Shown piece after piece: positions 1 to 64,000 of a stretch of 64,000 nt of DNA. The DNA comes from an archaeon. Its GTDB lineage: Archaea > Thermoproteota > Nitrososphaeria > Nitrososphaerales > Gagatemarchaeaceae. Under the pieces are notes generated by a model. It searched no databases and was not told the origin of the DNA. It saw nothing but the letters and a program-made list of their open reading frames with translations. Positions within the stretch are counted from its first letter, which is position 1; each line of letters opens with the position of its first letter. Position numbers and translations under genes: made by a program. The stretch spans positions 682,001-746,000 of the forward strand of contig JAKASL010000001.1 in assembly GCA_021819035.1 (NCBI GenBank). The letters run 5' to 3'.

Positions 1-2
1 CG

Positions 3-2600
3 CCGTCCAACCAGCAGGCGTGCCCGACCAACGACGTGTTCGCCTCCACCGCATCCGGCGACATCCCAGCCTCCACCACCCTGTCCGTCCCGTCCGGCGC
101 CTCCGGGGGGCTATACTACGTCACGGTGTCGATGCAGGTCTTTCCTCCACCGAGCTTTCCGACCGTGGGGGTGTTCCTGGCCTCCGACCCGTTCACCGTG
201 CAGCCGGCGATCTCCCTCAGCGCCTCTTCAGGCCAGGCAGGGACGACCTTCACCCTGACGGCGGGCGGGCTCCTCCCCTCGACCCAGTACGGCTACTGCT
301 TCAGCCCCGCCCTCACACAGACCTGCGCCCAGCAGGGGATCGCGGTCACCGCTCTGTCCTCCGACGGGAGCGGCGACATCTCCGCGTCGGTCTCGGTCCC
401 GGCCAGCGCCTCCCCTGCGGGGCCGTTCTACTTCCTCCTTGAGACGACAGGCCCGACCCCGGCCATAGCCGCCTCGGCCCCCTTCGTGGTCACAGCCACC
501 GTGTCGACCGTCACCCAGACCAAGGGCGGGTCCACCTCAGTCGACGACGCCGGCGTGACGGGGACCTCGGTGGACATCACCGGGTCCACCGCCCCGGACG
601 GGACCAGCGCCAACATCACGACCACCGTCCTCGGCACACAGCCAGCGGGGACCTCGGGCTCGATCCTCACCTCGGTGGGGTACTACGACGTCCACGTCAC
701 CGGCCTCACCGACGGGACGGCCCAGGTCTGCATCGAGAACCCGGGGGCGACGCAGTTCTCCAGCATGCAGTACTACAACACCGGCACTTCGTCCTGGGTC
801 GACGCCACCCCGATGACGTTCAACGCCCCGGACACCCTCTGCGGCACGATCCCCGTGGCCGACCTGACGGGGACTCCGATACTCCTGGGGGCGCAGCCGG
901 TGACCGTGAGCTTCTCCGCCTCGGGGTTCTCCCCCGACTCGACAGGGGTGGCGCTGACTGTCGACGGGGTCGCCTATTCGGCGTCGGAACTGCCTGTGTC
1001 GTTCAGCTGGCTCCCAGGCTCTGTCCACACCTACTCCTGGAGCGCCGCCGTCTCCACCACCGAGGCCGGAAAGCAGTACGCGTGGAGCTCGACGTCAGGC
1101 GCCGGGGTCACAGCGATGTCTGGGACCGTGAGCGCACCCTCAGGCGGCGGGACGGTCACAGGTTCGTTCGCAATCCAGTACTACCTTGGCGTGACGGTCT
1201 CAGGCTCGGGGAGCGTCTCCCCGCCGGCCGGATGGTTCGACGCCGGCTCGTCTGTCTCTCTCGCCGCCACCCCCTCGTCGGGGGCGACCTTCACCTCGTG
1301 GACCGGCACGGGGACCGGGTCGTACACCGGCACCGCCAACCCCGCCTCAGTCACGATGAGCGGCCCGGTGGACGAGACCGCTGCGTTCGCTGCGCAGCCG
1401 GCGCCGGTGTCGAAATACGTCGTGACCTTCACGGAGTCGGGCCTCCCGGCAGGGACCGTCTGGCAGGCGACCTTCGAAGGCGCCACGCTGACTTCGACGA
1501 CGCAGTCGATGATATTCTCGGGCATCCTTTCGGGTGTCGGGACCTGGAAGGTGTCGGCGGTCCAGGGGAACACCGCCGGGGTCAGGTACGAGCCGGCCGC
1601 GCCCTCAGGGAGCATCCTCGTCCCGACCCAGACGGGGCTCACGGTCAGGTTCATCACCCAGTACCTGGTCTCCGTCGACGTCAGCCCGGCTGGGGCGGGG
1701 ACCGTGTCTCCATCTCAGGGGGGCACGTGGTACGACGCCAACGCCTCGCTCTCGCTCGCCGCGACCCCCAACCCTGGGTTCGTCTTCGTCGACTGGTCGG
1801 CTCCGGCAGGGATTACCGTCGCTTCGCCAGCCTCTCAGTCCACGGCGGCAACCGTCTCCACCTTCGGGGCGATAACCGCGGACTTCGCCTCCACCGTTCC
1901 GATATGCAGCTCCTCGGCGGGGGAGGACTGCCAGGTGGCCCTGTCAGCCGGGGGAGCCTCGGCCAACGAGAGCTCCACAGGGATCTTCGTCGAGATAAGC
2001 GGCTCGACGTCACCGACGGGGACCTTGGTCGACATCACCACCGTCGGCGGGGGGTCCGCGCCGCCTTCGGGGGTGGGAGAGCCGAGCCTGACGGGGGTCA
2101 CCTACTACGACGTGAAGGTCACAGGCATAGCCACCGGGAGCGCCAAGGTCTGCATCGCCTCCAGGGGGCTCCCCTCCGGCGCGGCGATGGAGTACTGGAA
2201 CGGCTCCGCCTGGCTGGGCGCCTCCGGCGTGGCGGTCTCGTCCGCGGGGATATGCGGCGTGGTCCCAGTCTCAGCACTCACCGGCACCCCCTTCGCGGTC
2301 GGGTCTCCGGCTACCACCGTGACCACCACGACCGCCCAGGCGACGGCCACCTCCCAGAGTACTGTGACCTCGCAGTCCACAGCCCATGCCACGCCGGTAA
2401 CCACCGCCTCCTCGACGACCACCGCCTCCTCGACGACCACCGCCTCCTCGACGACCACCGCCTCCTCGACGACCACCGCCTCCAGCTCAGGCGGCTCGGG
2501 GCCCTCCCTCGTCGGCTCCCTCTGGCCGATCGTGGCGGTCCTGGTGGTCGTGACGCTCGCGTCCATCGCCGTCGCGAGGCTGAGGAGGCGGAAGGCTTGA
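3..2600 (+). CDS. Large cell-surface protein, 5' end outside the window
   Basis: The frame is open from the first bases of the window, so the true start lies upstream; the first internal start codon is a GTG at 36. The product is rich in Ser, Thr, Gly and Ala. It holds a duplicated domain (about 501-890 and 1891-2310, each with a YYDV.VTG core and a CG.(I/V)PV..LTGTP ending). It also has two InlB-type repeats (about 1207-1310 and 1699-1800, ending in FTSW or FVDW) and one FTESGLPAGT module (about 1427), a type frequent in archaeal surface proteins. A Thr/Ser stalk precedes a C-terminal membrane helix ending in RLRRRKA. This indicates an exported, membrane-anchored protein with its bulk outside the cell. 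The ligand or function cannot be read from the sequence. Confidence 0.85.
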   Translation, partial: PSNQQACPTNDVFASTASGDIPASTTLSVPSGASGGLYYVTVSMQVFPPPSFPTVGVFLASDPFTVQPAISLSASSGQAGTTFTLTAGGLLPSTQYGYCFSPALTQTCAQQGIAVTALSSDGSGDISASVSVPASASPAGPFYFLLETTGPTPAIAASAPFVVTATVSTVTQTKGGSTSVDDAGVTGTSVDITGSTAPDGTSANITTTVLGTQPAGTSGSILTSVGYYDVHVTGLTDGTAQVCIENPGATQFSSMQYYNTGTSSWVDATPMTFNAPDTLCGTIPVADLTGTPILLGAQPVTVSFSASGFSPDSTGVALTVDGVAYSASELPVSFSWLPGSVHTYSWSAAVSTTEAGKQYAWSSTSGAGVTAMSGTVSAPSGGGTVTGSFAIQYYLGVTVSGSGSVSPPAGWFDAGSSVSLAATPSSGATFTSWTGTGTGSYTGTANPASVTMSGPVDETAAFAAQPAPVSKYVVTFTESGLPAGTVWQATFEGATLTSTTQSMIFSGILSGVGTWKVSAVQGNTAGVRYEPAAPSGSILVPTQTGLTVRFITQYLVSVDVSPAGAGTVSPSQGGTWYDANASLSLAATPNPGFVFVDWSAPAGITVASPASQSTAATVSTFGAITADFASTVPICSSSAGEDCQVALSAGGASANESSTGIFVEISGSTSPTGTLVDITTVGGGSAPPSGVGEPSLTGVTYYDVKVTGIATGSAKVCIASRGLPSGAAMEYWNGSAWLGASGVAVSSAGICGVVPVSALTGTPFAVGSPATTVTTTTAQATATSQSTVTSQSTAHATPVTTASSTTTASSTTTASSTTTASSTTTASSSGGSGPSLVGSLWPIVAVLVVVTLASIAVARLRRRKA
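2406..2485 (+). repeat. 18-bp tandem repeat coding the Thr/Ser stalk
   Basis: The unit GCCTCCTCGACGACCACC occurs four times in a row plus a partial fifth copy. It encodes ASSTTT repeats just before the C-terminal anchor of the surface protein. The perfect identity suggests recent expansion or contraction of a stalk that may be glycosylated. Confidence 0.9.
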
Positions 2601-2877
2601 GCCGCGAGGGGATGTCGGCCCCGGGTTCCGCGGCGGCGCCGCTTGATTACTATGTGAATGTTTTATTACCGTAGGTCGTGTGGCACGTGTGCACTGACAT
2701 GGGCGAACCTGCACCCTCTCGCGAGGGAGGGGGCACCACTGCTTCAGACACGACAGGGCTCAAGCATGGCGCACCGCGAACAGCGTCCAGCTGGATGCAC
2801 GGCTACCTCAGGAGCCGGATGACCGTCTCCAAAAGGAGGGGCGCGGCCCTGACGGCCCAGGCCGCCGGAGGCCGGCG

Positions 2878-3858
2878 TTGATAATCACAAGGTCGCCGTT
2901 CAGGATATCCCTCGGAGGCGGTGGGACAGACCTCCCGAGCTACTACTCGAGGAGGGGTGGCTTCTTCGTCAGCGGGGCCGTGGACAAGTACGTCCACATC
3001 GCAGTCAACCCGCGCTTCGAGCAGGACAGCATCAGGGTCAGCTACTCCAAGACAGAGATAGTCGACGACGCCAGCAGGCTGGAGCACCCCCTGGTCAGGG
3101 AGGGGCTCGAGGCCGTGGGGATAAGGAAGGGGATAGAGATAGTGTCGGTGGCCGACGCCCCGGCAGCCACCGGCCTCGGCTCTTCGGGGAGCTTCTGCGT
3201 CGGGCTGCTGAGGGCCCTCCACGCGTACCTCCAGGAGGAGAGGTCGTCGCAGTTCATAGCCGAAGAGGCGGTCAACATAGCCATGACCCGGCTCAAGGAG
3301 CCGTCGGGGAAGCAGGACGAGTACGTCGCCTCCTTCGGGGGGATAAGGACCTACGAGGTCGACAGGGACGGGGAGGTCAAGGTCCAGCCCCTCAAGCTCT
3401 CCACGCACAGCCTGGCCGAGCTGGAGGCAAACATCATGATGTACTACACAGGGATCACGCGGAGCTCCGCTTCGGTCCTTTCGAAGCAGAAGACGGCGAT
3501 CGAAGGGTCGAGCGGGCTGGAGAAGATGGACAGGATCAAGGAGATAGGCCTCAAGGTGAGGGACGCCCTGGCCGCCGCGGACCTCACGAGGTTCGGCGAG
3601 CTGCTGGACGAGCACTGGAAGGTCAAGCGGGGGGTGGTGAGCGCCATGTCCAACGACAGGATAGACCACTGGTACGACGTGGCGAAGGGGAACGGGGCCC
3701 TCGGGGTGAAGCTCTGCGGCGCCGGCGGCGGGGGCTTCCTGATGGTCTACTGCGAGAACGGAAGGTCCAAGCTCCGTGACGCCATGGCGAAGGAGGGCCT
3801 CGTGGAGCACAGGTTCCACTTCGAGCCCGAGGGGTGCAAGATAATCCACAATGCGTGA
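2878..3858 (+). CDS. hddA: D-glycero-D-manno-heptose 7-phosphate kinase (HddA-like GHMP kinase)
   Basis: GHMP-superfamily kinase of 326 residues, normal for HddA. It opens with RSPFRISLGGGGTDLPSYY, the HddA-type N-terminal motif. The ATP-binding loop is GLGSSGS (about residues 100-106) and the C-terminal GHMP motif is CGAGGGGF (about 279). It is expected to phosphorylate heptose 7-phosphate at C1 in the cytoplasm. The TTG start is chosen because the conserved motif begins immediately after it. The stop overlaps an ATG of the next frame (ATGCGTGA). An AT-rich stretch near 2665-2675 could be the promoter. A fucose/galactose-type GHMP kinase is possible, but the GmhA, GmhB and nucleotidyltransferase neighbours favour heptose. 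Confidence 0.85.
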   Translation: MIITRSPFRISLGGGGTDLPSYYSRRGGFFVSGAVDKYVHIAVNPRFEQDSIRVSYSKTEIVDDASRLEHPLVREGLEAVGIRKGIEIVSVADAPAATGLGSSGSFCVGLLRALHAYLQEERSSQFIAEEAVNIAMTRLKEPSGKQDEYVASFGGIRTYEVDRDGEVKVQPLKLSTHSLAELEANIMMYYTGITRSSASVLSKQKTAIEGSSGLEKMDRIKEIGLKVRDALAAADLTRFGELLDEHWKVKRGVVSAMSNDRIDHWYDVAKGNGALGVKLCGAGGGGFLMVYCENGRSKLRDAMAKEGLVEHRFHFEPEGCKIIHNA

Positions 3859-3884
3859 AACCGGGGCGCTCCCGCCTGAGGGTC

Positions 3885-3893
3885 GCTTAAGTA
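3885..3893 (+). promoter_or_regulatory. TATA-like box before the acylphosphatase gene
   Basis: GCTTAAGTA is centred about 28 bases before the ATG at 3917. This is the spacing expected for a leaderless archaeal transcript and supports 3917 over the upstream in-frame ATG at 3851. Confidence 0.5.
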
Positions 3894-3916
3894 GGGAGGG
3901 GGGCCTGCCTAGGGTG

Positions 3917-4510
3917 ATGCTGAGGGCCAAGGTCGTCACGGTAAGGGGGAGGGTCCAGAGGGTCGGATACAGGCGGTATGTCCTCGACGCTGCCCAGGAG
4001 GAGGGGGTCGCAGGGTATGTGAGGAACCAGCCAGACGGTTCGGTGCTGATTTTCGCCCAGGGGGAGGGGGGGCAGTTGTCGTCCTTCCTGGAGAGGATAC
4101 GATCCCCCCCGCCGCCGGCGCTCGTGAAGGAAGTCCAGGAGAGGAGAGCGAGGCCGTCGAAGTCCAAGGCGTTCAGGGTGATGTCTAAAGGGCTGGCGGA
4201 GGAGATACAAGAGGGGTTCGGGGCGATGCAGGCAGAGTTCAGGGACTACCGCTCGGAGTTCAGGGACTACCGCTCGGAGTTCAGGGACTACCGCGGTGAA
4301 TTCAGAGGCTTCGCATCTCGGACGGACGGCAGCTTCGCCACCATGAACCAGAAGTACGGAGAGATCTCTGAGAAGCTCTCGGCGATAATGGCGCAGCTCG
4401 CAGACCAGCTCCAGTCCATGAGGGCCGACGCCAAGGAGACGTCGATGACGCTCAACGAGTCGCTGAAGCTTCTAAAGGAAGCCGTCGAGAGGCTCCCCAA
4501 GCAGAATTGA
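3917..4510 (+). CDS. Acylphosphatase domain fused to a coiled-coil tail
   Basis: The first ~80 residues are an acylphosphatase domain: V-x-G-x-V-Q-x-V-G-Y-R supplies the phosphate-binding loop and Arg, and GYVRNQPDGSV supplies the catalytic Asn. The remaining ~115 residues are charged and helical, with three EFRDYRS heptads (4235-4297) and a predicted coiled coil up to the end. Ordinary acylphosphatases are ~90 residues, so the tail is an addition, probably for oligomerisation. It lies between the heptose kinase and isomerase genes; its stop (4508-4510) overlaps the TTG start of gmhA at 4507. A role in the heptose pathway is inferred from position only. An in-frame ATG at 3851 overlaps the stop of the kinase gene and is an alternative start. 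Confidence 0.75.
   Translation: MLRAKVVTVRGRVQRVGYRRYVLDAAQEEGVAGYVRNQPDGSVLIFAQGEGGQLSSFLERIRSPPPPALVKEVQERRARPSKSKAFRVMSKGLAEEIQEGFGAMQAEFRDYRSEFRDYRSEFRDYRGEFRGFASRTDGSFATMNQKYGEISEKLSAIMAQLADQLQSMRADAKETSMTLNESLKLLKEAVERLPKQN
4235..4297 (+). repeat. Three 21-bp tandem repeats coding EFRDYRS heptads
   Basis: Two identical 21-bp units and a third differing only at its end encode successive EFRDYRS/EFRDYRG heptads in the tail of the acylphosphatase fusion protein, extending its coiled coil. Confidence 0.9.
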
Positions 4511-5118
4511 GCACCGCGGAGTTCATCAGGTCATACCTCGACGGCGTCGAGGCCGTAGTCAAGAATGTCTCGAAGGCCGACATCGAGGCAGTCATAGGCG
4601 TCCTCCACGAGGCGTGGAAGAACGACAGGGCGGTCTATGTCTGCGGGAACGGCGGGAGCGCGAGCACAGCGACCCACTTCGCCGCCGACCTCAACAAGTA
4701 CGTGTCGGACGACGCCCCCCACAGGTTCAGGGCTTTCGCCCTGGTCGACAACATACCCCTGATGTCAGCGCTAACCAACGACGACGGGTGGAGCGACGTG
4801 TACTCCTACCAGCTCGAGTCGTTCATGCGTGAGCGGGACGTGCTGGTGGGGATAAGCGTCCACGGCGGGTCGGGGAGCGACAAGGCGGGGCCTTGGAGCC
4901 AGAACCTCCTGAAGGCTGTGAAGGTCGCCAAGGAGAAGGGGGGGAAGGTGGTCGGCCTGGTCGGCTTCGACGGGGGGATGCTGAGGAAGCTCGCCGACGC
5001 GTCCGTCGTGGTCCCAGCAGACTCGACCCCGCAGGTCGAGGGGTTCCACGTAGTCCTGACGCACCTCATCGCGTCTCGGCTCAAGGAAGCCATTGGGAAC
5101 AAGAGCAAGCGATACTGA
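4507..5118 (+). CDS. gmhA: Phosphoheptose isomerase (GmhA-like SIS protein)
   Basis: SIS-domain protein of 203 residues, the usual GmhA length. The motif CGNGGSASTATHFAADL (about residues 39-55) matches the sugar-phosphate-binding loop of GmhA, and HGGSGSD plus a late STPQVEGFHVVLTH segment complete the active site. It should convert sedoheptulose 7-phosphate to D-glycero-D-manno-heptose 7-phosphate, feeding the kinase two genes upstream. The TTG start overlaps the previous stop, so translation is probably coupled. Confidence 0.88.
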   Translation: MSTAEFIRSYLDGVEAVVKNVSKADIEAVIGVLHEAWKNDRAVYVCGNGGSASTATHFAADLNKYVSDDAPHRFRAFALVDNIPLMSALTNDDGWSDVYSYQLESFMRERDVLVGISVHGGSGSDKAGPWSQNLLKAVKVAKEKGGKVVGLVGFDGGMLRKLADASVVVPADSTPQVEGFHVVLTHLIASRLKEAIGNKSKRY

Positions 5119-5172
5119 GAATCGTCAGACGAGTTAGCAGCAAGTGGGATATGTCATGGGATGGGAAACCAC

Positions 5173-5457
5173 ATGGGCGAAGCTGTGATAGACGACAGAG
5201 GGAGGATAGTCATGCCCAACGGGGTGAGAGAGGAGCTCAACCTGCGGCCGGAGCAGAGGCCGAGGGTCGTACCGAAGGGGAGGGGCCTCGTGCTGACCCC
5301 GGAGATAGGCGCCGAAGAGTTCATCGCCGAGCTCGAGGGGTGCGCCCATCGTTCCAGGACCGTGGTCCGGATGCACCCGGAAGTAGACAGGTCCACCCTT
5401 ATGGACATCATCGACCAAGCAGGTCTGACGCGGGACCAGTTCATCGGCCTCCAGTAA
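5173..5457 (+). CDS. AbrB/SpoVT-type DNA-binding protein, probable orphan antitoxin
   Basis: The N-terminal ~45 residues have the swapped-hairpin AbrB pattern: E-A-V-I-D-D-R-G-R-I-V-M-P, then a hydrophobic RPRVVPKGRGLVLTP strand pair. The C-terminal half is acidic and could bind a toxin. No toxin follows: 5458-5750 has no convincing coding frame, so the partner is lost or this is a stand-alone regulator. An ATG at 5161 (MGNHMGEAV) is an alternative start. The gene interrupts the heptose operon between gmhA and gmhB. Confidence 0.65.
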   Translation: MGEAVIDDRGRIVMPNGVREELNLRPEQRPRVVPKGRGLVLTPEIGAEEFIAELEGCAHRSRTVVRMHPEVDRSTLMDIIDQAGLTRDQFIGLQ

Positions 5458-5753
5458 ATCGGTGGGATGAATTTGGAACAGTTCGCAAGGTTTGTGGGTT
5501 TGGACCAAGGGCCTTGGGTGTCAAGCGAGTTGAGCGGCCCGTATGGCGGGCTGAAGTGGAAGTCCCCGGTAACTCGTATGCCATCGATTGGAGCGATGAT
5601 CTCAACCAGGTTGTCGCGGGCGGGATCCCATTAGGAGGGCCAAGCCGCGGAAGGCGGCAATAGAAGCACAACGCCGAAGGCTAAATGACCCCGCATACCC
5701 AGGCAGATACAACGGATACAAAGAAGAATACGGGCGAAGGTGGGGGGGAACCC

Positions 5754-6362
5754 ATGGCGAATAGGGCCGTGCTCCTAGACAGAGATGGCATAATCGATGA
5801 AATGGTGTACTACCCCGACCAGGGCATCGTCGACAGCCCGTTCACAGCGAAGCAGTTCGTCCTCACCCCTGGCATCGGCGCGGCGCTCCGGACGATGAAG
5901 GCCGCCGGGTACAAGCTAGTCCTCGTGTCCAACCAGCCAGGAATCGCCAAGAAGCACATGACGATGGCCGACTTCAAGAAGGCCCAGGCGAAGATGCGCC
6001 GGCTCCTTGCCGCCGAGGGGGTCGAGCTCGACGCCGAGTACTACTGCTTCCACCACCCGCAGGCGAGGGTCGCTGCTTACAGGGCCGACTGCGCCTGCAG
6101 GAAGCCGAAGCCGGGGATGCTCCTCGAAGCGGCGCGCGACCTCGGGCTCGACCTGAGGCGCTCCGTGATGATAGGGGACGGCCTCTACGACGTGCTGGCT
6201 GGGAGGCGCGCCGGGTGCAGGACCATCCTGGTGGCGAACCTGAACGGGACCCTGAGCGCGAAGATGGACGAGCTGGACGCACACCCAGACTTCGTCGCGC
6301 GCGGGGTCGCGGAGGCGGCTGATATCGTTAAGAAGATGCCCCCGGAGACGCCCCCTCGATGA
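5754..6362 (+). CDS. gmhB: Heptose 1,7-bisphosphate phosphatase (GmhB-like HAD hydrolase)
   Basis: HAD-family phosphatase of ~202 residues. Motif I is LLDRDGIID (two catalytic Asp), motif II is the Ser of VSNQPG, and motif IV is IGDGLYD. A Cys-x-His ... Cys-x-Cys set (YCFHHPQ ... DCACRKPKPG) is the zinc site typical of GmhB. It should remove the C7 phosphate from heptose 1,7-bisphosphate. The ATG at 5754 follows a G-rich stretch and starts close to the conserved domain. An in-frame ATG at 5685 would add 23 residues of unconserved appearance. Histidinol-phosphate phosphatases are close relatives, but the neighbours favour heptose. Confidence 0.85.
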   Translation: MANRAVLLDRDGIIDEMVYYPDQGIVDSPFTAKQFVLTPGIGAALRTMKAAGYKLVLVSNQPGIAKKHMTMADFKKAQAKMRRLLAAEGVELDAEYYCFHHPQARVAAYRADCACRKPKPGMLLEAARDLGLDLRRSVMIGDGLYDVLAGRRAGCRTILVANLNGTLSAKMDELDAHPDFVARGVAEAADIVKKMPPETPPR

Positions 6363-6508
6363 AGCGCTTCGAGGTCTGGGTCGACTGCGACGACAAGAAC
6401 GAGAAGGAAGTCAGGACGAAGGTGAGGGATGCCTTGGAGGAGTCGGGGGTGGACTACACGATGCTCGCCAACTCCATCGAGATAATCAAGAAAGGGTCGC
6501 AGAGATAG
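6359..6508 (+). CDS. 49-residue protein translationally coupled inside the heptose operon
   Basis: Starts at an ATG that overlaps the gmhB stop (ATGA) and ends at a TAG that overlaps the GTG start of the next gene (TAGTG). The product begins MKRFEVWVDCDDKNEKEV and ends in IEIIKKGSQR. It shows a strand-helix-strand pattern with codon use like its neighbours. Overlaps at both ends are strong evidence that it is translated. No family is recognised; it may be a small partner of GmhB or the nucleotidyltransferase. Confidence 0.7.
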   Translation: MKRFEVWVDCDDKNEKEVRTKVRDALEESGVDYTMLANSIEIIKKGSQR

Positions 6509-7227
6509 TGCAGGCGGCGATACTCGCAGGCGGGCTGGGGACGCGGCTCAGGCCGCTCACCATCAAGGTGCCGAAGGCGATGGCCCCTGTGAACGGGAGG
6601 CCGTTCCTCGAGTACGAGCTCGAGCTGCTTGCGAGCCACGGGGTGGACGACGTCGTCCTCTGCGTCGGGTACATGGGGGAGCAGATACGCGGGCACTTCG
6701 GCGACGGTTCGAGGTTCGGGGTCAGGATACGCTACTCCTCCGAGGGGGAGAGGCTGCTCGGTCCGATAGGGGCGCTCAAGATGGCGGAGAGGATGCTGAG
6801 GAAGGAGTTCTTCGTGACCTACGGGGACGCGTACCTGCGGCTCGACTACAGGAAGATGATGGACGCCCTGCTGGAGCAGGAGGAGCTGGGGGTGATGGCG
6901 GTGTACAGGAACCAGGGGAGGTACGGGAGGAGCGACGTGGTGGTGAAGGACGGGCTCGTGACCGTCTATGACAAGGAGGAGAGCGCCCCCGGGATGGAGT
7001 GGATAAACTTCGGGGTCACGGCGATGAAGAAGGGGGCGCTTGGGTACGTCGAAGCAGGAAGGGTCTGCAGTGAGCCTGCGTTCTACGGCAGGCTCGTGAA
7101 GGAAGGGCAGCTGCGCGCCTTCGAGGTGGGAGAGAGGTTCTACGAGATCGGGTCTGAGAGGAGCCTCGAGGAGTTCGCCGACGCGTTGAGAAAGGGTCCT
7201 CTTTCAGGGGAGCGTCCCCTGGCCTAA
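6508..7227 (+). CDS. hddC: Sugar-1-phosphate nucleotidyltransferase (HddC-like)
   Basis: Nucleotidyltransferase of 239 residues. The N terminus has the signature AAILAGGLGTRLRPLT followed by KVPKAMAPVNGRPF. VTYGDAYL (about residue 107) supplies the metal-binding Asp, and EWINFGVTAMKK is the usual mid-domain strand. With heptose 1-phosphate from GmhB it would make GDP- or ADP-heptose; the base cannot be told from sequence. It is the last gene of the coupled operon. Confidence 0.85.
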   Translation: MQAAILAGGLGTRLRPLTIKVPKAMAPVNGRPFLEYELELLASHGVDDVVLCVGYMGEQIRGHFGDGSRFGVRIRYSSEGERLLGPIGALKMAERMLRKEFFVTYGDAYLRLDYRKMMDALLEQEELGVMAVYRNQGRYGRSDVVVKDGLVTVYDKEESAPGMEWINFGVTAMKKGALGYVEAGRVCSEPAFYGRLVKEGQLRAFEVGERFYEIGSERSLEEFADALRKGPLSGERPLA

Positions 7228-7244
7228 TGTCACGCTACTAGTAG

Positions 7245-7254
7245 AAAAGTATAA
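7245..7254 (+). promoter_or_regulatory. TATA-like box of the vapBC operon
   Basis: AAAAGTATAA stands about 27-36 bases before the ATG at 7281 in an otherwise GC-rich region. This supports that ATG as the antitoxin start rather than the GTG at 7263. Confidence 0.5.
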
Positions 7255-7280
7255 TAGTAGAGGTGCGACCGAAGCCGCAG

Positions 7281-7559
7281 ATGTCACTTACGGTGAAGTT
7301 GGACAAGCGGAGGAAGGACGAGGTCGAGCGGTTCGTCGCCACCCTCATCCTCGAGCGGGGGGTCAAGGTGACTTTCCAGGAGGCCCTCGGGCTCATGGTG
7401 GACTACTCCCTGGAAAACAGGGACGAGCTGGTCAACAGGCTGAAGGGGCTGCCTCCACTGGAAGGAGACCCGGCTTGGAAGCTCCTGCACCGCCCCGAGG
7501 ACTGGGGCGTCGCTGACGCTTCGGAGCGCGTGGACGAATACCTCTACGGGAAGGGCTGA
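7281..7559 (+). CDS. vapB: VapB-type antitoxin
   Basis: Small charged protein of 92 residues directly before a PIN toxin, with two bases between them. The N terminus SLTVKLDKRRKDEVERFV looks like a strand plus helix of a DNA-binding ribbon-helix-helix fold. The C-terminal half (PAWKLLHRPEDWGVADASERVDE) would be the extended segment that blocks the toxin. It probably represses its own promoter. The family is inferred mainly from the partner gene. Confidence 0.7.
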   Translation: MSLTVKLDKRRKDEVERFVATLILERGVKVTFQEALGLMVDYSLENRDELVNRLKGLPPLEGDPAWKLLHRPEDWGVADASERVDEYLYGKG

Positions 7560-7561
7560 AG

Positions 7562-7969
7562 ATGGCCGTCTTCCTCGACACCGGCATCTTCGTCGCCGCA
7601 AGGAACAGCAGGGATTTTAACCACGCGAGGGCGACCGAGCTGCTCGAAAGGGCCCTGAAGGGGGAGTTCGGGGCCGTGTACACTTCCGACTACGTCGTAG
7701 ACGAGGCCGTGACCACCGCCCTCCTTCGTACCAGCAACCATGAGATCGCGGCAAACGTCGGCAGGCTGGCGCTGGGTTCGCCGCGGGTCGAGACGCTCTA
7801 CACCGGCGTCGCAGAGTTTCGGAGCTCCTGGGAGAGATTCCAGAAGCTGGGAAGGAGGGCGATGAGCTTCACCGACTGCGTGTCGCTGACGCACATGGAG
7901 AGGCGGGGGGTCGACAAGATAATGAGCTTCGACTCGGACTTCGACGGGGTCGCGGCGCGGATACACTGA
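7562..7969 (+). CDS. vapC: VapC toxin, PIN-domain ribonuclease
   Basis: PIN protein of 135 residues. The acidic residues are in place: Asp in FLDTGIF, Glu in VVDEAVT, Asp in MSFTDCVSL and Asp in IMSFDSDFDGV. It is an intact metal-dependent RNase expected to cut tRNA or rRNA unless held by the antitoxin just upstream. The pair lies between the heptose operon and the transaldolase gene. Confidence 0.88.
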   Translation: MAVFLDTGIFVAARNSRDFNHARATELLERALKGEFGAVYTSDYVVDEAVTTALLRTSNHEIAANVGRLALGSPRVETLYTGVAEFRSSWERFQKLGRRAMSFTDCVSLTHMERRGVDKIMSFDSDFDGVAARIH

Positions 7970-8044
7970 CGTCGCCGGCGGAGCGCCCCGGACGTTCTTC
8001 GCCCCCTCGGAGGGGCGCGCTTGGAGGCGCAGGGCCTGCTAACC

Positions 8045-8052
8045 TTCATATA
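8045..8052 (+). promoter_or_regulatory. TATA-like box of the transaldolase gene
   Basis: TTCATATA lies ~30 bases before the ATG at 8079, in the position of an archaeal TATA box. Confidence 0.45.
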
Positions 8053-8078
8053 CCGAAGGGTAGGTCCAGGACGATGAC

Positions 8079-8771
8079 ATGACCCAGATCTTCCTCGACA
8101 CTGCAAGCGCCGTCGAGATACGGGAGTTCCTTTCGAAGGGCATCGGGGACGGGGTGACCACGAACCAGAAGATCTTCCTATCCGAGGGGAACGTCGACTT
8201 CAAGGGGCGTGTCCTCGAGATCTGCGAGATGAAGAAGGACTGGCCCGTCAGCGTGGAGACGACCACCAAGGGGTTCGACGAGCTGGTGGCCGAGGCGCGG
8301 ACCTACGCGAAGTGGCACAGGAACGTGGTAGTGAAGGTGGCCATGGACAGGGACGGCATAGGGCTGAAAGTTGTGAAGCGGCTCGACGACGAAGGGATAC
8401 GGACGAACATGACGGTGATGGTCACCATGAACCAGCTCTTCCTAGCGGCGAAGGCCGGGGCCACGTACGTCAGCCTCTTCTTCAACAGGGCGCGTGACGC
8501 CGGGCTCGACCCTGTGAAGACCATCCACGAGATAACACCGTTCCTCAGGCGCCACGGCGGGACCGAGCTGATAGTCGGGAGCATCCGGAAGCCCGAGGAC
8601 GTCGAGGAGATAGTCGCCGCAGGGGCGGACATTGCCACCGTCACCCCCAAGGTCCTGAACCAGATGGCCTACCACCCCAAGACGGAGGAGACGATAAAGG
8701 AGTTCGACGACGCCTGGAAGGAGTTCGTCGCCAAGAATAAGCTGACGGTCCCCTCGAGGGCGAAGGCCTGA
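8079..8771 (+). CDS. tal: Transaldolase-family protein (small TalB/Fsa-like)
   Basis: Protein of 230 residues with the small-transaldolase pattern: FLDTASAVEIREF at the N terminus, GVTTNQKIF, the Schiff-base Lys in NVVVKVAMDRDG (about residue 86), then TNMTVMVTMNQLFLAAKAGATYVSLF and GSIRKPED. Either it interconverts sedoheptulose 7-phosphate and fructose 6-phosphate or it acts as a fructose-6-phosphate aldolase. Near an isomerase that uses sedoheptulose 7-phosphate, a role in supplying that sugar is likely but inferred. It has its own promoter. A decayed second copy of its 3' end lies near 25.1 kb. Confidence 0.85.
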   Translation: MTQIFLDTASAVEIREFLSKGIGDGVTTNQKIFLSEGNVDFKGRVLEICEMKKDWPVSVETTTKGFDELVAEARTYAKWHRNVVVKVAMDRDGIGLKVVKRLDDEGIRTNMTVMVTMNQLFLAAKAGATYVSLFFNRARDAGLDPVKTIHEITPFLRRHGGTELIVGSIRKPEDVEEIVAAGADIATVTPKVLNQMAYHPKTEETIKEFDDAWKEFVAKNKLTVPSRAKA

Positions 8772-9508
8772 ACATCGAAAGGCAAGACAGGTAGGGCCGC
8801 CGTCGTCAGGTCGAGTTCGAAAGCTGTTGCGTCTGCTGTCCCGGTACGATTCTGGTCGCACGGACTTCAATGAAGGTTCAGTCTCGCTTGTGAGGTCGCT
8901 GGGCCAGAGCTGATTCAAGTCTACGGGAGACACCCGACTCCGGACAGGGACGTGGCACGCCGCGTGGACCCACCACAACCCTCGGTAGCGATAGGACCTG
9001 AGACGCACGCCGAGCCGCGTCAAAGTTCTTTCGCGACGTCGATGACTCCGGATGTAGGGCAGACCCAAAGTCGCTGAGAGCGCCTTCCTCACCATGCCGA
9101 TACGTCAACGCAACCTCTAGTGTGGAACGCCTTCAGGAGGCACTTCTGGAGGCAGCTCTGGTCTCTGGGTGAGAGCGCGGGGACCCTCTGATGGAATCGT
9201 GAAATTTGAGAGACGAAGGCAATAGGCAACCTGGATGTGAAGAGGAATCATTGGGAGTATCGACTGGAAGTGTCAGCCTCGGTTGAATCTTGGACGCAGA
9301 TGGGCGGGCCTTTCTGTATGTTTTCGACCCAACATCACTCCGACCAACTCATCCATACGATAATCCAACCTTGCTGCTCTATCCTGGTGGGGCTAGCACC
9401 TCTGGCGCACAGACCGACAGGGTCAGGGCGTTTGCCTACGCGAGCAGGAAGGTAGGAATGAACCTCGAACACGGCGTTCAACAACGCCTTGGAAGCAGGG
9501 GCCGAAAT

Positions 9509-9643
9509 ATGCGTACGCCCGTTGCGGTTTCCCTGACCGTCCTCATACTCGTCGCACTTTCGCAGACGCATGTGACGCATGGTGCCGGCGGCCTTGCCAT
9601 AGCCGGGGGCGCCCAGGCAAGCGGCTGCGGGGTCCGAAGTTGA
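9509..9643 (+). pseudogene. Possible truncated secreted protein (signal peptide only)
   Basis: An ATG frame of 44 codons gives a classical signal peptide: MRTPVA, then a hydrophobic run SLTVLILVALS, then a Gly/Ala-rich stretch before a stop. A signal peptide with no mature protein suggests the 5' stub of a decayed surface-protein gene. It could also be chance. Confidence 0.3.
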
Positions 9644-9954
9644 CCGCCGTCTACTCCCTCTCCAATGATGCGCTGACCGGTTGAGATCAGTTGCCCGCTG
9701 GCGGCGGAAGACCGATTCGGCATGATTCGCTGGCGAACTCCGTGCCCCTAATCCTGGTTGGCTAGGAGGACCGGGGGCATTCGCATCAGGGATCGGATGC
9801 CCCGTCCCGGAAGACAGTCAGCCAACGCCCGCTGTCTGATACGTCACTCGAATTTCGCATAGTGTTCAGACGCGCAGTTGGTGCGAGTTGAAAATCTCAA
9901 GCGATTCGGCGGAATCGTTAAAACTCTTATACAACGGGCTCGAACAAAATATGT

Positions 9955-9974
9955 CCACCACCACTACTACCACC
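9955..9974. promoter_or_regulatory. CCA/CTA triplet element, site A
   Basis: CCACCACCACTACTACCACC, followed by AGTGTTAATA. The same kind of element recurs at 14737, 15339 and 19591. On the opposite strand each reads as GGT/AGT triplets just after an AT-rich TATA-like run. Here the nearest gene downstream on the + strand is the RHH regulator at 10070; no gene is clear in the other direction. Confidence 0.45.
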
Positions 9975-10069
9975 AGTGTTAATACTCCGCTCCTCGCTGA
10001 AGCTTGCTCAACGACCGGGGCGTTCCCTCCACAGACCCTGCTAGCGACTTGGGATGCGCGAGGTGTACC

Positions 10070-10297
10070 ATGTTACCGACGGGTGGGTTGAGGAACAGGG
10101 TAGGGATTTCCTTCGATTCCCGAGTTGTGGGAGAGCTGGACAGGCCCGTGGAGGCGTCTGTCGAACTGGCGGTGACCAGGAGCGAGATCGTCAACGCGAT
10201 TGTCTCCTCGTTCCTCGAAAGCGACCCGCGTGAGGCATTGCCGGAGCTCGTGATGGAGAGGAGGAAAGGGAACCGAGTGAAGGAGACACGAGAATGA
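10070..10297 (+). CDS. Ribbon-helix-helix transcriptional regulator
   Basis: About 75 residues. NRVGISFDSRVVGELDRPVE forms the strand and first helix, and VTRSEIVNAIVSSFLES the second helix of an RHH fold. It closely resembles the regulator at 14756-14965 (both V-(S/G)-(I/V)-SFD, then SE(I/V)VNAI(V/L)SSF). Its last four bases overlap the ATG of a secreted protein, so the two are co-transcribed. The ATG at 10070 is chosen because the fold begins soon after it; a TTG upstream at 10004 gives unlikely sequence. It probably controls surface genes, including its own operon. Confidence 0.7.
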   Translation: MLPTGGLRNRVGISFDSRVVGELDRPVEASVELAVTRSEIVNAIVSSFLESDPREALPELVMERRKGNRVKETRE

Positions 10298-11247
10298 CGT
10301 TCCGCGGCAGTCATGAGAGAATCTCAGGGGGTAAGGCGCGAAGCGGCTCTCGCCGTCCGACCGGGGTACTGCTTGTGCTGGCGCTGCTGATAACTGGAAG
10401 CATGGTTCTGTTGCCGCTGGCCGGGAAGGTTAGCGCCGCGGTTCCGGCCCTGAACGGCTTCTGCGGCGCAACCTCCGGGACTAAATCAACAAGCTGCTCT
10501 CTCACCACGTCTGGCGCTGGGAATGTGATAATCGTCTTCGTGTGGACCTCGTCAGGAACCCCCGGCACCCCGACGACTTCTGGGGTGACGTACTCCGCCA
10601 GGAACACCGGATCGACCGCCGGTGGAACCGTTAGCGAGTTCTACGCCACCGGGGTCGGCGCTCTTAGTAGCGCAACCGTGAGTGACACCATTTCGGGAGG
10701 GTCGAGCCCTAAGTCGGGGATAATAGCCTTCGGCGTTTCAGGAATAACGGGCGGCCCCTTCGACCCCAACTTGGTGACGGCGCCGGCTGCAACGACAGGT
10801 ACTAGCGGCGGTAGCCCGTCCGTAACCTTCACCACCACCGGGACTTCCGATTTCATCATCGGATTCTTGGGCCAGGCCTCTAGGACAAACCCGACCGCGG
10901 GCTCCGGGTTTAAGAAAATCACAGTTCATTTCACGACTGGTCGGTCTGTCGCGGCCGAGTACAGAACAGTAACAAGTACAGGTTCGCAGACACCTGACTG
11001 GGCCACCGCCGCAGGAGCGTGGGTGATGCTAGGGGACGCCCTTGATACGTCGCCTAGCGACGTCCCTGAGTTTCCTCTAGGCGTGTTGCCGCTCCTGCTC
11101 GTCATACCTGTTATGTATGTGGTTGCAAAGAGGGCCAGACCCCTGCGCCCCGAAGGGGCGACCCTTCTTCTCTTGGCGATTCCCATTGTCTACATCCTCA
11201 TTGGACGACGGACGCTCGACGTGGGTCGTGTTGGAGCGTCGAAATGA
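10294..11247 (+). CDS. Secreted surface protein with PEF-CTERM-like tail
   Basis: 317 residues. An N-terminal signal segment (VLLVLALLITGSMVLLPLAG) precedes a Ser/Thr/Gly-rich beta-type ectodomain. Near the C terminus DVPEFPLGVLPLLLVIPVM gives a PEF motif followed by a membrane helix and basic residues, the layout processed by archaeosortases. A second hydrophobic helix follows (TLLLLAIPIVYILIG), which is unusual after a PEF-CTERM. It starts at an ATGA overlap with the RHH regulator. The function of the ectodomain is unknown. Confidence 0.7.
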   Translation: MTFRGSHERISGGKARSGSRRPTGVLLVLALLITGSMVLLPLAGKVSAAVPALNGFCGATSGTKSTSCSLTTSGAGNVIIVFVWTSSGTPGTPTTSGVTYSARNTGSTAGGTVSEFYATGVGALSSATVSDTISGGSSPKSGIIAFGVSGITGGPFDPNLVTAPAATTGTSGGSPSVTFTTTGTSDFIIGFLGQASRTNPTAGSGFKKITVHFTTGRSVAAEYRTVTSTGSQTPDWATAAGAWVMLGDALDTSPSDVPEFPLGVLPLLLVIPVMYVVAKRARPLRPEGATLLLLAIPIVYILIGRRTLDVGRVGASK

Positions 11248-11678
11248 AGCCCAGCGTCCAGCTCAGGCGAAGGCTGATAAGGGGGTTTCTGCCATTCGCC
11301 GTCGTCGCCACCATCGCTGTGATAGTTGTCTCCGGCGCAGTGGGCAATCTCTACAGCGGCCACGAAGCCTTTGGCTTCGAGGTCCTCTGGCCAACTCCGT
11401 CAACCTACATTCCTGGAACCGTGTCTCCAACAGCATACCTCCAGATCAATTACACAGGGCCCGGTACCGGCAACTATACCTACACCATCACTTCTAATTC
11501 AACTGGGGTAGTCGCTCTGCTCGGGCAAGCGAATGTTCTTGTCTCCCCATTGTCCCCTTTCCGTGATTACGTCTTTGTCAGCGTACCACCCAACGCCGTC
11601 GTTCTGCTGCAAGCAGATGTATACAGAGGCGCAGCGAGAGCACAGAATCTCTTGTTCAGCAAGACGCTGACAGTCTGA
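11244..11678 (+). CDS. Membrane-anchored extracytoplasmic protein
   Basis: 144 residues with one N-terminal membrane helix (FLPFAVVATIAVIVVSGAVG) followed by a beta-rich domain containing N-glycosylation-type sites (NYTG, NYTY, NSTG). The ATG overlaps the stop of the preceding PEF-CTERM protein, making a three-gene operon with the RHH regulator. No family is recognised; a small accessory of the surface protein is the simplest reading. Confidence 0.65.
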   Translation: MKPSVQLRRRLIRGFLPFAVVATIAVIVVSGAVGNLYSGHEAFGFEVLWPTPSTYIPGTVSPTAYLQINYTGPGTGNYTYTITSNSTGVVALLGQANVLVSPLSPFRDYVFVSVPPNAVVLLQADVYRGAARAQNLLFSKTLTV

Positions 11679-11884
11679 CGGAACTCGGGGTTCCGGCGGC
11701 GATTCTCGTGTACCGGCCTCCGGATAGTAAGTGATACCGGAAACTGATCCGGCATTCCGCCGAAGCTTACCGCGGTCGCTCGCTCTGACCAGTGCGACAA
11801 CCACCATGAAAGGTTAGTAGGACGAGAAGCTCATTCAGGTTCTAGAACGGCCCGAGCCTAAGCCGCTTCACCGCCCGCGCTTCG

Positions 11885-12874
11885 TCAGGGTCCAATCCCG
11901 GCGCCGCTTTGGACGACCACCTTGCGGGAAAGCGGATAGCTCTGAAGATGTGAAGTTTCATAGAACCCGCTCGAAAAGGACTCGGCGCAGGGGGCGCTCA
12001 CCCTTCGGAGGTACTCGCTCGTCTCCGCGAGGGCCGCCGCCGGGACGACCAGCTCCGCGAAGTAGACGAACCCTTCGTCTCCCCTCCCCCAAGCCTCCAG
12101 GACGGAGTAGGGTACGTTCCTCACTGCAGCCCGAATCCCTCCGAACAGTTCTTCGCCTAGCCGCTCGTAGAGCACGATGAGGCCCGCCTCGCCCTCCTTC
12201 GGGCCCCTGAACCTCCAGCCGAGGGGGAACTCGCGGACGAACCGGGCAGCCTCTGCGAGCCTCTCTGTCCCGAGCCCGGCGCCCTCGGCCATGACCTCCA
12301 GGCCCTCGGCGGTGGGGTTCGACAGAATCAAGTTAAGAGCTTCCACCACGTCAGGAGCGACCGCGTCGGCCCGCTCGCCTCCTGGCTCTCCGTACCCGCG
12401 CGCCGGCAGACGGTCCCAGAAGAAGTCGAAAGTCCCGCTCTCCTCGTTGAACGCCCCGAGAGGGGCGGAGAGGAGCCTGACGTCCTCCAAGGGGTGGACA
12501 GATGGGCCTTCCAGCATGCGCTTCCTCCATGCCGTTCGCCAGGACCCTGCCGAGCCGGCGGCGGGCATAGCGAGCATCACACTCCCAAGGGACGAGGAGT
12601 AGTACGACCGCAGCGCCCCCGAGCCTTCTCCCCCCAAGTCCCAAAGGCTGGCCCCTCCCCTCACGCGGCCTCGGACCAGGGCCGGGGCTAGCCCGAGCCG
12701 CCTGAAGTTGAGGTTCACCCCGACCTCGAGCCCGGCGGAGAGGAGCGGACGGAGGGCCCTCTTCTCCCCCTCGCTCAGCCTCCACCAGCCGGCGGTCCTG
12801 AGCCGCTCGGCAGCGGTCACCGCGCCTGTAGTCCGACGCGCAGGCTCTGCAGCCGTTCCTTTCTCCACACCCAC
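11885..12874 (-). CDS. Putative regulator paralogous in layout to the upstream HTH protein
   Basis: Up to 329 residues. The frame overlaps the upstream gene by 58 bases, so the true start may be a later GTG or TTG. The N-terminal half has an HTH-like stretch (LRPLLSAGLEVGVNLNFRRLGLAPALVRGRVR). The body alternates strands and helices, with VYFAELVVPAAALAETSEYLRR resembling the C-terminal segment of its neighbour (GFYFAIVSAPSRLIPDYLDFL). This suggests tandem divergent relatives of an archaeal Lrp-like regulator. The target is unknown. Confidence 0.55.
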   Translation of the reverse strand: MGVEKGTAAEPARRTTGAVTAAERLRTAGWWRLSEGEKRALRPLLSAGLEVGVNLNFRRLGLAPALVRGRVRGGASLWDLGGEGSGALRSYYSSSLGSVMLAMPAAGSAGSWRTAWRKRMLEGPSVHPLEDVRLLSAPLGAFNEESGTFDFFWDRLPARGYGEPGGERADAVAPDVVEALNLILSNPTAEGLEVMAEGAGLGTERLAEAARFVREFPLGWRFRGPKEGEAGLIVLYERLGEELFGGIRAAVRNVPYSVLEAWGRGDEGFVYFAELVVPAAALAETSEYLRRVSAPCAESFSSGFYETSHLQSYPLSRKVVVQSGAGIGP

Positions 12875-13971
12875 CCCCCCTGTTCGGGGGAGAACGACAG
12901 GAATGGGAGCGAGTAGTTCGCGAAAGAAGACGGAAAGGCTACGTTCATCCCCCCAGCCGCGTTTTCGGTCAGGAAGTCAAGATAGTCCGGTATCAGTCGG
13001 GATGGGGCTGAGACGATGGCGAAGTAGAACCCCGACGCCACGCTCCCCCCGTCGGTCCTCAGGTACGGCACCGACGTGGCCGCCATGGCAGAGCGCTCCA
13101 ACCCGGCCTTGTCGAGGTGCTCCCACCAGACCGTGAAGCTCGCCCATCCGTGCCTCTTCCTCCGTGTCGCTTCCGGGTCCCCCCTGGACAGATGCATGGC
13201 GAATGAGTCGACGTATCTCAGAGCCCTCCTGAGCACGAACCCCCAGTCTATCCCTGGCCTCGACAGCAGCGCGCTCACTTCCGCGTGCCCTCCCTCCCCC
13301 CACCTCCCCATTATTCTCATGAGCCCCTCCAGGTCTGCATCCGGGTCTGTCTGCAGGGCCGACAGGACCAGCACCTCCCGGTAGTCGAGTCGACGCGGAA
13401 GCAGCCCGAACCTGCCTTCCGGGAGCGCCGTGAGCGGCCCAGAAGTGGGAGCTTCCAAGGCCCCGCGCTCGTTCCACGGTCCCCGTATGGGGTGATACCT
13501 CATCCAGTGGAGCGGGACGAGCTCGCTCTGGGCCAGCGCCCCGGCCCCCTCCAACTCCACGAGGAACCCCTCCAGCTCCGTGGTGAGGAATGGCGGGACG
13601 GAGAATATCATGAGATACCCGTCGGCCGGGTCGAGCCTCTGCCAGTGCTCCAAGTATGCGTAGTCTCCCATCAGGTCAAGGAGCTTAGCTGCGTCGCCTT
13701 CGCTCAAAGCAGGACCGGCCTTCGCTATCGCTGCGAACCTCCGGAGGCCCAGCCTCTCCATCCGCAGGCTAACCCGGGGGCCGACGCCCTCCCTTCTCAG
13801 CCTCCCATAGCGCTCCACCACCTCTTCCTCCGTGATCTTCAGTCTGCTGGCGATCTTGGTGCGGTTCGCCGGGCCCCACGACGACACGAGCCGCACGAGC
13901 CGCTCCTCCAACTGCGACCCGTCCCCTCCTCGGTCCGAGACGGCTTCGCCGGCTGAACCCTTCGCCACCAT
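12817..13971 (-). CDS. Winged-HTH (Lrp/AsnC-like) transcriptional regulator
   Basis: 384 residues. LEERLVRLVSSWGPANRTKIASRLKITEEEVVERYGRLR (about residues 21-60) is a clear winged helix-turn-helix with the Lrp-like pattern. A first sensor-like region follows (RRFAAIAKAGPALSEGDAAKLLDLMGDYAYLEHWQ), then a second half of the same style. The length suggests two fused regulator units. It is co-oriented with the gene downstream, which it overlaps. The signal is not known. Confidence 0.65.
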   Translation of the reverse strand: MVAKGSAGEAVSDRGGDGSQLEERLVRLVSSWGPANRTKIASRLKITEEEVVERYGRLRREGVGPRVSLRMERLGLRRFAAIAKAGPALSEGDAAKLLDLMGDYAYLEHWQRLDPADGYLMIFSVPPFLTTELEGFLVELEGAGALAQSELVPLHWMRYHPIRGPWNERGALEAPTSGPLTALPEGRFGLLPRRLDYREVLVLSALQTDPDADLEGLMRIMGRWGEGGHAEVSALLSRPGIDWGFVLRRALRYVDSFAMHLSRGDPEATRRKRHGWASFTVWWEHLDKAGLERSAMAATSVPYLRTDGGSVASGFYFAIVSAPSRLIPDYLDFLTENAAGGMNVAFPSSFANYSLPFLSFSPEQGGWVWRKERLQSLRVGLQAR

Positions 13972-13978
13972 CGACCAC

Positions 13979-14203
13979 CTAGGTCCGGGTTGCCTTCTTT
14001 GAAACGTCCCCGACCACGTTGCGCGCCGAGTCGACCTTGTAGTGGCAGCTGGGGCACGTCACCAGCAGCAACTTCGAGTCCGTCTCCCATTCATAGCCGC
14101 ACCTGTGGCAGCGCAGTCTCCTGTGTGGGAGCGGATGCCACTCCGGAGCTCTGCCCCCTCTCCGCTGACCTGAGTTCCCCGCGAGCCGGAGGGGGAAGTT
14201 CAT
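13979..14203 (-). CDS. Small zinc-ribbon protein
   Basis: 74 residues at most. LRCHRCGYEW and VTCPSCHYKVD give two CxxC knuckles ~18 residues apart, a complete rubredoxin-like zinc ribbon. The N-terminal ~25 residues before it look disordered, so a later start is possible. It lies a few bases upstream of the HTH regulator on the same strand and may be a DNA- or RNA-binding accessory. Archaeal genomes carry many such proteins of unknown role. Confidence 0.65.
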   Translation of the reverse strand: MNFPLRLAGNSGQRRGGRAPEWHPLPHRRLRCHRCGYEWETDSKLLLVTCPSCHYKVDSARNVVGDVSKKATRT

Positions 14204-14229
14204 CCTGACCCCCGCTTCAATGGAGCGCT

Positions 14230-14727
14230 TCAGGTGGGTGCGTCACTCCCTATGCGAGGGTCCGCGACCAGTACCTTCAGAGGAGGGCTGAAGTTGGTCT
14301 TGTCCGACAGGCTCAGCCCGATCTGGACCGTGCCCTTGAATATCTGTGTTGTCGAGGTGAACACCCCGTCTCCTCTCCCGTCGGTAGCAAGGAGGCCGTA
14401 GGACCGGGCGAAGGAGCCGCCCGTGGAGTTGTAGAACGTCACTCTGACGAGATATTCCGTGTTCGGCATCCCCTCTGAGAGGGTGACTGTGTAGCTCATG
14501 CGGGTGAATCCCGCCTCTATCGAACCCGTCCACACCCCGCTCCCGAACTCGTACCCCTGAGGGACCAGGGGGACGTTGTAGGGGGCGAGCACTGAAGAAA
14601 ACTGCTGGACGGCGGAGTCAGATCTGGGGGACGGAGCGGCGGCGGCGACCGCGGGTGCGAGCAGCATGACCAGGATAAGTGCACCCAGTGCACCGGCAAG
14701 CGCCCCTTGGGAACCCTTCATCAGCAC
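14230..14727 (-). CDS. Secreted protein of unknown function
   Basis: 165 residues with a textbook signal peptide (basic start, then GALAGALGALILVMLLAPAVAAAA) and a beta-rich mature domain of ~130 residues containing NSTGG. No C-terminal anchor is seen, so it may be released or held by another surface protein. A second ATG at 14721 is an equally good start. It is preceded by a TATA-like box and a CCA/CTA triplet element (site B). Confidence 0.7.
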   Translation of the reverse strand: MLMKGSQGALAGALGALILVMLLAPAVAAAAPSPRSDSAVQQFSSVLAPYNVPLVPQGYEFGSGVWTGSIEAGFTRMSYTVTLSEGMPNTEYLVRVTFYNSTGGSFARSYGLLATDGRGDGVFTSTTQIFKGTVQIGLSLSDKTNFSPPLKVLVADPRIGSDAPT

Positions 14728-14736
14728 CCGACGATT

Positions 14737-14760
14737 CCGCCACCACCGCCACTATTTAAG
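14737..14760 (-). promoter_or_regulatory. CCA/CTA triplet element with TATA-like box, site B
   Basis: Read on the - strand: CTTAAATAGTGGCGGTGG and on to GGCGG, ten bases before the secreted-protein start at 14727. The TATA-like CTTAAATA is directly followed by the GGT/GGC triplet run, as at sites C and D. Confidence 0.55.
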
Positions 14761-14965
14761 AGCGGCTGACCACCCTCGCTCGCGCAGCCCGTCTCTCGTG
14801 CTTCAGGAGATGGGACACCCTTTCGTCGGTGCGGCCCTCCGCGAAGAACGAAGAGAGTATCGCGTTGACGACTTCGCTCCTGCTCGCCGCAAGCTCGGTC
14901 GCATCCTCTGCGACCCTCTTCAGCTGGCGGTATACTTCCGGGTCGAACGACACCCCTGCCCTCAC
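14756..14965 (-). CDS. Ribbon-helix-helix transcriptional regulator
   Basis: 69 residues beginning at GTG. AGVSFDPEVYRQLKRVAED is the strand and first helix, and ASRSEVVNAILSSFFAEG the second helix. It is a paralogue of the regulator at 10070-10297. The gene lies between two triplet elements (sites B and C), each near a TATA-like box, which makes autoregulation through that element attractive but unproven. The zinc-finger gene upstream is on the same strand. Confidence 0.75.
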   Translation of the reverse strand: MRAGVSFDPEVYRQLKRVAEDATELAASRSEVVNAILSSFFAEGRTDERVSHLLKHERRAARARVVSRS

Positions 14966-14998
14966 CTTCCTCCCATGGTTCTCGCTGTCCGCGACCCA

Positions 14999-15190
14999 TC
15001 ACCACTCCCAGGCCTTCCTCCAGGGCCACTTCCGCACGCCCTCCATGGGGCTTTCCTCCTCCACCCGGGCCGCGCCGTGGACGTGGTGCCTCACCAGCCT
15101 CCTCCTCGCTTCCGGTTCGCTCGGCGCAGATATGGAGAGCCGCCGTCGACAGGTCTCGCAGGTGACCAGCCAAATGTCCTCCAAGCTCAC
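14999..15190 (-). CDS. Small Cys/His zinc-finger protein
   Basis: 63 residues. TCETCRRRL, 17 residues, then RHHVHG gives a CxxC ... HHxH arrangement like a C2H2 zinc finger. It starts MSLEDIWLV. It lies upstream of the RHH regulator on the same strand and probably shares the promoter at site C. Small C2H2 proteins next to RHH genes are usually regulators in archaea; the target here is unknown. Confidence 0.6.
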   Translation of the reverse strand: MSLEDIWLVTCETCRRRLSISAPSEPEARRRLVRHHVHGAARVEEESPMEGVRKWPWRKAWEW

Positions 15191-15338
15191 CCCTCCGATG
15201 GGCGGGTCCGGACATCGCCCCTGGCCTCGAATCCATGCCCGCCTGCGCCGCCAGGGCTCGCCGCTCCGTCCGATACGGACCGTTCTGATCCAATTCGTAG
15301 TGCCTCCCAGAGGAAGCCTCCCAAGGTCTCCGCCCCGT

Positions 15339-15363
15339 CACCACCACCACCACTACTAATAAA
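15339..15363 (-). promoter_or_regulatory. CCA/CTA triplet element with TATA-like box, site C
   Basis: On the - strand CTTTATTAG leads directly into TAGTGGTGGTGGTGGTG. It lies ~150 bases upstream of the zinc-finger/RHH gene pair and is the most regular of the four sites. Confidence 0.5.
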
Positions 15364-15526
15364 GTGCGGCGGGCGCCCTGGCCAGGTTCCCCCCCCGCCC
15401 TCCGACGCCCTCACTGGGGTGTCGCCCCCGCGCAGGCGCCTGCGGGGCGAAACGCTGTCCCCTGGGCCCCTTCATCCCCCCGGCCCCTGGGGCGATGCCG
15501 GTCGATGCGCCAAGGTCCCTTGCAGG

Positions 15527-17017
15527 CTATGGGGCGGTCGCGGAGACAGACACCAAGTTCCCCATCGACGTCACGAGCGTGAAGGTGTAGGACCCGGGGG
15601 TCCACGCGTACAGGACGGCGACCGAAACCGAACCCGATGGAGCCACCCACGCGTCAAACCTGTCCGCCCCTGCGATGGTCGAAGCGAAGTGCTTGGTCCC
15701 CGACGGCCCCGAGACCCAGAGGCTGACGAAGTGCACCAGTGACGGGCCTTCGTCTTGGAGTATCAGGGTCACCTTGCTGGTGTCCGAGTAAAACACCGTC
15801 ATGCTTGCCGGGCCGAGGGTCCCTGTGTAGGTGGTGAACGCGGAAGAGGCCACGCGGGCGACCACTTCCCCGGGGGCGGTGCTGACGTCCCCGCACCCGG
15901 GCACGGAGATGACCGCAGATCCTGTCTGGACCAGCCCCGAAGGCGCGTAACCCAGCGCCGTGACGTTGGCCCCCCGCGTCGTGCTCGTCCCCCCGATGGT
16001 TGCCTGGTCGAGCTGGACGAGGGAGCTCAGGGCGAAGTCCCAGGCGTAGATGGTCTGTGAGACTACCTCCGTGTAGACCGAAGTGAAATCGAAGACGATG
16101 CCTGTGATAGACGGGACGCTCTGCGAAACGGAAAAGACCGCACAGACGTTGGCCTCGCTGTAGGTCGCGAGGAAGAGGACCAGCCCCAGGTCGTCGTAAT
16201 AAACGCTGAACGTGGAGGTGCCGAAGTCGTTGGTGAGCGATACGTTCGCTGTCACAATGAGGTAGTACGTCCCTGCCCCGGTGAAGACAGCAGACTTCTG
16301 CGCAGACGTCATCGACACGCCATTCGTCTGGACCCAGGAGGCGTCCGGGGTGCCGTAGGTGGGGGCGAGGGTCGCCAGGACCGCCTGGGCATGGGTGTTG
16401 CCGTTCTCTACGACCACCTCGATGGTCGAAGTCCCGGTCCCCCCGAACGTCGAACCGAACACGACGACCCTCCTCCCCCAGCTGAGCTCCAAGGTGCTCA
16501 GGGCGTTCGTGAGTGCGCTGTACTCGTTCTGGTCCAAGCTGAATGACGTTGTCCAGTTCATGACAACGTGCGTGGTGGCGAAGAACCCGGTGCCTGTGAG
16601 GTTGGCGAACACCTCCCCCGGGCCCGAGGGGGAGCCCATGGCCTTGGTCGCGAACCCCCCTGACCCGCCCGTCGCGCCGGAGACATAGGCGACGTTGAAC
16701 GCCCACCCGGCGTCGCTCGTCGTGAAGTTCATGTTCCCTATGGGGTAGACGTCGGCCCCCGAGGTCGGGGACATCGTGTACGGCAGCGCCGGAGTGACCG
16801 GGGCGTACTGCTGGGAGCCCCCGAAGAGGACCTTCCCGATCCCAGGCCTCTCGGCGGCCTGCTGGGCGTTGAACGCCGCCCTCTGGTCCACCGCCGCCTG
16901 ATACGACTGGAACGAGTCGAAGATCACCATGCCGTAGCCCGAGGCCACCACAAGGAGGGCGAGGACGAAGAGGGCGCCGATCATCTCCGACACACCCCCT
17001 CTCCTTCTAGCCCTCAA
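15527..17017 (-). CDS. Pilin-like surface protein with class III signal peptide
   Basis: About 496 residues. The TTG start at 17017 gives a short basic leader (MRARRRGG), then VSEMIGALFVLALLVVASG, the type IV pilin/archaellin pattern cut by the prepilin peptidase before the hydrophobic stretch. A ~450-residue Ser/Thr/Gly-rich beta domain follows, much larger than a normal pilin. The start overlaps the stop of a decayed pilin gene just upstream. A putative minor pilin or adhesin at the tip of a surface filament. Confidence 0.7.
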   Translation of the reverse strand: MRARRRGGVSEMIGALFVLALLVVASGYGMVIFDSFQSYQAAVDQRAAFNAQQAAERPGIGKVLFGGSQQYAPVTPALPYTMSPTSGADVYPIGNMNFTTSDAGWAFNVAYVSGATGGSGGFATKAMGSPSGPGEVFANLTGTGFFATTHVVMNWTTSFSLDQNEYSALTNALSTLELSWGRRVVVFGSTFGGTGTSTIEVVVENGNTHAQAVLATLAPTYGTPDASWVQTNGVSMTSAQKSAVFTGAGTYYLIVTANVSLTNDFGTSTFSVYYDDLGLVLFLATYSEANVCAVFSVSQSVPSITGIVFDFTSVYTEVVSQTIYAWDFALSSLVQLDQATIGGTSTTRGANVTALGYAPSGLVQTGSAVISVPGCGDVSTAPGEVVARVASSAFTTYTGTLGPASMTVFYSDTSKVTLILQDEGPSLVHFVSLWVSGPSGTKHFASTIAGADRFDAWVAPSGSVSVAVLYAWTPGSYTFTLVTSMGNLVSVSATAP

Positions 17018-17512
17018 ACTGACCCCCTTACTGAGTTCCCCCGCGAGGTGCTCACGCCCACCTTGTAGAAGGTCGCGGCCCCCCAGTCGAACGGGACGGT
17101 GATGCTGCAGAAGTTCCCGACGAGGACCCGCACGACCCCGTCGGCCTGGCTGCACCCCCCGCTGAGGTCGGAGGAAGGGATCCCTGAAACAGGAACATGC
17201 CGCTCTGCTGGCCGGTCGAGTCCGTCAGGTTGACCAGCGCGACGTCCGAGACGTCGGCCACGATGAAGCCCACGTTCCGCACCGTGGCCGTGACGTTGGC
17301 AGGGGGCCCCGCTCCGAACTAGACTTGCTCGATCACATAGATTTCTTCCGCGGCCTGGGCGCCGTGCCCGAAGAGGAGGGAGAACCCGTTCGAAGTCCCG
17401 CTAAGTGTCGTCGAACCCACAGAGAACACGACCAGCCCGAGCGTCACGGTGATCGCGAGCAGGATGAGCTCCCCCTAATTCCTGACACCCCCCTGCGCCT
17501 TGTGAACCTCAT
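17014..17512 (-). pseudogene. Decayed pilin-like gene
   Basis: An ATG at 17512 gives MRFTRRRGVSGI, a pilin leader. The frame then shifts in a G-run (near 17470), after which LILLAITVTLGLVVF continues the pilin helix. An in-frame TAG follows IYVIEQV. The next part reads ANVTATVRNVGFIVADVSDV, and a second shift near 17180 restores SGGCSQADGVVRVLVGNF to the stop at 17014. At least three lesions are needed, so it is a pseudogene unless several sequencing errors coincide. It sits in frame order between two intact pilin-like genes. Confidence 0.7.
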
Positions 17513-17602
17513 CGAAGCGCCCTCAGATCCTCCGAGGCCCGGTCCGGAGCCGGTCGTATCGTGCCTGGCTGCTGCCTGGGAACGTCTGGTCGCACTTCAT
17601 CT

Positions 17603-18958
17603 CTAGCCAGTCACCTGCACCTCGGCGTACGCCGTCTCGTTCCCGTCAGTCACCATGACGCTATAGTACGCGCCTACCGTCGCCGTGCTTGGCACGACGA
17701 ATGTGACAGAGCCGAGCGTCGGGGTCCCGTAGGTCGCGTCTGCCAGGGTCCCGTTGGCCCAGGTCCAGTACGCTGTCGGGGCGGTGGTGAATCCGTTGAG
17801 GCTGAGGGTCATGTATCCCCCCCGTGTGAGCTGCAGGTAGGGGTAGTTGTCAAGCCCGTCCCCGAACGTCGCCCCGCTCCCATAGCTCGCTACGAAGGGT
17901 ATAGTCTGCCCGAAGGGGGTGTGGTCGCTGTACTCCCCGAAGAGCTCCAGGAATATGGGGGCGACTCCGTTGATCGAGTTCTGAGCGTTCTGGCACCCGC
18001 GCCCAGGCCCCCCGGGCCCGGGGCCTCCGGGTCCGACGCAGACCCCTGGCGAGGGGGCGCTGAAGTTGAGGAGCACTGTCTTTCCATACGGTATGGTGAC
18101 GGGGGTGTACGCCTTCGCGCCCACGCATGGGGGGTGGCCGTCGCCTCCACCGCAGGTGGGGTAGTTGACCAGGTCCCCCACTATGAAGTAGGCGGCAGCG
18201 TTACCTCCGCACCCAGGGCCGCCAAGGCACGCAACCTCCTGGTACAGCGACGTCTGTTCGTTTATGGTGATGTTCCGCTGCAGCGGGTCGAGATTCTCGA
18301 ATGCGCCCTGGAAGAGGGAGTCTACCCCGTCTGGGACGTTGAAGCCGTAGAAACCACCTACCTGCCATCCGTCCCCTATCGTCTTGGGGTTGGCGTCGAC
18401 GGAGTAGAACCTGAATGAGCTGAACTTCATAAAGACAGAGCCGAGCCCTTGCGTAACCCCAGACAGCTGGACCGCCTGCTGCTGGGTGCTCAGAGGGAAG
18501 GTAGCGGCGAAGAGGTTCCCCCTGGCGGTGAAGACCTTTATCGTATAAGTGAGCGTGTTCTCGTAGGTGACCCCTGTGTCGATGACTGGAGACGTGGTGC
18601 CCGGGTCAACAACTACGGGGATGCCACTACTCGAGCCGGGGCCGACGTAGGTCGTATTACCATTCGAGTCCGTCACGAAGGCGCCTGTCACGTTGATAGG
18701 CACTCCTCCGCTGTTTGCCACCACCACGCCGAGGGCGCTCCCCACGAGCTGGGCCGAGACGGTCGCAGACTCGGAGATGGCCCCCTCCACGCTGTCCGCC
18801 CTGCTGAAGAGGGCCGAGGTGTACAGTCTGTCCCCTTGGTTGATGTAAAGGAAGTACCCCGCCCCTACCGTGAAGAGCATTGAGAACAGGAGGACGGCCG
18901 CCAATATCCCCGCAACCCCCCTCCTCCTCCTGTGCAGGCGTCCCCTGTCGAGTTCCAT
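17603..18958 (-). CDS. Large pilin-like surface protein
   Basis: 451 residues. Basic leader RLHRRRRG, then VAGILAAVLLFSMLFTVGAGYFLY, a class III signal peptide. The ectodomain includes a Cys-rich loop (Cys in ACLGGPGCGGN, TCGGGDGHPPCVG, GVCVG and RGCQN) with Gly/Pro-rich spacers, suggesting disulfides. The C-terminal ~80 residues form an Ig-like fold. It is the second gene of the pilin operon, eight bases after the first. Confidence 0.7.
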   Translation of the reverse strand: MELDRGRLHRRRRGVAGILAAVLLFSMLFTVGAGYFLYINQGDRLYTSALFSRADSVEGAISESATVSAQLVGSALGVVVANSGGVPINVTGAFVTDSNGNTTYVGPGSSSGIPVVVDPGTTSPVIDTGVTYENTLTYTIKVFTARGNLFAATFPLSTQQQAVQLSGVTQGLGSVFMKFSSFRFYSVDANPKTIGDGWQVGGFYGFNVPDGVDSLFQGAFENLDPLQRNITINEQTSLYQEVACLGGPGCGGNAAAYFIVGDLVNYPTCGGGDGHPPCVGAKAYTPVTIPYGKTVLLNFSAPSPGVCVGPGGPGPGGPGRGCQNAQNSINGVAPIFLELFGEYSDHTPFGQTIPFVASYGSGATFGDGLDNYPYLQLTRGGYMTLSLNGFTTAPTAYWTWANGTLADATYGTPTLGSVTFVVPSTATVGAYYSVMVTDGNETAYAEVQVTG

Positions 18959-18966
18959 CTACTGTC

Positions 18967-19530
18967 TCACTTCGTCATATAGGCTGTCACTGTGTTACCA
19001 TAGAGGCCGAGGACGCTCACGGAGTACGCTACCCCGCTGTCGAAGCTGGCCGCCGAGCAGGCGGGGAGGGCGAGGGTGAGGCGCTGGACCCCCCCCTTCG
19101 GCAGGTCTATCGCGGAGGGCTGAGGGGCGGGGTTGAGTGGGTCGTACAGCACGTCCGGGCCTTCATAGTTGGCCACGCTGGAAGTGGAGCACTTCTCAGG
19201 GCCGAAGGACACGACCTCGGTCGCGTTGTAGAGGAGGTACATTGACCTCGAGGCGTTATAGATGAGCACCTGGACCGGCTGGAAGTTGATCTGGCCGTCG
19301 TTGTAAAGCCAGATGGTGGCGGCTGATGCGGAGAAGTTCATGTTCACCACCACGAACCTCTCCTCGAGGTAGTTCACGTTCCCTCCGACGCTGGCGCCAT
19401 ACGCCCTCTCGGACACCCCCGCCTCGCCGTTGACCCACCCCCAGACCGCGAAGCCAGCGATGAGCGTCGCCCCTATCAGGAGGACTGTCGCCACCAGCTC
19501 GGAGACCCCCGCGCGCCGCCGGATCATCAT
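18967..19530 (-). CDS. Pilin-like protein, first gene of the pilin operon
   Basis: 187 residues, close to a typical archaeal pilin. MMIRRRAG leader, then VSELVATVLLIGATLIAG, a strong class III signal peptide. A small beta domain with NFSAS and a Cys pair (EKCSTSS, PACSA) follows. As the first and smallest gene it is the best candidate for a major subunit. No secretion ATPase or platform protein is in the window, so the assembly machinery must be elsewhere. Confidence 0.75.
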   Translation of the reverse strand: MMIRRRAGVSELVATVLLIGATLIAGFAVWGWVNGEAGVSERAYGASVGGNVNYLEERFVVVNMNFSASAATIWLYNDGQINFQPVQVLIYNASRSMYLLYNATEVVSFGPEKCSTSSVANYEGPDVLYDPLNPAPQPSAIDLPKGGVQRLTLALPACSAASFDSGVAYSVSVLGLYGNTVTAYMTK

Positions 19531-19590
19531 GGTCCACCTGCGGCTGGGCGTCGAGGAATAATTATCGTTGTGGACGCGGCATATGGATTC

Positions 19591-19622
19591 CCACTACTAC
19601 CACCACCACCGCCGCTATCATT
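19591..19622 (-). promoter_or_regulatory. CCA/CTA triplet element, site D, upstream of the pilin operon
   Basis: On the - strand AATGATAGCGGCGGTGGTGG continues through GTGGTAGTAGTGG, about 60 bases before the pilin start at 19530. A further AT-rich stretch (ATAATTATT, 19557-19565) lies nearer the gene and could be the actual TATA region. Confidence 0.5.
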
Positions 19623-19825
19623 GCGAATGCCTCCACCTGCCTGTCGCTCGCTCAAGGGCCGGGCCCCGGACCACTTCTCGATGTGCAGCAGGCTCAGATT
19701 CGGGGTCGGGACGCGTCGCTCAATGCGAGACCCCGTCCCCTCCGGGAGGGTCTTCGCCGTCAAGCTGTCGGGGGACCCAACGGCCTAGTGAACTTAGGAA
19801 GAAGTTCTTCCAGAACCCAGACGTC

Positions 19826-20122
19826 ATGTCGGCGGCGCTGCTCCTTCCGGGGCCTTTCCTCGCGGTTGGCGTCCCTCAGATGCTCTGGAGGGGCAGCAGG
19901 AACATGAAGTGGTTCGTAACCGTCGGCGCGCTCACTACCGTCTGGTTCGTCTTCGACCCTCTCAACCATACGCTGGACTACTTCTCCCTCAGCGCCGGGT
20001 CGACCGGCGTGGGTATAGTCCGGGAGACGGCCTCGCTCGCGCTGCAGAGGGCGATAACCGACTGGCTCAGGTTCGGTTTCTTCCTCGCCGTCTTCGTCGC
20101 GACACTGAAAGGAAGACAGTGA
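19826..20122 (+). CDS. Small integral membrane protein
   Basis: 98 residues from the ATG at 19826, with two or three membrane helices (ALLLPGPFLAVGVPQML, WFVTVGALTTVWFVFD, LRFGFFLAVFVATL). The same frame is open upstream (SELRKKFFQNPDV precedes the ATG) but no better start is seen there. No family recognised. It is divergent from the pilin operon and convergent with the membrane protein on the other strand. Confidence 0.5.
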   Translation: MSAALLLPGPFLAVGVPQMLWRGSRNMKWFVTVGALTTVWFVFDPLNHTLDYFSLSAGSTGVGIVRETASLALQRAITDWLRFGFFLAVFVATLKGRQ

Positions 20123-20395
20123 CACGGACCAGCCTGCGGTTCGAATCGCGCAGACGCATCCGCTCTCTGAAACGACACCGCCTTCGCGCGGCCGAAGCAG
20201 AGCACGGAAGGGCTTCAACCGGCATCGGACCTCAGGAGCAGTGGTAGCCCGCAGGTCGTCGCGATGGCAGCAGCCCACACACCTGGCGGGTCGAGTGACT
20301 AGGCCCCGCGAACACCGAGCCATCGGCAGCCGTGGCAGCATGGAGCCCCGGTCGCAGAGGCACCTGCAGCACCATCAGACCACCCGTGCACGGCG

Positions 20396-21253
20396 CTAGG
20401 CGACGGGCGACGATCGCGAATAGGTTGCTCCCTTCTCTGTCCTCCAGGCCAGCGGGATTGCTATCAGGGCGATGACGTCGCCGGCGTCGGCTACCAGGGA
20501 AGGCCACCCGTTGAAGGCGGCCTGGAACCCCAGGACGGGGAGGAGGGCGAGCCGCGGGACGGTCGCGAGGAACATCGCGGCGACGAGGAGGGCGGTGAGG
20601 GTCCGCCTCCTCCCAAGAAACAAGGAGTAGACCAGAGGGACGAGGGCCATGGCGACCATCATGTCCGAAGTGAAGGCGAGGAGCCCCCAGGCGGTGTGGG
20701 TGACGGCCGGCGAGGACAGCGTGACCGCGGTGAGGTTCCACGGGCCCCCGCGGATGAGGTCCCCGCTCCCGTCTGTGGCGTAGAAGACTGCTATGAAGGT
20801 CCCGAGCCCCGCCCCCAACTTCCAGGAGCTCTCCCGCCCTGAGTAGGAGAGGTAGGCCATGGCCACGAAGAAGAGCATGAAGACCATGTGCCCGGCGAAG
20901 AAGTCGAAGTAGTCCCCGAGGATGGCAGGGACGAGAAGCAGGAGCCACCAGTTCCCCCAGGTCACGAGCTTCTGGGAGCCCCCCTGCCCCCTCGCCCTGT
21001 CCATGTAAGCAGCGACAGCCACCGCCGAGAGGACGACGAAGAGGGTCGCGGCGAGGCCGAAGCCGACGGCGGGGGTGAAGGCCATCCCTCCGTTCACGTA
21101 GGCGGTGACAGGATCGACCTGGCTCGCTATGGCTGTGGGACCTGCGACCGCAAGAACTGCGTCCAGGAGGAGCGTCGCCCGGACGAGCAGTGATGCTCTC
21201 GGGGGGAGCGACTTCAGCGGGGACGTGCCTGCCTGGCCGGGGGCCAAACCCAA
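20396..21253 (-). CDS. Polytopic membrane protein of unknown function
   Basis: 285 residues with about eight hydrophobic segments, for example LLVRATLLLDAVLAVAG, VGFGLAATLFVVLSAVAVAAY, WWLLLLVPAILGDYFDFFAGHM and MMVAMALVPLVYSLFLG. Acidic and His residues within helices (GDYFDFFAGH) could bind a metal or haem. No known family is recognised. The start may be a later codon because the first ~20 residues are Pro-rich. Confidence 0.55.
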   Translation of the reverse strand: MGLAPGQAGTSPLKSLPPRASLLVRATLLLDAVLAVAGPTAIASQVDPVTAYVNGGMAFTPAVGFGLAATLFVVLSAVAVAAYMDRARGQGGSQKLVTWGNWWLLLLVPAILGDYFDFFAGHMVFMLFFVAMAYLSYSGRESSWKLGAGLGTFIAVFYATDGSGDLIRGGPWNLTAVTLSSPAVTHTAWGLLAFTSDMMVAMALVPLVYSLFLGRRRTLTALLVAAMFLATVPRLALLPVLGFQAAFNGWPSLVADAGDVIALIAIPLAWRTEKGATYSRSSPVA

Positions 21254-21569
21254 CGGGCGGCCTGTCCCCCCGGCCTGCTATTAAGCGCGACTGGGGGGTT
21301 GAAACCCCGCAGAAGCCCACTAGGGGTCGAGGCGCCCAGGGGCGCTTCCGGCCACTCATCCCTGCCTGTCCCCTCCCTGGAACCGCCCAGGTCCACCAGG
21401 GGACCGACGAGAAGCGCTATGCGAAGTGCGACGACGCCGGCCACACCAGCAAGGACGAGGAGTTTACGCGATGAGGACTGACCAGGAGAGCCTGTCGGTT
21501 TCACGTTGTGCCCGGCCTTGGAGACACGCTCGAAAGTTTTAACGTCGGGCGCCTGAAGCGCAAGCCATC
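21254..21569. other. Intergenic region
   Basis: Between divergent genes. AAAGTTTTAA at 21533-21542 is a good TATA-like box for the isochorismatase-family gene that starts at 21570. Nothing else is recognised. Confidence 0.45.
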
Positions 21570-22142
21570 TTGGCAGAGCCGTTGAACATAGAGAAGCCCA
21601 AGACGGCCCTCGTGGTGATAGACCTCCAGAAGGGGATATCGCAGATGGAGGCGAAGCCCCACCCCGCGAAAGAGGTGATCGCCAACGCCGCAAAGCTCGC
21701 GGCCGCGTTCAGGAAGAACGCGATGCCCGTCTTCCTGGTGCACGTCGCCATGGGCCCCGGGACGGCGCTGAAGGCGATAAGCGACGAGACCTTCCAGAGG
21801 CCCTCTAACGCGGCCCCCGACTGGGCAGACTTCGTCCCAGAGATGACCCCTCAGCAGGGCGACGTCGTGATAACGAAGAGGCAGTGGGGGGCGTTCTATG
21901 GGACGGAGCTCGAGCTGTGCCTCAGGAGGAGGGGGCTCGACACCATCGTCCTGTGCGGGATAGCCACAGACTACGGGGTGGAGAGCACGGCGAGGTTCGC
22001 CTACGAGTACGGCTTCCAGCAGATTTTCGCCGAGGACGCGATGAGCTCGAGGTCGGAGGAGCAGCACGACGCGGCAGTCAACTTCGTGCTGAAGAGGATC
22101 GGCAGGGTACGGAAGACAGAGGAGATACTGAAGGCGCTCTAG
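21570..22142 (+). CDS. Isochorismatase-family hydrolase lacking the usual Cys
   Basis: 190 residues. VVIDLQKGI supplies the first catalytic Asp and TKRQWGAFYGTELE the Lys. The segment that normally holds the nucleophile reads CGIATDYGVESTAR, with Gly where cysteine hydrolases have Cys. The ending AEDAMSSRSEEQHDAAVNFVLKRIGRVR resembles the YecD group, which also has Gly there. It may therefore not act as a cysteine amidase. Single gene starting at TTG, ~30 bases after a TATA-like box. Confidence 0.75.
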   Translation: MAEPLNIEKPKTALVVIDLQKGISQMEAKPHPAKEVIANAAKLAAAFRKNAMPVFLVHVAMGPGTALKAISDETFQRPSNAAPDWADFVPEMTPQQGDVVITKRQWGAFYGTELELCLRRRGLDTIVLCGIATDYGVESTARFAYEYGFQQIFAEDAMSSRSEEQHDAAVNFVLKRIGRVRKTEEILKAL

Positions 22143-22181
22143 CCGCGGCCCTCGCCTGGTGGTCGGCGGATGGGTAGCCAA

Positions 22182-22190
22182 GCCTATATG
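22182..22190 (+). promoter_or_regulatory. TATA-like box and repeated operator-like sequence of the second vapBC
   Basis: GCCTATATG lies 25-33 bases before the ATG at 22215. It is followed by two near-copies of ATGTCTAC/ATATCTAC, which could be the RHH operator for autoregulation. Confidence 0.45.
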
Positions 22191-22214
22191 TCTACATATC
22201 TACATCTTCCCATC

Positions 22215-22475
22215 ATGAGCACCACCATCAGGGTCTCGAAGCGGGACAAGGAGGCCCTCGAAGGCCTCCGGAAGCGGCTGGGGACGAAGACGATGTCGGA
22301 GACGCTCAGACGGGCCATCGCCCTTGCCCGGGCCAGCGACGACAGGTTCGCGGGGAACATCGAGGCCCTCCAGAAGGTCCTTTCCACGGCGCGGCCGTCT
22401 GCCAAGGGGGTGGTCAGGGCTTCAGAGCGGGTCGACGAGGAGGTCGCCGCCGCCCTCGCGGCCGAGTCAGCCTAG
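22215..22475 (+). CDS. vapB: VapB-type ribbon-helix-helix antitoxin
   Basis: 86 residues. MSTTIRVSKRDKEALEGLRK and TMSETLRRAIALARA form an RHH DNA-binding fold; the C-terminal 45 residues are the likely toxin-binding tail. The ATG at 22215 is preferred over earlier codons because the RHH strand starts there and the TATA box fits. The TAG stop is directly followed by the GTG of the toxin. Confidence 0.78.
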   Translation: MSTTIRVSKRDKEALEGLRKRLGTKTMSETLRRAIALARASDDRFAGNIEALQKVLSTARPSAKGVVRASERVDEEVAAALAAESA

Positions 22476-22973
22476 GTGGGCGCGCTGGCCATATTCCTGG
22501 ACACAGGGGTGCTGTACGCCCTGCACGACACCGCCGACGTCCACCACCTCGACGCAGCCGCCATCGTCCTGCACGCCCTCCGTGGGAAGTGGGGGAGCCC
22601 GTATTTCGGCAGCTATGTCACTGTGGAGACGACCCTCATGCTGAAGTCCAGGCTCGGCTGGGCCGCCGCCCGTGCCTTCCCAGGCTCGGTCAAGGAGATG
22701 GGGGCGAGGGAACTGGTCGTCGACGAAGAGACCCACAGGAAGGCCCTGGGGATGTTCGCAGAAGGGAAGCGGGAGCTCAGCGTGACCGACGCCGCTTCGG
22801 TCCTGCTCATGTACGCCCTGGGGATAGGCGCCTTCGCCACCTTCGACAGCCGGAGCTTCGGAGGGGGGGCGCAGGAGGTGGTCGGGGACGGATACTCGGA
22901 GGAACTCAGCGACAGGGAGAAGGAAGAGGTGGACAGGTTCTCGAGAGCCGGGGCGAAGGGCCCGGCCCGGTGA
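22476..22973 (+). CDS. vapC: VapC toxin, PIN-domain ribonuclease
   Basis: 165 residues beginning at GTG. Catalytic acids: Asp in IFLDTGVLYAL, Glu in VTVETTLML, Asp in LSVTDAASVLL and Asp in FATFDSRSFGG. It is somewhat longer than average because of a charged C-terminal tail (EELSDREKEEVDRF). Intact partner of the antitoxin just upstream. Confidence 0.87.
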   Translation: MGALAIFLDTGVLYALHDTADVHHLDAAAIVLHALRGKWGSPYFGSYVTVETTLMLKSRLGWAAARAFPGSVKEMGARELVVDEETHRKALGMFAEGKRELSVTDAASVLLMYALGIGAFATFDSRSFGGGAQEVVGDGYSEELSDREKEEVDRFSRAGAKGPAR

Positions 22974-22984
22974 AGTCCGACCGC

Positions 22985-23494
22985 TCAGCCAACCATCTTG
23001 GTTGTCTCTCGGCCTATCCCCTTCTCCACGTGCTCCGTCCAGAGCATGAGCGCAGACCCGACTATCAGTATGATGAAGAGAAGATCGACCGCAGTAAAGT
23101 CGCTGTAGAGCGCGATTGACATCGGCAAGAGGAGCAGCATCCAGAAGCTGCCCAAGAGGTCGGAGCGCGTGGCTCCTGGCCTTGTCGACAAGTACACAGA
23201 AAGAAAGATGGACGTGGAGCCCATAAGAAGGAGGCTCAACACGAACGGCGCGAACGTCGCCATGAACGCCTCCGAGCCCGTAACCGAGTCGACGTACTCG
23301 ACGTAGCCGACCACAGCCGTAAAGAAGCCGAGAGACGCAATCAGGAGAAGATAGACTCCCTTCTTCGAACGGCTGGACAGCCTAGTCCAGGCGGATTCCA
23401 TTTCCGCATTTGTCGCGTGCTTGGTCGAGCTCGCATCTTCAATCAATGAACCGGGCAACAGTGACCGGCCTCCCTCTTGCGGCGGCGTCTTCAT
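22985..23494 (-). CDS. Four-helix membrane protein of unknown function
   Basis: 169 residues from an ATG at 23494 (an earlier frame start exists at 23536). Four hydrophobic segments: VYLLLIASLGFFTAVVGYV, FVLSLLLMGSTSIFLSVYL, FWMLLLLPMSIALYSDF and VDLLFIILIVGSALMLW. The N-terminal ~55 residues are soluble. No family recognised. Convergent with the preceding vapBC pair. Confidence 0.55.
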   Translation of the reverse strand: MKTPPQEGGRSLLPGSLIEDASSTKHATNAEMESAWTRLSSRSKKGVYLLLIASLGFFTAVVGYVEYVDSVTGSEAFMATFAPFVLSLLLMGSTSIFLSVYLSTRPGATRSDLLGSFWMLLLLPMSIALYSDFTAVDLLFIILIVGSALMLWTEHVEKGIGRETTKMVG

Positions 23495-24237
23495 AACTCT
23501 TCCAGCGCATGTTCGCGGTGCTTCGAATGGGGCCATGGACTGCTTCGCAATGCGGCCGTCTGAACTTCCCCGAAGGGAGCAGACAGGAAGCTGCTGACCG
23601 GCCCCTCAGCCCCGCAAGCTCAGCGAAGTTTCGAGCCGGTCGTCTGCGCCTCTCCTCTTCCGGTGAATCTACTGGAGAGGCGACCCTCCCTCTTCGTGTG
23701 ATTCCGAGGGGGGAGGACCCCCCCAGGCCGCAGCGCAAGGCCTCTGCCCGTACTTCCTCGGCCTGAGTCTTAGAGGAGTATCGCACGCCCTTGACCCGTT
23801 TGCCGAGAGGAGTCACGAGGCCGTGCGGAAGTGTGTGCATGGATACGAACCGCGTCGTGCCTACGATGTCAAGGGGGTCAGGCCTTCCTCATAGACGAGA
23901 CCTCCGTGACGAGGAGTTGAGCTCCTCACCGTCGACCAGGAGCTGAGGTCGACCATCAGGGGGCACAACCTCGCCGACACCTCGGTGTTCCTTCGGAGAT
24001 GCGGGCGCTGCCGCGAAGACGTCGAAGGTGATACTGCAGATGCGCTCTCGCCAGGAGACAGAGCAGTCCATAGAGAGGTCAGACTAGGCGTGGAGGGACT
24101 TTGGCGGAGAAGCATCTCGTCCTTCCTGAGAGGACGAGCCAGACCATCTCCACAACGTCGAATCGCCCTGTAGGTAAGGATGGGAAGACTATGGGTGAAT
24201 GCTCATAAACAGGTAAATGAACTCAGAAACTGGGAGA
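23495..24237. other. 0.7 kb without a recognisable gene
   Basis: Frames are short and interrupted on both strands and I see no conserved motif. The last 40 bases contain an AT-rich stretch (TCATAAAC near 24204) that could once have driven the AbrB-VapC remnant downstream. Confidence 0.5.
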
Positions 24238-24476
24238 ATGGACGTAATAGAGGTAAGGAAAGTGGACGGACAGGGTAGGGTGCTCCTCCCTTCTGAATGG
24301 AGGGGAAGGAACTCGGACAGACGAAGGAAGTCATCATCTTGAGCCAGGGCGACCACCTGAAGATCATCCCGAAGAATAAGGTCGACCTCACGAGGTTCTT
24401 CGACAAGGTGGATCTGGGTGTAGATGCCATCGGAGACTGGGGATCCTTCGAGTCAGCTTTCGACGAGGAAGTGTGA
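24238..24476 (+). pseudogene. Frameshifted AbrB-type antitoxin
   Basis: MDVIEVRKVDGQGRVLLPSE is a clear AbrB start. One missing G in a G-run near 24300 breaks the frame; adding it gives SEWRGKELGQ and then TKEVIILSQGDHLKIIPKNK, the rest of the AbrB fold, with an acidic tail ending at TGA 24476. It is either a real frameshift or a sequencing error. The partner toxin that follows is also damaged, which favours real decay. Confidence 0.7.
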
Positions 24477-24482
24477 CGGGGG

Positions 24483-24938
24483 CTGAAGTTCCTCGACGCC
24501 AACCCTTTCGTATATGCCTACTACAAACCTCGGAGGACACTGACCGCGGACGAAAAGCTGATGAAAGAAGAGGCCAAGACCATAGTCGCCAGGGTCAGCA
24601 GGGGGGAGGAGCAGGTGCTGACGAGCGTCGTGCACATTTCAGAGGCCTCCAATATCCTCAAGCGAAGGATGGCGATTTCCGAGCTGGCCGAGCTCGTTTC
24701 GGGGCTGCTCACGAACGTGAACGTGTAGGTCGAAGGGGTCACGCCCGAGGAGTATCTCGGGGCTGCCGAGTCGGCTCGCGACCTTGGGCTCGACCCGAAC
24801 GATTCCCTGGCCGTCCGCCTGATGAGGCGTCACGGGGTCCAGGACATCTTCGCCTTCGACAGGGGTTTCGACAGGGTCGAGGGGGTCACGCGCCTTCCCG
24901 GCTCCCCCGGCAAGCGCAAGGAAGGCGAGGCCGAGTGA
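24483..24938 (+). pseudogene. Decayed VapC toxin with internal stop and lost start
   Basis: The frame reads LKFLDANPFVYAYY, a PIN start in which the expected ATG is now CTG (24483). It continues through VVHISEASNILKRR (catalytic Glu) to an in-frame TAG at 24726, then VEGVTPEEYL, LDPNDSLAVRLMRR (Asp) and IFAFDRGFDRV (Asp). All PIN acids are still recognisable, so inactivation is fairly recent. Confidence 0.75.
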
Positions 24939-25008
24939 GCGCGGCCCCATCAGCACTCCTGGGCGGTAGTGACGGCTCCGTCAGGGGTGGACCGTCGGGC
25001 ACAGGTTC

Positions 25009-25197
25009 GGGGGTCGGCAGCGTCAGGAAGCCGGATGGCATCGGGGAGACGGCGTCGGCAGGGGCGCGCATGGCGACGACTGCACCGAAGGCCATCAGGC
25101 GGATTGCCTCCCTTCGCAAGAGCGAAGAGACGGCAAATGGGTTCGCCGAAGCCTGAAGGGGTTCGTCGCCAAGAACAACCTCGTACTCCCCGCCAAT
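25009..25197 (+). pseudogene. Remnant of a transaldolase 3' end
   Basis: The translation VGSVRKPDGIGETASAGARM, then ATTAPKAIRRIASLRKSEET and, after a shift, KGFVAKNNLVLP, aligns along its length with the C terminus of the transaldolase at 8079-8771 (GSIRKPEDVEEIVAAGADIA, then TVTPKVLNQMAYHPKTEET and KEFVAKNKLTVP). It is a diverged, truncated second copy. A possible continuation upstream (24953 onward) is weaker. Confidence 0.65.
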
Positions 25198-25310
25198 CGA
25201 GGCCGGCTTCATACGCGAGCCCAGCTCAGCAACTGCGACGTCCTCACCTGGTCCCAGGTCCCTCCAGTCTCCGTCCGACTTCGAGGCCAAGTGCGCTGAG
25301 TTGAAAGTGT

Positions 25311-25480
25311 GAAACACTCGAACCGACGTCCGTCCGCGTACACCCCTCGCCCAGCAGCACCTCAACGTCGAAGGCGTAATGAACACCTCAAAGCTCAGAG
25401 ACTTCTTCAGGCGCGAGATGTCCGCGGCAAAGAGGGACGGCTCCTGGTTCAGGCTCGGGGGGGTGGAGCGGGGCGCGTCG
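25311..25480 (+). pseudogene. Copy 1 of an unnamed gene family: leader plus first ~30 codons
   Basis: Bases 25317-25378 match the leader of the full-length gene at 35257. From the ATG at 25379 the product MNTSKLRDFFRREMSAAKRD, then GSWFRLG, is nearly identical to the full-length protein. Similarity stops near 25475, and the frame runs on as an unrelated basic sequence to 25636. The gene is truncated. Confidence 0.7.
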
Positions 25481-25617
25481 GGAGCAGGGACAGGCCAGGT
25501 GGCCGCGAAGACGCGCTTCAGCCTTGCCCACGGCGAAGAGATCGCGGTGAAGGCTGCGGATAAAGAGCGGAAGGGACGACCACGCGCGCGAGGAAGATGG
25601 TGGAGGAGAGGTAGAGG

Positions 25618-26910
25618 TTGGCTAGAAGACGGCTGAGCTTCTGGGAGGCCACGGCGGTCGGGCTGGGGAACATAGTCGGGGCGGGGATATTCGTCATGGC
25701 AGGCTCGGCCATCGACGAAGCGGGCCCCGCGGCGCTGGTCGCGTTCGCAATCACCGCCGTGCTTGCGATCACCGTGGGGCTGAACAGCGCCGAGCTCTCG
25801 TCCAAGCTCCCAGACGTCGAGGGCGGGGTGTACAGCTTCGCCAGGGCCACCCTGGGGGACACCGTCGGCTTCCTCGTGGGGTGGTTCAGGCTGATATCCT
25901 ACGCTGTGAGCGGCGGGGCCGTCGCCCTCGGCTTCGCCGAGTACCTGACAGGGTTCGGGCTGCCTGGTTCGTGGTACTACCCGCTCGCCGCCGCCTTGGT
26001 GCTTGTCCTCTCCTACGTCGAGGTCAGGGGGATCAAGATAGCCTCCGAGTTCGAGAAGTGGCTCGTCGCATTCACCGTATTCGGCCTGGGGCTGACCGTC
26101 GCCGCCGTCCTCTTCTTCGGGAGGTACTCCCCGTCCAACTTCGCCCCCTTCTTCCCGCTCGGCTCGCTCGGCGTCCTCCAGGCGGCGTCCCTCGCCTTCT
26201 TCGCGTACTCGGGGTTCAACACGATCGCGACGCTGACCCCGGACGTGGAAGACGGCGCGAGACAGGTCCCCAGGGCCATCATCACCTCCCTCGTGACGAG
26301 CACCGTCCTCTACGTCCTCGTCGTCTTCTCGATGCTCTTCGCCATGAGCTGGTCCAAGTACGGCACCGCATCGAACCCCGTCTCGCTCGCCCTCTCCGCG
26401 GTGAAGGCGCCAGGGCCGATATCCGCCGTGGTGAGCGTGGCTGCCCTGACCGCCACCCTGACCGTCACGCTCTCCCTCATAATCGCGGGGTCGAGGACGA
26501 CGAAGCAGATGGGGGAGGACGGGCTCCTCCCTTCGTACCTCGGGAAGGGGTCCAAGGTACCGACGGCGGTGATAGCGGCGGTGATGCTCGCATCCCTCGC
26601 GCTCGGGAACGTGGAGACGATCGCCCTCGTGGCCAACTTCGGGGTGATATTCTCCTACATGCTCTCCGGGGTGGAGGTCGCTGTGACGAGGAAGAGGAAG
26701 GTCCCCGGGGCCTATCTCGCGCGGGGGTACCCTTACGTCCAGGCCTTCTCCCTGGTCGTGTCGGGGGTCCTGTTGCTCGGCCTGGGGGAGGAGTCCCTGG
26801 CCATCGGGTCCCTCACACTCTTCGTAGGGCTGGTCGTCTACTCCGCGTACAGGTCGGTAGGGAGGGAGCTCAGGGGCCGGGCCTCGGACCTGCCGAGGGG
26901 GAACGTCTGA
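25618..26910 (+). CDS. APC-family amino-acid permease
   Basis: 430 residues, about twelve membrane helices. The N terminus has the APC helix-1 signature AVGLGNIVGAGIFVMAG, which binds the amino-acid backbone. GGVYSFARATLGDTVGFLVG is the conserved second helix region and FFAYSGFNTIATLTPDVED marks helix 6. It likely imports an amino acid or polyamine by proton symport; the substrate cannot be assigned. The start is TTG. It lies between two broken copies of the unnamed gene family. Confidence 0.88.
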   Translation: MARRRLSFWEATAVGLGNIVGAGIFVMAGSAIDEAGPAALVAFAITAVLAITVGLNSAELSSKLPDVEGGVYSFARATLGDTVGFLVGWFRLISYAVSGGAVALGFAEYLTGFGLPGSWYYPLAAALVLVLSYVEVRGIKIASEFEKWLVAFTVFGLGLTVAAVLFFGRYSPSNFAPFFPLGSLGVLQAASLAFFAYSGFNTIATLTPDVEDGARQVPRAIITSLVTSTVLYVLVVFSMLFAMSWSKYGTASNPVSLALSAVKAPGPISAVVSVAALTATLTVTLSLIIAGSRTTKQMGEDGLLPSYLGKGSKVPTAVIAAVMLASLALGNVETIALVANFGVIFSYMLSGVEVAVTRKRKVPGAYLARGYPYVQAFSLVVSGVLLLGLGEESLAIGSLTLFVGLVVYSAYRSVGRELRGRASDLPRGNV

Positions 26911-26933
26911 GCCTCCCTGAAGGCGATGGCGCG

Positions 26934-27150
26934 CCCTCGCTACAGCTCCACACCCACGAAGGCGTAGTCATGCCTTCAGATCTCAGAGATGTCCTCGGGC
27001 GCGAGACGCCCCGGGCGAAGAGCGGAGGCACCTGGTTCATGCTCGGGCGGGTCGAGCGGGGGGTTCTCCTCCATCGCCATGAGCCTCGACGTGAAGCCGG
27101 ATAGCAGCGTGGTCGGGGGCCCTCGATGCGGCGCTGAAAAGTGCGACCCC
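26934..27150 (+). pseudogene. Copy 2 of the unnamed gene family, frameshifted
   Basis: The leader (CAGCTCCACACCCACGAAGG and on) matches the other copies. The ATG at 26970 gives SDLRDVLGRETPRAKSGGTW, then FMLGRVERG. After a frameshift near 27060 the sequence continues as SSIAMSLDVKPDSSVV, matching YSLAVRLDVKLESAVL of the full-length gene. It is more diverged than copy 1, so it is an older remnant. Confidence 0.65.
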
Positions 27151-27248
27151 ATTGCCAATCTGCCATGGGATGCTCCCCGACCTCATCAAGACGCGAGGTG
27201 CCTGAAAGGTGGGCCAGACACAACCTCGATTCATGAACTAGCGGGTCC

Positions 27249-27257
27249 ACTTAAATA
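27249..27257 (+). promoter_or_regulatory. TATA-like box of the hicBA genes
   Basis: ACTTAAATA is 26-34 bases before the ATG at 27283, in the usual archaeal position. Confidence 0.55.
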
Positions 27258-27282
27258 ACTGGCCGGCCTCTGTATCTCATAC

Positions 27283-27498
27283 ATGTCGATGAAATTCAGC
27301 ATCAGGTTGTACAAGGGCGAGAAGCACTACATTGCCAGGGTCCCAGAGCTGGGTATCACAACCCAGGGGGCGACCAAGGAGGAGGCCAGACGGAACCTGA
27401 GGGAGGCCATCCAGACGCATCTCGAAGCCATGGCCGACTACGCCATGGAGCATGGCGAGGTGGCGATAGACAAAGGACAGCTGGTCCCCGCAGAGTGA
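27283..27498 (+). CDS. hicB: HicB-type antitoxin
   Basis: 71 residues. FSIRLYKGEKHYIARVPELG, then ITTQGATKEEARRNLREAIQ, is the HicB partial RNase-H-like fold (strands with Y-x-A-x-x-P-E-L-G, then the TQG-x-T-x-E-E-A helix). It lacks a C-terminal DNA-binding domain, as in short HicB forms. The toxin gene starts five bases later. The antitoxin looks intact, although its partner is damaged. Confidence 0.82.
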   Translation: MSMKFSIRLYKGEKHYIARVPELGITTQGATKEEARRNLREAIQTHLEAMADYAMEHGEVAIDKGQLVPAE

Positions 27499-27502
27499 CC
27501 GG

Positions 27503-27985
27503 TTGAGCAGGCTTCCGGCTGTCTCTGGGAAGGACCTGATCAAGATCCTGACCAAGCGCTTCGGCTTCCGTGTCCTGAGGCAGAGAGGGAGCCACGTCAC
27601 TTTGACCAACGATTCTTCATTCATCACGGTCCCTCTGCATCCAGAGCTCGACGAGCCCACCATCGAGTGGACGGGCAGGCTCGCTGGCATAGACATCAAC
27701 CCGGAAGGCATCGCATGCACCGTGGCGTCTGGAGACGGGAACCTCGTCGCTACGAGGTTCTTCAGGGATAGGAGGCTGGTCACGGCCTCGAAGGACAAGA
27801 GGAGGTGGGTGCTCGAGGATATCGTGAACAGGATGCTGAGGTGGTGCAGGGACACCCTCGGGTGCAACGCTGTCGCAGTCGAGAGGTTGAGGTTCATGGG
27901 CGCCTACGACCGCTCCCCTCGGATGAACTTCAAGCTCTCCAACTTCATGAAGAACAAACTCGTCCTCCCGGCGGCCAAGGGATAG
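27503..27985 (+). CDS. HicA toxin N-terminus fused in frame to a TnpB-like transposon protein fragment
   Basis: Residues 1-48 are HicA: LPAVSGKDLIKILTKRFGF, RQRGSHVTL with the catalytic His, and FITVPLHPELD. Instead of the usual HicA ending the frame enters GRLAGIDINPEGIACTVA. This is the RuvC-I segment (catalytic Asp) of an IS200/IS605 OrfB/TnpB-type protein, followed by LGCNAVAVERLRF with the RuvC-II Glu. The TnpB part ends at a stop before RuvC-III and the zinc finger. It probably arose by insertion or recombination, so neither activity is expected to be normal. The TTG start is the only suitable one. Confidence 0.75.
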   Translation: MSRLPAVSGKDLIKILTKRFGFRVLRQRGSHVTLTNDSSFITVPLHPELDEPTIEWTGRLAGIDINPEGIACTVASGDGNLVATRFFRDRRLVTASKDKRRWVLEDIVNRMLRWCRDTLGCNAVAVERLRFMGAYDRSPRMNFKLSNFMKNKLVLPAAKG

Positions 27986-28108
27986 GCATCTGCCTTCGAA
28001 TACCATAGGGGACCGACCGCATGGCATGCATGGGGCCGTCACGGAGGGAGGGGGGTTGCCTTCGACCAGCCTATGGCGGCGAAACCGGCAGCTGCAATCT
28101 CCGGACCT

Positions 28109-28585
28109 TTAGGTCGGAGAAGTTGAATCGACGTCCCTCCTTGATACCATCAGCTCCCCAAACCTTCTGGTTATCACTCCCATGAACTCCTTCGGACTCA
28201 CTACCTTGGTGCCCTTGAATTTTTTCACCCTCCGCAGATGCCCGTCTCCGGACACCACATAAGCGGCCTTGCCGTCGTAAGCCGCGTTCAGCACCATGTC
28301 GTCCTTCGGATCTTCTTCCACGACCTTGAAGGTCGACCTGACACTGACGATCTCCGCGACTGCCCTGATTGCGCTTACGAACTCCTTGGTTTCAGACGCG
28401 GTATAGCCGAACCTCTCTCGTACTTCCTCCCTGGCGATCACGTCTGAGAACTCTTTCAGGATTCCGTCGGAGAGAAGGAGCGTCATCTCTTCGAAGGTCG
28501 TAATGAGGTCGAGGATGTTCGCCGGATAGCCGCGCTTTGAGATGAATGCCGACACCAGGACGTTCGTGTCGAGGACGACCCTCAT
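28109..28585 (-). CDS. PIN-domain toxin (COG1569-like)
   Basis: 158 residues. Asp in VVLDTNVLVSAF, Glu in ILKEFSDVI, paired Asp in EEDPKDDMVLNAAY and Asp in VVSGDGHLRRV give a full acidic site. The pattern with ISKRGYPANILDLI and a late VVSPKEFMGVI fits the 'putative toxin, PIN family' group. It directly follows an AbrB antitoxin gene with a one-base overlap. Confidence 0.87.
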   Translation of the reverse strand: MRVVLDTNVLVSAFISKRGYPANILDLITTFEEMTLLLSDGILKEFSDVIAREEVRERFGYTASETKEFVSAIRAVAEIVSVRSTFKVVEEDPKDDMVLNAAYDGKAAYVVSGDGHLRRVKKFKGTKVVSPKEFMGVITRRFGELMVSRRDVDSTSPT

Positions 28586-28848
28586 CAGCTGACCTTTCTG
28601 GCCTTCTCTATGAGCTTCTCCACTTCCTTCTCGGTGAACCCAGATTTCCTGGCCTTCTCGCTGGACTCCCTGATCAGCCTCTTCAGCCTCAGCCTCTCGT
28701 GCGAGAGCTCGAGCTTCCTCAGGATTATGGTGTCGCCCAGGCCCGTCACTATGAACCTCTCCCCCTCCTTCAGCTTCATGCTCTTCCTGAGCTCTGTAGG
28801 TATGACTATCTGCCCCCTCTCCGAAAGCCTTGTCAGTTCAAGCGTCAT
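28585..28848 (-). CDS. AbrB-type antitoxin
   Basis: 87 residues. LTRLSERGQIVIPTELRKSM followed by KLKEGERFIVTGLGDTIILR is a complete AbrB/SpoVT fold. The C-terminal half is a charged helix (FTEKEVEKLIEKARKVS) likely to bind the PIN toxin. It probably represses the promoter containing the palindrome at 28862-28875. Confidence 0.88.
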   Translation of the reverse strand: MTLELTRLSERGQIVIPTELRKSMKLKEGERFIVTGLGDTIILRKLELSHERLRLKRLIRESSEKARKSGFTEKEVEKLIEKARKVS

Positions 28849-28861
28849 CTCTCCCCACCAG

Positions 28862-28875
28862 TAAGATATATCTTA
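28862..28875 (-). promoter_or_regulatory. Perfect 14-bp palindrome at the AbrB-PIN promoter
   Basis: TAAGATATATCTTA is a perfect palindrome 14 bases upstream of the antitoxin start, next to an AT-rich stretch (AATAAATACTTG on the - strand). It overlaps or adjoins the transcription start and is a natural operator for the AbrB antitoxin. Confidence 0.55.
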
Positions 28876-28879
28876 TTTC

Positions 28880-29456
28880 AAGTATTTATTGGTTCCCTTT
28901 CGGCGTTTCGAGGCAGAACTGGGAGATGCCGCCGTTCATGGGGAGATCCTTTCTGGAGGTCCACTGTGTCGAGTGTGCGAGCTTTGCAGGGTCGCGAAAC
29001 GCAGGAGGCCAATGGGGGCAATTGTTCCGCGACCTGAGAATGTACGATGCAGATGCCGACGCGTTGACCAGACCAACGGCATAGGTGGTCCGACTTGCAC
29101 AAAACGTGACCACTTGGTCCTCGATGCCGACCAGAGCTCTCAAAAGTCGTCCAGCTTCGGTTGTCTCGCTCTTTCTGTATTTCACAAACGACCCGCTCTT
29201 CGCGCCAAAGCCTGTACGGTTCAAAGTAAAGGCCGGGGAGACCAGCTGGGCCTCCTCCGCCGCGGCCCGACCAGGCTCCGCTCTGGAGGGCGCCGCTTCG
29301 CTCGGTATCGGTTTCCGAGGATCCTCGCTCCGCGTCGAGGCTAGACAGAGCCCGCTCCGTGGGGTGGAACGCTCGGACCGACGTCCGCCCCCATGCAGGC
29401 CCCGCGCCCAGCAGGCAGGCCCGCGGCATGCCAGGCGATCCATCGTCCCCGACGCG
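28880..29456. other. Gene-poor stretch ending in a leader copy of the unnamed gene family
   Basis: No convincing frame is seen on either strand. Bases 29371-29430 (GCTCGGACCGACGTCCGCCC and on to GCCCCGCGCCCAGCAGGC) match the leaders at 25317 and 35269, but no coding part of the family follows. This is the third leader copy. Confidence 0.5.
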
Positions 29457-30056
29457 TCAGCCTGCGTCGCCGCGCGCCGCCGGCGGAGCCCTCGCCGCCA
29501 CCATTGGGAGGGCGTTCAGGAGCACCGCGACCGCGACGAGCGGGAGCCAGGTCCAGTAGGGGAAGTCGTAGGCTGCGAACGAGGCCGGGGAGAGCAGGTA
29601 GAACACCCCGTTCCCTGCGAACACGTCGTAGCTGAAGTGGGCCGCGACGGACGAGAGGGTGACGAAGAACACCCCCCTCGGGGGCCTCCCGCTCTTCATC
29701 GCCAGGTAGGCGAGCACCCCTGCTGCGAAGAGGGCGAAGAAGACCGAGTGGGCGAGCCGCCCCTCGACCGGGTACCCGAGCGCAGCGAGCAGGTGGTCGG
29801 AGTCGATGAGGACGCTCTCCCCGGCGGCGAGGAGGACCAGCCCGGCGTCCATGGTGGCGGCCGCTGCCACGACCCCGAAGAGTATGTGCCCACCCACCTC
29901 GGTCACGAGGGCAGGGAAAGCGTACTCGTGCAGGTGGACCGGGGGGACGGGGGACGCGAAGCCTAGGACGCTCCAGAGGAAGGACATGGCCGCATACACC
30001 GACGCCATGCCAGCTGCCCAGAGGAAGACCCCCGTCCGCCCCTGGAGCATGGTCAT
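29457..30056 (-). CDS. Membrane-bound metal-dependent hydrolase-like protein (DUF457/YdjM type)
   Basis: 199 residues with about five membrane helices. VTEVGGHILFG, LIDSDHLLAALG, RLAHSVFF and VAAHFSYDVFAG supply the His/Asp pattern (GGH, D-x-D-H, H-S, H-x-x-x-D) of the membrane hydrolases related to YdjM. The substrate is unknown. The last ~15 residues are Ala/Pro/Arg-rich and probably disordered. Confidence 0.65.
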   Translation of the reverse strand: MTMLQGRTGVFLWAAGMASVYAAMSFLWSVLGFASPVPPVHLHEYAFPALVTEVGGHILFGVVAAAATMDAGLVLLAAGESVLIDSDHLLAALGYPVEGRLAHSVFFALFAAGVLAYLAMKSGRPPRGVFFVTLSSVAAHFSYDVFAGNGVFYLLSPASFAAYDFPYWTWLPLVAVAVLLNALPMVAARAPPAARGDAG

Positions 30057-30204
30057 CGCGCTGCGGCTCCCGGGCGTGGCCTAAGACGTTTTCCGCCTGC
30101 GACCCGCTGTCGGTCATATTTCCCATGGCAGCCCACCAACATCCGGTTCGAAAAGGGAAACTCAAGTCGAACCTCTCAGGGTTGCGACCAAGAGCAGGCC
30201 GTCC

Positions 30205-30420
30205 TTGGCGAGGGCCAGACACACGGGACAGTCCACCGTACAGGTAAAGTTGTCGGAGTCGCCCGGGATCAAGGAAGGCTCCATGCTGGAGGTCCGCGTG
30301 GACAAGGGATGCGTAGTCATGAAGGCCAGGCCCCCGCTCGGAGCAGGGAGGGTCGTCGGGAAGGGAGAATGCGAAAAGGTCATTCGCGACTTGGGCGAGC
30401 AAAGGAGAAACTGGGGTTGA
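30205..30420 (+). pseudogene. AbrB-like antitoxin remnant
   Basis: VQVKLSESPGIKEGSMLEVR, then VDKGCVVMKARPP, matches the second half of an AbrB hairpin (G-I-K-E-G-x-x-L-E-V). The N-terminal RGRIVIP-type strand is not recognisable and no toxin follows. It is a decayed antitoxin, or an intact but very divergent one. Confidence 0.4.
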
Positions 30421-30542
30421 CCGCAGTAGCCGATACGCGAGGAGGAACTGGCCGCCGGCATCCGAGCTGGACCAGGCCGAGAAGGTAGAGTAGGAACTCA
30501 GCGGGGCGACGGAAGGGCTGGCCGCCTGACGGCCCGGAAGTG

Positions 30543-32003
30543 TCAGTGCGGGGCCAGGAGCGTTCGGCCCCTGGAGGCCAGCGAGCGCCTCGTCAACAGG
30601 TAGGCCGTCAAAACGACGGCGACGAGCACGAACGCGGCAGCGGACTGGAGCGGGAACTCCGGTATGGAGTTGCCCGACGTGGTGCTGGCGGTGCCGCTCG
30701 TCTGGCTCCCTGCGCTCTGGGTGGTGACCGTCCCCACGCTGAAGGTCATGGGCGCCAGGGCCGACCCGTTCACGTTGACCCAGGTGGCCGACGTGGCCGT
30801 CTGCGAAACGGGAGCCGGGACCCCTGGAGGGATGGTCAGCTTGCCTCCCCCGCTCGTCCGGACCGTCAGGTTGGCCGGGGCGCTCCCGAAGGAGCTGAAG
30901 AACCCGGATTCGTTGAACTGTCCGCTGGTGACCGTCACCCTGGGGTTGAGGACCAGCCCGCCGAGCTTGAACTCGGCATTCACGAGCCCGGTCGAGGACT
31001 GGTTCATCTGCGCGCTGAACGAGAGCCCGCTGATGTCGAACGTGGTCGAGCTGAGGAAGGCCTTCTGCGCCGAGGTGAAGTTCCCTGACGACTCGGAAGA
31101 CCTGACCTCCGCTTGTGCTATCGAGTTCAGGTTGAAGTTCGTGGGCCCGGTCACCGTCGCGTCGAAAGTGATGGTCCCTGAAGAATACCCGAAGGAGTAG
31201 GTATACCCTGTCACGGCGTTGTCGATCGCGTTGAGGAGGCTCGCCCCGGCCGCGCACGCGCTGGCGGAGGATCTCGTGCAGAGCGACGCGACCTCCGCGC
31301 CTGGGAGGGCGGTGAAGTTCCCCGAGAGGCCGAGGTCCACGGTGACGGTCGAATAGGAGCTCCCGGGGGTGTTCGTTATCGTGAACGCGGTCGCCGTGAC
31401 GTTCGCGGCTGCGTAGATTGGGCTCTGGGCCAGCATGGCGTTGATCCTTGTCGTGTTGAATTGGCTCTGGTATATCGAGACCAGCTGGGACACGTTGGCC
31501 TCGGTTATCTCCACCGTCTGTGTGCCGAAGGTGTAGGTCCCGTAGGTGACCTTGAAGGTCCCCTGCGCCGTGACGGTGGTCGCAGTTCCACTGTAGGTCA
31601 GGTCTATGGTGGAGGTCGGGTTGTTTATCCCTGGCGAGCCGCTGATCGTTATCGTCCCGGACGACTTGTCGTTGCCGTAGGTCCCGTGCCCCGAGACCGA
31701 CCCCGTTATGTTCTTCGTGTCGGCCGCAGGGAGGGTCGCGGTGGCTTGGATTTTCGCCACCGACTGGCCGCCGGAGCTCGACACGCTGGCGCTCGCAGTC
31801 ACGCTGGGGACCGTCCCCGGGGTCGAGTAGTTTTCAGTCACGACCTTGCCCGCCAGGGTGAGCGAACCGACGGGCCCCACTGTCACCGTGAGGGACGAGT
31901 TCGTGCTTGACGTGGACTGGGTCGTCGCCCCCGCCGAAATCGGAAGGAAGGAAAAGGCAAGGAACGTCGCTCCGAGGATGGCGAGCGCAGTCCTATGATT
32001 CAA
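30543..32003 (-). CDS. Surface protein with signal peptide and PEF-CTERM tail
   Basis: 487 residues from a TTG at 32003. The start is supported by a TATA-like GTATATAG (32027-32034) 24-31 bases upstream and by the signal peptide LAILGATFLAFSFLPISAGA beginning just after. The mature part is a Ser/Thr-rich beta protein with many NxS/T sites and one Cys pair (SLCTRSSASACAA). The C terminus is SIPEFPLQSAAAFVLVAVVL, then a helix and RRS, a clear PEF-CTERM signal for archaeosortase processing. It is divergent from the ABC operon. Confidence 0.8.
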   Translation of the reverse strand: MNHRTALAILGATFLAFSFLPISAGATTQSTSSTNSSLTVTVGPVGSLTLAGKVVTENYSTPGTVPSVTASASVSSSGGQSVAKIQATATLPAADTKNITGSVSGHGTYGNDKSSGTITISGSPGINNPTSTIDLTYSGTATTVTAQGTFKVTYGTYTFGTQTVEITEANVSQLVSIYQSQFNTTRINAMLAQSPIYAAANVTATAFTITNTPGSSYSTVTVDLGLSGNFTALPGAEVASLCTRSSASACAAGASLLNAIDNAVTGYTYSFGYSSGTITFDATVTGPTNFNLNSIAQAEVRSSESSGNFTSAQKAFLSSTTFDISGLSFSAQMNQSSTGLVNAEFKLGGLVLNPRVTVTSGQFNESGFFSSFGSAPANLTVRTSGGGKLTIPPGVPAPVSQTATSATWVNVNGSALAPMTFSVGTVTTQSAGSQTSGTASTTSGNSIPEFPLQSAAAFVLVAVVLTAYLLTRRSLASRGRTLLAPH

Positions 32004-32084
32004 CCGCACCCTTTTTCGATGGGTCAGTATATAGACGTTGGCCGGCAATTCGGGAAGGATACCGAACGGCCGAGCGCGAATCAC

Positions 32085-32093
32085 CCTAAATAG
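32085..32093 (+). promoter_or_regulatory. TATA-like box of the ABC operon
   Basis: CCTAAATAG centred ~28 bases before the GTG at 32117, fitting a leaderless transcript. Confidence 0.55.
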
Positions 32094-32116
32094 AGACGCT
32101 GAGGGCAGAAGGGCTC

Positions 32117-33238
32117 GTGTCTCTGGCTTCCCTGGGACTTCGCAACTCGTTCAGGAAGCCCCTGAGGACTTCGCTATCCGTGGCTGGGATAGCCTTGTGC
32201 ATCGTCCTCGTGCTGACGGTCACCGCGGTGTCGGCCAGGTACACCACAGTCGTCGACCAGAGCTACACCATATACAACGCCGACTTCATCGTCGTGTCGA
32301 AGGGGGCCCTCCTTCTGGGAGGCCTCCCCCTGGGGGCAGTCATCTCGCAGGGGGCCGTGTCCGAAGTGGCGAGCGTGAAGGGGGTGACGTCCGCGACCCC
32401 CATCCTGATAGTGGTCGACGTGAAAGGGCTGGTCCCTTCCAACATAACGATCGGGGTGCCGATCCAGAACTTCTCTATGTTCGCCTCCGCAACCCCACTG
32501 ACCCTCGAAGGGAGCTACCCCGAGTCGGCCGACCAGGTGGTGGTGGGGAACTACCTCGCGTCGACCGGGGGGCTGGGGGTCGGCTCCACCATCCGCGAGG
32601 GAGGTGCAGTGCTGACCGTGAGCGGGGTGATGCACACCTCCAACGTAGTCCTCAGCAACTCTGTCATCATGCCGCTCCAGACGGCGCAGGCGTCCCTCGG
32701 ATACTCTGACCTTGTGTCCGCCGTCCTGGTGGACACGGACAACGCCACCGCGGGGGTCCCAGCGAGCATAGAGTCGGCGGTCCCAGGGGTGGGGGTCCTC
32801 TCCTACGGGGCGAGCCAGGCGATCACGGCCCCGCTCCTGTCTTCGGTGGGGACGTTCGACATCGCCATGGCGGCGGTGGCGTCGGTCCTGGCCGGCCTCT
32901 TCGTCACTGTGATAACCATGGTGAACATACTGGAGGAGAGGGAGGAGCTCGCCACCATGGTGGCCATGGGAGCCTCGGTGTGGTCGGTGCTGAAGGTTAC
33001 CCTCGCTGAGACAGCGCTGGTGACCCTGGCGGGCGGGGTGGCAGGCGCCGTCCTTTCTGGGGGGGCCACGGCCTTCGTGTTCGAGCGGTACGCCGGGCTC
33101 TCCCTCTCAGTCTCCCTGGGGACCCTTGCGGCCATCCTCCCCCCGACCGACGCCGTCCTCGCCGTGGCGGGGGTCCTGGCGGTCGGGGTCGCTGTCGGGG
33201 TCGCGGCCACCGTCGGGGCCGTCAGGAGCCTGGGATGA
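32117..33238 (+). CDS. ABC transporter permease (FtsX/MacB type)
   Basis: 373 residues. N-terminal helix after NSFRKPLRTSLSVAGIALC, the MacB/LolC start. A ~200-residue extracytoplasmic domain is followed by three C-terminal helices (VASVLAGLFVTVITMVNILEEREELA ending in the FtsX-like EEREELATMVAMGAS coupling segment). The stop overlaps the ATG of the ATPase gene (ATGA). It likely forms a homodimer with the ATPase for export or mechanotransmission; the substrate is not known. Confidence 0.85.
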   Translation: MSLASLGLRNSFRKPLRTSLSVAGIALCIVLVLTVTAVSARYTTVVDQSYTIYNADFIVVSKGALLLGGLPLGAVISQGAVSEVASVKGVTSATPILIVVDVKGLVPSNITIGVPIQNFSMFASATPLTLEGSYPESADQVVVGNYLASTGGLGVGSTIREGGAVLTVSGVMHTSNVVLSNSVIMPLQTAQASLGYSDLVSAVLVDTDNATAGVPASIESAVPGVGVLSYGASQAITAPLLSSVGTFDIAMAAVASVLAGLFVTVITMVNILEEREELATMVAMGASVWSVLKVTLAETALVTLAGGVAGAVLSGGATAFVFERYAGLSLSVSLGTLAAILPPTDAVLAVAGVLAVGVAVGVAATVGAVRSLG

Positions 33239-33903
33239 GCCCCCCGGTCGCTGCTCTGGAGGGGGCCACCAAGGCCTACGGGGACGTGAAGGCGGTGGAA
33301 GGCGCCACCATCAGCGTCGAAGTGGGGAAGGTGATGGGGGTCGTCGGCCCCTCCGGGTCAGGGAAGACGACGCTGATGGGGATGCTCGGGACCCTCCTGG
33401 TCCCGACCTCAGGCAAGGCATACTTCGTCGGGGAGGACGTCGGGGGGATGCCCGTCCCACGGAGGAGGGAGCTCAGGCTCCGGAGGGTGGGGTTCGTCTT
33501 CCAGCAGCTCAGGCTGATGCAGAAGCTTTCGGTGATAGAGAACGTGAGGCTCCCTCTGGTCCTCGCGGGGGGTCCAACGGCCGCCCAGCTCAGGAGGGCG
33601 TCCGACCTCGTCGCCGCGGTCGGGCTAGGGGGGAAGGAGAGGCGGAGGCCGCGGGAGCTGAGCGTGGGGGAGCAGCAGAGGGTCGCCGTCGCGAGGGCCC
33701 TGGTGAACACCCCCGCCCTCGTCCTCGCCGACGAGCCCACGAGCCAGCTCGACTCGGCGACCGGGGGGAAGGTCCTCGACCTCCTCGAGGGGCTCTCCCG
33801 GGAGGTAGGGGCGGCCGTGGTGATATCCACCCACGACCAGAAGCTGAGGGGCCGCCTGGGGAAGGTGTACGAGATGCGCGACGGGGTCCTCGGGCCGGGA
33901 TGA
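33235..33903 (+). CDS. ABC transporter ATPase (MacB/LolD type)
   Basis: 222 residues. Walker A GPSGSGKTTLMG (about residues 39-50), Q-loop VGFVFQQLRL, signature LSVGEQQRVA, Walker B ALVLADEPTS and switch STHDQ are all present. The signature has V in place of the usual G after LS, still within known variation. It pairs with the permease upstream; a third gene overlaps its stop. Confidence 0.9.
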   Translation: MSPPVAALEGATKAYGDVKAVEGATISVEVGKVMGVVGPSGSGKTTLMGMLGTLLVPTSGKAYFVGEDVGGMPVPRRRELRLRRVGFVFQQLRLMQKLSVIENVRLPLVLAGGPTAAQLRRASDLVAAVGLGGKERRRPRELSVGEQQRVAVARALVNTPALVLADEPTSQLDSATGGKVLDLLEGLSREVGAAVVISTHDQKLRGRLGKVYEMRDGVLGPG

Positions 33904-35021
33904 GCCAGGCGAAGCGGCTCGGTGTCGCGTTCGTCCTCTTCCTCGTCGCCGGGGTGGCGCTGGTCGCCGTCCCTGCCGCGTCCGTCTCCGGGCTGAGGCT
34001 GACCGCCGGCGCGCCTGTCAAGGTCGCAGGGGCTCTGGTGACTGTCCCCGTGCAGATTTCGAACCAGGGGTTCCTGGGGATCGCCGTCTCGGGGCTGCAG
34101 GTGAAGGTCGTCGACGACGGGGTCGTCCTCCTCTCGCATGGGATAGGGTCCGTCGACATCCCCCCCGGGGGGAAGGTCGCCTTCCTGGTCCCCTTCCTCA
34201 ACGTGTCGTCCCCGGCGTCAGTCATCGGGAACATCAGCGGGGAGGTGACTGGTGAGGCGGAGGTCGGAGGCGTAGTCCCTGTCAGCCTCGACGTCTCCGC
34301 GCGCGTGGTCACGGCGGCCGAGAGCCCAGCGGCAGGAGGAGCGATGGCTGCCTCGTGGGCGGCGGCCCTGCTCGCCGCGGTGGCTGTGGCGGAGGCGGGG
34401 GGCGGGGGCGGAAGGGGGGGACGGCGGCGGAGGGCCCTCCGGTGGTGGGGCGGAGCGGGGGTGGCGGCAGCGTACGTCGCAGTCCTCGTGGTCGCTCCGA
34501 GGCTCGCCGGTGGGGCTGTCGCCGGGGCGGTGTCCCGCGCGGCCGGGGCGGGGGCCGGGCTCGTCATCGTTTCGGGGTTTTCCGACTTCGTCATGAGCGC
34601 CACCTACGCAGCGCTCTTGGTCGCCGTCGCTGCGGTCGAAGCAGTGCTCAAGGGGTCGGAGCTGGGCGCGGCCTGGAAGGGGTGGCTCAAGGCGGCGGAG
34701 GGGGCGCTCCTGGCCCTGACGTTCTACCTCCTGTTCGGGGGCGGGACCACCCCGGTCGACCTGCGTCTCGGGGCTGTCGCCGCGGACTTCTCCGTGGGGC
34801 TCCTCCTTCCGCTGGTCCTGTTGGAGATGGCCGCGGGTTCGAGGCTGGCCCAAGGGGTGGTCGAAGCAGGCGTCTTCTCCGGGTCGGGGCGAAAGGGGGA
34901 GGACGGGGCTCGACAAGGACAAGCGGACGACGCCGACTTGCGCTGCACGCGCGGCAGGGCGACCCCCTACCAGACAGGGACCTCCTGGTCGCCCTTTCGG
35001 CGAAGCGAGGTTCGGACCTGA
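33900..35021 (+). CDS. Membrane protein of the ABC operon with a probably altered C-terminus
   Basis: 373 residues from the ATG overlapping the ATPase stop. One N-terminal helix (VAFVLFLVAGVALVAVPAA), a ~115-residue beta domain, then about five helices from AMAASWAAALLAAVAVAEAG to LLLPLVLLEMAAG. After ~residue 330 the sequence turns into a charged, low-order tail that lies on a PIN-domain remnant in another frame, so the original 3' end has probably been replaced. Likely an accessory of the exporter. Confidence 0.65.
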   Translation: MSQAKRLGVAFVLFLVAGVALVAVPAASVSGLRLTAGAPVKVAGALVTVPVQISNQGFLGIAVSGLQVKVVDDGVVLLSHGIGSVDIPPGGKVAFLVPFLNVSSPASVIGNISGEVTGEAEVGGVVPVSLDVSARVVTAAESPAAGGAMAASWAAALLAAVAVAEAGGGGGRGGRRRRALRWWGGAGVAAAYVAVLVVAPRLAGGAVAGAVSRAAGAGAGLVIVSGFSDFVMSATYAALLVAVAAVEAVLKGSELGAAWKGWLKAAEGALLALTFYLLFGGGTTPVDLRLGAVAADFSVGLLLPLVLLEMAAGSRLAQGVVEAGVFSGSGRKGEDGARQGQADDADLRCTRGRATPYQTGTSWSPFRRSEVRT

Positions 35022-35125
35022 TAACCCTGGATGAGGACCATTCGGGGATGAGCGAAGCCCTGCGGTCGAAGGGGGTGACCGTGTCGTTCCTGGGGGAGCT
35101 CCTGCGACCGGGCGCCCCCTCGTGA
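34911..35125 (+). pseudogene. C-terminal remnant of a PIN-domain toxin
   Basis: In the frame different from the ABC operon protein, DRDLLVALSAKRGSDLITLD and then EDHSGMSEALRSKGVTVSFL resemble the end of a VapC (strand, the last Asp in the LITLDED turn, helix). No N-terminal half is present. The open frame continues from upstream only by chance. Confidence 0.5.
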
Positions 35126-35197
35126 CAGGCGGGGCTGGGTTCACAGGTAGCCACGTCGTCGGCAGGCTCCTGGAGGAGGGGTACGAGGTGGCCGCGG
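35122..35197 (+). pseudogene. Fragment of an epimerase 5' end (copy a)
   Basis: VTGGAGFTGSHVVGRLLEEG, then YEV, is the Rossmann start of a sugar epimerase and closely matches the beginning of the gene at 37604 at the DNA level. Only about 25 codons remain; then similarity stops. Confidence 0.75.
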
Positions 35198-35232
35198 AGC
35201 TTCCGGTCCTCCGCCCCTTCCTTCGCGTCGAG

Positions 35233-35241
35233 CCTAAATAG
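35233..35241 (+). promoter_or_regulatory. TATA-like box of the full-length unnamed gene
   Basis: CCTAAATAG lies ~20 bases before the ATG at 35257 and ~98 before the ATG at 35335, so the ~75-base conserved leader is probably transcribed. Confidence 0.45.
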
Positions 35242-35256
35242 AGTCTGTTTCATGGG

Positions 35257-35685
35257 ATGAGACGCTTGAACCGACGCCCGTCCCTACGCAGGCCCCGCGC
35301 CCGGCACCAGCACCTCAACATCAGTGAAGGCGTAATGAACACTGCCAAGCTCAGAGACTTCTTCAGGCGCGAGATGTATTCGGCCAAGAGGGACGGCTCC
35401 TGGTTCAGGCTAGGGCGCGTCGAGAGGGGGGTCTACTCCCTCGCCGTGAGGCTCGACGTGAAGCTGGAGAGCGCGGTCCTCCTCAGGGCCCTGGTCGGGG
35501 TCCTCAAGAAGCTGAAGGAGATGGGGGACAGGGCCTACTCCGTGTTGATGGAGGGGATGAGGCTCGCCTGGGCGTTCTCCGAGGCTGCCGTGTCGTGGGG
35601 GAACCAGGCGGCGAAGGCATGGAGGAGCGACCCTAACTACGCGTCGTTCCTCGGCAGGTTCCTGGTGAGGAGGGGATGGCCGTGA
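35257..35685 (+). CDS. Unnamed gene family, full-length member
   Basis: 142 residues from the ATG at 35257, or 116 from the ATG at 35335. The second is preferred as the conserved start, because in copy 1 the leader is conserved as DNA but not in frame. The product begins MNTAKLRDFFRREMYSAKRD, continues GSWFRLGRVERGVYSLAVRL, has a helical middle (LLRALVGVLKKLKEMGDRAY) and ends with AWAFSEAAVSWGNQAAKAWR. It looks soluble, basic and helical. Three broken copies lie at 25379, 26970 and 36605, and leaders at 25317, 26934 and 29371. No known family is recognised. Confidence 0.75.
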   Translation: MRRLNRRPSLRRPRARHQHLNISEGVMNTAKLRDFFRREMYSAKRDGSWFRLGRVERGVYSLAVRLDVKLESAVLLRALVGVLKKLKEMGDRAYSVLMEGMRLAWAFSEAAVSWGNQAAKAWRSDPNYASFLGRFLVRRGWP

Positions 35686-35743
35686 GCGCGTCCGCCCACC
35701 GCATGCCCCACCCGAGGCGGATTCCTCCTAAGATGGTCTCGCA

Positions 35744-36163
35744 TTGAGCGCAGCGACGAAAGAGGTCGAGGAGCTGAAGAGGAAGGCAGGCGAGTTCCTC
35801 GAAGGCGCGAAGAGGGCCCTCGACTCCCGCCAGTTCGACCTCTCCTGCTTCCTCTACGAGCAGGGGCTGCAGCTCACACTGAAGTCGGGCCTCCTCGCGG
35901 AGGCTGGAGACTTTCCCAGGACGCACTCTCTGCGCGGGCTGCTCGCGGAGTTCCGTGAGGACGTCCCCGCGGTGGAGGGTTTCGTCAGGAGGAACAGGGC
36001 CAGGATCTCGAGCCTGGAAGACGCCTATGTCATGGCTAGGTATTCAGAAAAGGGGTACACCGAGGCCGACGCGGCCGACGCCGCAAAGCTCTGCGGGGAG
36101 GTCATGAGGCTGATAGGGGGCCGGAAAGGCGCGGGGCGACGGAGGCGCCTCGGCAAGGCATGA
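35744..36163 (+). CDS. HEPN-domain protein (toxin half of a HEPN-MNT module)
   Basis: 139 residues. A helical HEPN pattern: FLEGAKRALDSRQFDLSCFL then YEQGLQLTLKSGLLAEAGDF, followed by PRTHSLRGLL, the R-x-H region, and AYVMARYSEKGYTEADAADA near the end. HEPN toxins are RNases or targets of modification. Starts at TTG; its stop overlaps the ATG of the nucleotidyltransferase (ATGA). Confidence 0.8.
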   Translation: MSAATKEVEELKRKAGEFLEGAKRALDSRQFDLSCFLYEQGLQLTLKSGLLAEAGDFPRTHSLRGLLAEFREDVPAVEGFVRRNRARISSLEDAYVMARYSEKGYTEADAADAAKLCGEVMRLIGGRKGAGRRRRLGKA

Positions 36164-36579
36164 AGAGCGGGACCCGGATGGTGATGGGCCTGGCCCGGAG
36201 GAGGGCCGGGCTGGCGCGGGGGTGGAGGGAGGTCGCCCCCGACCTGGCCGACGAGTTCCACCGCATCCTCCCCGGCTCCAGGGTCTACGCCTTCGGGAGC
36301 GCGGTCAGGGGGGACATGAGCGGGGGGAGCGACGTCGACATCCTGGTGGTCTCGGACGCCGTCCCGGCGGGGGCACTGGCCAGGGCCAGGCTGAAGGTCA
36401 GGGCGGAGGAGGGCGCCGGCCTCCCCGACTGCCATCCGTTCGAGTTTCACCTCGTGACGGAGGGGGAGGCGGAGCCGTTCCTGAGGAGGGCTGGGCGCGA
36501 CATCCTTCTGATTGAAGGCAGGCGGGGCCTGCGAAGAGCCAGGGAGACGGGGAGGATCCGAATCGCTGCAAACTCGTAA
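36160..36579 (+). CDS. Minimal nucleotidyltransferase (antitoxin half of HEPN-MNT)
   Basis: 139 residues. YAFGSAVRGDMSGGSDVDIL has the G-S-x-x-R-G ... S-D-x-D catalytic motif, and PFEFHLVTEGEAEPF supplies the later conserved acid region. MNT proteins neutralise HEPN partners by AMPylation in characterised systems. The pair lies between two direct repeats derived from the unnamed gene (35512-35685 and 36595-36766). Confidence 0.85.
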   Translation: MKSGTRMVMGLARRRAGLARGWREVAPDLADEFHRILPGSRVYAFGSAVRGDMSGGSDVDILVVSDAVPAGALARARLKVRAEEGAGLPDCHPFEFHLVTEGEAEPFLRRAGRDILLIEGRRGLRRARETGRIRIAANS

Positions 36580-36594
36580 GGGGGCGAGACCGTC

Positions 36595-36766
36595 AGGGCG
36601 CTTCGGGGACAAGGCCTACGCCGTGCTGATGGAGGGGATGAGGCTCGCCTGGGCGTTCTCCGAGGCGGCCGTGTCGTGGGGGAACGAGGCGGCGAAGGCA
36701 TGGAGGAGCGACGCGAGCTACGCGTCCTTCCTTGGTAGGTTCCTGGTGAGGGAGAGACGGGGATGA
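36595..36766 (+). pseudogene. Copy 4 of the unnamed gene family: 3' half only
   Basis: DKAYAVLMEGMRLAWAFSEA, then AVSWGNEAAKAWRSDASYAS, is almost identical to the end of the full-length protein at 35257-35685. No 5' half exists; the HEPN-MNT pair separates it from the full copy. DNA identity over ~160 bases is very high, so the duplication is recent. Confidence 0.8.
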
Positions 36767-36852
36767 GCGACCTTCGCCTGCGTGCGCTTATCCGGTGCCA
36801 AGCCATTCACGACTATCCAGCATACCCAAGGGGATTAGATATCAGAGCGCTC

Positions 36853-36926
36853 GTCACCTGCGGGGCTGGCTTCATCGGGAGCCAAGTGGTCGACAGGCTG
36901 CTCGAGGAGGGGCACAAAGCCGCCCC
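36853..36926 (+). pseudogene. Fragment of an epimerase 5' end (copy b)
   Basis: VTCGAGFIGSQVVDRLLEEG, then HKAA, is a second partial copy of the start of the epimerase gene at 37604, differing by few bases over ~70. The frame stops soon after at 36955. Confidence 0.78.
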
Positions 36927-36974
36927 GGCCGGAGCTTCGGCGAATACCGCCTGAATGCGCCGGCCTTGCCAACC

Positions 36975-36983
36975 ATTAAATAT
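36975..36983 (+). promoter_or_regulatory. TATA-like box of the DUF433-DUF5615 pair
   Basis: ATTAAATAT stands 22-30 bases before the ATG at 37005, which fixes that codon as the start. Confidence 0.6.
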
Positions 36984-37004
36984 CTGGGAGTGAGTTTCCA
37001 GTCG

Positions 37005-37244
37005 ATGCAAAGGTCGTTGCTCGAGAGAATAGTGACGGACCCGAAAGTCATGGCAGGGAAGCCAGTCATCAAGGGGACGAGGGTGCCAGTAGACCTCATC
37101 ATTCACAGGATAGCCCAGGGCGAGACGGTCGAACATCTCCTTGAGGACTACCCGAAGATGACTCGCCAGGACGTCAGGGCAGCCCTCGAGTACGCCAGCA
37201 GCGTCGTCAAGGGCGAAGACATCATCCCCATTGCGCGCGGGTAG
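37005..37244 (+). CDS. DUF433 antitoxin-like protein
   Basis: 79 residues. IVTDPKVMAGKPVIKGTRVP, then VDLIIHRIAQGETVEHLLED and MTRQDVRAALEYA, is the typical DUF433 winged-HTH sequence. The gene overlaps a DUF5615 gene by 14 bases. In known genomes this pair is treated as a VapBC-like TA system. Confidence 0.85.
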   Translation: MQRSLLERIVTDPKVMAGKPVIKGTRVPVDLIIHRIAQGETVEHLLEDYPKMTRQDVRAALEYASSVVKGEDIIPIARG

Positions 37245-37596
37245 GCTGCGGGTCCTAGTCGACGAGAGCACGGGGAGGAGGCTGTCCGAACTGTTGGGTT
37301 CTGCCGGACACGATTCGGTCTTCGTGGGGGACGTCACGCCGGGGGCCGCCGACGAAGAGGTTCTGTCCAGGGCCGAGCAGGAAGGAAGGATCCTCATCAC
37401 CGACGACAAGGACTTCGGCGAGCTGGTCTTCCGGCTCGGCAGGCCCACGAGCGGGGTCATCTTGTTGCGAGGGGTGGAAGGGAGTCACGAGGACAGGATG
37501 AAAGTACTTGCCAGGGTCCTCCAAATCGAGGGACTCGCGGGGAGCTTCGTGACCGTCAGGAAGAACAGGGTGCGCGTCCGGAGAGCGCCACGGTAG
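37231..37596 (+). CDS. DUF5615 PIN-like toxin
   Basis: 121 residues from a TTG. LRVLVDESTGRRLSELL supplies the first Asp-Glu and GRILITDDKDFGELVF the second acidic cluster, the signature of the DUF5615/Mut7-C PIN-like family. It overlaps its DUF433 partner, so synthesis is coupled. The epimerase gene starts seven bases later. Confidence 0.85.
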   Translation: MRAGRLRVLVDESTGRRLSELLGSAGHDSVFVGDVTPGAADEEVLSRAEQEGRILITDDKDFGELVFRLGRPTSGVILLRGVEGSHEDRMKVLARVLQIEGLAGSFVTVRKNRVRVRRAPR

Positions 37597-37603
37597 GGGG
37601 AGC

Positions 37604-39529
37604 ATGGCACAGAAGGCATTGGTGACGGGCGGGGCTGGCTTCATCGGGAGCCACGTGGTAGACAGGCTGCTCGAGGAGGGGTACGAGGTGACCGCGGTGG
37701 ACAACCTCAGCGAGGGGCACCTGGAGAACATCGCCCACCTGAAGGACGACAAACGGTTCAGGTTCGTGAAGCTCGACCTCAAGGACAGGGGCGCCACCAT
37801 GAAGGCTGTGAAGGGGAACGACGTCGTGTTCCACATGGCCGCCCAGGCCAACATACGGAAGAGCATAGTCGACCATATGGGGGACCTCGAGAACAACCTA
37901 ATGGCGATGATTAACATCCTCGACGGGATGGTGGAGCACAAGGTCGGCGAGCTTGTTTTCGCTTCGAGTTCTGCTATTTACGGGGAGGCAAAGGTCACCC
38001 CGACCCCTGAGGACTACCTTTCCCACCAGACATCCTTGTACGGTGCGTCAAAATTGGCTTGCGTGACGGGTCGGGCGAAGGTTCTCACCGGGGGAGGGTC
38101 CAAGGAGATACGCGAGGTAAGGGTCGGAGATATGGTGTACACCCACAAGAACAACCTGAAGAGGGTGAAGCAGACTTTTCGGAGGCTCTACGACGGGGAA
38201 CTCATCAACATCCGATTCGGCTCCGGGGACGGACGCAAACACATTCACATGCCAGAGAGTGCCTTCCCCGAACTTCCCACCAACTGCGAAGTTTCGGCCA
38301 CGCCAGAGCACCCGGTCTTGACGGAAAGTGGGTGGAAGTCGGTCGGGGGGCTGACTGTCGGCGAGAAGGTGGCCGTCGTGGCGAATAGTTGCATCTCATG
38401 TAAGAAACTCATACCCTATTGGACAATCTCTTGCTCGCAAGCCTGCACTTATGCGGCCTTCCCCGACATCAAGGTCAAGATAGGGAACAAGACTAGGGGT
38501 CACCCCAACTACAACGAGCACCTGTTCAAGGACCCAACGTGGCGGGCGGATTGGTTGAGGAAGACTCTTGGGCACAAGGAGATCAACTCACAGGAGTTCT
38601 ACATCTGGCTGCTCATAAAAGAGGCCGGTGGTGACAGTTTCAGCTATGTTGGCAACGGTCAGAGAGTGATAGGGGGGTATTGTCCCGACTTCGTGTCTGA
38701 ACCTTTCAAAGCGATCATCGAGTACCAAGGCAGAAGCGGGAGCAGTGACGTCAAACGTGACAACCAAAAGAGAATCAGCGCATTCCGTGACGCGGGGTAC
38801 AACGTCCTCGTCTTGAATGACGAGACCGACTTCAGGCGTCCGATTGAGACGGTTCGAAAGATTGCAGCGTTCATCACCGAGAGCGTTGCCATGGCGGTGC
38901 GGACCGACCCCGAGTTCATCTTCGCGCAGGTTCAAAGAGTGAGAGTGAGCAGACGCGCACATTCGCGCAGGCCGATTTGGGTCTACAACTTGGAGGTTGA
39001 GGATGACAACTCGTACATCTGCCAGGGCATCGCGATGCACAACTGCGAGGCGTGGGCCGAGAGTTTCGTGCAGTTCGCCCCCATCAAGGTCTGGTCGTTC
39101 CGGTTCGCCAACGTCGTCGGGGAGAGGTGCAGGCGCGGGGTCATCTGGGACTTCGTCCACAAGCTGCAGAAGGACCCGAAGGAGCTGGAGATACTGGGGA
39201 ACGGGAAGCAGAGCAAGGAGTACCTCTACGTGAAGGACTGCGTCGAGGGGATGATGACAGGGTGGAGGAAGTCCAAGGGGCCTGTCGAGGCGTTCAACCT
39301 CGGGCAGCCGAGGCAGACGCTGGTGGACGATGTGGCGGATTTGGTGATCGCAGAGATGAAGCTCGACGGGGTGAAGAGGAGGTACACGGGCGGAGAGCGC
39401 GGGTGGATTGGGGACAACAAGCTCGTCGAGCTGTCGCTTAAGAGGATGGTGAAGCTGGGGTGGAAGCCTAAGGTTTCACCTGAAGAGGCGATCAAGGCGA
39501 CGGCGCGTTGGACGCTGTCGAACAGCTAG
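37604..39529 (+). CDS. NAD-dependent sugar epimerase/dehydratase precursor containing an intein
   Basis: 641 residues encode a ~313-residue extended SDR enzyme interrupted by a 328-residue intein. N-extein (1-152): GGAGFIGSHVVDRLLEEGYE NAD-binding loop, FASSSAIYGE with the catalytic Ser, and SLYGASKLA with the catalytic Tyr and Lys. C-extein (from Cys 481): CEAWAESFVQ, then FRFANVVGERCRRGVIWDFV and a substrate-binding half ending in LGWKPKVSPEEAI. Spliced, it rejoins YGASKLA-CEAWAES, the normal helix after YxxxK. Probably a UDP- or GDP-sugar 4-epimerase or dehydratase. Two short copies of its 5' end lie upstream. Confidence 0.88.
   Translation: MAQKALVTGGAGFIGSHVVDRLLEEGYEVTAVDNLSEGHLENIAHLKDDKRFRFVKLDLKDRGATMKAVKGNDVVFHMAAQANIRKSIVDHMGDLENNLMAMINILDGMVEHKVGELVFASSSAIYGEAKVTPTPEDYLSHQTSLYGASKLACVTGRAKVLTGGGSKEIREVRVGDMVYTHKNNLKRVKQTFRRLYDGELINIRFGSGDGRKHIHMPESAFPELPTNCEVSATPEHPVLTESGWKSVGGLTVGEKVAVVANSCISCKKLIPYWTISCSQACTYAAFPDIKVKIGNKTRGHPNYNEHLFKDPTWRADWLRKTLGHKEINSQEFYIWLLIKEAGGDSFSYVGNGQRVIGGYCPDFVSEPFKAIIEYQGRSGSSDVKRDNQKRISAFRDAGYNVLVLNDETDFRRPIETVRKIAAFITESVAMAVRTDPEFIFAQVQRVRVSRRAHSRRPIWVYNLEVEDDNSYICQGIAMHNCEAWAESFVQFAPIKVWSFRFANVVGERCRRGVIWDFVHKLQKDPKELEILGNGKQSKEYLYVKDCVEGMMTGWRKSKGPVEAFNLGQPRQTLVDDVADLVIAEMKLDGVKRRYTGGERGWIGDNKLVELSLKRMVKLGWKPKVSPEEAIKATARWTLSNS
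38060..39043 (+). mobile_element. Intein with Vsr-like homing endonuclease domain
   Basis: 328 residues. It begins with Cys 1 (CVTGRAKVLTGG, block A). Block B is EVSATPEHPVLTESGWKSV with the TxxH signature. It ends in block F VYNLEVEDDNSYICQG and block G IAMHN, with +1 Cys in the extein. Between them are a CxxC ... CxxxC zinc knuckle (SCISCKK, SCSQAC) and SYVGNGQRVIGGYCPDFV, AIIEYQG and DAGYNVLVLN. That is the core of a Vsr-like PD-(D/E)XK/EDxHD endonuclease rather than the common LAGLIDADG type. All splicing residues are present, so it should self-splice. Confidence 0.88.
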
Positions 39530-39951
39530 GTGTCGGGGACGGACACCGCGCAAAATCATCGAAGAAGAGCATTTCAAAGTAGAGCGGCTCTTCTTCACCT
39601 TCCAGAAGGTAAGCATGATAGAGCTCAGCCTGAAGAGATGGGTAAAGTTCAGACTCGTGGAGGACTTGACAATGGCCTAGGAGAGATACTCAACAAACTG
39701 AAGCTGAAGACGCCTGCGTCTTACATCAAGACGATGCTCTGGTTGACGCAGACAACCAAAAGGTCGAACGCTCGCGTTCGGGCGCTTCTGACCGTCTCCC
39801 CACATGTGAGCGGACGAAGGCTCGACACCTCCTCGCGAAATCGCAAAGGGAAGCCTGTCGTTAGAGCGATGGGAAGGTGTAATCGAACCCGGCGGCCGTT
39901 AGGGGCAGGAAAGATCGTCGCCTAACACATAATATCGGTAGGTAGGGACTC
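39530..39951. other. Gene-poor stretch after the epimerase
   Basis: Short frames only. In one, IELSLKRWVKF (about 39617-39650) resembles ELSLKRMVKLGW from the epimerase end, which could be a decayed duplicate, but the match is short. CACATAATATC near 39926 is a plausible TATA box for the next gene. Confidence 0.4.
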
Positions 39952-40953
39952 TTGAACAATGGGATGACTACCAAGAGGGAGGGGATGCGCTACACCCCCA
40001 CAAATGGCGAAGTAGGGGTGGCCGACTCAAAGTCAGAGACGCCACTTGGTAAACAGGGAAGCTTCGATGAAACTGCGGAGCGCGGAGGATTGGTAACCGT
40101 GGTCATTCCAACATTGAACGAGGGGCAAGCGATTGGGGAACTGATAGAGGAAATCAAAGCAGAGGGCCTTGACAACATCATTGTAGTTGATGGCTACTCC
40201 CGAGACAACACCGCGGAGGCTGCTCGTACGCACGGGGCAAAACTTGTCTTCCAGCACGGAAAAGGAAAGGCCGGCGCGCTCTTGACAGTTTTTCCCATGG
40301 TTCTGACCCCATACATCGTAGTTATGGATGGCGACTCGAGTTATGCTCCCTCAGATATTGAGAAGTTCCTCCGCCTGATTGGCCAATACGACTTCGTCAA
40401 AGGGGTGCGCGCGAACAACGAAAATATGTCCCGCGTGCATAAGTTTGGAAACTGGGTAATCACCAAGACCTTCGATTTACTTTTCGGTACATCCATTGGC
40501 GATGTGTGTTCAGGAATGTATCTGATCAAGACACAACTGGTTAGGGGGTTACATCTCGAAAAACACCCGTTGACTGTCGAGCAAGAGATTGCTGCTCAAA
40601 TGGCGCTCGCGTCTGGGAGGATTACCACTGTTCCGATTGACTACAGAAGGAGGGTGGGGGGTGTGTCCAAGACCAAAACCTGGAGACAGGGATTCCGAGA
40701 CCTTGTCACCAACTTCGACTTGGCAAGGACATACAACCCAATTTTGCTATTCTCATTCCTAGCAGCACTCGTGACACTACCAGCCTTAGGGCTACTATTG
40801 TACGGCATCGCCCTAAACTACGCGTATCACGAGTTCCATAGTGGATACTTTTTAGGGAGCGCAATTCTGCTTCTTATTGGGATGCAGGGACTAGCAGTCG
40901 CTACAATTGCAGCGATGCTGAGAAGGATTGAGCGGAAACTCCCACGGGACTGA
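39952..40953 (+). CDS. Family 2 glycosyltransferase with C-terminal membrane helices
   Basis: 333 residues. VTVVIPTLNEGQAIGELIEE is the GT-A start, IIVVDGYSRDNTAE the nucleotide-sugar site, and VVMDGDSSYAPSDI the DxD-like motif. It resembles dolichyl-phosphate mannose/glucose synthases, with two C-terminal helices (ILLFSFLAALVTLPALGLLL and GSAILLLIGMQGLAVATIAA). It likely makes a lipid-linked sugar at the inner face of the membrane. The ~40 residues before the domain are unconserved, so a later start is possible. First gene of the lower-GC island. Confidence 0.85.
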   Translation: MNNGMTTKREGMRYTPTNGEVGVADSKSETPLGKQGSFDETAERGGLVTVVIPTLNEGQAIGELIEEIKAEGLDNIIVVDGYSRDNTAEAARTHGAKLVFQHGKGKAGALLTVFPMVLTPYIVVMDGDSSYAPSDIEKFLRLIGQYDFVKGVRANNENMSRVHKFGNWVITKTFDLLFGTSIGDVCSGMYLIKTQLVRGLHLEKHPLTVEQEIAAQMALASGRITTVPIDYRRRVGGVSKTKTWRQGFRDLVTNFDLARTYNPILLFSFLAALVTLPALGLLLYGIALNYAYHEFHSGYFLGSAILLLIGMQGLAVATIAAMLRRIERKLPRD

Positions 40954-41082
40954 GAGTTGTGACACCAGGTTACACCTTCTATAGCAGCCGGAGACCTCCT
41001 CAGCCTGCTAAACATATACGCCCGCATTTAGGAATAAACAAGCATGGCGACTCAGGCTCTTCTCAAGTGTAACTGAGACGAA

Positions 41083-41931
41083 TTGGCTCGGTCTTCGTAC
41101 TCTGATAACGCCGTAGAGAGCCGATCTAGACTTGGATTCCTGTTGCGTGTATCATCCACACTTGCGTTCCGCCTAGTCCGCTTGATTGCAACTAGACGTA
41201 TCCGTGTCACTCGGTTGGGAATCAAGAGCATGGAACTCGACATTCAAAACTTAGGGCGGGTTCGGGGGTCGCCTTTGCATGTCATAAGAGTCGGGATGGA
41301 AGCGACAGGTAAAGGCTACTGGGAGAGTGTGGGTGTCAAGAACGCCGTCATAATAGATATCGGTGGATACATAGGAGATACCGCAATGCTGTTCGCAAAC
41401 CGTGGTGCCTCGCGAGTTTACATGTTCGAGCCGAGCAAGAAGTACTATGACATGGCATGCATAAACCTAGCCCCGTACTCAAATATAGTGACATTCAACC
41501 AAGCCGTGGGCCACCGAAATGGTTTTGGCATCCTGTCGGGCAGTTTAATGGGGAAGACTTTGACGAGCGGCAAGGGGGAGCCGGTAAGTATAAGGGCGTT
41601 CAACGACTTGGTAGACGAGATTCTAACCCGTGAAAACTGTATTGACATAGTTAAAATGGACTGCGAGGATGCAGAACGGCAGATAATCGAGGAGTCAAAC
41701 CCACGAATCTTCGAAAGAATTCATTCATTTTGGATTGAAATGCATGGATCTCAGGATCAAAATGCATCGTTAGTCGAGTATCTCAAGGAGCTCGGTTATG
41801 ACTTGGTTTATCAGAGCCCCCACTTCTTCTTAAAACATAACTTTCCTGATTTAGGTTCGAGGTGGGTGTTTGCTGGCTTGGGGACTCCAGTGAAAGCACC
41901 AAACCTTCACCTGACTCGTGAGCATCGGTGA
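41083..41931 (+). CDS. FkbM-family methyltransferase
   Basis: 282 residues. VIIDIGGYIGDTAMLFANRG is the SAM-binding motif I, YMFEPSKKYYDMACINL motif II, and IDIVKMDCEDAERQIIEE the FkbM-type acidic motif. It likely O-methylates a sugar of the surface glycan. The N-terminal ~70 residues are basic and may contact membrane or acceptor. TTG start. Confidence 0.82.
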   Translation: MARSSYSDNAVESRSRLGFLLRVSSTLAFRLVRLIATRRIRVTRLGIKSMELDIQNLGRVRGSPLHVIRVGMEATGKGYWESVGVKNAVIIDIGGYIGDTAMLFANRGASRVYMFEPSKKYYDMACINLAPYSNIVTFNQAVGHRNGFGILSGSLMGKTLTSGKGEPVSIRAFNDLVDEILTRENCIDIVKMDCEDAERQIIEESNPRIFERIHSFWIEMHGSQDQNASLVEYLKELGYDLVYQSPHFFLKHNFPDLGSRWVFAGLGTPVKAPNLHLTREHR

Positions 41932-42055
41932 GAAATTCAGTCTGACTCACAAGGTCGATGCTGTGGGGGCTAGAGAAATGCGCATGCCCCCGACCACATC
42001 TGAGAGATACTCAGCGTATTCCCGTCGAAGCAACCGACGAACATCCGGACTGTAG

Positions 42056-43114
42056 GTGTTCCTGATTAGTGGAGGACTCCTGGCGGCATTTGAGGTGGCC
42101 CTTTGTTTGAGTCTTAATCTTGACCACGAGTCGAAGTGGACATCGGACCTGAAGTCAAGGGATCAGCTTCTACTATCCATAGTTGTAACCTCCTATAGTA
42201 GGAGGCGTGCGGGGGATCTGCGTGATCTCTTTGAAAGTGTGACCAAGCAGGGGTCCCTTGATATGATGGAACTGATTGTCATAATCGAGAAAGAGAACGC
42301 TCTCTTTGATTATGTTAAGCGTGTATTGAATGAGATACATAGCCTCAGTTCAACTGTTCTCTACTTTCCTCATATAGGGGGAATGTCGGGCGCCAGGAAT
42401 ATTGGAGCAGAAGAGTCGCGCGGCAAATTCATCGCGTTCGTCGATGACGATGTAATCTTGGATGAAGGGTGGTTTGCGAGTCTTAGTCGTGTAGTGAACA
42501 GCCACGACATTATTTCTATCACCGGTCCCTCACACCCGTTGTGGGGGAGTACGAAGTTAGATTGGCTCCCGCGTGAGTTGTCGTGGCTCGTGGGCTCAAC
42601 CGACTGGTTCGATTGTCACGCTCTAACGGAAGTGAGAAATGCATGGGGATACAATATGGCGGTTCGACGCAGCGAATTTCTTGCGGTACACGGTTTCACA
42701 GAGAGATTCGGATTACATAACGCCTCAAGAAAGCGGTGGTTTGACCCCCCGTCGGAAGACGTTGACTTGTCATTAAGGCTTGTCAACCGATTCGGGAAAC
42801 CAGTTCTCTACGTTCCTGGATTTAGCGTTCACCACAAAGTTCTCTCACAGAAGGTCTCCGTCTTCTTCATGGCTCAGCGGGCATATAGTTTAGGTTTTCA
42901 AAGGAAGTCGATCAGGATGGCGTATTCCAAATTGAAGGCTGAGGGAAGTCCACTTTCCTTGGAAATGAGTTTGGTCCCGAGGATGCTTTTACTTCTCCCG
43001 AAGTCAATGGCAAAAGCTCCCAAGTCACCGACAAGGTCGCTCCACATAATCTCTTCGGTGGTCATAGTATTACTGTTCGCATTTTTGGGCCACCTCGACA
43101 AGAGGGCTTATTAG
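42056..43114 (+). CDS. Family 2 glycosyltransferase
   Basis: 352 residues. LLSIVVTSYSRRRAGDLRDL starts the GT-A domain, GGMSGARNIGAEESRGKFIA and FVDDDVILDEGWF give the DDD motif, and PPSEDVDLSLRL is the catalytic acid region. The C terminus has a hydrophobic segment (IISSVVIVLLFAFLGHL). The first ~20 residues are hydrophobic but poorly ordered, so the GTG start is uncertain; ATG 42265 is too late for the domain. Acceptor and donor are unknown. Confidence 0.8.
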   Translation: MFLISGGLLAAFEVALCLSLNLDHESKWTSDLKSRDQLLLSIVVTSYSRRRAGDLRDLFESVTKQGSLDMMELIVIIEKENALFDYVKRVLNEIHSLSSTVLYFPHIGGMSGARNIGAEESRGKFIAFVDDDVILDEGWFASLSRVVNSHDIISITGPSHPLWGSTKLDWLPRELSWLVGSTDWFDCHALTEVRNAWGYNMAVRRSEFLAVHGFTERFGLHNASRKRWFDPPSEDVDLSLRLVNRFGKPVLYVPGFSVHHKVLSQKVSVFFMAQRAYSLGFQRKSIRMAYSKLKAEGSPLSLEMSLVPRMLLLLPKSMAKAPKSPTRSLHIISSVVIVLLFAFLGHLDKRAY

Positions 43115-43120
43115 ATATCG

Positions 43121-44212
43121 ATGACTCAGACGAGAGAGCAGCGGATGAAGATTCCTGTCCGTGTTTGCGTGGTTGGGGCAGGCCAAGTCGCAGCGGAGGT
43201 TCATTTGCCCATTCTCTCCCGGATTAAGGGAATATCGATTGAGGGAATTTGCGACCTTTCCAGACCCAATGCGGAAAAGCTAGCTTCGAGGTTCAATATC
43301 GCAAGGGTCTATGGCAGTATTGATGAAATCAATCCGACTGACGTTGACATCCTCGACATATGCACGCCGCCACAATCTCACGAACAGTTAGTAGTGAAGG
43401 CGGTGGAAGCGGGGTTCGATTGCCTAGTGGAAAAGCCATTTTCGGTTACTGGTGAAGAGTGTGCCGTAATGGTAGAAGCGGCACGAAAATACGAAAGAAG
43501 ACTGTTTCCTATTCAGAATTATTCCTTCACTCCTGCAATGCTCAAGGCGAAGGCAATGATAGATAGAGGGGAAGTCGGCCAAGTTGTTAACGCAACTGTT
43601 CGATATTCGGCTTCTTTCGATGACCATCGACACAGATATTTTCTAGACCAAGCCCACTGGGTTCACGAGTTGCCGGGAGACGTATTCTCTGACTTGGCAA
43701 TCCACGCTGCCTTCGCTTTGGTAGAGATTATCGGGAGACCAGGGGAAGTAAAAGCAGTTTGCACGAACACTAGAGGGACAGATAGCGTACTCGGCAGTGA
43801 GCTGGAAGTGATAGTCGCAACGGAAGCCGCCGTCGGGTCATTTCTTCTGTCATTCGGTTCCGCGTTGAAACTGTTCACGATTGACATAGGCGGCACAAAA
43901 GGTGGGTTGAGAGTAGACGGGAATTCTCAGGCCGTCGTAAAGCTGAACAGGATAGGAAACTCGAAAAGTATCACTTCTAGAGGACTCCAAGCTGCGAACG
44001 AAATTCTCCAGCTTACTCGTAACTTGCTAGTTGTGGGATTTAATGTTTTCACCCGAAGATACTCGACTGTTACATACGGTCACGAGTTCTTATTCAAGAG
44101 TTGTGTAAGAAACCTGAAATTCAACGAACCTTATCCAGTAAGTATGCTCGATGTTATGGACGCCACCTTCCTTTGTGCTAGAGCTTTCAGACAACTCGGT
44201 AACTCAATTTGA
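43121..44212 (+). CDS. Gfo/Idh/MocA-family sugar oxidoreductase
   Basis: 363 residues. RVCVVGAGQVAAEVHLPILS is the NAD(P) Rossmann loop, DVDILDICTPPQSHEQLVVK the conserved second motif, and DCLVEKPFSVTGEECAVM holds the catalytic EKP Lys. The C-terminal domain has the usual beta sheet. Probably oxidises or reduces a nucleotide sugar for the surface glycan. It starts six bases after the preceding glycosyltransferase. Confidence 0.87.
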   Translation: MTQTREQRMKIPVRVCVVGAGQVAAEVHLPILSRIKGISIEGICDLSRPNAEKLASRFNIARVYGSIDEINPTDVDILDICTPPQSHEQLVVKAVEAGFDCLVEKPFSVTGEECAVMVEAARKYERRLFPIQNYSFTPAMLKAKAMIDRGEVGQVVNATVRYSASFDDHRHRYFLDQAHWVHELPGDVFSDLAIHAAFALVEIIGRPGEVKAVCTNTRGTDSVLGSELEVIVATEAAVGSFLLSFGSALKLFTIDIGGTKGGLRVDGNSQAVVKLNRIGNSKSITSRGLQAANEILQLTRNLLVVGFNVFTRRYSTVTYGHEFLFKSCVRNLKFNEPYPVSMLDVMDATFLCARAFRQLGNSI

Positions 44213-44333
44213 AATTGCCTTTTGCTCTCGAAATGTTCCCTCCTCTGGATTTCTGTATCGCATGGTATGGAGTGTGATCCGATGTCTTGAAGTGCCAGCA
44301 GGCGAAACCTTCAATGTGAGTGGTGACTTGAAA

Positions 44334-45542
44334 ATGAAAATTGCTTTCCTTTCGAAGGAATATCCGCCTTATGGGATGAACTACGCTGGTGCTCTGTTCT
44401 TTCCCAAAGTAGTGAGAGCCTTCGCGGAGCGTGGACACCAAGTTCACGTCATCACCCAAGCCATGGGGGAAAGTAGCATAGATGATGATCAAGGAGTGGT
44501 AATTCACAGGATAGGCCCAAAAGCGAAAAGCGGAAGTGCCCTTTCACGTATGCGGTACAACGTAGCCGCATGGAAGACTCTATCGAGGATGGCGAGGGAC
44601 AGTCAGTTGGACATCATAGATGCACCAGTCACATTTGGGGAAGGGCTCTTGCCGACTCTGCTCAAGGAAAGGCCCGTGGTGCTGTATTCTTTCGCGTTCA
44701 GCAATATGTTTACCCGGACCGGATCTTATGAGACACGACGGGAGTCCCTCTCGCTACGTGTTTCTTCCGCGCTTGAGGACGTAAGTCTCAGATACGCCGA
44801 TCGTGTGGTTGCAAATTCACCCGCAACATATCGCTATCTTATCAGCCAAAAGGGATTGCAACCAGAGCGAGTCGAGGAAATTTGGGAAGTCAGAATCGAC
44901 TTTGGCAAATGGTGTTTCGCGCAGTCAAGCATTAGAGCAGAGTACAACATCCCTGTCAATGCACCAATGGTGCTTTACGTTGGGTGGTTTCAGGCAAGGA
45001 AGGGGATCCAAATTCTTTCCATGGCTATCGCGAAAGTTCTCGAGAAACACCCAGATACGGTGTTTGTTTTTGTTGGTAGAGACCCTCCCTCTACCAGTGG
45101 TGCCAAATCGCGCAAGAACGCATTAGTTCAGCTCGCACGTCGCTTCGGGTATCTTAACAACATACGGGTAATCGAAAGCTTCTTGCCTGAAGAGAAATTA
45201 ATCAAGCTCTATTCCAGTTGTGATACATTTGTCTTTCCCTCTCTATCGGAGACTTTCGGATGGCCAATTGTGGAGGCGATTAGTTGCGGTAGACGGGTCG
45301 TTGCAACCAATGTCGGAATTGCGCCCGACCTTGCTAAAATGGGAGTGAAACTTCGAGTCGTTAGACCAGGGGACGCAAGCGGACTTGCTGACGCGATAGT
45401 GACAAGTCTGTCAGATACTGGGAACCCAATGATTTACGAGTCTGAGAACCGCAGAGTGGTTAAACAGAAATTTTCTTTCGAAGAAATGATGGATCGGATC
45501 TTCCGCCTTCATGAAGATGTCCTGGCTAGCCCTAAGCGGTAG
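44334..45542 (+). CDS. Family 4 glycosyltransferase
   Basis: 402 residues from the ATG at 44334, where MKIAFLSKEYPPYGMNYAGA begins the GT-B fold; the open frame starts earlier, inside the previous gene. APMVLYVGWFQARKGIQILS is the donor-domain start, and FVFPSLSETFGWPIVEAISC carries the E-x7-E motif of GT4. It transfers a sugar from a nucleotide donor with retention. The next gene overlaps its 3' end by 32 bases. Confidence 0.88.
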   Translation: MKIAFLSKEYPPYGMNYAGALFFPKVVRAFAERGHQVHVITQAMGESSIDDDQGVVIHRIGPKAKSGSALSRMRYNVAAWKTLSRMARDSQLDIIDAPVTFGEGLLPTLLKERPVVLYSFAFSNMFTRTGSYETRRESLSLRVSSALEDVSLRYADRVVANSPATYRYLISQKGLQPERVEEIWEVRIDFGKWCFAQSSIRAEYNIPVNAPMVLYVGWFQARKGIQILSMAIAKVLEKHPDTVFVFVGRDPPSTSGAKSRKNALVQLARRFGYLNNIRVIESFLPEEKLIKLYSSCDTFVFPSLSETFGWPIVEAISCGRRVVATNVGIAPDLAKMGVKLRVVRPGDASGLADAIVTSLSDTGNPMIYESENRRVVKQKFSFEEMMDRIFRLHEDVLASPKR

Positions 45543-47385
45543 CGCGGAGACAACACTATTGCGAGGGTTGCGATTGACTCTGGCTGCTTCGGACGGACCT
45601 CAGACAGGCGATTTCCGGGCGCCTACAGAGGTACTGAAGCGACGGTTTTCGCTGCATCTCCTTCTCTTGTGCTCTGGGCTGCTTATTCTGGGGTTGCTAT
45701 GTCTCTCGCTTGGATTCAACACACGCCCGCTACACAACGAACTCTCCATCTATTCAGGTTACCCAGAGTACGTCTGGGTTCTCTTGTACGCTCTCTTTGC
45801 AAACGGCATTCTACTAGCGGTGAATGACTCGGTCTTCCACACTCGTAGCGTGGTTCCCGGTTTATCCTTCGCATTCCTCAGCAATTCGGTCTTCTTACTT
45901 GTTCCCTATTTCCAAGGATACTACATGGCTGACCCGGGGGACCCAACTGCCATGTTCGGTCTAGTTATGGACATCAAACTCACCGGCCACATTCTCTCTC
46001 AGGATTTTTATCCTAGTTTCCACATACTGTTTTTCAGCGTTGCCACAATAACGAATCTAAGTTACAATACCGTTTCATTCATGTCTCTTCCGCTGCTCTA
46101 TCTCTTCTTCCTGATTGGGGTGTGTCTTCTTTGTCGAGCACTAGCGCTCACGCAAAGGGCAACTTCCGCGGCGTTGATACTGATGAGTGCGCTAATCTAC
46201 CCTGAGATTGGGGTCGCTGTCCCGCGAACCTTCCTTACGGCATTATTTCCTCTGTTCATGTCGGTTCTGATATTCACAGTTAAGAGAAAATCGAGAGGTT
46301 ATCTTTTGCTAATGGCAATTTTCATTCTCGCTCTTGTCCTAGGGCATCCAGTAAATGGGGGACCTCTGCTTTTCGCGCCGACTATGCTGGTATTGATTCT
46401 GATGCCAAGGAACAAATCAAGTTCAGGCCCGAAATCTATCTTAGGTGAACCTAGGCGCCAAGTCTACCTGAAAGTAGTGGCAGTTTGGTCTTTCATTTGG
46501 CTGGGGTGGATTGCAGACTTCACCCAACTTCAGGCAGGATTACGAGAATTGGCAAATATAATTTATGGTGAGTCTTACCTCACTTACGCAACTAATGCTA
46601 TTAGTAACAGCCAGTTACCTGGGTATTTCATCGTAGAAATTCTACTGAAAAATTGGGGGGCTGAGTTCTTTTACGTTGCTCTAGGACTCGGACTCTCTGT
46701 ACTCTCACTCCTTTCGCTTCTCAGGCGACGAACAGTCCAACCCAGCATATTGTTCCTGTGTCTCCTCTTCCTTACATTTGGCGCCTGGCTCGTTGGATCG
46801 GTATTCGTGGGAACCGGCTTGGAGTGGTATCGGTTCATCCCTTACGTGTTGATTCCTTCGTGCATCTTGACTGGTGTGAGACTCTCCAAATCTTCGCGTA
46901 TGGTAACTGTATCCTTGGTCCTTGTCTTGGTGCTTTCTTCCCAGGCAGTGGGATTCTTATCCCAGTATCCATCGGCTTGGACCTCGAGCGTAAACGGCAG
47001 CGTAACCAACGCCGACATGGACGCATACTCGTTTTTTGTTTCCTCCGAGGTGACTAGTATTCCGGTCTTGCAAATGTGGGTTCAGCCATTTGGCCCTCTA
47101 GTCGCGTTAAAAAGCAATAACTTCCAGTATGCGAACATTGGATCTGACTCAATTCCGCCCGTGGGGCTTAACTACACAGGCGAGGAGACGGGCGTCCCTC
47201 CAGGCTCAAGCTTCTACCTTTTTGTTCCATGGGATGCGGGGAACTATTACCAAGCGTCGTTTCCACAATTTCCTTTTATGTGGAAGTACAACTCAACTGA
47301 CCTTGTTCTACTTGAAAAGCAGCCTGTCACAGCAATCATATATTCTAATCCGACGCTCAACATATTCATATTGACAAAGAGCTAG
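45511..47385 (+). CDS. Large polytopic membrane protein of the polysaccharide island
   Basis: 624 residues with about twelve helices in the first ~470, then an extracytoplasmic domain (VNGSVTNADMDAYSFFVSSE onward). An acidic loop after the second or third helix (YMADPGDPTAMFG) recalls GT-C glycosyltransferases, where such a loop binds the lipid-linked donor. Either a GT-C enzyme or a polymerase-like protein. The start overlaps the previous gene; later starts are possible. Confidence 0.65.
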   Translation: MKMSWLALSGSAETTLLRGLRLTLAASDGPQTGDFRAPTEVLKRRFSLHLLLLCSGLLILGLLCLSLGFNTRPLHNELSIYSGYPEYVWVLLYALFANGILLAVNDSVFHTRSVVPGLSFAFLSNSVFLLVPYFQGYYMADPGDPTAMFGLVMDIKLTGHILSQDFYPSFHILFFSVATITNLSYNTVSFMSLPLLYLFFLIGVCLLCRALALTQRATSAALILMSALIYPEIGVAVPRTFLTALFPLFMSVLIFTVKRKSRGYLLLMAIFILALVLGHPVNGGPLLFAPTMLVLILMPRNKSSSGPKSILGEPRRQVYLKVVAVWSFIWLGWIADFTQLQAGLRELANIIYGESYLTYATNAISNSQLPGYFIVEILLKNWGAEFFYVALGLGLSVLSLLSLLRRRTVQPSILFLCLLFLTFGAWLVGSVFVGTGLEWYRFIPYVLIPSCILTGVRLSKSSRMVTVSLVLVLVLSSQAVGFLSQYPSAWTSSVNGSVTNADMDAYSFFVSSEVTSIPVLQMWVQPFGPLVALKSNNFQYANIGSDSIPPVGLNYTGEETGVPPGSSFYLFVPWDAGNYYQASFPQFPFMWKYNSTDLVLLEKQPVTAIIYSNPTLNIFILTKS

Positions 47386-47397
47386 GACAGCGAAAGA

Positions 47398-48627
47398 GTG
47401 AAGGTTCTCGTTCTTCTGGCAGGAGGAAGCAAATTCGAAGCGGACTCCTTCGAGTGGCTGGCTTCGCTCTGGAGATACATGTCCATGAAGGGACACTCAA
47501 TACGGGTGGTGGATTACATGTACGAGCCAACCGATCATCCGGTAGAGGGGCACGGAAACCTGACGGTAACAAGGTTGAAGGTGTTTGGCAGGGAATACGA
47601 TGAGGCGTGGAGAGACAGATGGAATCTCATAAGGGCGCTGGAAAGAGTTGCGTGGGCTTGCGCCCTCCTAAGGCTCGCTTTGAGAGAAGACTCGGATGTA
47701 GTCTTCTGCAACTATAGCTGGGCAGGCTTCTTCATCGTCTGGCTGGTGCCTCGACTTAGGAGGAAGCTTGTGATGTATTCCATGGCTGGGTTTCAAGAAG
47801 AGAGTCACAGCTGGATGGATAGAGTCAGACTCTACGTCGAAGCTCAGGTTGGACGTAGAGCGTCAGTCACGGTGGCGGAAAACATAATTGCTGAACGCTG
47901 TCTTGGAAAAGCTGGCATCCCGCGAGGAAAGCTCATAACCCTGGAGCCAGGAGTTGATGTTTCTTTGTGGTCCCCACGAATGATGCTGCCAAGCGCCAAG
48001 AGCAGCCCTGGTTCTGGAAGTCAGATACGCATTTTATGTGCGTCAAGGATAGTTCCAAGAAAGGGGATAGGTTTCTTAATCAAGGCAGCCGAAATACTTG
48101 TACATAAGAAAAGTTGGCACAACCTTTCGTTTCTTATAGTTGGTCCCCCCACGGAAGGGGTGCGACCAACTCGGGCGGATCTCCTTTACGTTGCAAATCT
48201 AAACGCGCTTGTCGATTCACTTCAGCTACGGTCATGGGTCGAGATCTTGGCGAAGTGGCAAAGTGCAGACTCACTGTTTCAGAAATATGCGATGGCTGAT
48301 ATCTACGTGTTGCCTACCCTGAAAGACATGGCCCCTCATTCGATTAAGCAGGCAATGGCGATGGGGAAACCAATTCTGACAACTAGAGTTGGATGGATTA
48401 GGACTCTTGTGGAAGACGGCAAAAACGGTTTGATTGTCGAACCTAGAAATGAGAATGCTCTAGCGAACGCACTTGAGTCGCTTCTCAAAAACGAGAGTCT
48501 CAGGTCGGTGATGGGTTTGCATAGCCGATTGCAAGTCGAAGAAAGATGGAGAATGGACGTACAACTGAGAAAGTGGGAAGCGCTCTTGGTACGAACTCAT
48601 AGGGCATCAGGGGCCGTCGTTTCCTAA
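47398..48627 (+). CDS. Family 4 glycosyltransferase
   Basis: 409 residues from GTG. MKVLVLLAGGSKFEADSFEW begins the acceptor domain, IRILCASRIVPRKGIGFLIK the donor domain, and IYVLPTLKDMAPHSIKQAMA then MGKPILTTRVGW cover the E-x7-E region, in which the first Glu is replaced (KDMAPHSIKQAM). The loss of one motif Glu could alter activity. Follows the membrane protein by 12 bases. Confidence 0.82.
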   Translation: MKVLVLLAGGSKFEADSFEWLASLWRYMSMKGHSIRVVDYMYEPTDHPVEGHGNLTVTRLKVFGREYDEAWRDRWNLIRALERVAWACALLRLALREDSDVVFCNYSWAGFFIVWLVPRLRRKLVMYSMAGFQEESHSWMDRVRLYVEAQVGRRASVTVAENIIAERCLGKAGIPRGKLITLEPGVDVSLWSPRMMLPSAKSSPGSGSQIRILCASRIVPRKGIGFLIKAAEILVHKKSWHNLSFLIVGPPTEGVRPTRADLLYVANLNALVDSLQLRSWVEILAKWQSADSLFQKYAMADIYVLPTLKDMAPHSIKQAMAMGKPILTTRVGWIRTLVEDGKNGLIVEPRNENALANALESLLKNESLRSVMGLHSRLQVEERWRMDVQLRKWEALLVRTHRASGAVVS

Positions 48628-48654
48628 CAACATGACTGAAAGGCACGCATCACC

Positions 48655-49872
48655 CTATCCTGCCATTGCGCGGTCTAAGATATCCTTTAGAACCAGATTC
48701 CTCGTTTCGATAGAGAATCTTCCCCCAGGCTCGAGTCTCTTTCGTCCATTTTCTCCGAGCCGCCTCCTAAGTAGTTCGTCTTTTATGAGAACTCGGAGAG
48801 AATCCGCGATACCACGAACTAATGGCTCGTTGTCTTTGAGCCACACTTTGTCGATGCGCGTCAATGCCTTTCGGTTTGGTATTTCGAAGTTATCTACGAT
48901 CAGGTCAAGCTCTGGTGGCACATCAACTATCAACCCTGTCTCGTTGTGCTGAACCACCTCTTTGTTTGCATGGCAAGCAGTAGTAACTATCGGCAGTTCC
49001 CTGTTCATCGCGTCCAGGAAGGCAGTCCATGGTGTTACGATGGTCGGGAGCGCACAGATGTCCATATGCCAAAGCAAGTTGTTTAGGTCTTCTCCTAGAA
49101 CCGGAGTGCCGGGGACGAAAATTCTAGGTTCAGACTTCAGGATCGAAGCGTAGTCGGACGGAACCGAATTCAGCATAGTCAAAGAGATGTTATCGAACTC
49201 TTTCTTCAAGTTAAGGAATGCCTTCACCAAGAGATGGCCACCTTTAGCATAGAACCACGATGGGATACGAAAATTGGCACTTCCGAGGAGAACAATGTCT
49301 ACAGTCTTCTTGGCAGAGCGCTTCTTCTCCTTTACCAGTGGGACGGCCAGTGGTAGATGTCTTAATTTGCTTCGCGCGCGACCGAGATTATACGTGTTGG
49401 TTAGACTCCTTTTTGTCGCATCGAAGCAATAAATCACTGCTTTGCAGTTATCAAGTTCCAATGCCTTTTCCACTACGGGGTGATACAGTCTTATGTCCGT
49501 TCGTAGCCCCAGGAATGAATTGATTGCATCCTCTGCAGCAACGATCCACCTTTCTCTCCGAAAGTCGATTAACCCGGATGTTAATACCAAGTCAGTTCCC
49601 GCGGGGGGTTTGCTAAAGTATCCGAGTAATGATCTGGCAAGTTTGAGTGGAATAACATTACTCACTCTTGGAGCTATTGAGGCAATCGCCTGCCGATTCT
49701 TGATACCTCTTATGCCGAGAATATCATAATAGTCCCTAGAGAAGAAACGATAACCTTGGGGTGGGTAGGTGATTATCGACCTGAAGGAGCTGTGGAGTCT
49801 TCCAGAAGTTTCCAAGTAAACTTGTCTGATTGCTTGCTGGGACTCTTTCGGCTCACTCATCACGAAACGCAA
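48655..49872 (-). CDS. Family 4 glycosyltransferase, opposite strand
   Basis: 405 residues. VDIVLLGSANFRIPSWFYAK starts the donor domain. ICALPTIVTPWTAFLDAMNR then ELPIVTTACHANKEVV give the GT4-type C-terminal motif with weak acidic conservation. A C-terminal helix with RRRLGENGRKRLE is typical. It is transcribed toward the previous gene, marking an operon boundary in the island. An upstream AT-rich stretch (ACGTATTAAGG, 49881-49891) may be its promoter region. Confidence 0.8.
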   Translation of the reverse strand: MRFVMSEPKESQQAIRQVYLETSGRLHSSFRSIITYPPQGYRFFSRDYYDILGIRGIKNRQAIASIAPRVSNVIPLKLARSLLGYFSKPPAGTDLVLTSGLIDFRRERWIVAAEDAINSFLGLRTDIRLYHPVVEKALELDNCKAVIYCFDATKRSLTNTYNLGRARSKLRHLPLAVPLVKEKKRSAKKTVDIVLLGSANFRIPSWFYAKGGHLLVKAFLNLKKEFDNISLTMLNSVPSDYASILKSEPRIFVPGTPVLGEDLNNLLWHMDICALPTIVTPWTAFLDAMNRELPIVTTACHANKEVVQHNETGLIVDVPPELDLIVDNFEIPNRKALTRIDKVWLKDNEPLVRGIADSLRVLIKDELLRRRLGENGRKRLEPGGRFSIETRNLVLKDILDRAMAG

Positions 49873-50020
49873 TTTAATTCACGTATTAAGGACTCCTATG
49901 TTATGGTGCCTTCGTAGAAGGCCACCCGAATCTGAATATGTGTGGACATTGGGGCAGGTCGGAAATTAACTGCCCTAGAGTCTTCGCGTTAGAATGCGGC
50001 AGAGATGATTGTGTTGATAC

Positions 50021-51076
50021 GGCTTTGGCACATTAACCTTTGAGCGTTCTGTAAAGCCTTCTGTAAAGTCTCCTCAATGCGGCTCTTCTTCCGCCCCAGA
50101 GCCCGTCTAACCGCCCATGGTAAGAAAAGGCCAATGGCACGACTACGAAAACGGCAAGAAGAAGGAGTACGGAGAGTTCGTCAGATACGCCAAGGAATTC
50201 GTCTACGCAAAGGAACGGCCATGGACACCAAACGCGAGCGACAGGGGACAGCCCGTAAAGAACGACCCGAGGGCGCTCGTGATCTGCCTCCTCCTCAAGA
50301 TGTGGCTCGGCAAGCTCTACAGAGACCTCGTCTCCTTGCCGGCTGACGCCAGGTACCTCTGACCGGTCATCGGGCTCAGGGAGCTCCCAGGGAGGATGGA
50401 CCTCCAGAGGGCGATGAACCGCTTGAGCAGGCAGTACCTCGACTCGCTCAATTCCTACATCGTGGAGCAGGCGTACCTCAAAAAGGGGGGCAAGCGTCGT
50501 CGCATCTGTGCCGTCGATAGCACCGGCTTCTCGATCTGGAGGTACGTGAGATGGCTCACCATAAGGCACGGCAGGAAGAAAAGACGCAAAGACTTCCTCA
50601 AACTGCACTTCATAGTTGACCGCAGGACCCTCCTCATCCTCTCGTTCAAGGTCATCCCTCCGTTCAAGGCAGACTCCAAGCAGGTGGAGTAGCTCCTGAA
50701 GTTCATCGGGCAACTCGGCAGTCTCTGCGCGGACAAGGCGTACCTCTCTCGGAAGATTTGCAACCTCGTCGCCAGGCACGATGGGAGGCCCTACATCTCC
50801 GCCAAGAAGAACGTCGTCAGGATCAGGGCGCAGGGGTCGAAGGCCAGGAGAGAGATGCTGGTGATGTGGCGGAGGAGCAGGAAGCTCTACAGGAAGAGGT
50901 ACCACCGGAGGAGCCTGGCGGAGACCGCGGTCTCGACTGTCAAGAGGAGGTTCAGCCACACCCTCTACTCGACGAAGAGGAGGACCCAGAAAAACGAGCT
51001 CAGGCTCAAGGTCCTGACGTACAACCTGTCTATCGTAGCCAGGCTGCCTCACAGAACCAGATAGTGTGCCAAAGCC
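50021..51076 (+). mobile_element. Insertion sequence with intact ends but broken transposase
   Basis: 1056 bp bounded by perfect 12-bp inverted repeats: GGCTTTGGCACA at 50021-50032 and its complement at 51065-51076. Flanking 9-mers TGTTGATAC (50012-50020) and TGTTAATAC (51077-51085) differ by one base and look like a target-site duplication. It carries one DDE transposase frame with two stop codons, so it can move only if another copy supplies transposase. Confidence 0.8.
50117..51064 (+). pseudogene. DDE transposase (IS4/IS5 type) with two in-frame stops
   Basis: A single frame from the ATG at 50117 gives 315 codons broken by TGA at 50360 and TAG at 50690. The catalytic residues are recognisable: Asp in CAVDSTGFSIW, Asp in LCADKAYLSRK and Glu in LAETAVSTVKRRF. 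It ends in NLSIVARLP. No frameshift is needed, so only point mutations have inactivated it. Confidence 0.82.
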
Positions 51077-51126
51077 TGTTAATACCCTGGGTTTAATTCA
51101 CAATATATATTCCGTAATTCTCTCTA

Positions 51127-51873
51127 ATGGCGATGAGCCAGAAGGAAATTCGCATTAACCTCGGTTCGTCTGATTGTGGTCCAATGAATTGGATAAACAT
51201 AGATAGCGACATCAGGTTCTACCTAATGCATCACACCATCACGAGAGGGATGTTAAAGTCCATTGTTAGGTTGGGGGTCTTGAAATCCGGAGCCGATGAC
51301 CTGTTGGTTCCACCCCCGAACTTTCTGTATGTCGATCTGAGCAAGGGGCGGCTCCATTTTGCCTCGAATAGTGTGAGTTATTGCTACACGTCCCACTTTC
51401 TTGAACACCTGCCGAGGTACAGAGCATCCAGACTAATGACTGAAGTCTATCGGGTTCTCAAATCAGGAGGGCGGGTTCGAGTCGTTGTTCCTGACCTTGA
51501 AGCGGTGGCAAGGGCATATGTCCAGAAGAAAACGCAATGCGAGACGACGAATAATAACCTCTTGGACTTCGAATACCCGAATCTTGCCACCCCCGCACAA
51601 AAGCTCAATGCTTATTTCTCGAAATTTGCGGATCCCACTCCGGGTACGACTGGGCTCAGAGGAACCATAAAGAGAGTCTTCCAAGGCTTCTTCGGTCAGA
51701 GTTTGGGGCACCATTGGTTATATGACTTCGAAGATTTGGAAGACTTGCTCGCTTCCGCAGGTTTTAAGGACATTCGGCGCGAGAGTTATGGCCAGGGCAA
51801 CTTCCCAGACTTGTGTGTCCTTGACATAGAAGGTCACCGAAGAGAGAGCCTCTATGTTGAAGCTGAGAAATGA
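51127..51873 (+). CDS. SAM-dependent methyltransferase (COG4627-like)
   Basis: 248 residues. IRINLGSSDCGPMNWINIDS is the SAM motif of the group in which the sequence starts with a G-S-x4-G-W-x-N-x-D pattern. CYTSHFLEHLPRYRASRLMT then EVYRVLKSGGRVRVVVPDLE is the post-motif typical of class I enzymes. HHWLYDFEDLEDLLASAGF ends the fold. Likely modifies a sugar or lipid in glycan assembly. Confidence 0.82.
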   Translation: MAMSQKEIRINLGSSDCGPMNWINIDSDIRFYLMHHTITRGMLKSIVRLGVLKSGADDLLVPPPNFLYVDLSKGRLHFASNSVSYCYTSHFLEHLPRYRASRLMTEVYRVLKSGGRVRVVVPDLEAVARAYVQKKTQCETTNNNLLDFEYPNLATPAQKLNAYFSKFADPTPGTTGLRGTIKRVFQGFFGQSLGHHWLYDFEDLEDLLASAGFKDIRRESYGQGNFPDLCVLDIEGHRRESLYVEAEK

Positions 51874-52288
51874 GCCGTCTTTTCGAATGGCTAGGGGTGT
51901 GGTATGGCTCACGACATGTAGAATGGATTCAGAAGTGATAATATCCAGTTCTGCAGTAGCGAATTGGAAGGAGAGTCCTTCCCAAAACGGTAGGGTGGCG
52001 CGTGGTTTCCAATCGAAATTGCTGTCTTCCAACCAATTCAATTGTCCCTAAGCCCTTCTGTGTTCCGGACACCCATGTTATTGTTCGGGTCCCATACGGT
52101 CATCGAATGGTCATTTTCCTCGAAGTATGTGGCAAAAAATAGTTCCAGGGCAGCGGACATTTTGATTGCGCTTCTCGAGATTCGTTTGACGCGGACAGAA
52201 TGTTAGAGCACAGAGCAAGCTAGACCAGAGGTCTGCCCACCTTCTCGTGACTCGGGCATTCAAGATCAACGGCATGTTCGGCATTGTC
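51874..52288. other. Gene-poor stretch between two methyltransferase genes
   Basis: Only short frames. On the - strand a 36-codon frame ending near 52030 (SAALELFFATYFEENDHSMT, then VWDPNNNMG) reads like the end of a real protein, but no start or family is evident. It may be a leftover of a deleted gene. GC content is low. Confidence 0.35.
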
Positions 52289-53086
52289 TTATTGCTCTGG
52301 GTAACGCTCATCTTCATTGGAAGCATAAAGATACTTCAGATTCTGGCGCGAATCAGCGAGGCTCGATTCAACGCTAAATCCGTTGCTCTTGAGAAGGCTC
52401 ATGATGATGGTGCAATTCGTCTCGGTTGATTCTATCGTTAAGTGGCGCACTCTTTGCAGGGTTTCTCGACTGGCGCCCATCAAAATTTCAACCTCAGCTC
52501 CTTCGCAATCGATTTTCGCGAAGTCAATCTTCGGGGCACCGGTGAGTTCCAATACTTCTCGAAGTGTGATACACCTCACCGTGGTTTCGCCCCTCTTCTT
52601 ATGCACTTCGTAGAGCGAGTTGGCAACCATCTCCTCGGAGAGGTTCAAAACTCTGCTTCCACTCGCGCCTGCAACACAGAGTCTGTACGTCGAGACAACC
52701 GAGTCCATGTGATTCAAGGCCACATTTCGTTTGAGCATCTCGAAGTTCTTTGGAGAAGGCTCGAAACTGTGTACCCGGGCCGACCCAAAGCGCGAAGCGG
52801 CCAGTATGGAGAAGACGCCCACATTCGCGCCGATGTCCACGATGACCCCGTTTGAGGGAACAAATTTCAACAACTTGTCGTAGGCGTGGTCGAACCAGAT
52901 TTCATTTAGGAGCCCAATCGCATCGCTTTTGCTAGGAAAACTGAGTCGAAGTCCATTCCTAAATGAGTAGGTTGTACTTGATTCCGACCTCAAGCCGAAG
53001 TTGTCGGCAATGATTACAGGCCAATTATGGAAGTGCCGGACGATTCTTATCACTGTTCTTGCAGAATGCGGGCGTATGGGCTTCAT
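52289..53086 (-). CDS. FkbM-family methyltransferase
   Basis: 265 residues. VIVDIGANVGVFSILAASRF is SAM motif I, VHSFEPSPKNFEMLKRNVAL motif II, and IDFAKIDCEGAEVEILMGAS the FkbM signature. It is shorter at the N terminus than some homologues but complete. Probably a glycan O-methyltransferase, second in this island after the one at 41083. Confidence 0.87.
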   Translation of the reverse strand: MKPIRPHSARTVIRIVRHFHNWPVIIADNFGLRSESSTTYSFRNGLRLSFPSKSDAIGLLNEIWFDHAYDKLLKFVPSNGVIVDIGANVGVFSILAASRFGSARVHSFEPSPKNFEMLKRNVALNHMDSVVSTYRLCVAGASGSRVLNLSEEMVANSLYEVHKKRGETTVRCITLREVLELTGAPKIDFAKIDCEGAEVEILMGASRETLQRVRHLTIESTETNCTIIMSLLKSNGFSVESSLADSRQNLKYLYASNEDERYPEQ

Positions 53087-53159
53087 GCAGAGCGTCGAAA
53101 AAGGAGATGCCGAGAGTCTTCTATTAGGTCTTGCTTCAGCCTAATCCATGAGCAACTAG

Positions 53160-54036
53160 CGGTTAACCATTGCCCTTTGCACTGCGTTGCATTGGTCGAT
53201 ATCTTTAGAAGCCATCTCAATACTCTCCACAGTATCATGGTGCAGGCGAGGTGGAATAACCCCGAGAATGCCCCAGGAAGTCTCCCATACCTGATCGCGA
53301 GCTTCCTGAAGTTCTCCGTCCACGCGAAGAACCTTTCCACGGTGTATCTCACCTTGTAGTAGGCCGGCTCGTCGAACAGCCTCGGCCCTCCGGGCATCTT
53401 CTTCGTGGCCGTAGTCAGTATCGGAGAGACCATCTTCCTGTTGTCGAGATAGAACCTGTTCAGGTGCATGTGGTATTTGGTGTTCCGCATAGACCATCCT
53501 CGGGTTCTTCCTTGGCCTCCCCCTCCCGTGCCTGATGCTGACCGACTTTAGGAGAGAGATGAGCTTCTTCCCTTCGTGCTCGCTCCCCTTCCCCATTGTG
53601 ACAGAGGCAGGGAGTGATTGCTCGTTGACAGCGGCGTGTATCTTGGTCCCGTCGACCTTCCTGTTCTGGTCGTAGCCGACCAGCTCGCCCCTTTTTCGCA
53701 GGTATGGTGTCGCTGTCGATGGAGAGCCTGTCGACCTTCAGCTTCCCTTCGGAGTGCTCGTCAGAGAGGAGGGAATCCATGATCCTCTTCCAGACCCCTT
53801 CCTCCTCCGACCTCCTCAGCCTCCTATTGGCCGTGGAGTCGTCCCCGTACTGTCCGGGGAGGTCGTTCCAGGGTATGCTCGTCTTCAGGACGTAGAGGAT
53901 CGCGTTGGTCGTCGTACTGTCGTCTGCCCTCGGCTTCCCCTCCTTCCCAAGGGGAGGAAGGATGGGTTCGATGTACTCCCACTGCTCGTCGGTCAGAGAC
54001 TTGAATTTCATGGGGGCAAAAGGGCGGGAATTACCG
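53160..54036 (-). mobile_element. IS5-like insertion sequence, decayed
   Basis: About 877 bp with imperfect inverted ends: CGGTTAACCATTGCCCTTTG at 53160 and the complement of 54017-54036, reading CGGTAATTCCCGCCCTTTTG. The boundaries are approximate and no clear target duplication is seen. It holds a frameshifted transposase gene on the - strand and separates the FkbM gene from the FucNAc genes. Confidence 0.6.
53166..54011 (-). pseudogene. IS5-family transposase, frameshifted
   Basis: From ATG 54011: MKFKSLTDEQWEYIEPILPP, a classic IS5 start, then IPWNDLPGQYGDDSTANRRL and SIDSDTIPAKKG (first Asp). Frameshifts near 53700 and 53510 are needed to reach ELVGYDQNRKVDGTKIHAAV, MVYADTKYHMHLNRFYLDNR and YTVERFFAWTENFRKLAIRY (catalytic Glu). 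The gene is inactive. Confidence 0.8.
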
Positions 54037-54108
54037 AAAGGAACTTGTATCAAAGAAGGTAGATGATACGGTCAACGCGGCATCGAGATAGCTTCTGAGG
54101 AGGCATTC

Positions 54109-54117
54109 TATTTAAAG
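54109..54117 (+). promoter_or_regulatory. TATA-like box of the FucNAc operon
   Basis: TATTTAAAG, ~40 bases before the ATG at 54151 and followed by AGGAGGT, which could act as a ribosome-binding site on a short leader. Confidence 0.5.
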
Positions 54118-54150
54118 GAGGTCAATCGGAAGTCCACGAGCAAGAGCTCG

Positions 54151-54966
54151 ATGCACAAGACCACGGTTGTCGTTACTGGCGGGAGTGGATTTGTGGGTTC
54201 CAATCTTATACACATCTTGAAGACAAAGGGGACCTACAACATACGGCTGATGGATCGGTCTCAGCATAGTCTCTTTCGCCCACGAACTCTGGAGAAATTG
54301 CTAGAGAATGTCAACGTCGTGGTGCACCTCGCAGGGGCCAATCGGGGCACTAACACAGAATTGTTGAAGGTTAATGCGGAGGGTACACTCGGGTTACTTG
54401 AAGGACTAGCCGCTCAAGGCTCACCTGTTAAGATAGTATTTGCCTCGTCCGTTTTGGTGTACTCGCCCACAAGTCTCTACGGCCTGTCTAAGAGAATAGC
54501 AGAGCAACTGATAGAACGGTACGCCCGCATCTATCCTATCAAGGGAACTATCTTACGGTTGTCAAATGTATATGGTCCTGGAGGAAGACCATTCTACAAT
54601 TCGGTCGTTGCGACGTTTGCCAACCTGATTAGAGCACAAGCTGAGCTTACGGTCAAAGGAGATGGCTTGCAGACCAGGGACTTCGTTTTTGTCAAAGATG
54701 TTGTCGAGGCATTTGCCCGCGCCATAGAGTATGAGCCTGCAAAGGTCGATGTATTCGACATTTGTTCTGGGAAGGAAACGTCATTGAAGAGCGTTGTTCA
54801 GACTCTTGAAAAGATCGTTGGTCGTCCCATTCCAGTCAGATACGACGAAGGCCAAGACAGCTTCCCTCGAGTACATCTCGATTGTTCTCGGGCACGAACT
54901 GCCCTCGCCTGGCAACCCAAGACTAGCCTTGAGGAAGGTCTGAGATTAGTTATGGGCGCGTTTTAG
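54151..54966 (+). CDS. SDR epimerase/reductase resembling the N-terminal half of CapF
   Basis: 271 residues, short for the SDR family. VVVTGGSGFVGSNLIHILKT is the nucleotide site, VVHLAGANRG the second strand, and SLYGLSKRIAEQLIE has the YxxxK pair. The next gene is a cupin like the C-terminal half of CapF/WbjC. With CapE- and CapG-like genes following, this probably reduces the 4-keto sugar on the way to UDP-L-FucNAc. One base separates its stop from the ATG of the cupin gene. Confidence 0.75.
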   Translation: MHKTTVVVTGGSGFVGSNLIHILKTKGTYNIRLMDRSQHSLFRPRTLEKLLENVNVVVHLAGANRGTNTELLKVNAEGTLGLLEGLAAQGSPVKIVFASSVLVYSPTSLYGLSKRIAEQLIERYARIYPIKGTILRLSNVYGPGGRPFYNSVVATFANLIRAQAELTVKGDGLQTRDFVFVKDVVEAFARAIEYEPAKVDVFDICSGKETSLKSVVQTLEKIVGRPIPVRYDEGQDSFPRVHLDCSRARTALAWQPKTSLEEGLRLVMGAF

Positions 54967-54967
54967 A

Positions 54968-55357
54968 ATGGCTTTACGAGTGAAACAATTGGAGGTGAAG
55001 CAGGATTCTCGGGGATGGCTAGCAGAAATTCTGCGAGTCGAGGATACTGGTGCCCATCAGTTTGGGCAAATCATAGTCTCAACCGCGTACCCAGGTCAAA
55101 CAAAGGGAAACCATTATCACCTGCGGAAACGGGAGTGGTATTGCGTAATCAAAGGAAAGGCAAAGCTTACTGTGGTCGATAGGAGAACAAGGGAGTCGAC
55201 GGAGCTAGTGATGGAAGACGTTCATCCAGTCGTGGTTGAGATTCCTGTCGGGACATTGCACTGGATCTCCAATATTGGCGCAAGCGACATGTATCTTCTG
55301 ACCTATACCGACGAGTCTTTTGACTTGAATGACCCTGATACCTTCTATGAGAAATAA
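54968..55357 (+). CDS. Cupin resembling the C-terminal domain of CapF
   Basis: 129 residues. RGWLAEILRVEDTGAHQFGQ, then VSTAYPGQTKGNHYHLRKRE, holds the metal-binding His pair (HYH) of the CapF cupin, and PVGTLHWISNIGASDMYLLT the second metal motif. In CapF this domain epimerises C3 before the SDR domain reduces C4. Here it is a separate gene directly after the SDR half. Confidence 0.78.
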   Translation: MALRVKQLEVKQDSRGWLAEILRVEDTGAHQFGQIIVSTAYPGQTKGNHYHLRKREWYCVIKGKAKLTVVDRRTRESTELVMEDVHPVVVEIPVGTLHWISNIGASDMYLLTYTDESFDLNDPDTFYEK

Positions 55358-55380
55358 TCGGACTAGAAGGATGGTTTATC

Positions 55381-56538
55381 ATGGCTACAACGGGAAGGGC
55401 AAGGAGTTTGGAAGCAAAGAGGGCACAAAGTCAGTCGCAGGTTCACTCTAAATCAGGTGCGCTAGGACAGGGTGACCAAGCTGTAGCTAAGAGAATAGAG
55501 GGTTCAGCTATCTTGATAACTGGTGGAACTGGTTCATTCGGTAACAATGTCGTCAGGAAGCTTCTTCAGTGGAATCCCAAACGTGTCGTGATCTTCAGTC
55601 GAGATGAAAAGAAGCAATTTGATATGAGAAATACCTATAGGGACTCGCGGCTGCGGTTCGTTATTGGTGATGTTCGCGATTCGACCAGTGTGAGCAGTGT
55701 CATGAGTGGAATAGATTATGTCTTCCACGCAGCGGCACTCAAACAGGTCCCAACATGTGAGTTCTTCCCCATTGAAGCCGTAAAGACAAACATCTTGGGT
55801 ACTGCAAATGTGATTCAAGCAGCAATTAGAGCAGGAGTTAAACGCCTAGTTATTCTGAGTACCGACAAAGCTGTCCAGCCCATAAATGCAATGGGCATGT
55901 CCAAAGCCCTGATGGAGAAAGTCATGATTGCGAATTCAAGAGAATTCAACGGAGTTGCAAAGACAACAATTTTGTGCGGCGTAAGGTATGGAAACGTCTT
56001 GTATTCGCGTGGCTCTATACTACCATACTTTGTGGACCTGATGAAACTGGGTAAACCACTAACTGTTACTGACGGTCGAATGACAAGGTTTCTGCTTCCT
56101 TTGCACCAGGCTGTAGACCTTGTGCTGTACGCGTTCGCTAACGGGGCGGCAGGTCATATCTACGTACGAAAGTCTGCCGGGACCACAGTTGAAATGTTGG
56201 CCCGTGCCATGATCAAGATTTTCGAATATGACAAAGGTTTCATCGAAGTGGGCATAAGAGCCGGAGAAAAGATGCACGAGACCTTGGTGACGAGGGAAGA
56301 AATTCTCCGAGCAGAGAGTCGAAATTTGTATTATGATATTGCCCCAGAGACCCAAGGTCTCGACTATAATCAGTATTTCGTTCGTGGACGCAAACTAAAC
56401 GTGGACAAGGTCGAGCCATACACATCGTCAAACACCAAGCGTCTCAGTTTGGACGAGACAGTTGAACTACTACTGACCTTGCCTGAAATACGAGAGGAAC
56501 TCAAAAATTGGAAGAGCCGCTCAAACTTAAGGTCGTAA
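55381..56538 (+). CDS. capE: UDP-N-acetylglucosamine 4,6-dehydratase/5-epimerase (CapE-like)
   Basis: 385 residues. ILITGGTGSFGNNVVRKLLQ is the NADP loop, VFHAAALKQVPTCEFFPIEA then VKTNILGT the signature of the CapE/PseB/FlaA1 group, and NAMGMSKALMEKVM has the MxxxK variant of the catalytic pair. It makes UDP-2-acetamido-2,6-dideoxy-beta-L-arabino-hex-4-ulose, the first step to UDP-L-FucNAc. The N-terminal ~40 residues are unconserved. It overlaps the next gene by 31 bases. Confidence 0.85.
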   Translation: MATTGRARSLEAKRAQSQSQVHSKSGALGQGDQAVAKRIEGSAILITGGTGSFGNNVVRKLLQWNPKRVVIFSRDEKKQFDMRNTYRDSRLRFVIGDVRDSTSVSSVMSGIDYVFHAAALKQVPTCEFFPIEAVKTNILGTANVIQAAIRAGVKRLVILSTDKAVQPINAMGMSKALMEKVMIANSREFNGVAKTTILCGVRYGNVLYSRGSILPYFVDLMKLGKPLTVTDGRMTRFLLPLHQAVDLVLYAFANGAAGHIYVRKSAGTTVEMLARAMIKIFEYDKGFIEVGIRAGEKMHETLVTREEILRAESRNLYYDIAPETQGLDYNQYFVRGRKLNVDKVEPYTSSNTKRLSLDETVELLLTLPEIREELKNWKSRSNLRS

Positions 56539-57632
56539 CGGTTCTGGGAACTCGGCCGGAAATCATCAGACTCTGTCGTCTCCTGCCTGTGTTAGACAAA
56601 TTTGTCGAACATGTCATCGTTTACACGGGGCAAAGTTTTGACTACGAGATGAGCGACATCTTCTTTGAGGAATTGGGCCTGAGAAGACCAGACTATATGT
56701 TATCTGCCAAAGCGAAATCTCTCGGTGGACAAATCGCCAACATAGTCACGCAGTCAGAAAAAGTGTTTCTCAAGGAGAAACCAGATGCCTTGCTAGTACT
56801 GGGAGACACGAATAGCAGTCTCTCAGCGATAGTCGCCAAGAGAATGAAGATTCCAATTTTTCATATGGAGGCGGGAAACAGAGCGTTTGACTGGGATGTC
56901 CCCGAGGAGGTGAATCGGCGGATAGTAGACCACATAAGTGATATCAACCTGGCATACACGGAGCACGCCAGACGTTACCTCATCTCCGAAGGCATTCATC
57001 CAAGTGCGATATATGTGACTGGAAGCCCTCTTCCTGAAGTGTTTGGGCATTTCATGCCAAAGATAGATTCAAGCAGGATTCTAGAAGACCTCGGCCTCAA
57101 GCCCCAGGGCTTCTTTCTTGTCAGTACGCACAGAGAAGAAAACGTTGAAAATGAAGCACGCTTGAAGGAATTGTTCAGTTCTTTTGATTATCTCGCCAAG
57201 GGATATAGTCTGCCAGTCGTGGTCTCCTTGCACCCCCGGACGAGGAAGAGAATCAACCAGGTGGGCAGACTAGACACCTTGATTCGCCTCCATCGACCCT
57301 TCGGATTCTTCGAATACGCGAAGTTAGAAAAAGAAGCCTTGTGCGTACTCTCTGATAGCGGCACAATACCGGAAGAGGCTGCAATCCTCAACATCCCCGC
57401 GGTGCAAATACGTGTTAGCAGTGAACGGCCAGAAGCGTTTGATGCGGGTTCGGTCATCCTTTCAGGATTCGATCGAAATACCATAGCTACAGCTGTTTCT
57501 ATAGCTGTTGAAGAAAGAAAAAACAATACAGCAAGGGCTATTCCTGACGACTACTTGGATATGAACGTCTCCAACAAAGTAGCCAAGTTGGTCATAGGCC
57601 TGGCGGGAATACTGAAGCATAAGCGCGTTTAG
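56508..57632 (+). CDS. capG: UDP-sugar 2-epimerase (CapG/WecB-like)
   Basis: 374 residues from TTG. VVTVLGTRPEIIRLCRLLPV is the WecB start, LVLGDTNSSLSAIVAKRMKI then FHMEAGNRAFDWDVPEEVNR the substrate site, FFLVSTHREENVENEARL the later motif and LSDSGTIPEEAAILNIPAV the UDP site. In the FucNAc pathway this enzyme performs the last C2 epimerisation. WecB itself (UDP-GlcNAc to ManNAc) is the alternative. Confidence 0.85.
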   Translation: MEEPLKLKVVTVLGTRPEIIRLCRLLPVLDKFVEHVIVYTGQSFDYEMSDIFFEELGLRRPDYMLSAKAKSLGGQIANIVTQSEKVFLKEKPDALLVLGDTNSSLSAIVAKRMKIPIFHMEAGNRAFDWDVPEEVNRRIVDHISDINLAYTEHARRYLISEGIHPSAIYVTGSPLPEVFGHFMPKIDSSRILEDLGLKPQGFFLVSTHREENVENEARLKELFSSFDYLAKGYSLPVVVSLHPRTRKRINQVGRLDTLIRLHRPFGFFEYAKLEKEALCVLSDSGTIPEEAAILNIPAVQIRVSSERPEAFDAGSVILSGFDRNTIATAVSIAVEERKNNTARAIPDDYLDMNVSNKVAKLVIGLAGILKHKRV

Positions 57633-57642
57633 CGCATTTGAA

Positions 57643-58781
57643 TCATCGACCCAACTCAGAGAACCTCTCACTAGGACCTTCTTGGACGTATGAGATCGGC
57701 AGCAAATGTTGTGTGGTACATCCTCCTACGACAGTTGTTGATACGGAATCACTGGAGAACCGCGGAGGATGTGTCATACGGCCGTGCTCAGGGAGGAGGA
57801 GTGCCCAGTCGAGCTTTAGACCCTTTACGTGTCTCTCGTACCACGAAGGCTCCCTCCTGCCGGAGTATCTCTCCTCTGGGCTGCACCCGAAGGTCCTGAC
57901 CCTCAACCCGTTGTTGTGCGAGCGGACCTAGGTGCGGATGCACTTGTCAACAGAGCCTCTGCCAGTGCTCCTCCCAAGCCTGTTGATGAGGAACGCCTTC
58001 AGCCCCTTCTGAAAGATTGAGAGCTTCCCCAGTGTCTGGTGATGGTGGACCAACGACCAGATGCCCTTGCCCGTGATCCCACATTCGGAGTACCTTCTCA
58101 AGTCGGAGTTCATCCTGTAGAACTGCCTCCCGTAGTCCGTGAGGAAGTTCTCGAAGTCCTTCGGGTGGAGATGTGTCGTCCGCTCCATGACCATGTCGTC
58201 GGTCGCGTCCGCGGTCCACCCGGCCCACCCCTCCCTCGAGTGGTCGTCCTCCATGGTAAGCGCAGGATAGCTGTTAAACTCCGTGGGGTCATACCGGACG
58301 AGCTCATCGGGTTTCCTCCACTCAAAACACTTGTACCTCTTCCTGGCCCTCCCTTCAGCCTCCACGAGACAGTTCCTCGCCAGGATGTTGTAGTACGTGG
58401 TGTTGGTTGCCGCCGCCCTGCCCTCGATGGCGAGGCATTCGTTCATTATGGACGCGCGTTGTTCCGGGCCGAACACCTTGGCGTTCCTTAACTCGAGCAC
58501 CCGCATCTCGATGTCCGGAGGGGTCTTATTCCTCGGTCCGTGCGAGGGCGCTTGGACCTGAACCTAGGGCCCGGGATCCTCTCTTCTCTGGACCTCTTCA
58601 CCAGGCGTTGGAGTTGCCTCCTGGACCTTTGTGTTGTCTCCGCAGATCTCCCCCTCGTGGCTCCGAACGGGGAGAGGGTACTCGCCAATGCGTGGTAGCG
58701 CTTCTTCATGTACTCTGGTTCTGCACTTAATAGAGAGACATAGCTCTCATCAAGGTAAGCCTTCACGTGCACGATGGTCAT
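57643..58781 (-). pseudogene. Decayed integrase-type (rve) transposase
   Basis: Starts MTIVHVKAYLDESYVSLLSA at 58781. A frameshift near 58500 leads into MRVLELRNAKVFGPEQRASI, then ALTMEDDHSREGWAGW with the first Asp of an rve domain and NSDLRRYSECGITGKGIW. An in-frame TAG near 57930 precedes VRSHNNGLRVRTFGCSPEER, the usual rve ending. Two lesions make it inactive. Exact element ends were not found. Confidence 0.65.
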
Positions 58782-58863
58782 TAAGTGACTCTGTTTGTCA
58801 TGCGAAGGGGGTGTCATATCTCCATTAGTCTTTCAGTCTATGGTGTGTCACGAGACTTCTCTA

Positions 58864-58872
58864 GCTTAAATC
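58864..58872 (+). promoter_or_regulatory. TATA-like box of the epimerase gene
   Basis: GCTTAAATC lies 28-36 bases before the TTG at 58900, consistent with a short or absent leader. Confidence 0.5.
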
Positions 58873-58899
58873 GTCAGACTCCAGTGGTCGGCCACCAAG

Positions 58900-59877
58900 T
58901 TGACTGTGGCAGTCACAGGCGGGGCAGGGTTCCTCGGGAGCCATATCACCAAACACTTGCTCGATGCGGGAGAGGAGACAGTAGTGATTGGCGATTTCTC
59001 GGTAGGCGGCCAAGAAAACCTCTCCTACCTCGATGCGAAGCCAAAGAGAGTCGTGGGGGACCTAAGGGATCTGGCGTTCGCCAGGAAGTCCTTGAAGGGG
59101 ATAGACGAAACCTATCATTTCGCGGCCGACATAGGGAACGTCGCCTACCTGCACGGCTCCCAATCAAAAGAGCAATCTGCGCTGCGGAACAACCTGGCGA
59201 TTGACACCAGCGTAATCCGGGCGTGCGTCGAGAACAAGGTCAAGACCATGATCTATGCGTCAAGCGTCTCAGTCTATCCGAAATCAGAGCAAGTGGGCCA
59301 GAAGGTCTTCTTCAAGGAGGAGGACTCGGAACGCCTAATCGAACCCGAAGGCGGCTACGGCTGGGCGAAGTACATCGCCGAGCGGCAGCTCGCAGTCCTC
59401 CCCGACATTAAAGTCGGCATCGCCAGGATCTTCCACGCCTACGGCCCCAACATCTACCTGAAGGAGGACAGGAGCCAGGTCATAGGCTCGCTCATCAGGA
59501 AGGCAATCAGGTACCCCAAGGAGGACTTCGTCGTGTGGGGGGACGGGACCCAGAGGAGGGCCTTCCTCTACGTCGACGACTTCCTGGACGGCCTGTTCAG
59601 GCTGGACAGATACGTTGAGTCCAAGGGGAACCTCACAGTCAACCTGGGCTCCACCGAGGAGACGACGATCAAAGGCCTCGCGGAAAAGGTCATCGGCATC
59701 TCAGGCAAGCACATCACCCCGAAGTACGACAAGACCAAGCCGGTGGGGGTCCTCCGCAGGCTCCCCGACATCAGCCGGGCCGAGAAGACCCTCGGCTGGA
59801 AGCCGAAGACCAAGCTGGCCGACGGGCTGGCGAAGACGTACGAGTGGGCAGAGCGCAGGATAGCGACCTGGTCATGA
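58900..59877 (+). CDS. NAD-dependent sugar epimerase (GDP-mannose 3,5-epimerase-like)
   Basis: 325 residues. VAVTGGAGFLGSHITKHLLD is the NAD loop, YHFAADIGNVAYLHG and IYASSVSVYP supply the catalytic Ser region, and GGYGWAKYIAERQL the Tyr and Lys. The A-A-D-x-G pattern with GGYGWAK recalls GDP-mannose 3,5-epimerases, so a GDP-sugar, perhaps the GDP-heptose made by the first cluster, is a reasonable substrate. GC content is again high, placing it outside the low-GC island. Confidence 0.82.
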   Translation: MTVAVTGGAGFLGSHITKHLLDAGEETVVIGDFSVGGQENLSYLDAKPKRVVGDLRDLAFARKSLKGIDETYHFAADIGNVAYLHGSQSKEQSALRNNLAIDTSVIRACVENKVKTMIYASSVSVYPKSEQVGQKVFFKEEDSERLIEPEGGYGWAKYIAERQLAVLPDIKVGIARIFHAYGPNIYLKEDRSQVIGSLIRKAIRYPKEDFVVWGDGTQRRAFLYVDDFLDGLFRLDRYVESKGNLTVNLGSTEETTIKGLAEKVIGISGKHITPKYDKTKPVGVLRRLPDISRAEKTLGWKPKTKLADGLAKTYEWAERRIATWS

Positions 59878-60200
59878 TGCGTACTCCTCGGTGAGGCTCG
59901 ACGAGCCGATGGGTTGGGTCCACGGTGCAGTCCAGCACATTCCTAGGGTCCTGCGGGGCAGACAGCAGAGAAATGGCATTGCTGTCAGTGCTTGTCCCGA
60001 CCTCCTTCCCTCCCGCGAAAGCAGGTGTCTGCGAGAAAGCGTTCCTAGTCATGCCGCTGACGCATTCCCCGGGCTCGTACTGTCCTGAACCACTGTCACC
60101 GGGGAGGGCGTAACATCCGCACCCTTTGCCCTTCGGGCCAGCCGAGTCTGGCGTTTAGAGTCGCACTCCATGCGGAAGGCGACGTAGCCACGAAGGTCTT
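59878..60200. other. Intergenic stretch
   Basis: No convincing gene on either strand. Short frames only, and no recognised promoter for the helicase remnant that ends at 60201. Confidence 0.5.
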
Positions 60201-60897
60201 TCACGAGTCGTTGACGGCACCATCGAGGCCGAGGCCGTCCGACACGATTTTCCTCATGGCCCTCTCCCGCCTCCTGCTACGCGAATAGTAGCCTTCGTCG
60301 GCCGTCCCTTCCGTCAGCAGGACGACCACCCTCCCTGGGCGTGTCCTCCCCGTCCTCCCCTTCCGCTGTATCGAGCGTATCTCAGACGGGACCGCCTCGT
60401 AGAACACCACCAGGTCGACGTCCGGGACGTGCAGACCTTCCTCGCCGATGCTGCTGCTGACAAGCACCTGGGACCCGCCTCTGCGGAAACGGTCGAGGGC
60501 ACTCCCCTGCGCCTTCTGGGCCATCCCGTCGCTGTCCCCCCTGTGCGCCTGGCCGACGAGACGCATGGAGGCGACCCCCCTCGCCTTGAGGCACGACATG
60601 ATAGGCGGGATCGCGTCCCGGTACTGGGCGAAGACGATGGCCTTCGTCCCCCCTCCCGGAGGACACCTGCCGTCCGACTATCTCCGCCAGCCTTTCAAGC
60701 TTGGGGTAAGGCACCCTGCGCAGCCTCTCCGCCTCAGCTTCCACGAAGGCCCAGCGCCTGTCGCCGAGGAGAGCCCGGGTGGGCACGTCCTTCCCTGCCC
60801 TCCCTCTCAGCCTCGCCAGGTACTTCGAGAGGACCTCGCCCCCTTGGGTCCCGAGGAGCTCCGACGCGTGCAGGATCTTCACAGCCTGGGCCTGGTC
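60201..60897 (-). pseudogene. Fragment of a Hef/MPH1-type superfamily 2 helicase
   Basis: The upstream part reads ALVDQAQAVKILHASELLGT and RWAFVEAEAERLRRVPYPKL, the Hef insert and linker. A one-base slip in a G-run near 60650 is needed to enter GGTKAIVFAQYRDAIPPIMS, then VLVSSSIGEEGLHVPDVDLV and RKGRTGRTRPGRVVVLLTE, which are helicase motifs V and VI. The N-terminal ATPase half and any nuclease domain are missing. Confidence 0.75.
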
Positions 60898-61070
60898 TAC
60901 CAACGCGCCGGCGGCTGATTCCCTCCCGAGTGGTAGCGCCCCCTCGGTCCGCCGTTCGCCACCCTGTCGGACCCGCACCTGGGGCAGGCGATGACGCCGT
61001 TGGGCCACATCATCTCCCTGAGCGTCGAGATGCACTCCTCCTCACGAGGCATGGACGAGTCGATGTCCAT
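60897..61070 (-). pseudogene. Zinc-ribbon N-terminus of an IS1595-type transposase
   Basis: From the ATG at 61070: MDIDSSMPREEECISTLREM, then MWPNGVIACPRCGSDRVANG, the zinc-ribbon and MWPNG motif of IS1595/ISXO2 transposases. After GRYHSGGNQP the frame ends at the junction with the helicase fragment. Only the first ~50 codons remain. Confidence 0.7.
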
Positions 61071-61586
61071 TGCGTGGAAACCACGGATGGGACGCCCCGG
61101 TAAGCTGCCGTGATAACACTGCCAGATGCGAGTGAAATCCTACTAATCAGTCACATGAGCGCCGAATCGTACCTGATCGAAAGTCGAGTGCGTCAAGTGC
61201 ATGGCCCACATAGGTGAGTGCGGCTCGGGTTTGACTTCGCCTTCCCACCTGCTGGCAACCCATCATCCAAGCGTCCTTGGTCCCCTCTCGGTAACCCCTC
61301 GGCCCTCCGGTGGGGGATTCCTCGGTTATCCGAGGCGCGTTTCCCGGTTCAAACGGGGCCCGTCTCCGTATGTAGGAAGGGCCGTCAGAAATTGCTGAGG
61401 GTCGGCATGTCGGTCGCCCTGATAGGGCAAGCACAAACCTGTGGCTTCGGCTACCCTGGGAGGAGGACGCCCACGAAGGAGGGTGCTCCTCCCCTGCTTG
61501 ACCTGTTGCGGGGAGTCGACCGAGTTCGGTGCGCCTGGGCAAGCAGGAGATCGCTTCGACGAGCGCCCCTTCTCGTCACGGCACGG
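61071..61586. other. 0.5 kb without a recognisable gene
   Basis: Frames on both strands are short or of unlikely composition. CCTACTAATCAG (61139-61150; GATTAGTAGG on the - strand) could be a promoter remnant for the transposase stub. Confidence 0.45.
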
Positions 61587-61772
61587 TCAGCGGGCGCCTG
61601 GCATCACTGTGGGGGGGATCTCGAACACGAACCTGAGGACCGCCTGCGGGTCCAGGCCGTACATGCGCCGGAGTGTCTCCGCGTCGATACTGCAGGTGAC
61701 CACCTTCGTCCCAAGGTCGACCCTGCAGCGGGGGAGGTCCACGACGAGGCAGGGCCGAGCCGCTTCTTCCAT
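61587..61772 (-). CDS. Possible 61-residue protein
   Basis: MEEAARPCLVVDLPRCRVDL, then GTKVVTCSIDAETLRRMYGL and DPQAVLRFVFEIPP. Balanced composition, alternating strands and one helix, and a TATA-like GTTTGATATT on the - strand ~15-25 bases upstream of the ATG argue for a real gene. No family is recognised. Confidence 0.45.
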   Translation of the reverse strand: MEEAARPCLVVDLPRCRVDLGTKVVTCSIDAETLRRMYGLDPQAVLRFVFEIPPTVMPGAR

Positions 61773-61890
61773 GACCGAATATCAAACGTAGGCCCGGTAA
61801 GGCAGGCGGGGTCGAAGCCATCTGACAGCCCGCTTGGAGCCCCTGCCAAGGGGAGCGTCCTCCGTCGGCATGCGCCCCCTGACAGTCGCC

Positions 61891-62160
61891 ACCCTCACCC
61901 CCCAAAAGTGCCGTTTCGGGGGTCGAAAAGGGGGGTGAGGGTGGGGGTGGGGGTCCTCTTCCGGGGGGTGAGGGTGGGGGGTGGTCCCCGAACGGATGGG
62001 GGGTGAGGGGGGGTGAGGGTACCCCCAGGGTCCACGGTCAGGATTTCGGACGCCGAGGCCGGAAGAGCACCAAAAGGGGGGTGAGGGTGGGGGTGAGGGT
62101 TCCTATTTTCGTTCGGAGGGTGGGGGGTGAGGGTCTCTTTCAGGGGGCGAAAACCCCCAC
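61891..62160. repeat. G-rich GGGTGA array with C-rich inverted partner (array 1)
   Basis: Repeated GGGGTGAGGGT units on the + strand (61930-61955, 61967-61982, 61999-62020, 62077-62100 and 62120-62133). Just before the first, ACCCTCACCCCCC (61891-61903) is the exact complement of GGGGGGTGAGGGT (61930-61942), giving a 13-bp hairpin with a 26-base loop. The many G-runs of three or more could form quadruplexes. No gene is convincing here. Confidence 0.75.
62011..62040 (+). repeat. 30-bp direct repeat, copy 1
   Basis: GGGTGAGGGTACCCCCAGGG followed by TCCACGGTCA is identical to 63330-63359, 1.3 kb away. Both copies lie at the right edge of a GGGTGA run. Confidence 0.85.
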
Positions 62161-62243
62161 CGAACCGCTACCGGTTTCGGTGCCTGTTCGGTCCCAGGTC
62201 CGACTTCGGTAGCTGTTTCGGTGCTTATCCCGGTGCCCCCCTG

Positions 62244-62432
62244 ACCGTGGGGAGTGGGAGCTAACAGGGCACCGACTGCCCCTCCTGTCTCCGCTACCGT
62301 GGAGAGGGGGGCTAACCAGGCACCGACTTTACCCCGCCATTTTCGCTACCGTGGAGACGGGCCGCGAACCCGGCCCCGAACGTACCCCCTATTTTCGCCA
62401 CCGTGGGGAGGGGCCCCGACTGTACCGGAGGT
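62244..62432. repeat. 52-bp tandem repeat, about 3.6 copies
   Basis: Units start at 62244, 62296, 62348 and 62400, each with ACCGTGG(G/A)GA followed by a variable middle and a TTTTCGC(T/C)-like end. Spacing is exactly 52 bp, so the array is not built on codons. There are no unique spacers as in CRISPR; units are diverged copies of one another. Confidence 0.75.
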
Positions 62433-62774
62433 GCATTTGGGCCCCGAAAAGGCGGCTATCCCCTTTCCCACGTTCCCTATAGTAGGAGATACCCCGGTGC
62501 ATCCCCCCTCATGCGGGCTCGGATCGCGCCCTCTCCCCGGGCCCCCTGCGGCCGCGGCGGTCCAGGACCCACGCCGGACCCTCCCGATCTCCCCCACCAT
62601 TTCCCGTGATGGAAAGAGCCTAGGTGGGTTCTCGAATATCGAATGGGCAGTCTGTTGGATTGAGAACACGTCTCCCGCAGACCCCGACGCCGCCCAGTAC
62701 GCCTTCAGGAGGGTTCCGGGACCTATGGGCCCCTCGGGCCGAGGGCCGCCGGAGAGGACTCTGGCGTGGGGACG

Positions 62775-62939
62775 ATGAACCGAGGCGGTCCTGGAGCGAA
62801 GTGCAGCCGGACCTGCCCCCGCTGCGGCGCCCCCTGCGAGCGGCAGCACGCCCCGGAGACGGCCGCGCTCTGGAGGAAGCTGAACCACTATCACATCACC
62901 CCCTACCCTGACTACGAGAAGCACGAGTGGAGAGCGTGA
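62775..62939 (+). CDS. 54-residue Cys-rich zinc protein
   Basis: MNRGGPGAKCSRTCPRCGAP, then CERQHAPETAALWRKLNHYH and ITPYPDYEKHEWRA. Four or five Cys and a His in a C-x3-C-x2-C-x3-C-x3-H cluster suggest one zinc site, followed by a helix. The composition is protein-like and unlike the surrounding G/C-rich repeats. Below usual gene-finder length; no family recognised. Confidence 0.5.
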   Translation: MNRGGPGAKCSRTCPRCGAPCERQHAPETAALWRKLNHYHITPYPDYEKHEWRA

Positions 62940-63254
62940 AGGGGGAGGGCCCCTGGAGGCGGGCGGGAGGACGTCCGAGCAGTCGGAGCCCAGACATCCG
63001 CCACGGCCTAGGAGACCGACGGGCACCACCACGATGGGGATGAGCGCAGTCAGGAACCCGATGGCGGTCGGGCCCCGTCAGCCGAGGCCGGCGTCGGACC
63101 ATCTCCTGATGGTCTGGTAGAGGCCCTCCCGCCTGTCGTCCTGCTGGGTGGGTGGGCCACCCGGCTCGTGTGATTGAGTTGCGGGGGTAGCCGCCCCCCT
63201 CGCCTACCCTGGGGGGGTGTCAGGGTATGGGCCTATGTCACTACCCACGGCGAT

Positions 63255-63359
63255 TTTGACCCTGACCCCCCTGACCCCCCTCACCCCCCTTTTTGGCCGA
63301 AAAGGGGCCCTTTTGGGGGGTGAGGGTGAGGGTGAGGGTACCCCCAGGGTCCACGGTCA
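63255..63359. repeat. G-rich GGGTGA array with C-rich inverted partner (array 2)
   Basis: CCCTGACCCCCCTGACCCCC and CTCACCCCCC (63280-63289) face GGGGGGTGAG (63315-63324) across a 25-base loop containing GGCCGAAAAGGGGCCC. Then GAGGGTGAGGGTGAGGGT leads into the 30-bp repeat (63330-63359). Same organisation as array 1. Confidence 0.75.
63330..63359 (+). repeat. 30-bp direct repeat, copy 2
   Basis: Identical to 62011-62040; see that entry. Confidence 0.85.
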
Positions 63360-63800
63360 AGGGACGGGTCCCTTGGAGCCGATTTCGTCAAAGAGGAGGG
63401 TGAGGGCGGCGCTCCCGTTCCTACAGGGAACCCGCGCGTCATACGTGGAAGAGCGCGTACGCTCGCACGAGCAGGGCCTCCGGACAGCGCCTGGTCAGCC
63501 CGACCGCCGTCCCCGCCGCGGCTCGGGCGGGCCGCCTCACTCGGCCAGCTGCCGCGATCGGCCCCTCGCAATATGAATCGCAGAACCCTCCCACGAACGT
63601 CAGGTTCGAGGTCCGAGGCCGCTGTGGGCCCTTGAGATCACGAAGGCCGCATCCGGCCTTACGCAAGTCTGCGAGTCGTCCCCCCGAAGCAAAGAGTGGT
63701 GATGCCAGGGTGCACGATCATAGGCGACGAGTCCAGTAATGACGCCGAGGCCGAGTCAGCCGATCAGTAACGAAAGTCTATCCATCGGGGAGGGCTTTTC

Positions 63801-63809
63801 GCTAAATCA
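63801..63809 (+). promoter_or_regulatory. TATA-like box before the last gene
   Basis: GCTAAATCA is 12-20 bases before the GTG at 63821, somewhat close but in the style of other promoters here. Confidence 0.35.
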
Positions 63810-63820
63810 GTCTGCTGGCC

Positions 63821-64000
63821 GTGAGCCTCGAGGACGCCTCCAGGAAGGACGTCGTGGAGATGCTCTTCGTGAGGCGTGACTCCCGGGACGTGTCGAAGGC
63901 CCTCCTCCGGTGGATGAGGGAGGGCGGAGGGAGGCGCACTGGGATGGGATGCTGTCCCGTCTGTTTGGTGGTGGGACGACGCGTCCCACTCTTGGTGGTC
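63821..64000 (+). CDS. Gene running off the right end of the window
   Basis: An open frame of 60 codons from GTG: SLEDASRKDVVEMLFVRRDS, then RDVSKALLRWMREGGG, then a CxxC-like CCPVC. The first 40 residues look helical and soluble. The C-terminal part is cut by the window. No family can be named from this much. Confidence 0.4.
   Translation, partial: MSLEDASRKDVVEMLFVRRDSRDVSKALLRWMREGGGRRTGMGCCPVCLVVGRRVPLLVV

Follow-up and report, generated by a model that had tools for sequence, protein, structure and literature searches.

The epimerase gene examined here, which lies in a 64,000-nucleotide stretch of archaeal DNA (the window), very probably carries a class 1 intein that splices and homes by means of a DUF559/EDxHD-like endonuclease, and we consider this the best explanation of the sequence. 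In the mechanism we propose, the intein (Cys1, His-Asn, Cys+1) would excise from the epimerase precursor and the two enzyme halves would be rejoined beside the YxxxK motif to yield a 313-residue enzyme, as the motifs and the homologues suggest. The endonuclease appears to sit between the splicing halves, with a Cys4 knuckle ahead of it, and probably recognises and cuts the empty site in the epimerase gene, after which repair from an intein-bearing copy would spread the intein along with some flanking sequence.

Host gene and intein borders

The original prediction put an intein at 38060-39043, naming its blocks (A, B, F and G), Cys1, TxxH, HN and a +1 Cys; the coordinates proved exact, and each of the motifs is present (Table 1). 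Class 1 full-length inteins carry blocks A, B, F and G, with a nucleophile at position 1, TxxH, HN and a Cys, Ser or Thr at +1. The motif set (Cys1, TxxH, HN, Cys+1) is complete in the window intein, block names being assigned as we understand them; Cys1 is encoded at 38060-38062 and the final Asn at 39041-39043, and the 328 codons between and including these are free of stops. The insertion falls two residues past the Lys of YGASK (YGASK-L-A↓C, with the arrow marking the insertion point), just as had been proposed, and the joined N- and C-exteins make a protein of 313 residues, in agreement with the length of about 313 forecast for the spliced product.

Table 1. Features of the intein-bearing epimerase gene; positions are those of the window, residue numbers those of the intein
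Feature	Position	Strand	Evidence
Precursor ORF, 641 aa: extended SDR (NAD-dependent epimerase/dehydratase) with intein	37604..39529	+	PF01370, PF16363
N-extein, 152 aa, C-terminal end YGASKLA	37604..38059	+	translation; continuous with C-extein in intein-free homologues
Intein, 328 aa	38060..39043	+	blocks, profiles, PDB matches, splicing-domain scores, empty-site homologues
Block A, CVTGRAKVLT, includes Cys1	38060..38089	+	sequence; Cys1 invariant in 3 alleles
Block B TxxH, T81-P-E-H84	38300..38311	+	sequence; invariant in 3 alleles
Cys4 knuckle-like segment, C111-x2-C114-x10-C125-x3-C129	38390..38446	+	sequence; invariant in 3 alleles; metal binding putative
DUF559 endonuclease domain, residues 174-268	38579..38863	+	PF04480; top Foldseek match 3r3p, E 0.17
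Putative active-site residues D210, E221, Q223	38687..38728	+	alignment with ten other DUF559 inteins; role inferred
Block F, VYNLEVEDDNSYICQG	38981..39028	+	sequence; TIGR01443 spans residues 307-328
Block G, H327-N328 and Cys+1	39038..39046	+	sequence
C-extein, 161 aa, starts CEAWAESF	39044..39529	+	translation

Among the intein profiles, TIGR01443 (intein_Cterm) scored 18.7 bits, above its cut-off of 15.6, and both PF14890 (Intein_splicing; 30.2 bits, E 4.5e-7) and TIGR01445 (16.6 bits) fell below their cut-offs of 35.8 and 24.5, respectively; when the whole genome was scanned, PF14890 scored the window intein over its C-terminal part only, at 14.2 bits. Eight of the nine PDB matches at E <= 1 were inteins, the best being PI-MtuI (3ifj; 2e-5, phmmer). 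Comparison of the splicing parts with 18 inteins (200 shuffles) gave the highest z scores, 19.6 for the N-terminal and 12.5 for the C-terminal part, with the LAGLIDADG intein of a Fer4 protein in the window genome (L077), and the lowest, 1.2 and 0.5, with a CDC48 intein. L077 is the closest splicing domain of the 18, and it differs from the window intein in that its endonuclease matches LAGLIDADG_3. We conclude from these sequence marks that the window insert is a real intein.

The host had been taken for a sugar-nucleotide epimerase, which is borne out at the level of class, as an SDR, by matches of the precursor ORF to PF01370 (E 1.2e-43) and PF16363 (E 4.5e-39) in a Pfam profile search. None of the best 25 of its 104 NCBIfam matches lay above cut-off, the leading one, galE, reaching 124 bits against a cut-off of 262, and "sugar epimerase" therefore holds as a class and not as a statement of substrate.

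The endonuclease domain

PF04480 (DUF559) matched the intein at 28.5-31 bits, against a gathering cut-off of 20.6, and it matched all three alleles; we take the domain to be PD-(D/E)xK-like. The six Pfam profiles that matched the intein at E <= 1 included neither a LAGLIDADG nor an HNH model. The forecast of a Vsr/EDxHD-type nuclease was accurate in part. The DUF559 match speaks for it, together with a non-significant top fold match to the I-Bth0305I structure (3r3p, E 0.17), and two results weaken it: no Vsr model occurred among the six Pfam and six NCBIfam matches at E <= 1 (libraries that presumably hold one), and ExDGxxH has lost its Asp and its His. In the alignment, with the signature residues placed provisionally from the EDxHD family name, D210 and E221 are kept, Q223 occupies the Asp position of ExDGxxH and there is no His; the motif is intact in all ten of the other archaeal DUF559 inteins aligned. 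Because of these replacements, the window nuclease could be altered or dead. The PDB chain of I-Bth0305I, which may not be the wild-type sequence, reads IEVNG at the same motif, so that the Asp of ExDGxxH may not be universal.

AlphaFold models built on the three-row alignment were poor. The whole-intein model (pLDDT 40.2) was discarded, and the nuclease core model (pLDDT 53.4), compared with 350,542 PDB chains, gave 407 Foldseek matches at E <= 10 and none at 0.001. The best was 3r3p (E 0.17, prob 0.72), and as a sign of an I-Bth0305I-like fold in the modelled core it is suggestive and no more. When the nuclease alignment was searched against PDB sequences, four matches came up at E <= 10, the best at 0.46 and none of them meaningful.

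Divergence among intein alleles

Three alleles are available in all, those of the window genome (G000, 1.67 Mb in three contigs), G004 and G019. Synonymous divergence was estimated by the Nei-Gojobori method, with one intein segment saturated, and Fisher tests were run on rounded counts. The bearer contig of G019 is 90-92% identical to the window over the exteins and 76% identical over the intein. Between these two alleles dS is 1.47 in the intein against 0.37 in each extein (intein residues 1-292 versus exteins, Fisher p 2.7e-15); between G004 and G019 it is 1.10 in the intein against 0.255 in the C-extein (p 1.5e-12), with 0.635 over the final 180 nt of the N-extein. G000 and G004 lack this contrast between intein and exteins (dS 0.176 in the intein, 0.218 and 0.224 in the exteins). 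GC3 also differs, at 0.735 in the intein versus 0.829 and 0.901 in the exteins.

The divergent block and the intein do not share their borders. The last 36 intein codons have a dS of 0.339 in G000-G019 and 0.046 in G004-G019, as low as the exteins (p 2.5e-4 and 4.7e-8, respectively), and are the most diverged part of the intein in G000-G004 (dS 0.406). Third-position divergence between G000 and G019 climbs some 60 nt ahead of the intein, then falls back inside it near residue 292. With a boundary that was set after the data had been viewed, this excess in the N-terminal flank amounts to 13/57 versus 23/372 differing sites in G000-G019 (p 2.3e-4) and recurs in G004-G019 at p 0.017 with the same post hoc boundary; it is missing against the empty G004 copy (9/57 versus 46/372, p 0.52). 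Conversion tracts would be the simplest reading of these borders, and the synonymous divergence indicates that the intein and its host gene have different histories.

A CDC48 query, meant to calibrate genome-wide divergence, had no match in G019. Contig L042 of G019 holds two stretches of about 81% identity to other stretches of the window, with 80-83% identity for its empty epimerase copy; the 90-92% identical exteins of the G019 bearer may therefore be the part that was shared recently. Whichever part that was, the G019 intein and exteins, judged by their divergence, differ in history.

The alternative that survives best, which we nevertheless hold to be unlikely, is that the intein splices but its endonuclease can no longer cut, and that vertical inheritance, with chance recombination, has kept it in the epimerase gene. 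The remodelled ExDGxxH motif would agree with this, as would the low count of alleles found, three from a single genus, and the even divergence of G000 and G004. A dead nuclease is harder to reconcile with the constraint on the domain: over intein residues 151-292 omega is 0.17, 0.107 and 0.146 in the three allele pairs, between the N- and C-extein values, which places the nuclease region under purifying selection. The difference in synonymous depth between intein and exteins in both G019 pairs also argues against it, and the I-Bth0305I chain weakens the case from the motif.

Misbinned or mixed-strain metagenome contigs could imitate mosaic divergence with no homing at all, which we consider improbable. 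The G019 bearer allele lies on a contig (C176) of only 3,287 bases with a coverage of about 2, so that its cell of origin is uncertain and may have been a co-binned strain, and the G004 genome is listed with 5% contamination. Misbinning alters which genome owns an allele, yet the similar exteins and the dissimilar intein would still share one contig, and the contrast within that contig stands, as a comparison of sequences, whatever its cell of origin. The allele data fit the preferred reading of a mobile, homing intein.

Distribution and empty insertion sites

An intein at the same site was found in three of the 31 genomes of the genus (G000, G004 and G019), and the same three were the only bearers of the full intein among 400 genomes of the order. 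Ten further genomes of the genus matched over at most 59 residues and were taken to hold other inteins. Searched with the nuclease alignment, an even draw of 398 genomes of the phylum yielded the window genome alone, G004 and G019 not showing there.

With the precursor as query, 60 of 101 relatives matched at 1e-20, and we examined 27 homologue loci (L009-L035) from the 57 matching genomes other than the bearers. The intein-free alleles that the original prediction had proposed to look for were plentiful: all 25 of the loci that are readable at the insertion site are uninterrupted, and two bearer genomes hold an empty copy besides, G004 on contig C27 (KLA↓SEAWAES, +1 Ser) and G019 on contig C142 (KLA↓AEAWSNA, +1 Ala). 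A G008 copy, 93% identical, reaches the edge of its contig before the insertion site. The insert is thus an in-frame insertion missing from homologues, a mark of inteins. That the 328 residues are instead a permanent domain insertion of the mature enzyme is very unlikely: no stop breaks the frame in three genomes, which speaks for it, but canonical intein blocks stand at both edges, the site lies two residues past the YxxxK Lys, and the insert is precisely missing from every readable homologue and from both empty copies.

Among the ten readable homologues of highest identity (54-62%), seven have Gly, two Ser and one Ala at +1; nine of the remaining 15 have Cys there. All three intein-bearing alleles have Cys+1, and this residue, set against the Ser and Ala of the empty copies in bearer genomes, fits co-conversion of the flank.

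A viral origin of the intein was rejected, as no real relative was found among viral_contigs, phages and plasmids. The whole intein matched one locus in viral_contigs, over 22 residues at the C-terminal end of the intein, in a large ORF that is different elsewhere; with the nuclease alignment as query, viral_contigs yielded 33 pattern matches and no relative. The nuclease region had no match in phages, nor the whole intein in plasmids. Against PHROGs the whole intein had four matches, all in its first 120 residues, and one of the three nuclease rows (not that of the window) matched phrog_93, "endonuclease", at E 0.011.

Other DUF559 inteins

PF04480 was matched 54 times among 398 genomes of the phylum, in 49 of them, and also in one of 14 control genomes. 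We read 16 of the 53 other ORFs, including all with frames longer than 224 aa, the other 37 being shorter; of the 16, ten are inteins and six are not. Nine of the ten share one radical-SAM gene and one site (L090, L098, L100, L113, L114, L115, L119, L120 and L121) across nine genomes and five families, including the window's own genus (G005). Their host was named by likeness to L075, which matches PF04055, and L119 has only the C-terminal part in frame. The tenth, L111, interrupts a helicase that by eye is UvrD-like.

The radical-SAM inteins share with the window intein one order of parts (splicing halves, Cys-rich segment, linker, DUF559 domain), and by splicing-domain score the eight that have both their ends take places 2 to 9 among the 18 inteins compared. 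The best PDB match of their DUF559 profile (six rows) is also 3r3p, weak at E 0.024. They differ in host, in site (GCNW(L/A)↓C, and GCSWA↓C in G005), in a Cys/His pattern other than the window's and in their intact ExDGxxH, and the two sets of nucleases show no direct link (1% probability in hhalign and less than 1 bit in hmmsearch).

The window intein had been presented as unusual. Its nuclease indeed matches neither LAGLIDADG nor HNH profiles, but the ten inteins above show that it has company, and its sugar-nucleotide SDR host is not alone either. One of five further long-frame SDR loci, L130 (contig C25 of G041), is also a sugar-nucleotide SDR of this family and likewise holds an intein, one of LAGLIDADG look at QGDG↓C...HN↓SHTRDFTYV in a GDG...RDFTYV motif (by eye). 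The window intein is less singular than first proposed, and the wider DUF559 intein set of the phylum is more interesting than the window intein itself.

It is quite possible, though we do not go so far as to favour it, that DUF559/EDxHD domains are established in this phylum as a class of intein-fused endonucleases, captured repeatedly (radical-SAM, UvrD-like helicase, epimerase), and that the epimerase lineage, with a remodelled D..ExQ site and its own Cys4 DNA-reading knuckle, is still homing. The DUF559 inteins of this one phylum, the window's and ten others, suggest a class that has been neglected. The matched intein-bearing and empty copies, with a natural target site, make homing by a DUF559 nuclease directly testable; a DUF559 nuclease compact enough for a 328-aa intein could serve as a site-specific tool; and the alleles point to intein exchange among uncultured relatives.

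The window genome holds 12 other apparent inteins (L069-L080, by eye from PF14890 matches, the weakest at E 0.0033), and the window intein is its sole DUF559 match. Their hosts, some of them named by eye, are GlmS, Top6A, CDC48, an actin-like protein, eIF2 gamma, radical SAM, DNA polymerase B, a Fer4 protein, RadA, a helicase, NAD synthetase and a MoxR-like ATPase. Seven of the nine of these ORFs that were scanned match LAGLIDADG_3. The radical-SAM copy (L075) has its LAGLIDADG intein a few residues downstream of the DUF559-intein site.

Relation to known systems

The first EDxHD nucleases to be noticed lay beside split inteins in metagenomes, and the link between this type of nuclease and inteins is therefore not new in itself. 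The gmd product, which we take to be an SDR, is a nucleotide-sugar enzyme like the window's host. The gmd gene of Thermosynechococcus also carries an intein, of type II and in a bacterium, according to an excerpt of PMC9403480; the same excerpt names a DUF559/EDxHD gene in one paragraph with inteins, without placing the gene inside one. The usual intein endonuclease is LAGLIDADG, as stated in excerpts of a research paper and a review (PMC5050341, PMC7765530). A fused DUF559 intein in archaea is not described in the excerpts of PMC9403480, PMC3943268, PMC5050341 and PMC7765530.

I-Bth0305I, an EDxHD enzyme listed under group I intron endonucleases in an excerpt of PMC3943268, resembles the window domain as the top fold match, not significant by itself, of its low-confidence core model and in an IE-x-(N/Q)-G stretch common to both, and we assume a similar homing role. 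The window domain differs in being fused in a contiguous intein with a Cys4 knuckle, and BLASTP of its core against a 58-residue stretch of I-Bth0305I gave no match.

Genomic neighbourhood

Ten neighbouring ORFs of the epimerase gene were scanned, two of which had no profile match. Downstream, two ORFs match glycosyltransferase family 2, one an FkbM methyltransferase and one a GFO/IDH/MocA oxidoreductase; the four matched upstream have HEPN, nucleotidyltransferase, DUF433 and DUF5615 as their profiles.

Fragments of the epimerase gene start (56-149 bp, from its first 170 bp) are repeated upstream of the gene, at 35122-35197 and 36860-36915 of the window, and at E <= 1e-5 the gene-start sequence occurs in the window genome in these two fragments and the gene, and nowhere else. 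Such fragments also lie in relatives, at 3674, 5271 and 7273 of L041 and at 2388, 3142, 5481 and 6183 of L043. They alternate with toxin-antitoxin-like pairs (HEPN/nucleotidyltransferase and DUF433/DUF5615, with PIN-like ones, by eye, in relatives). In G004 and G008 the order of the shared modules differs, and the arrangement looks as if cassettes recombine at the gene-start copies.
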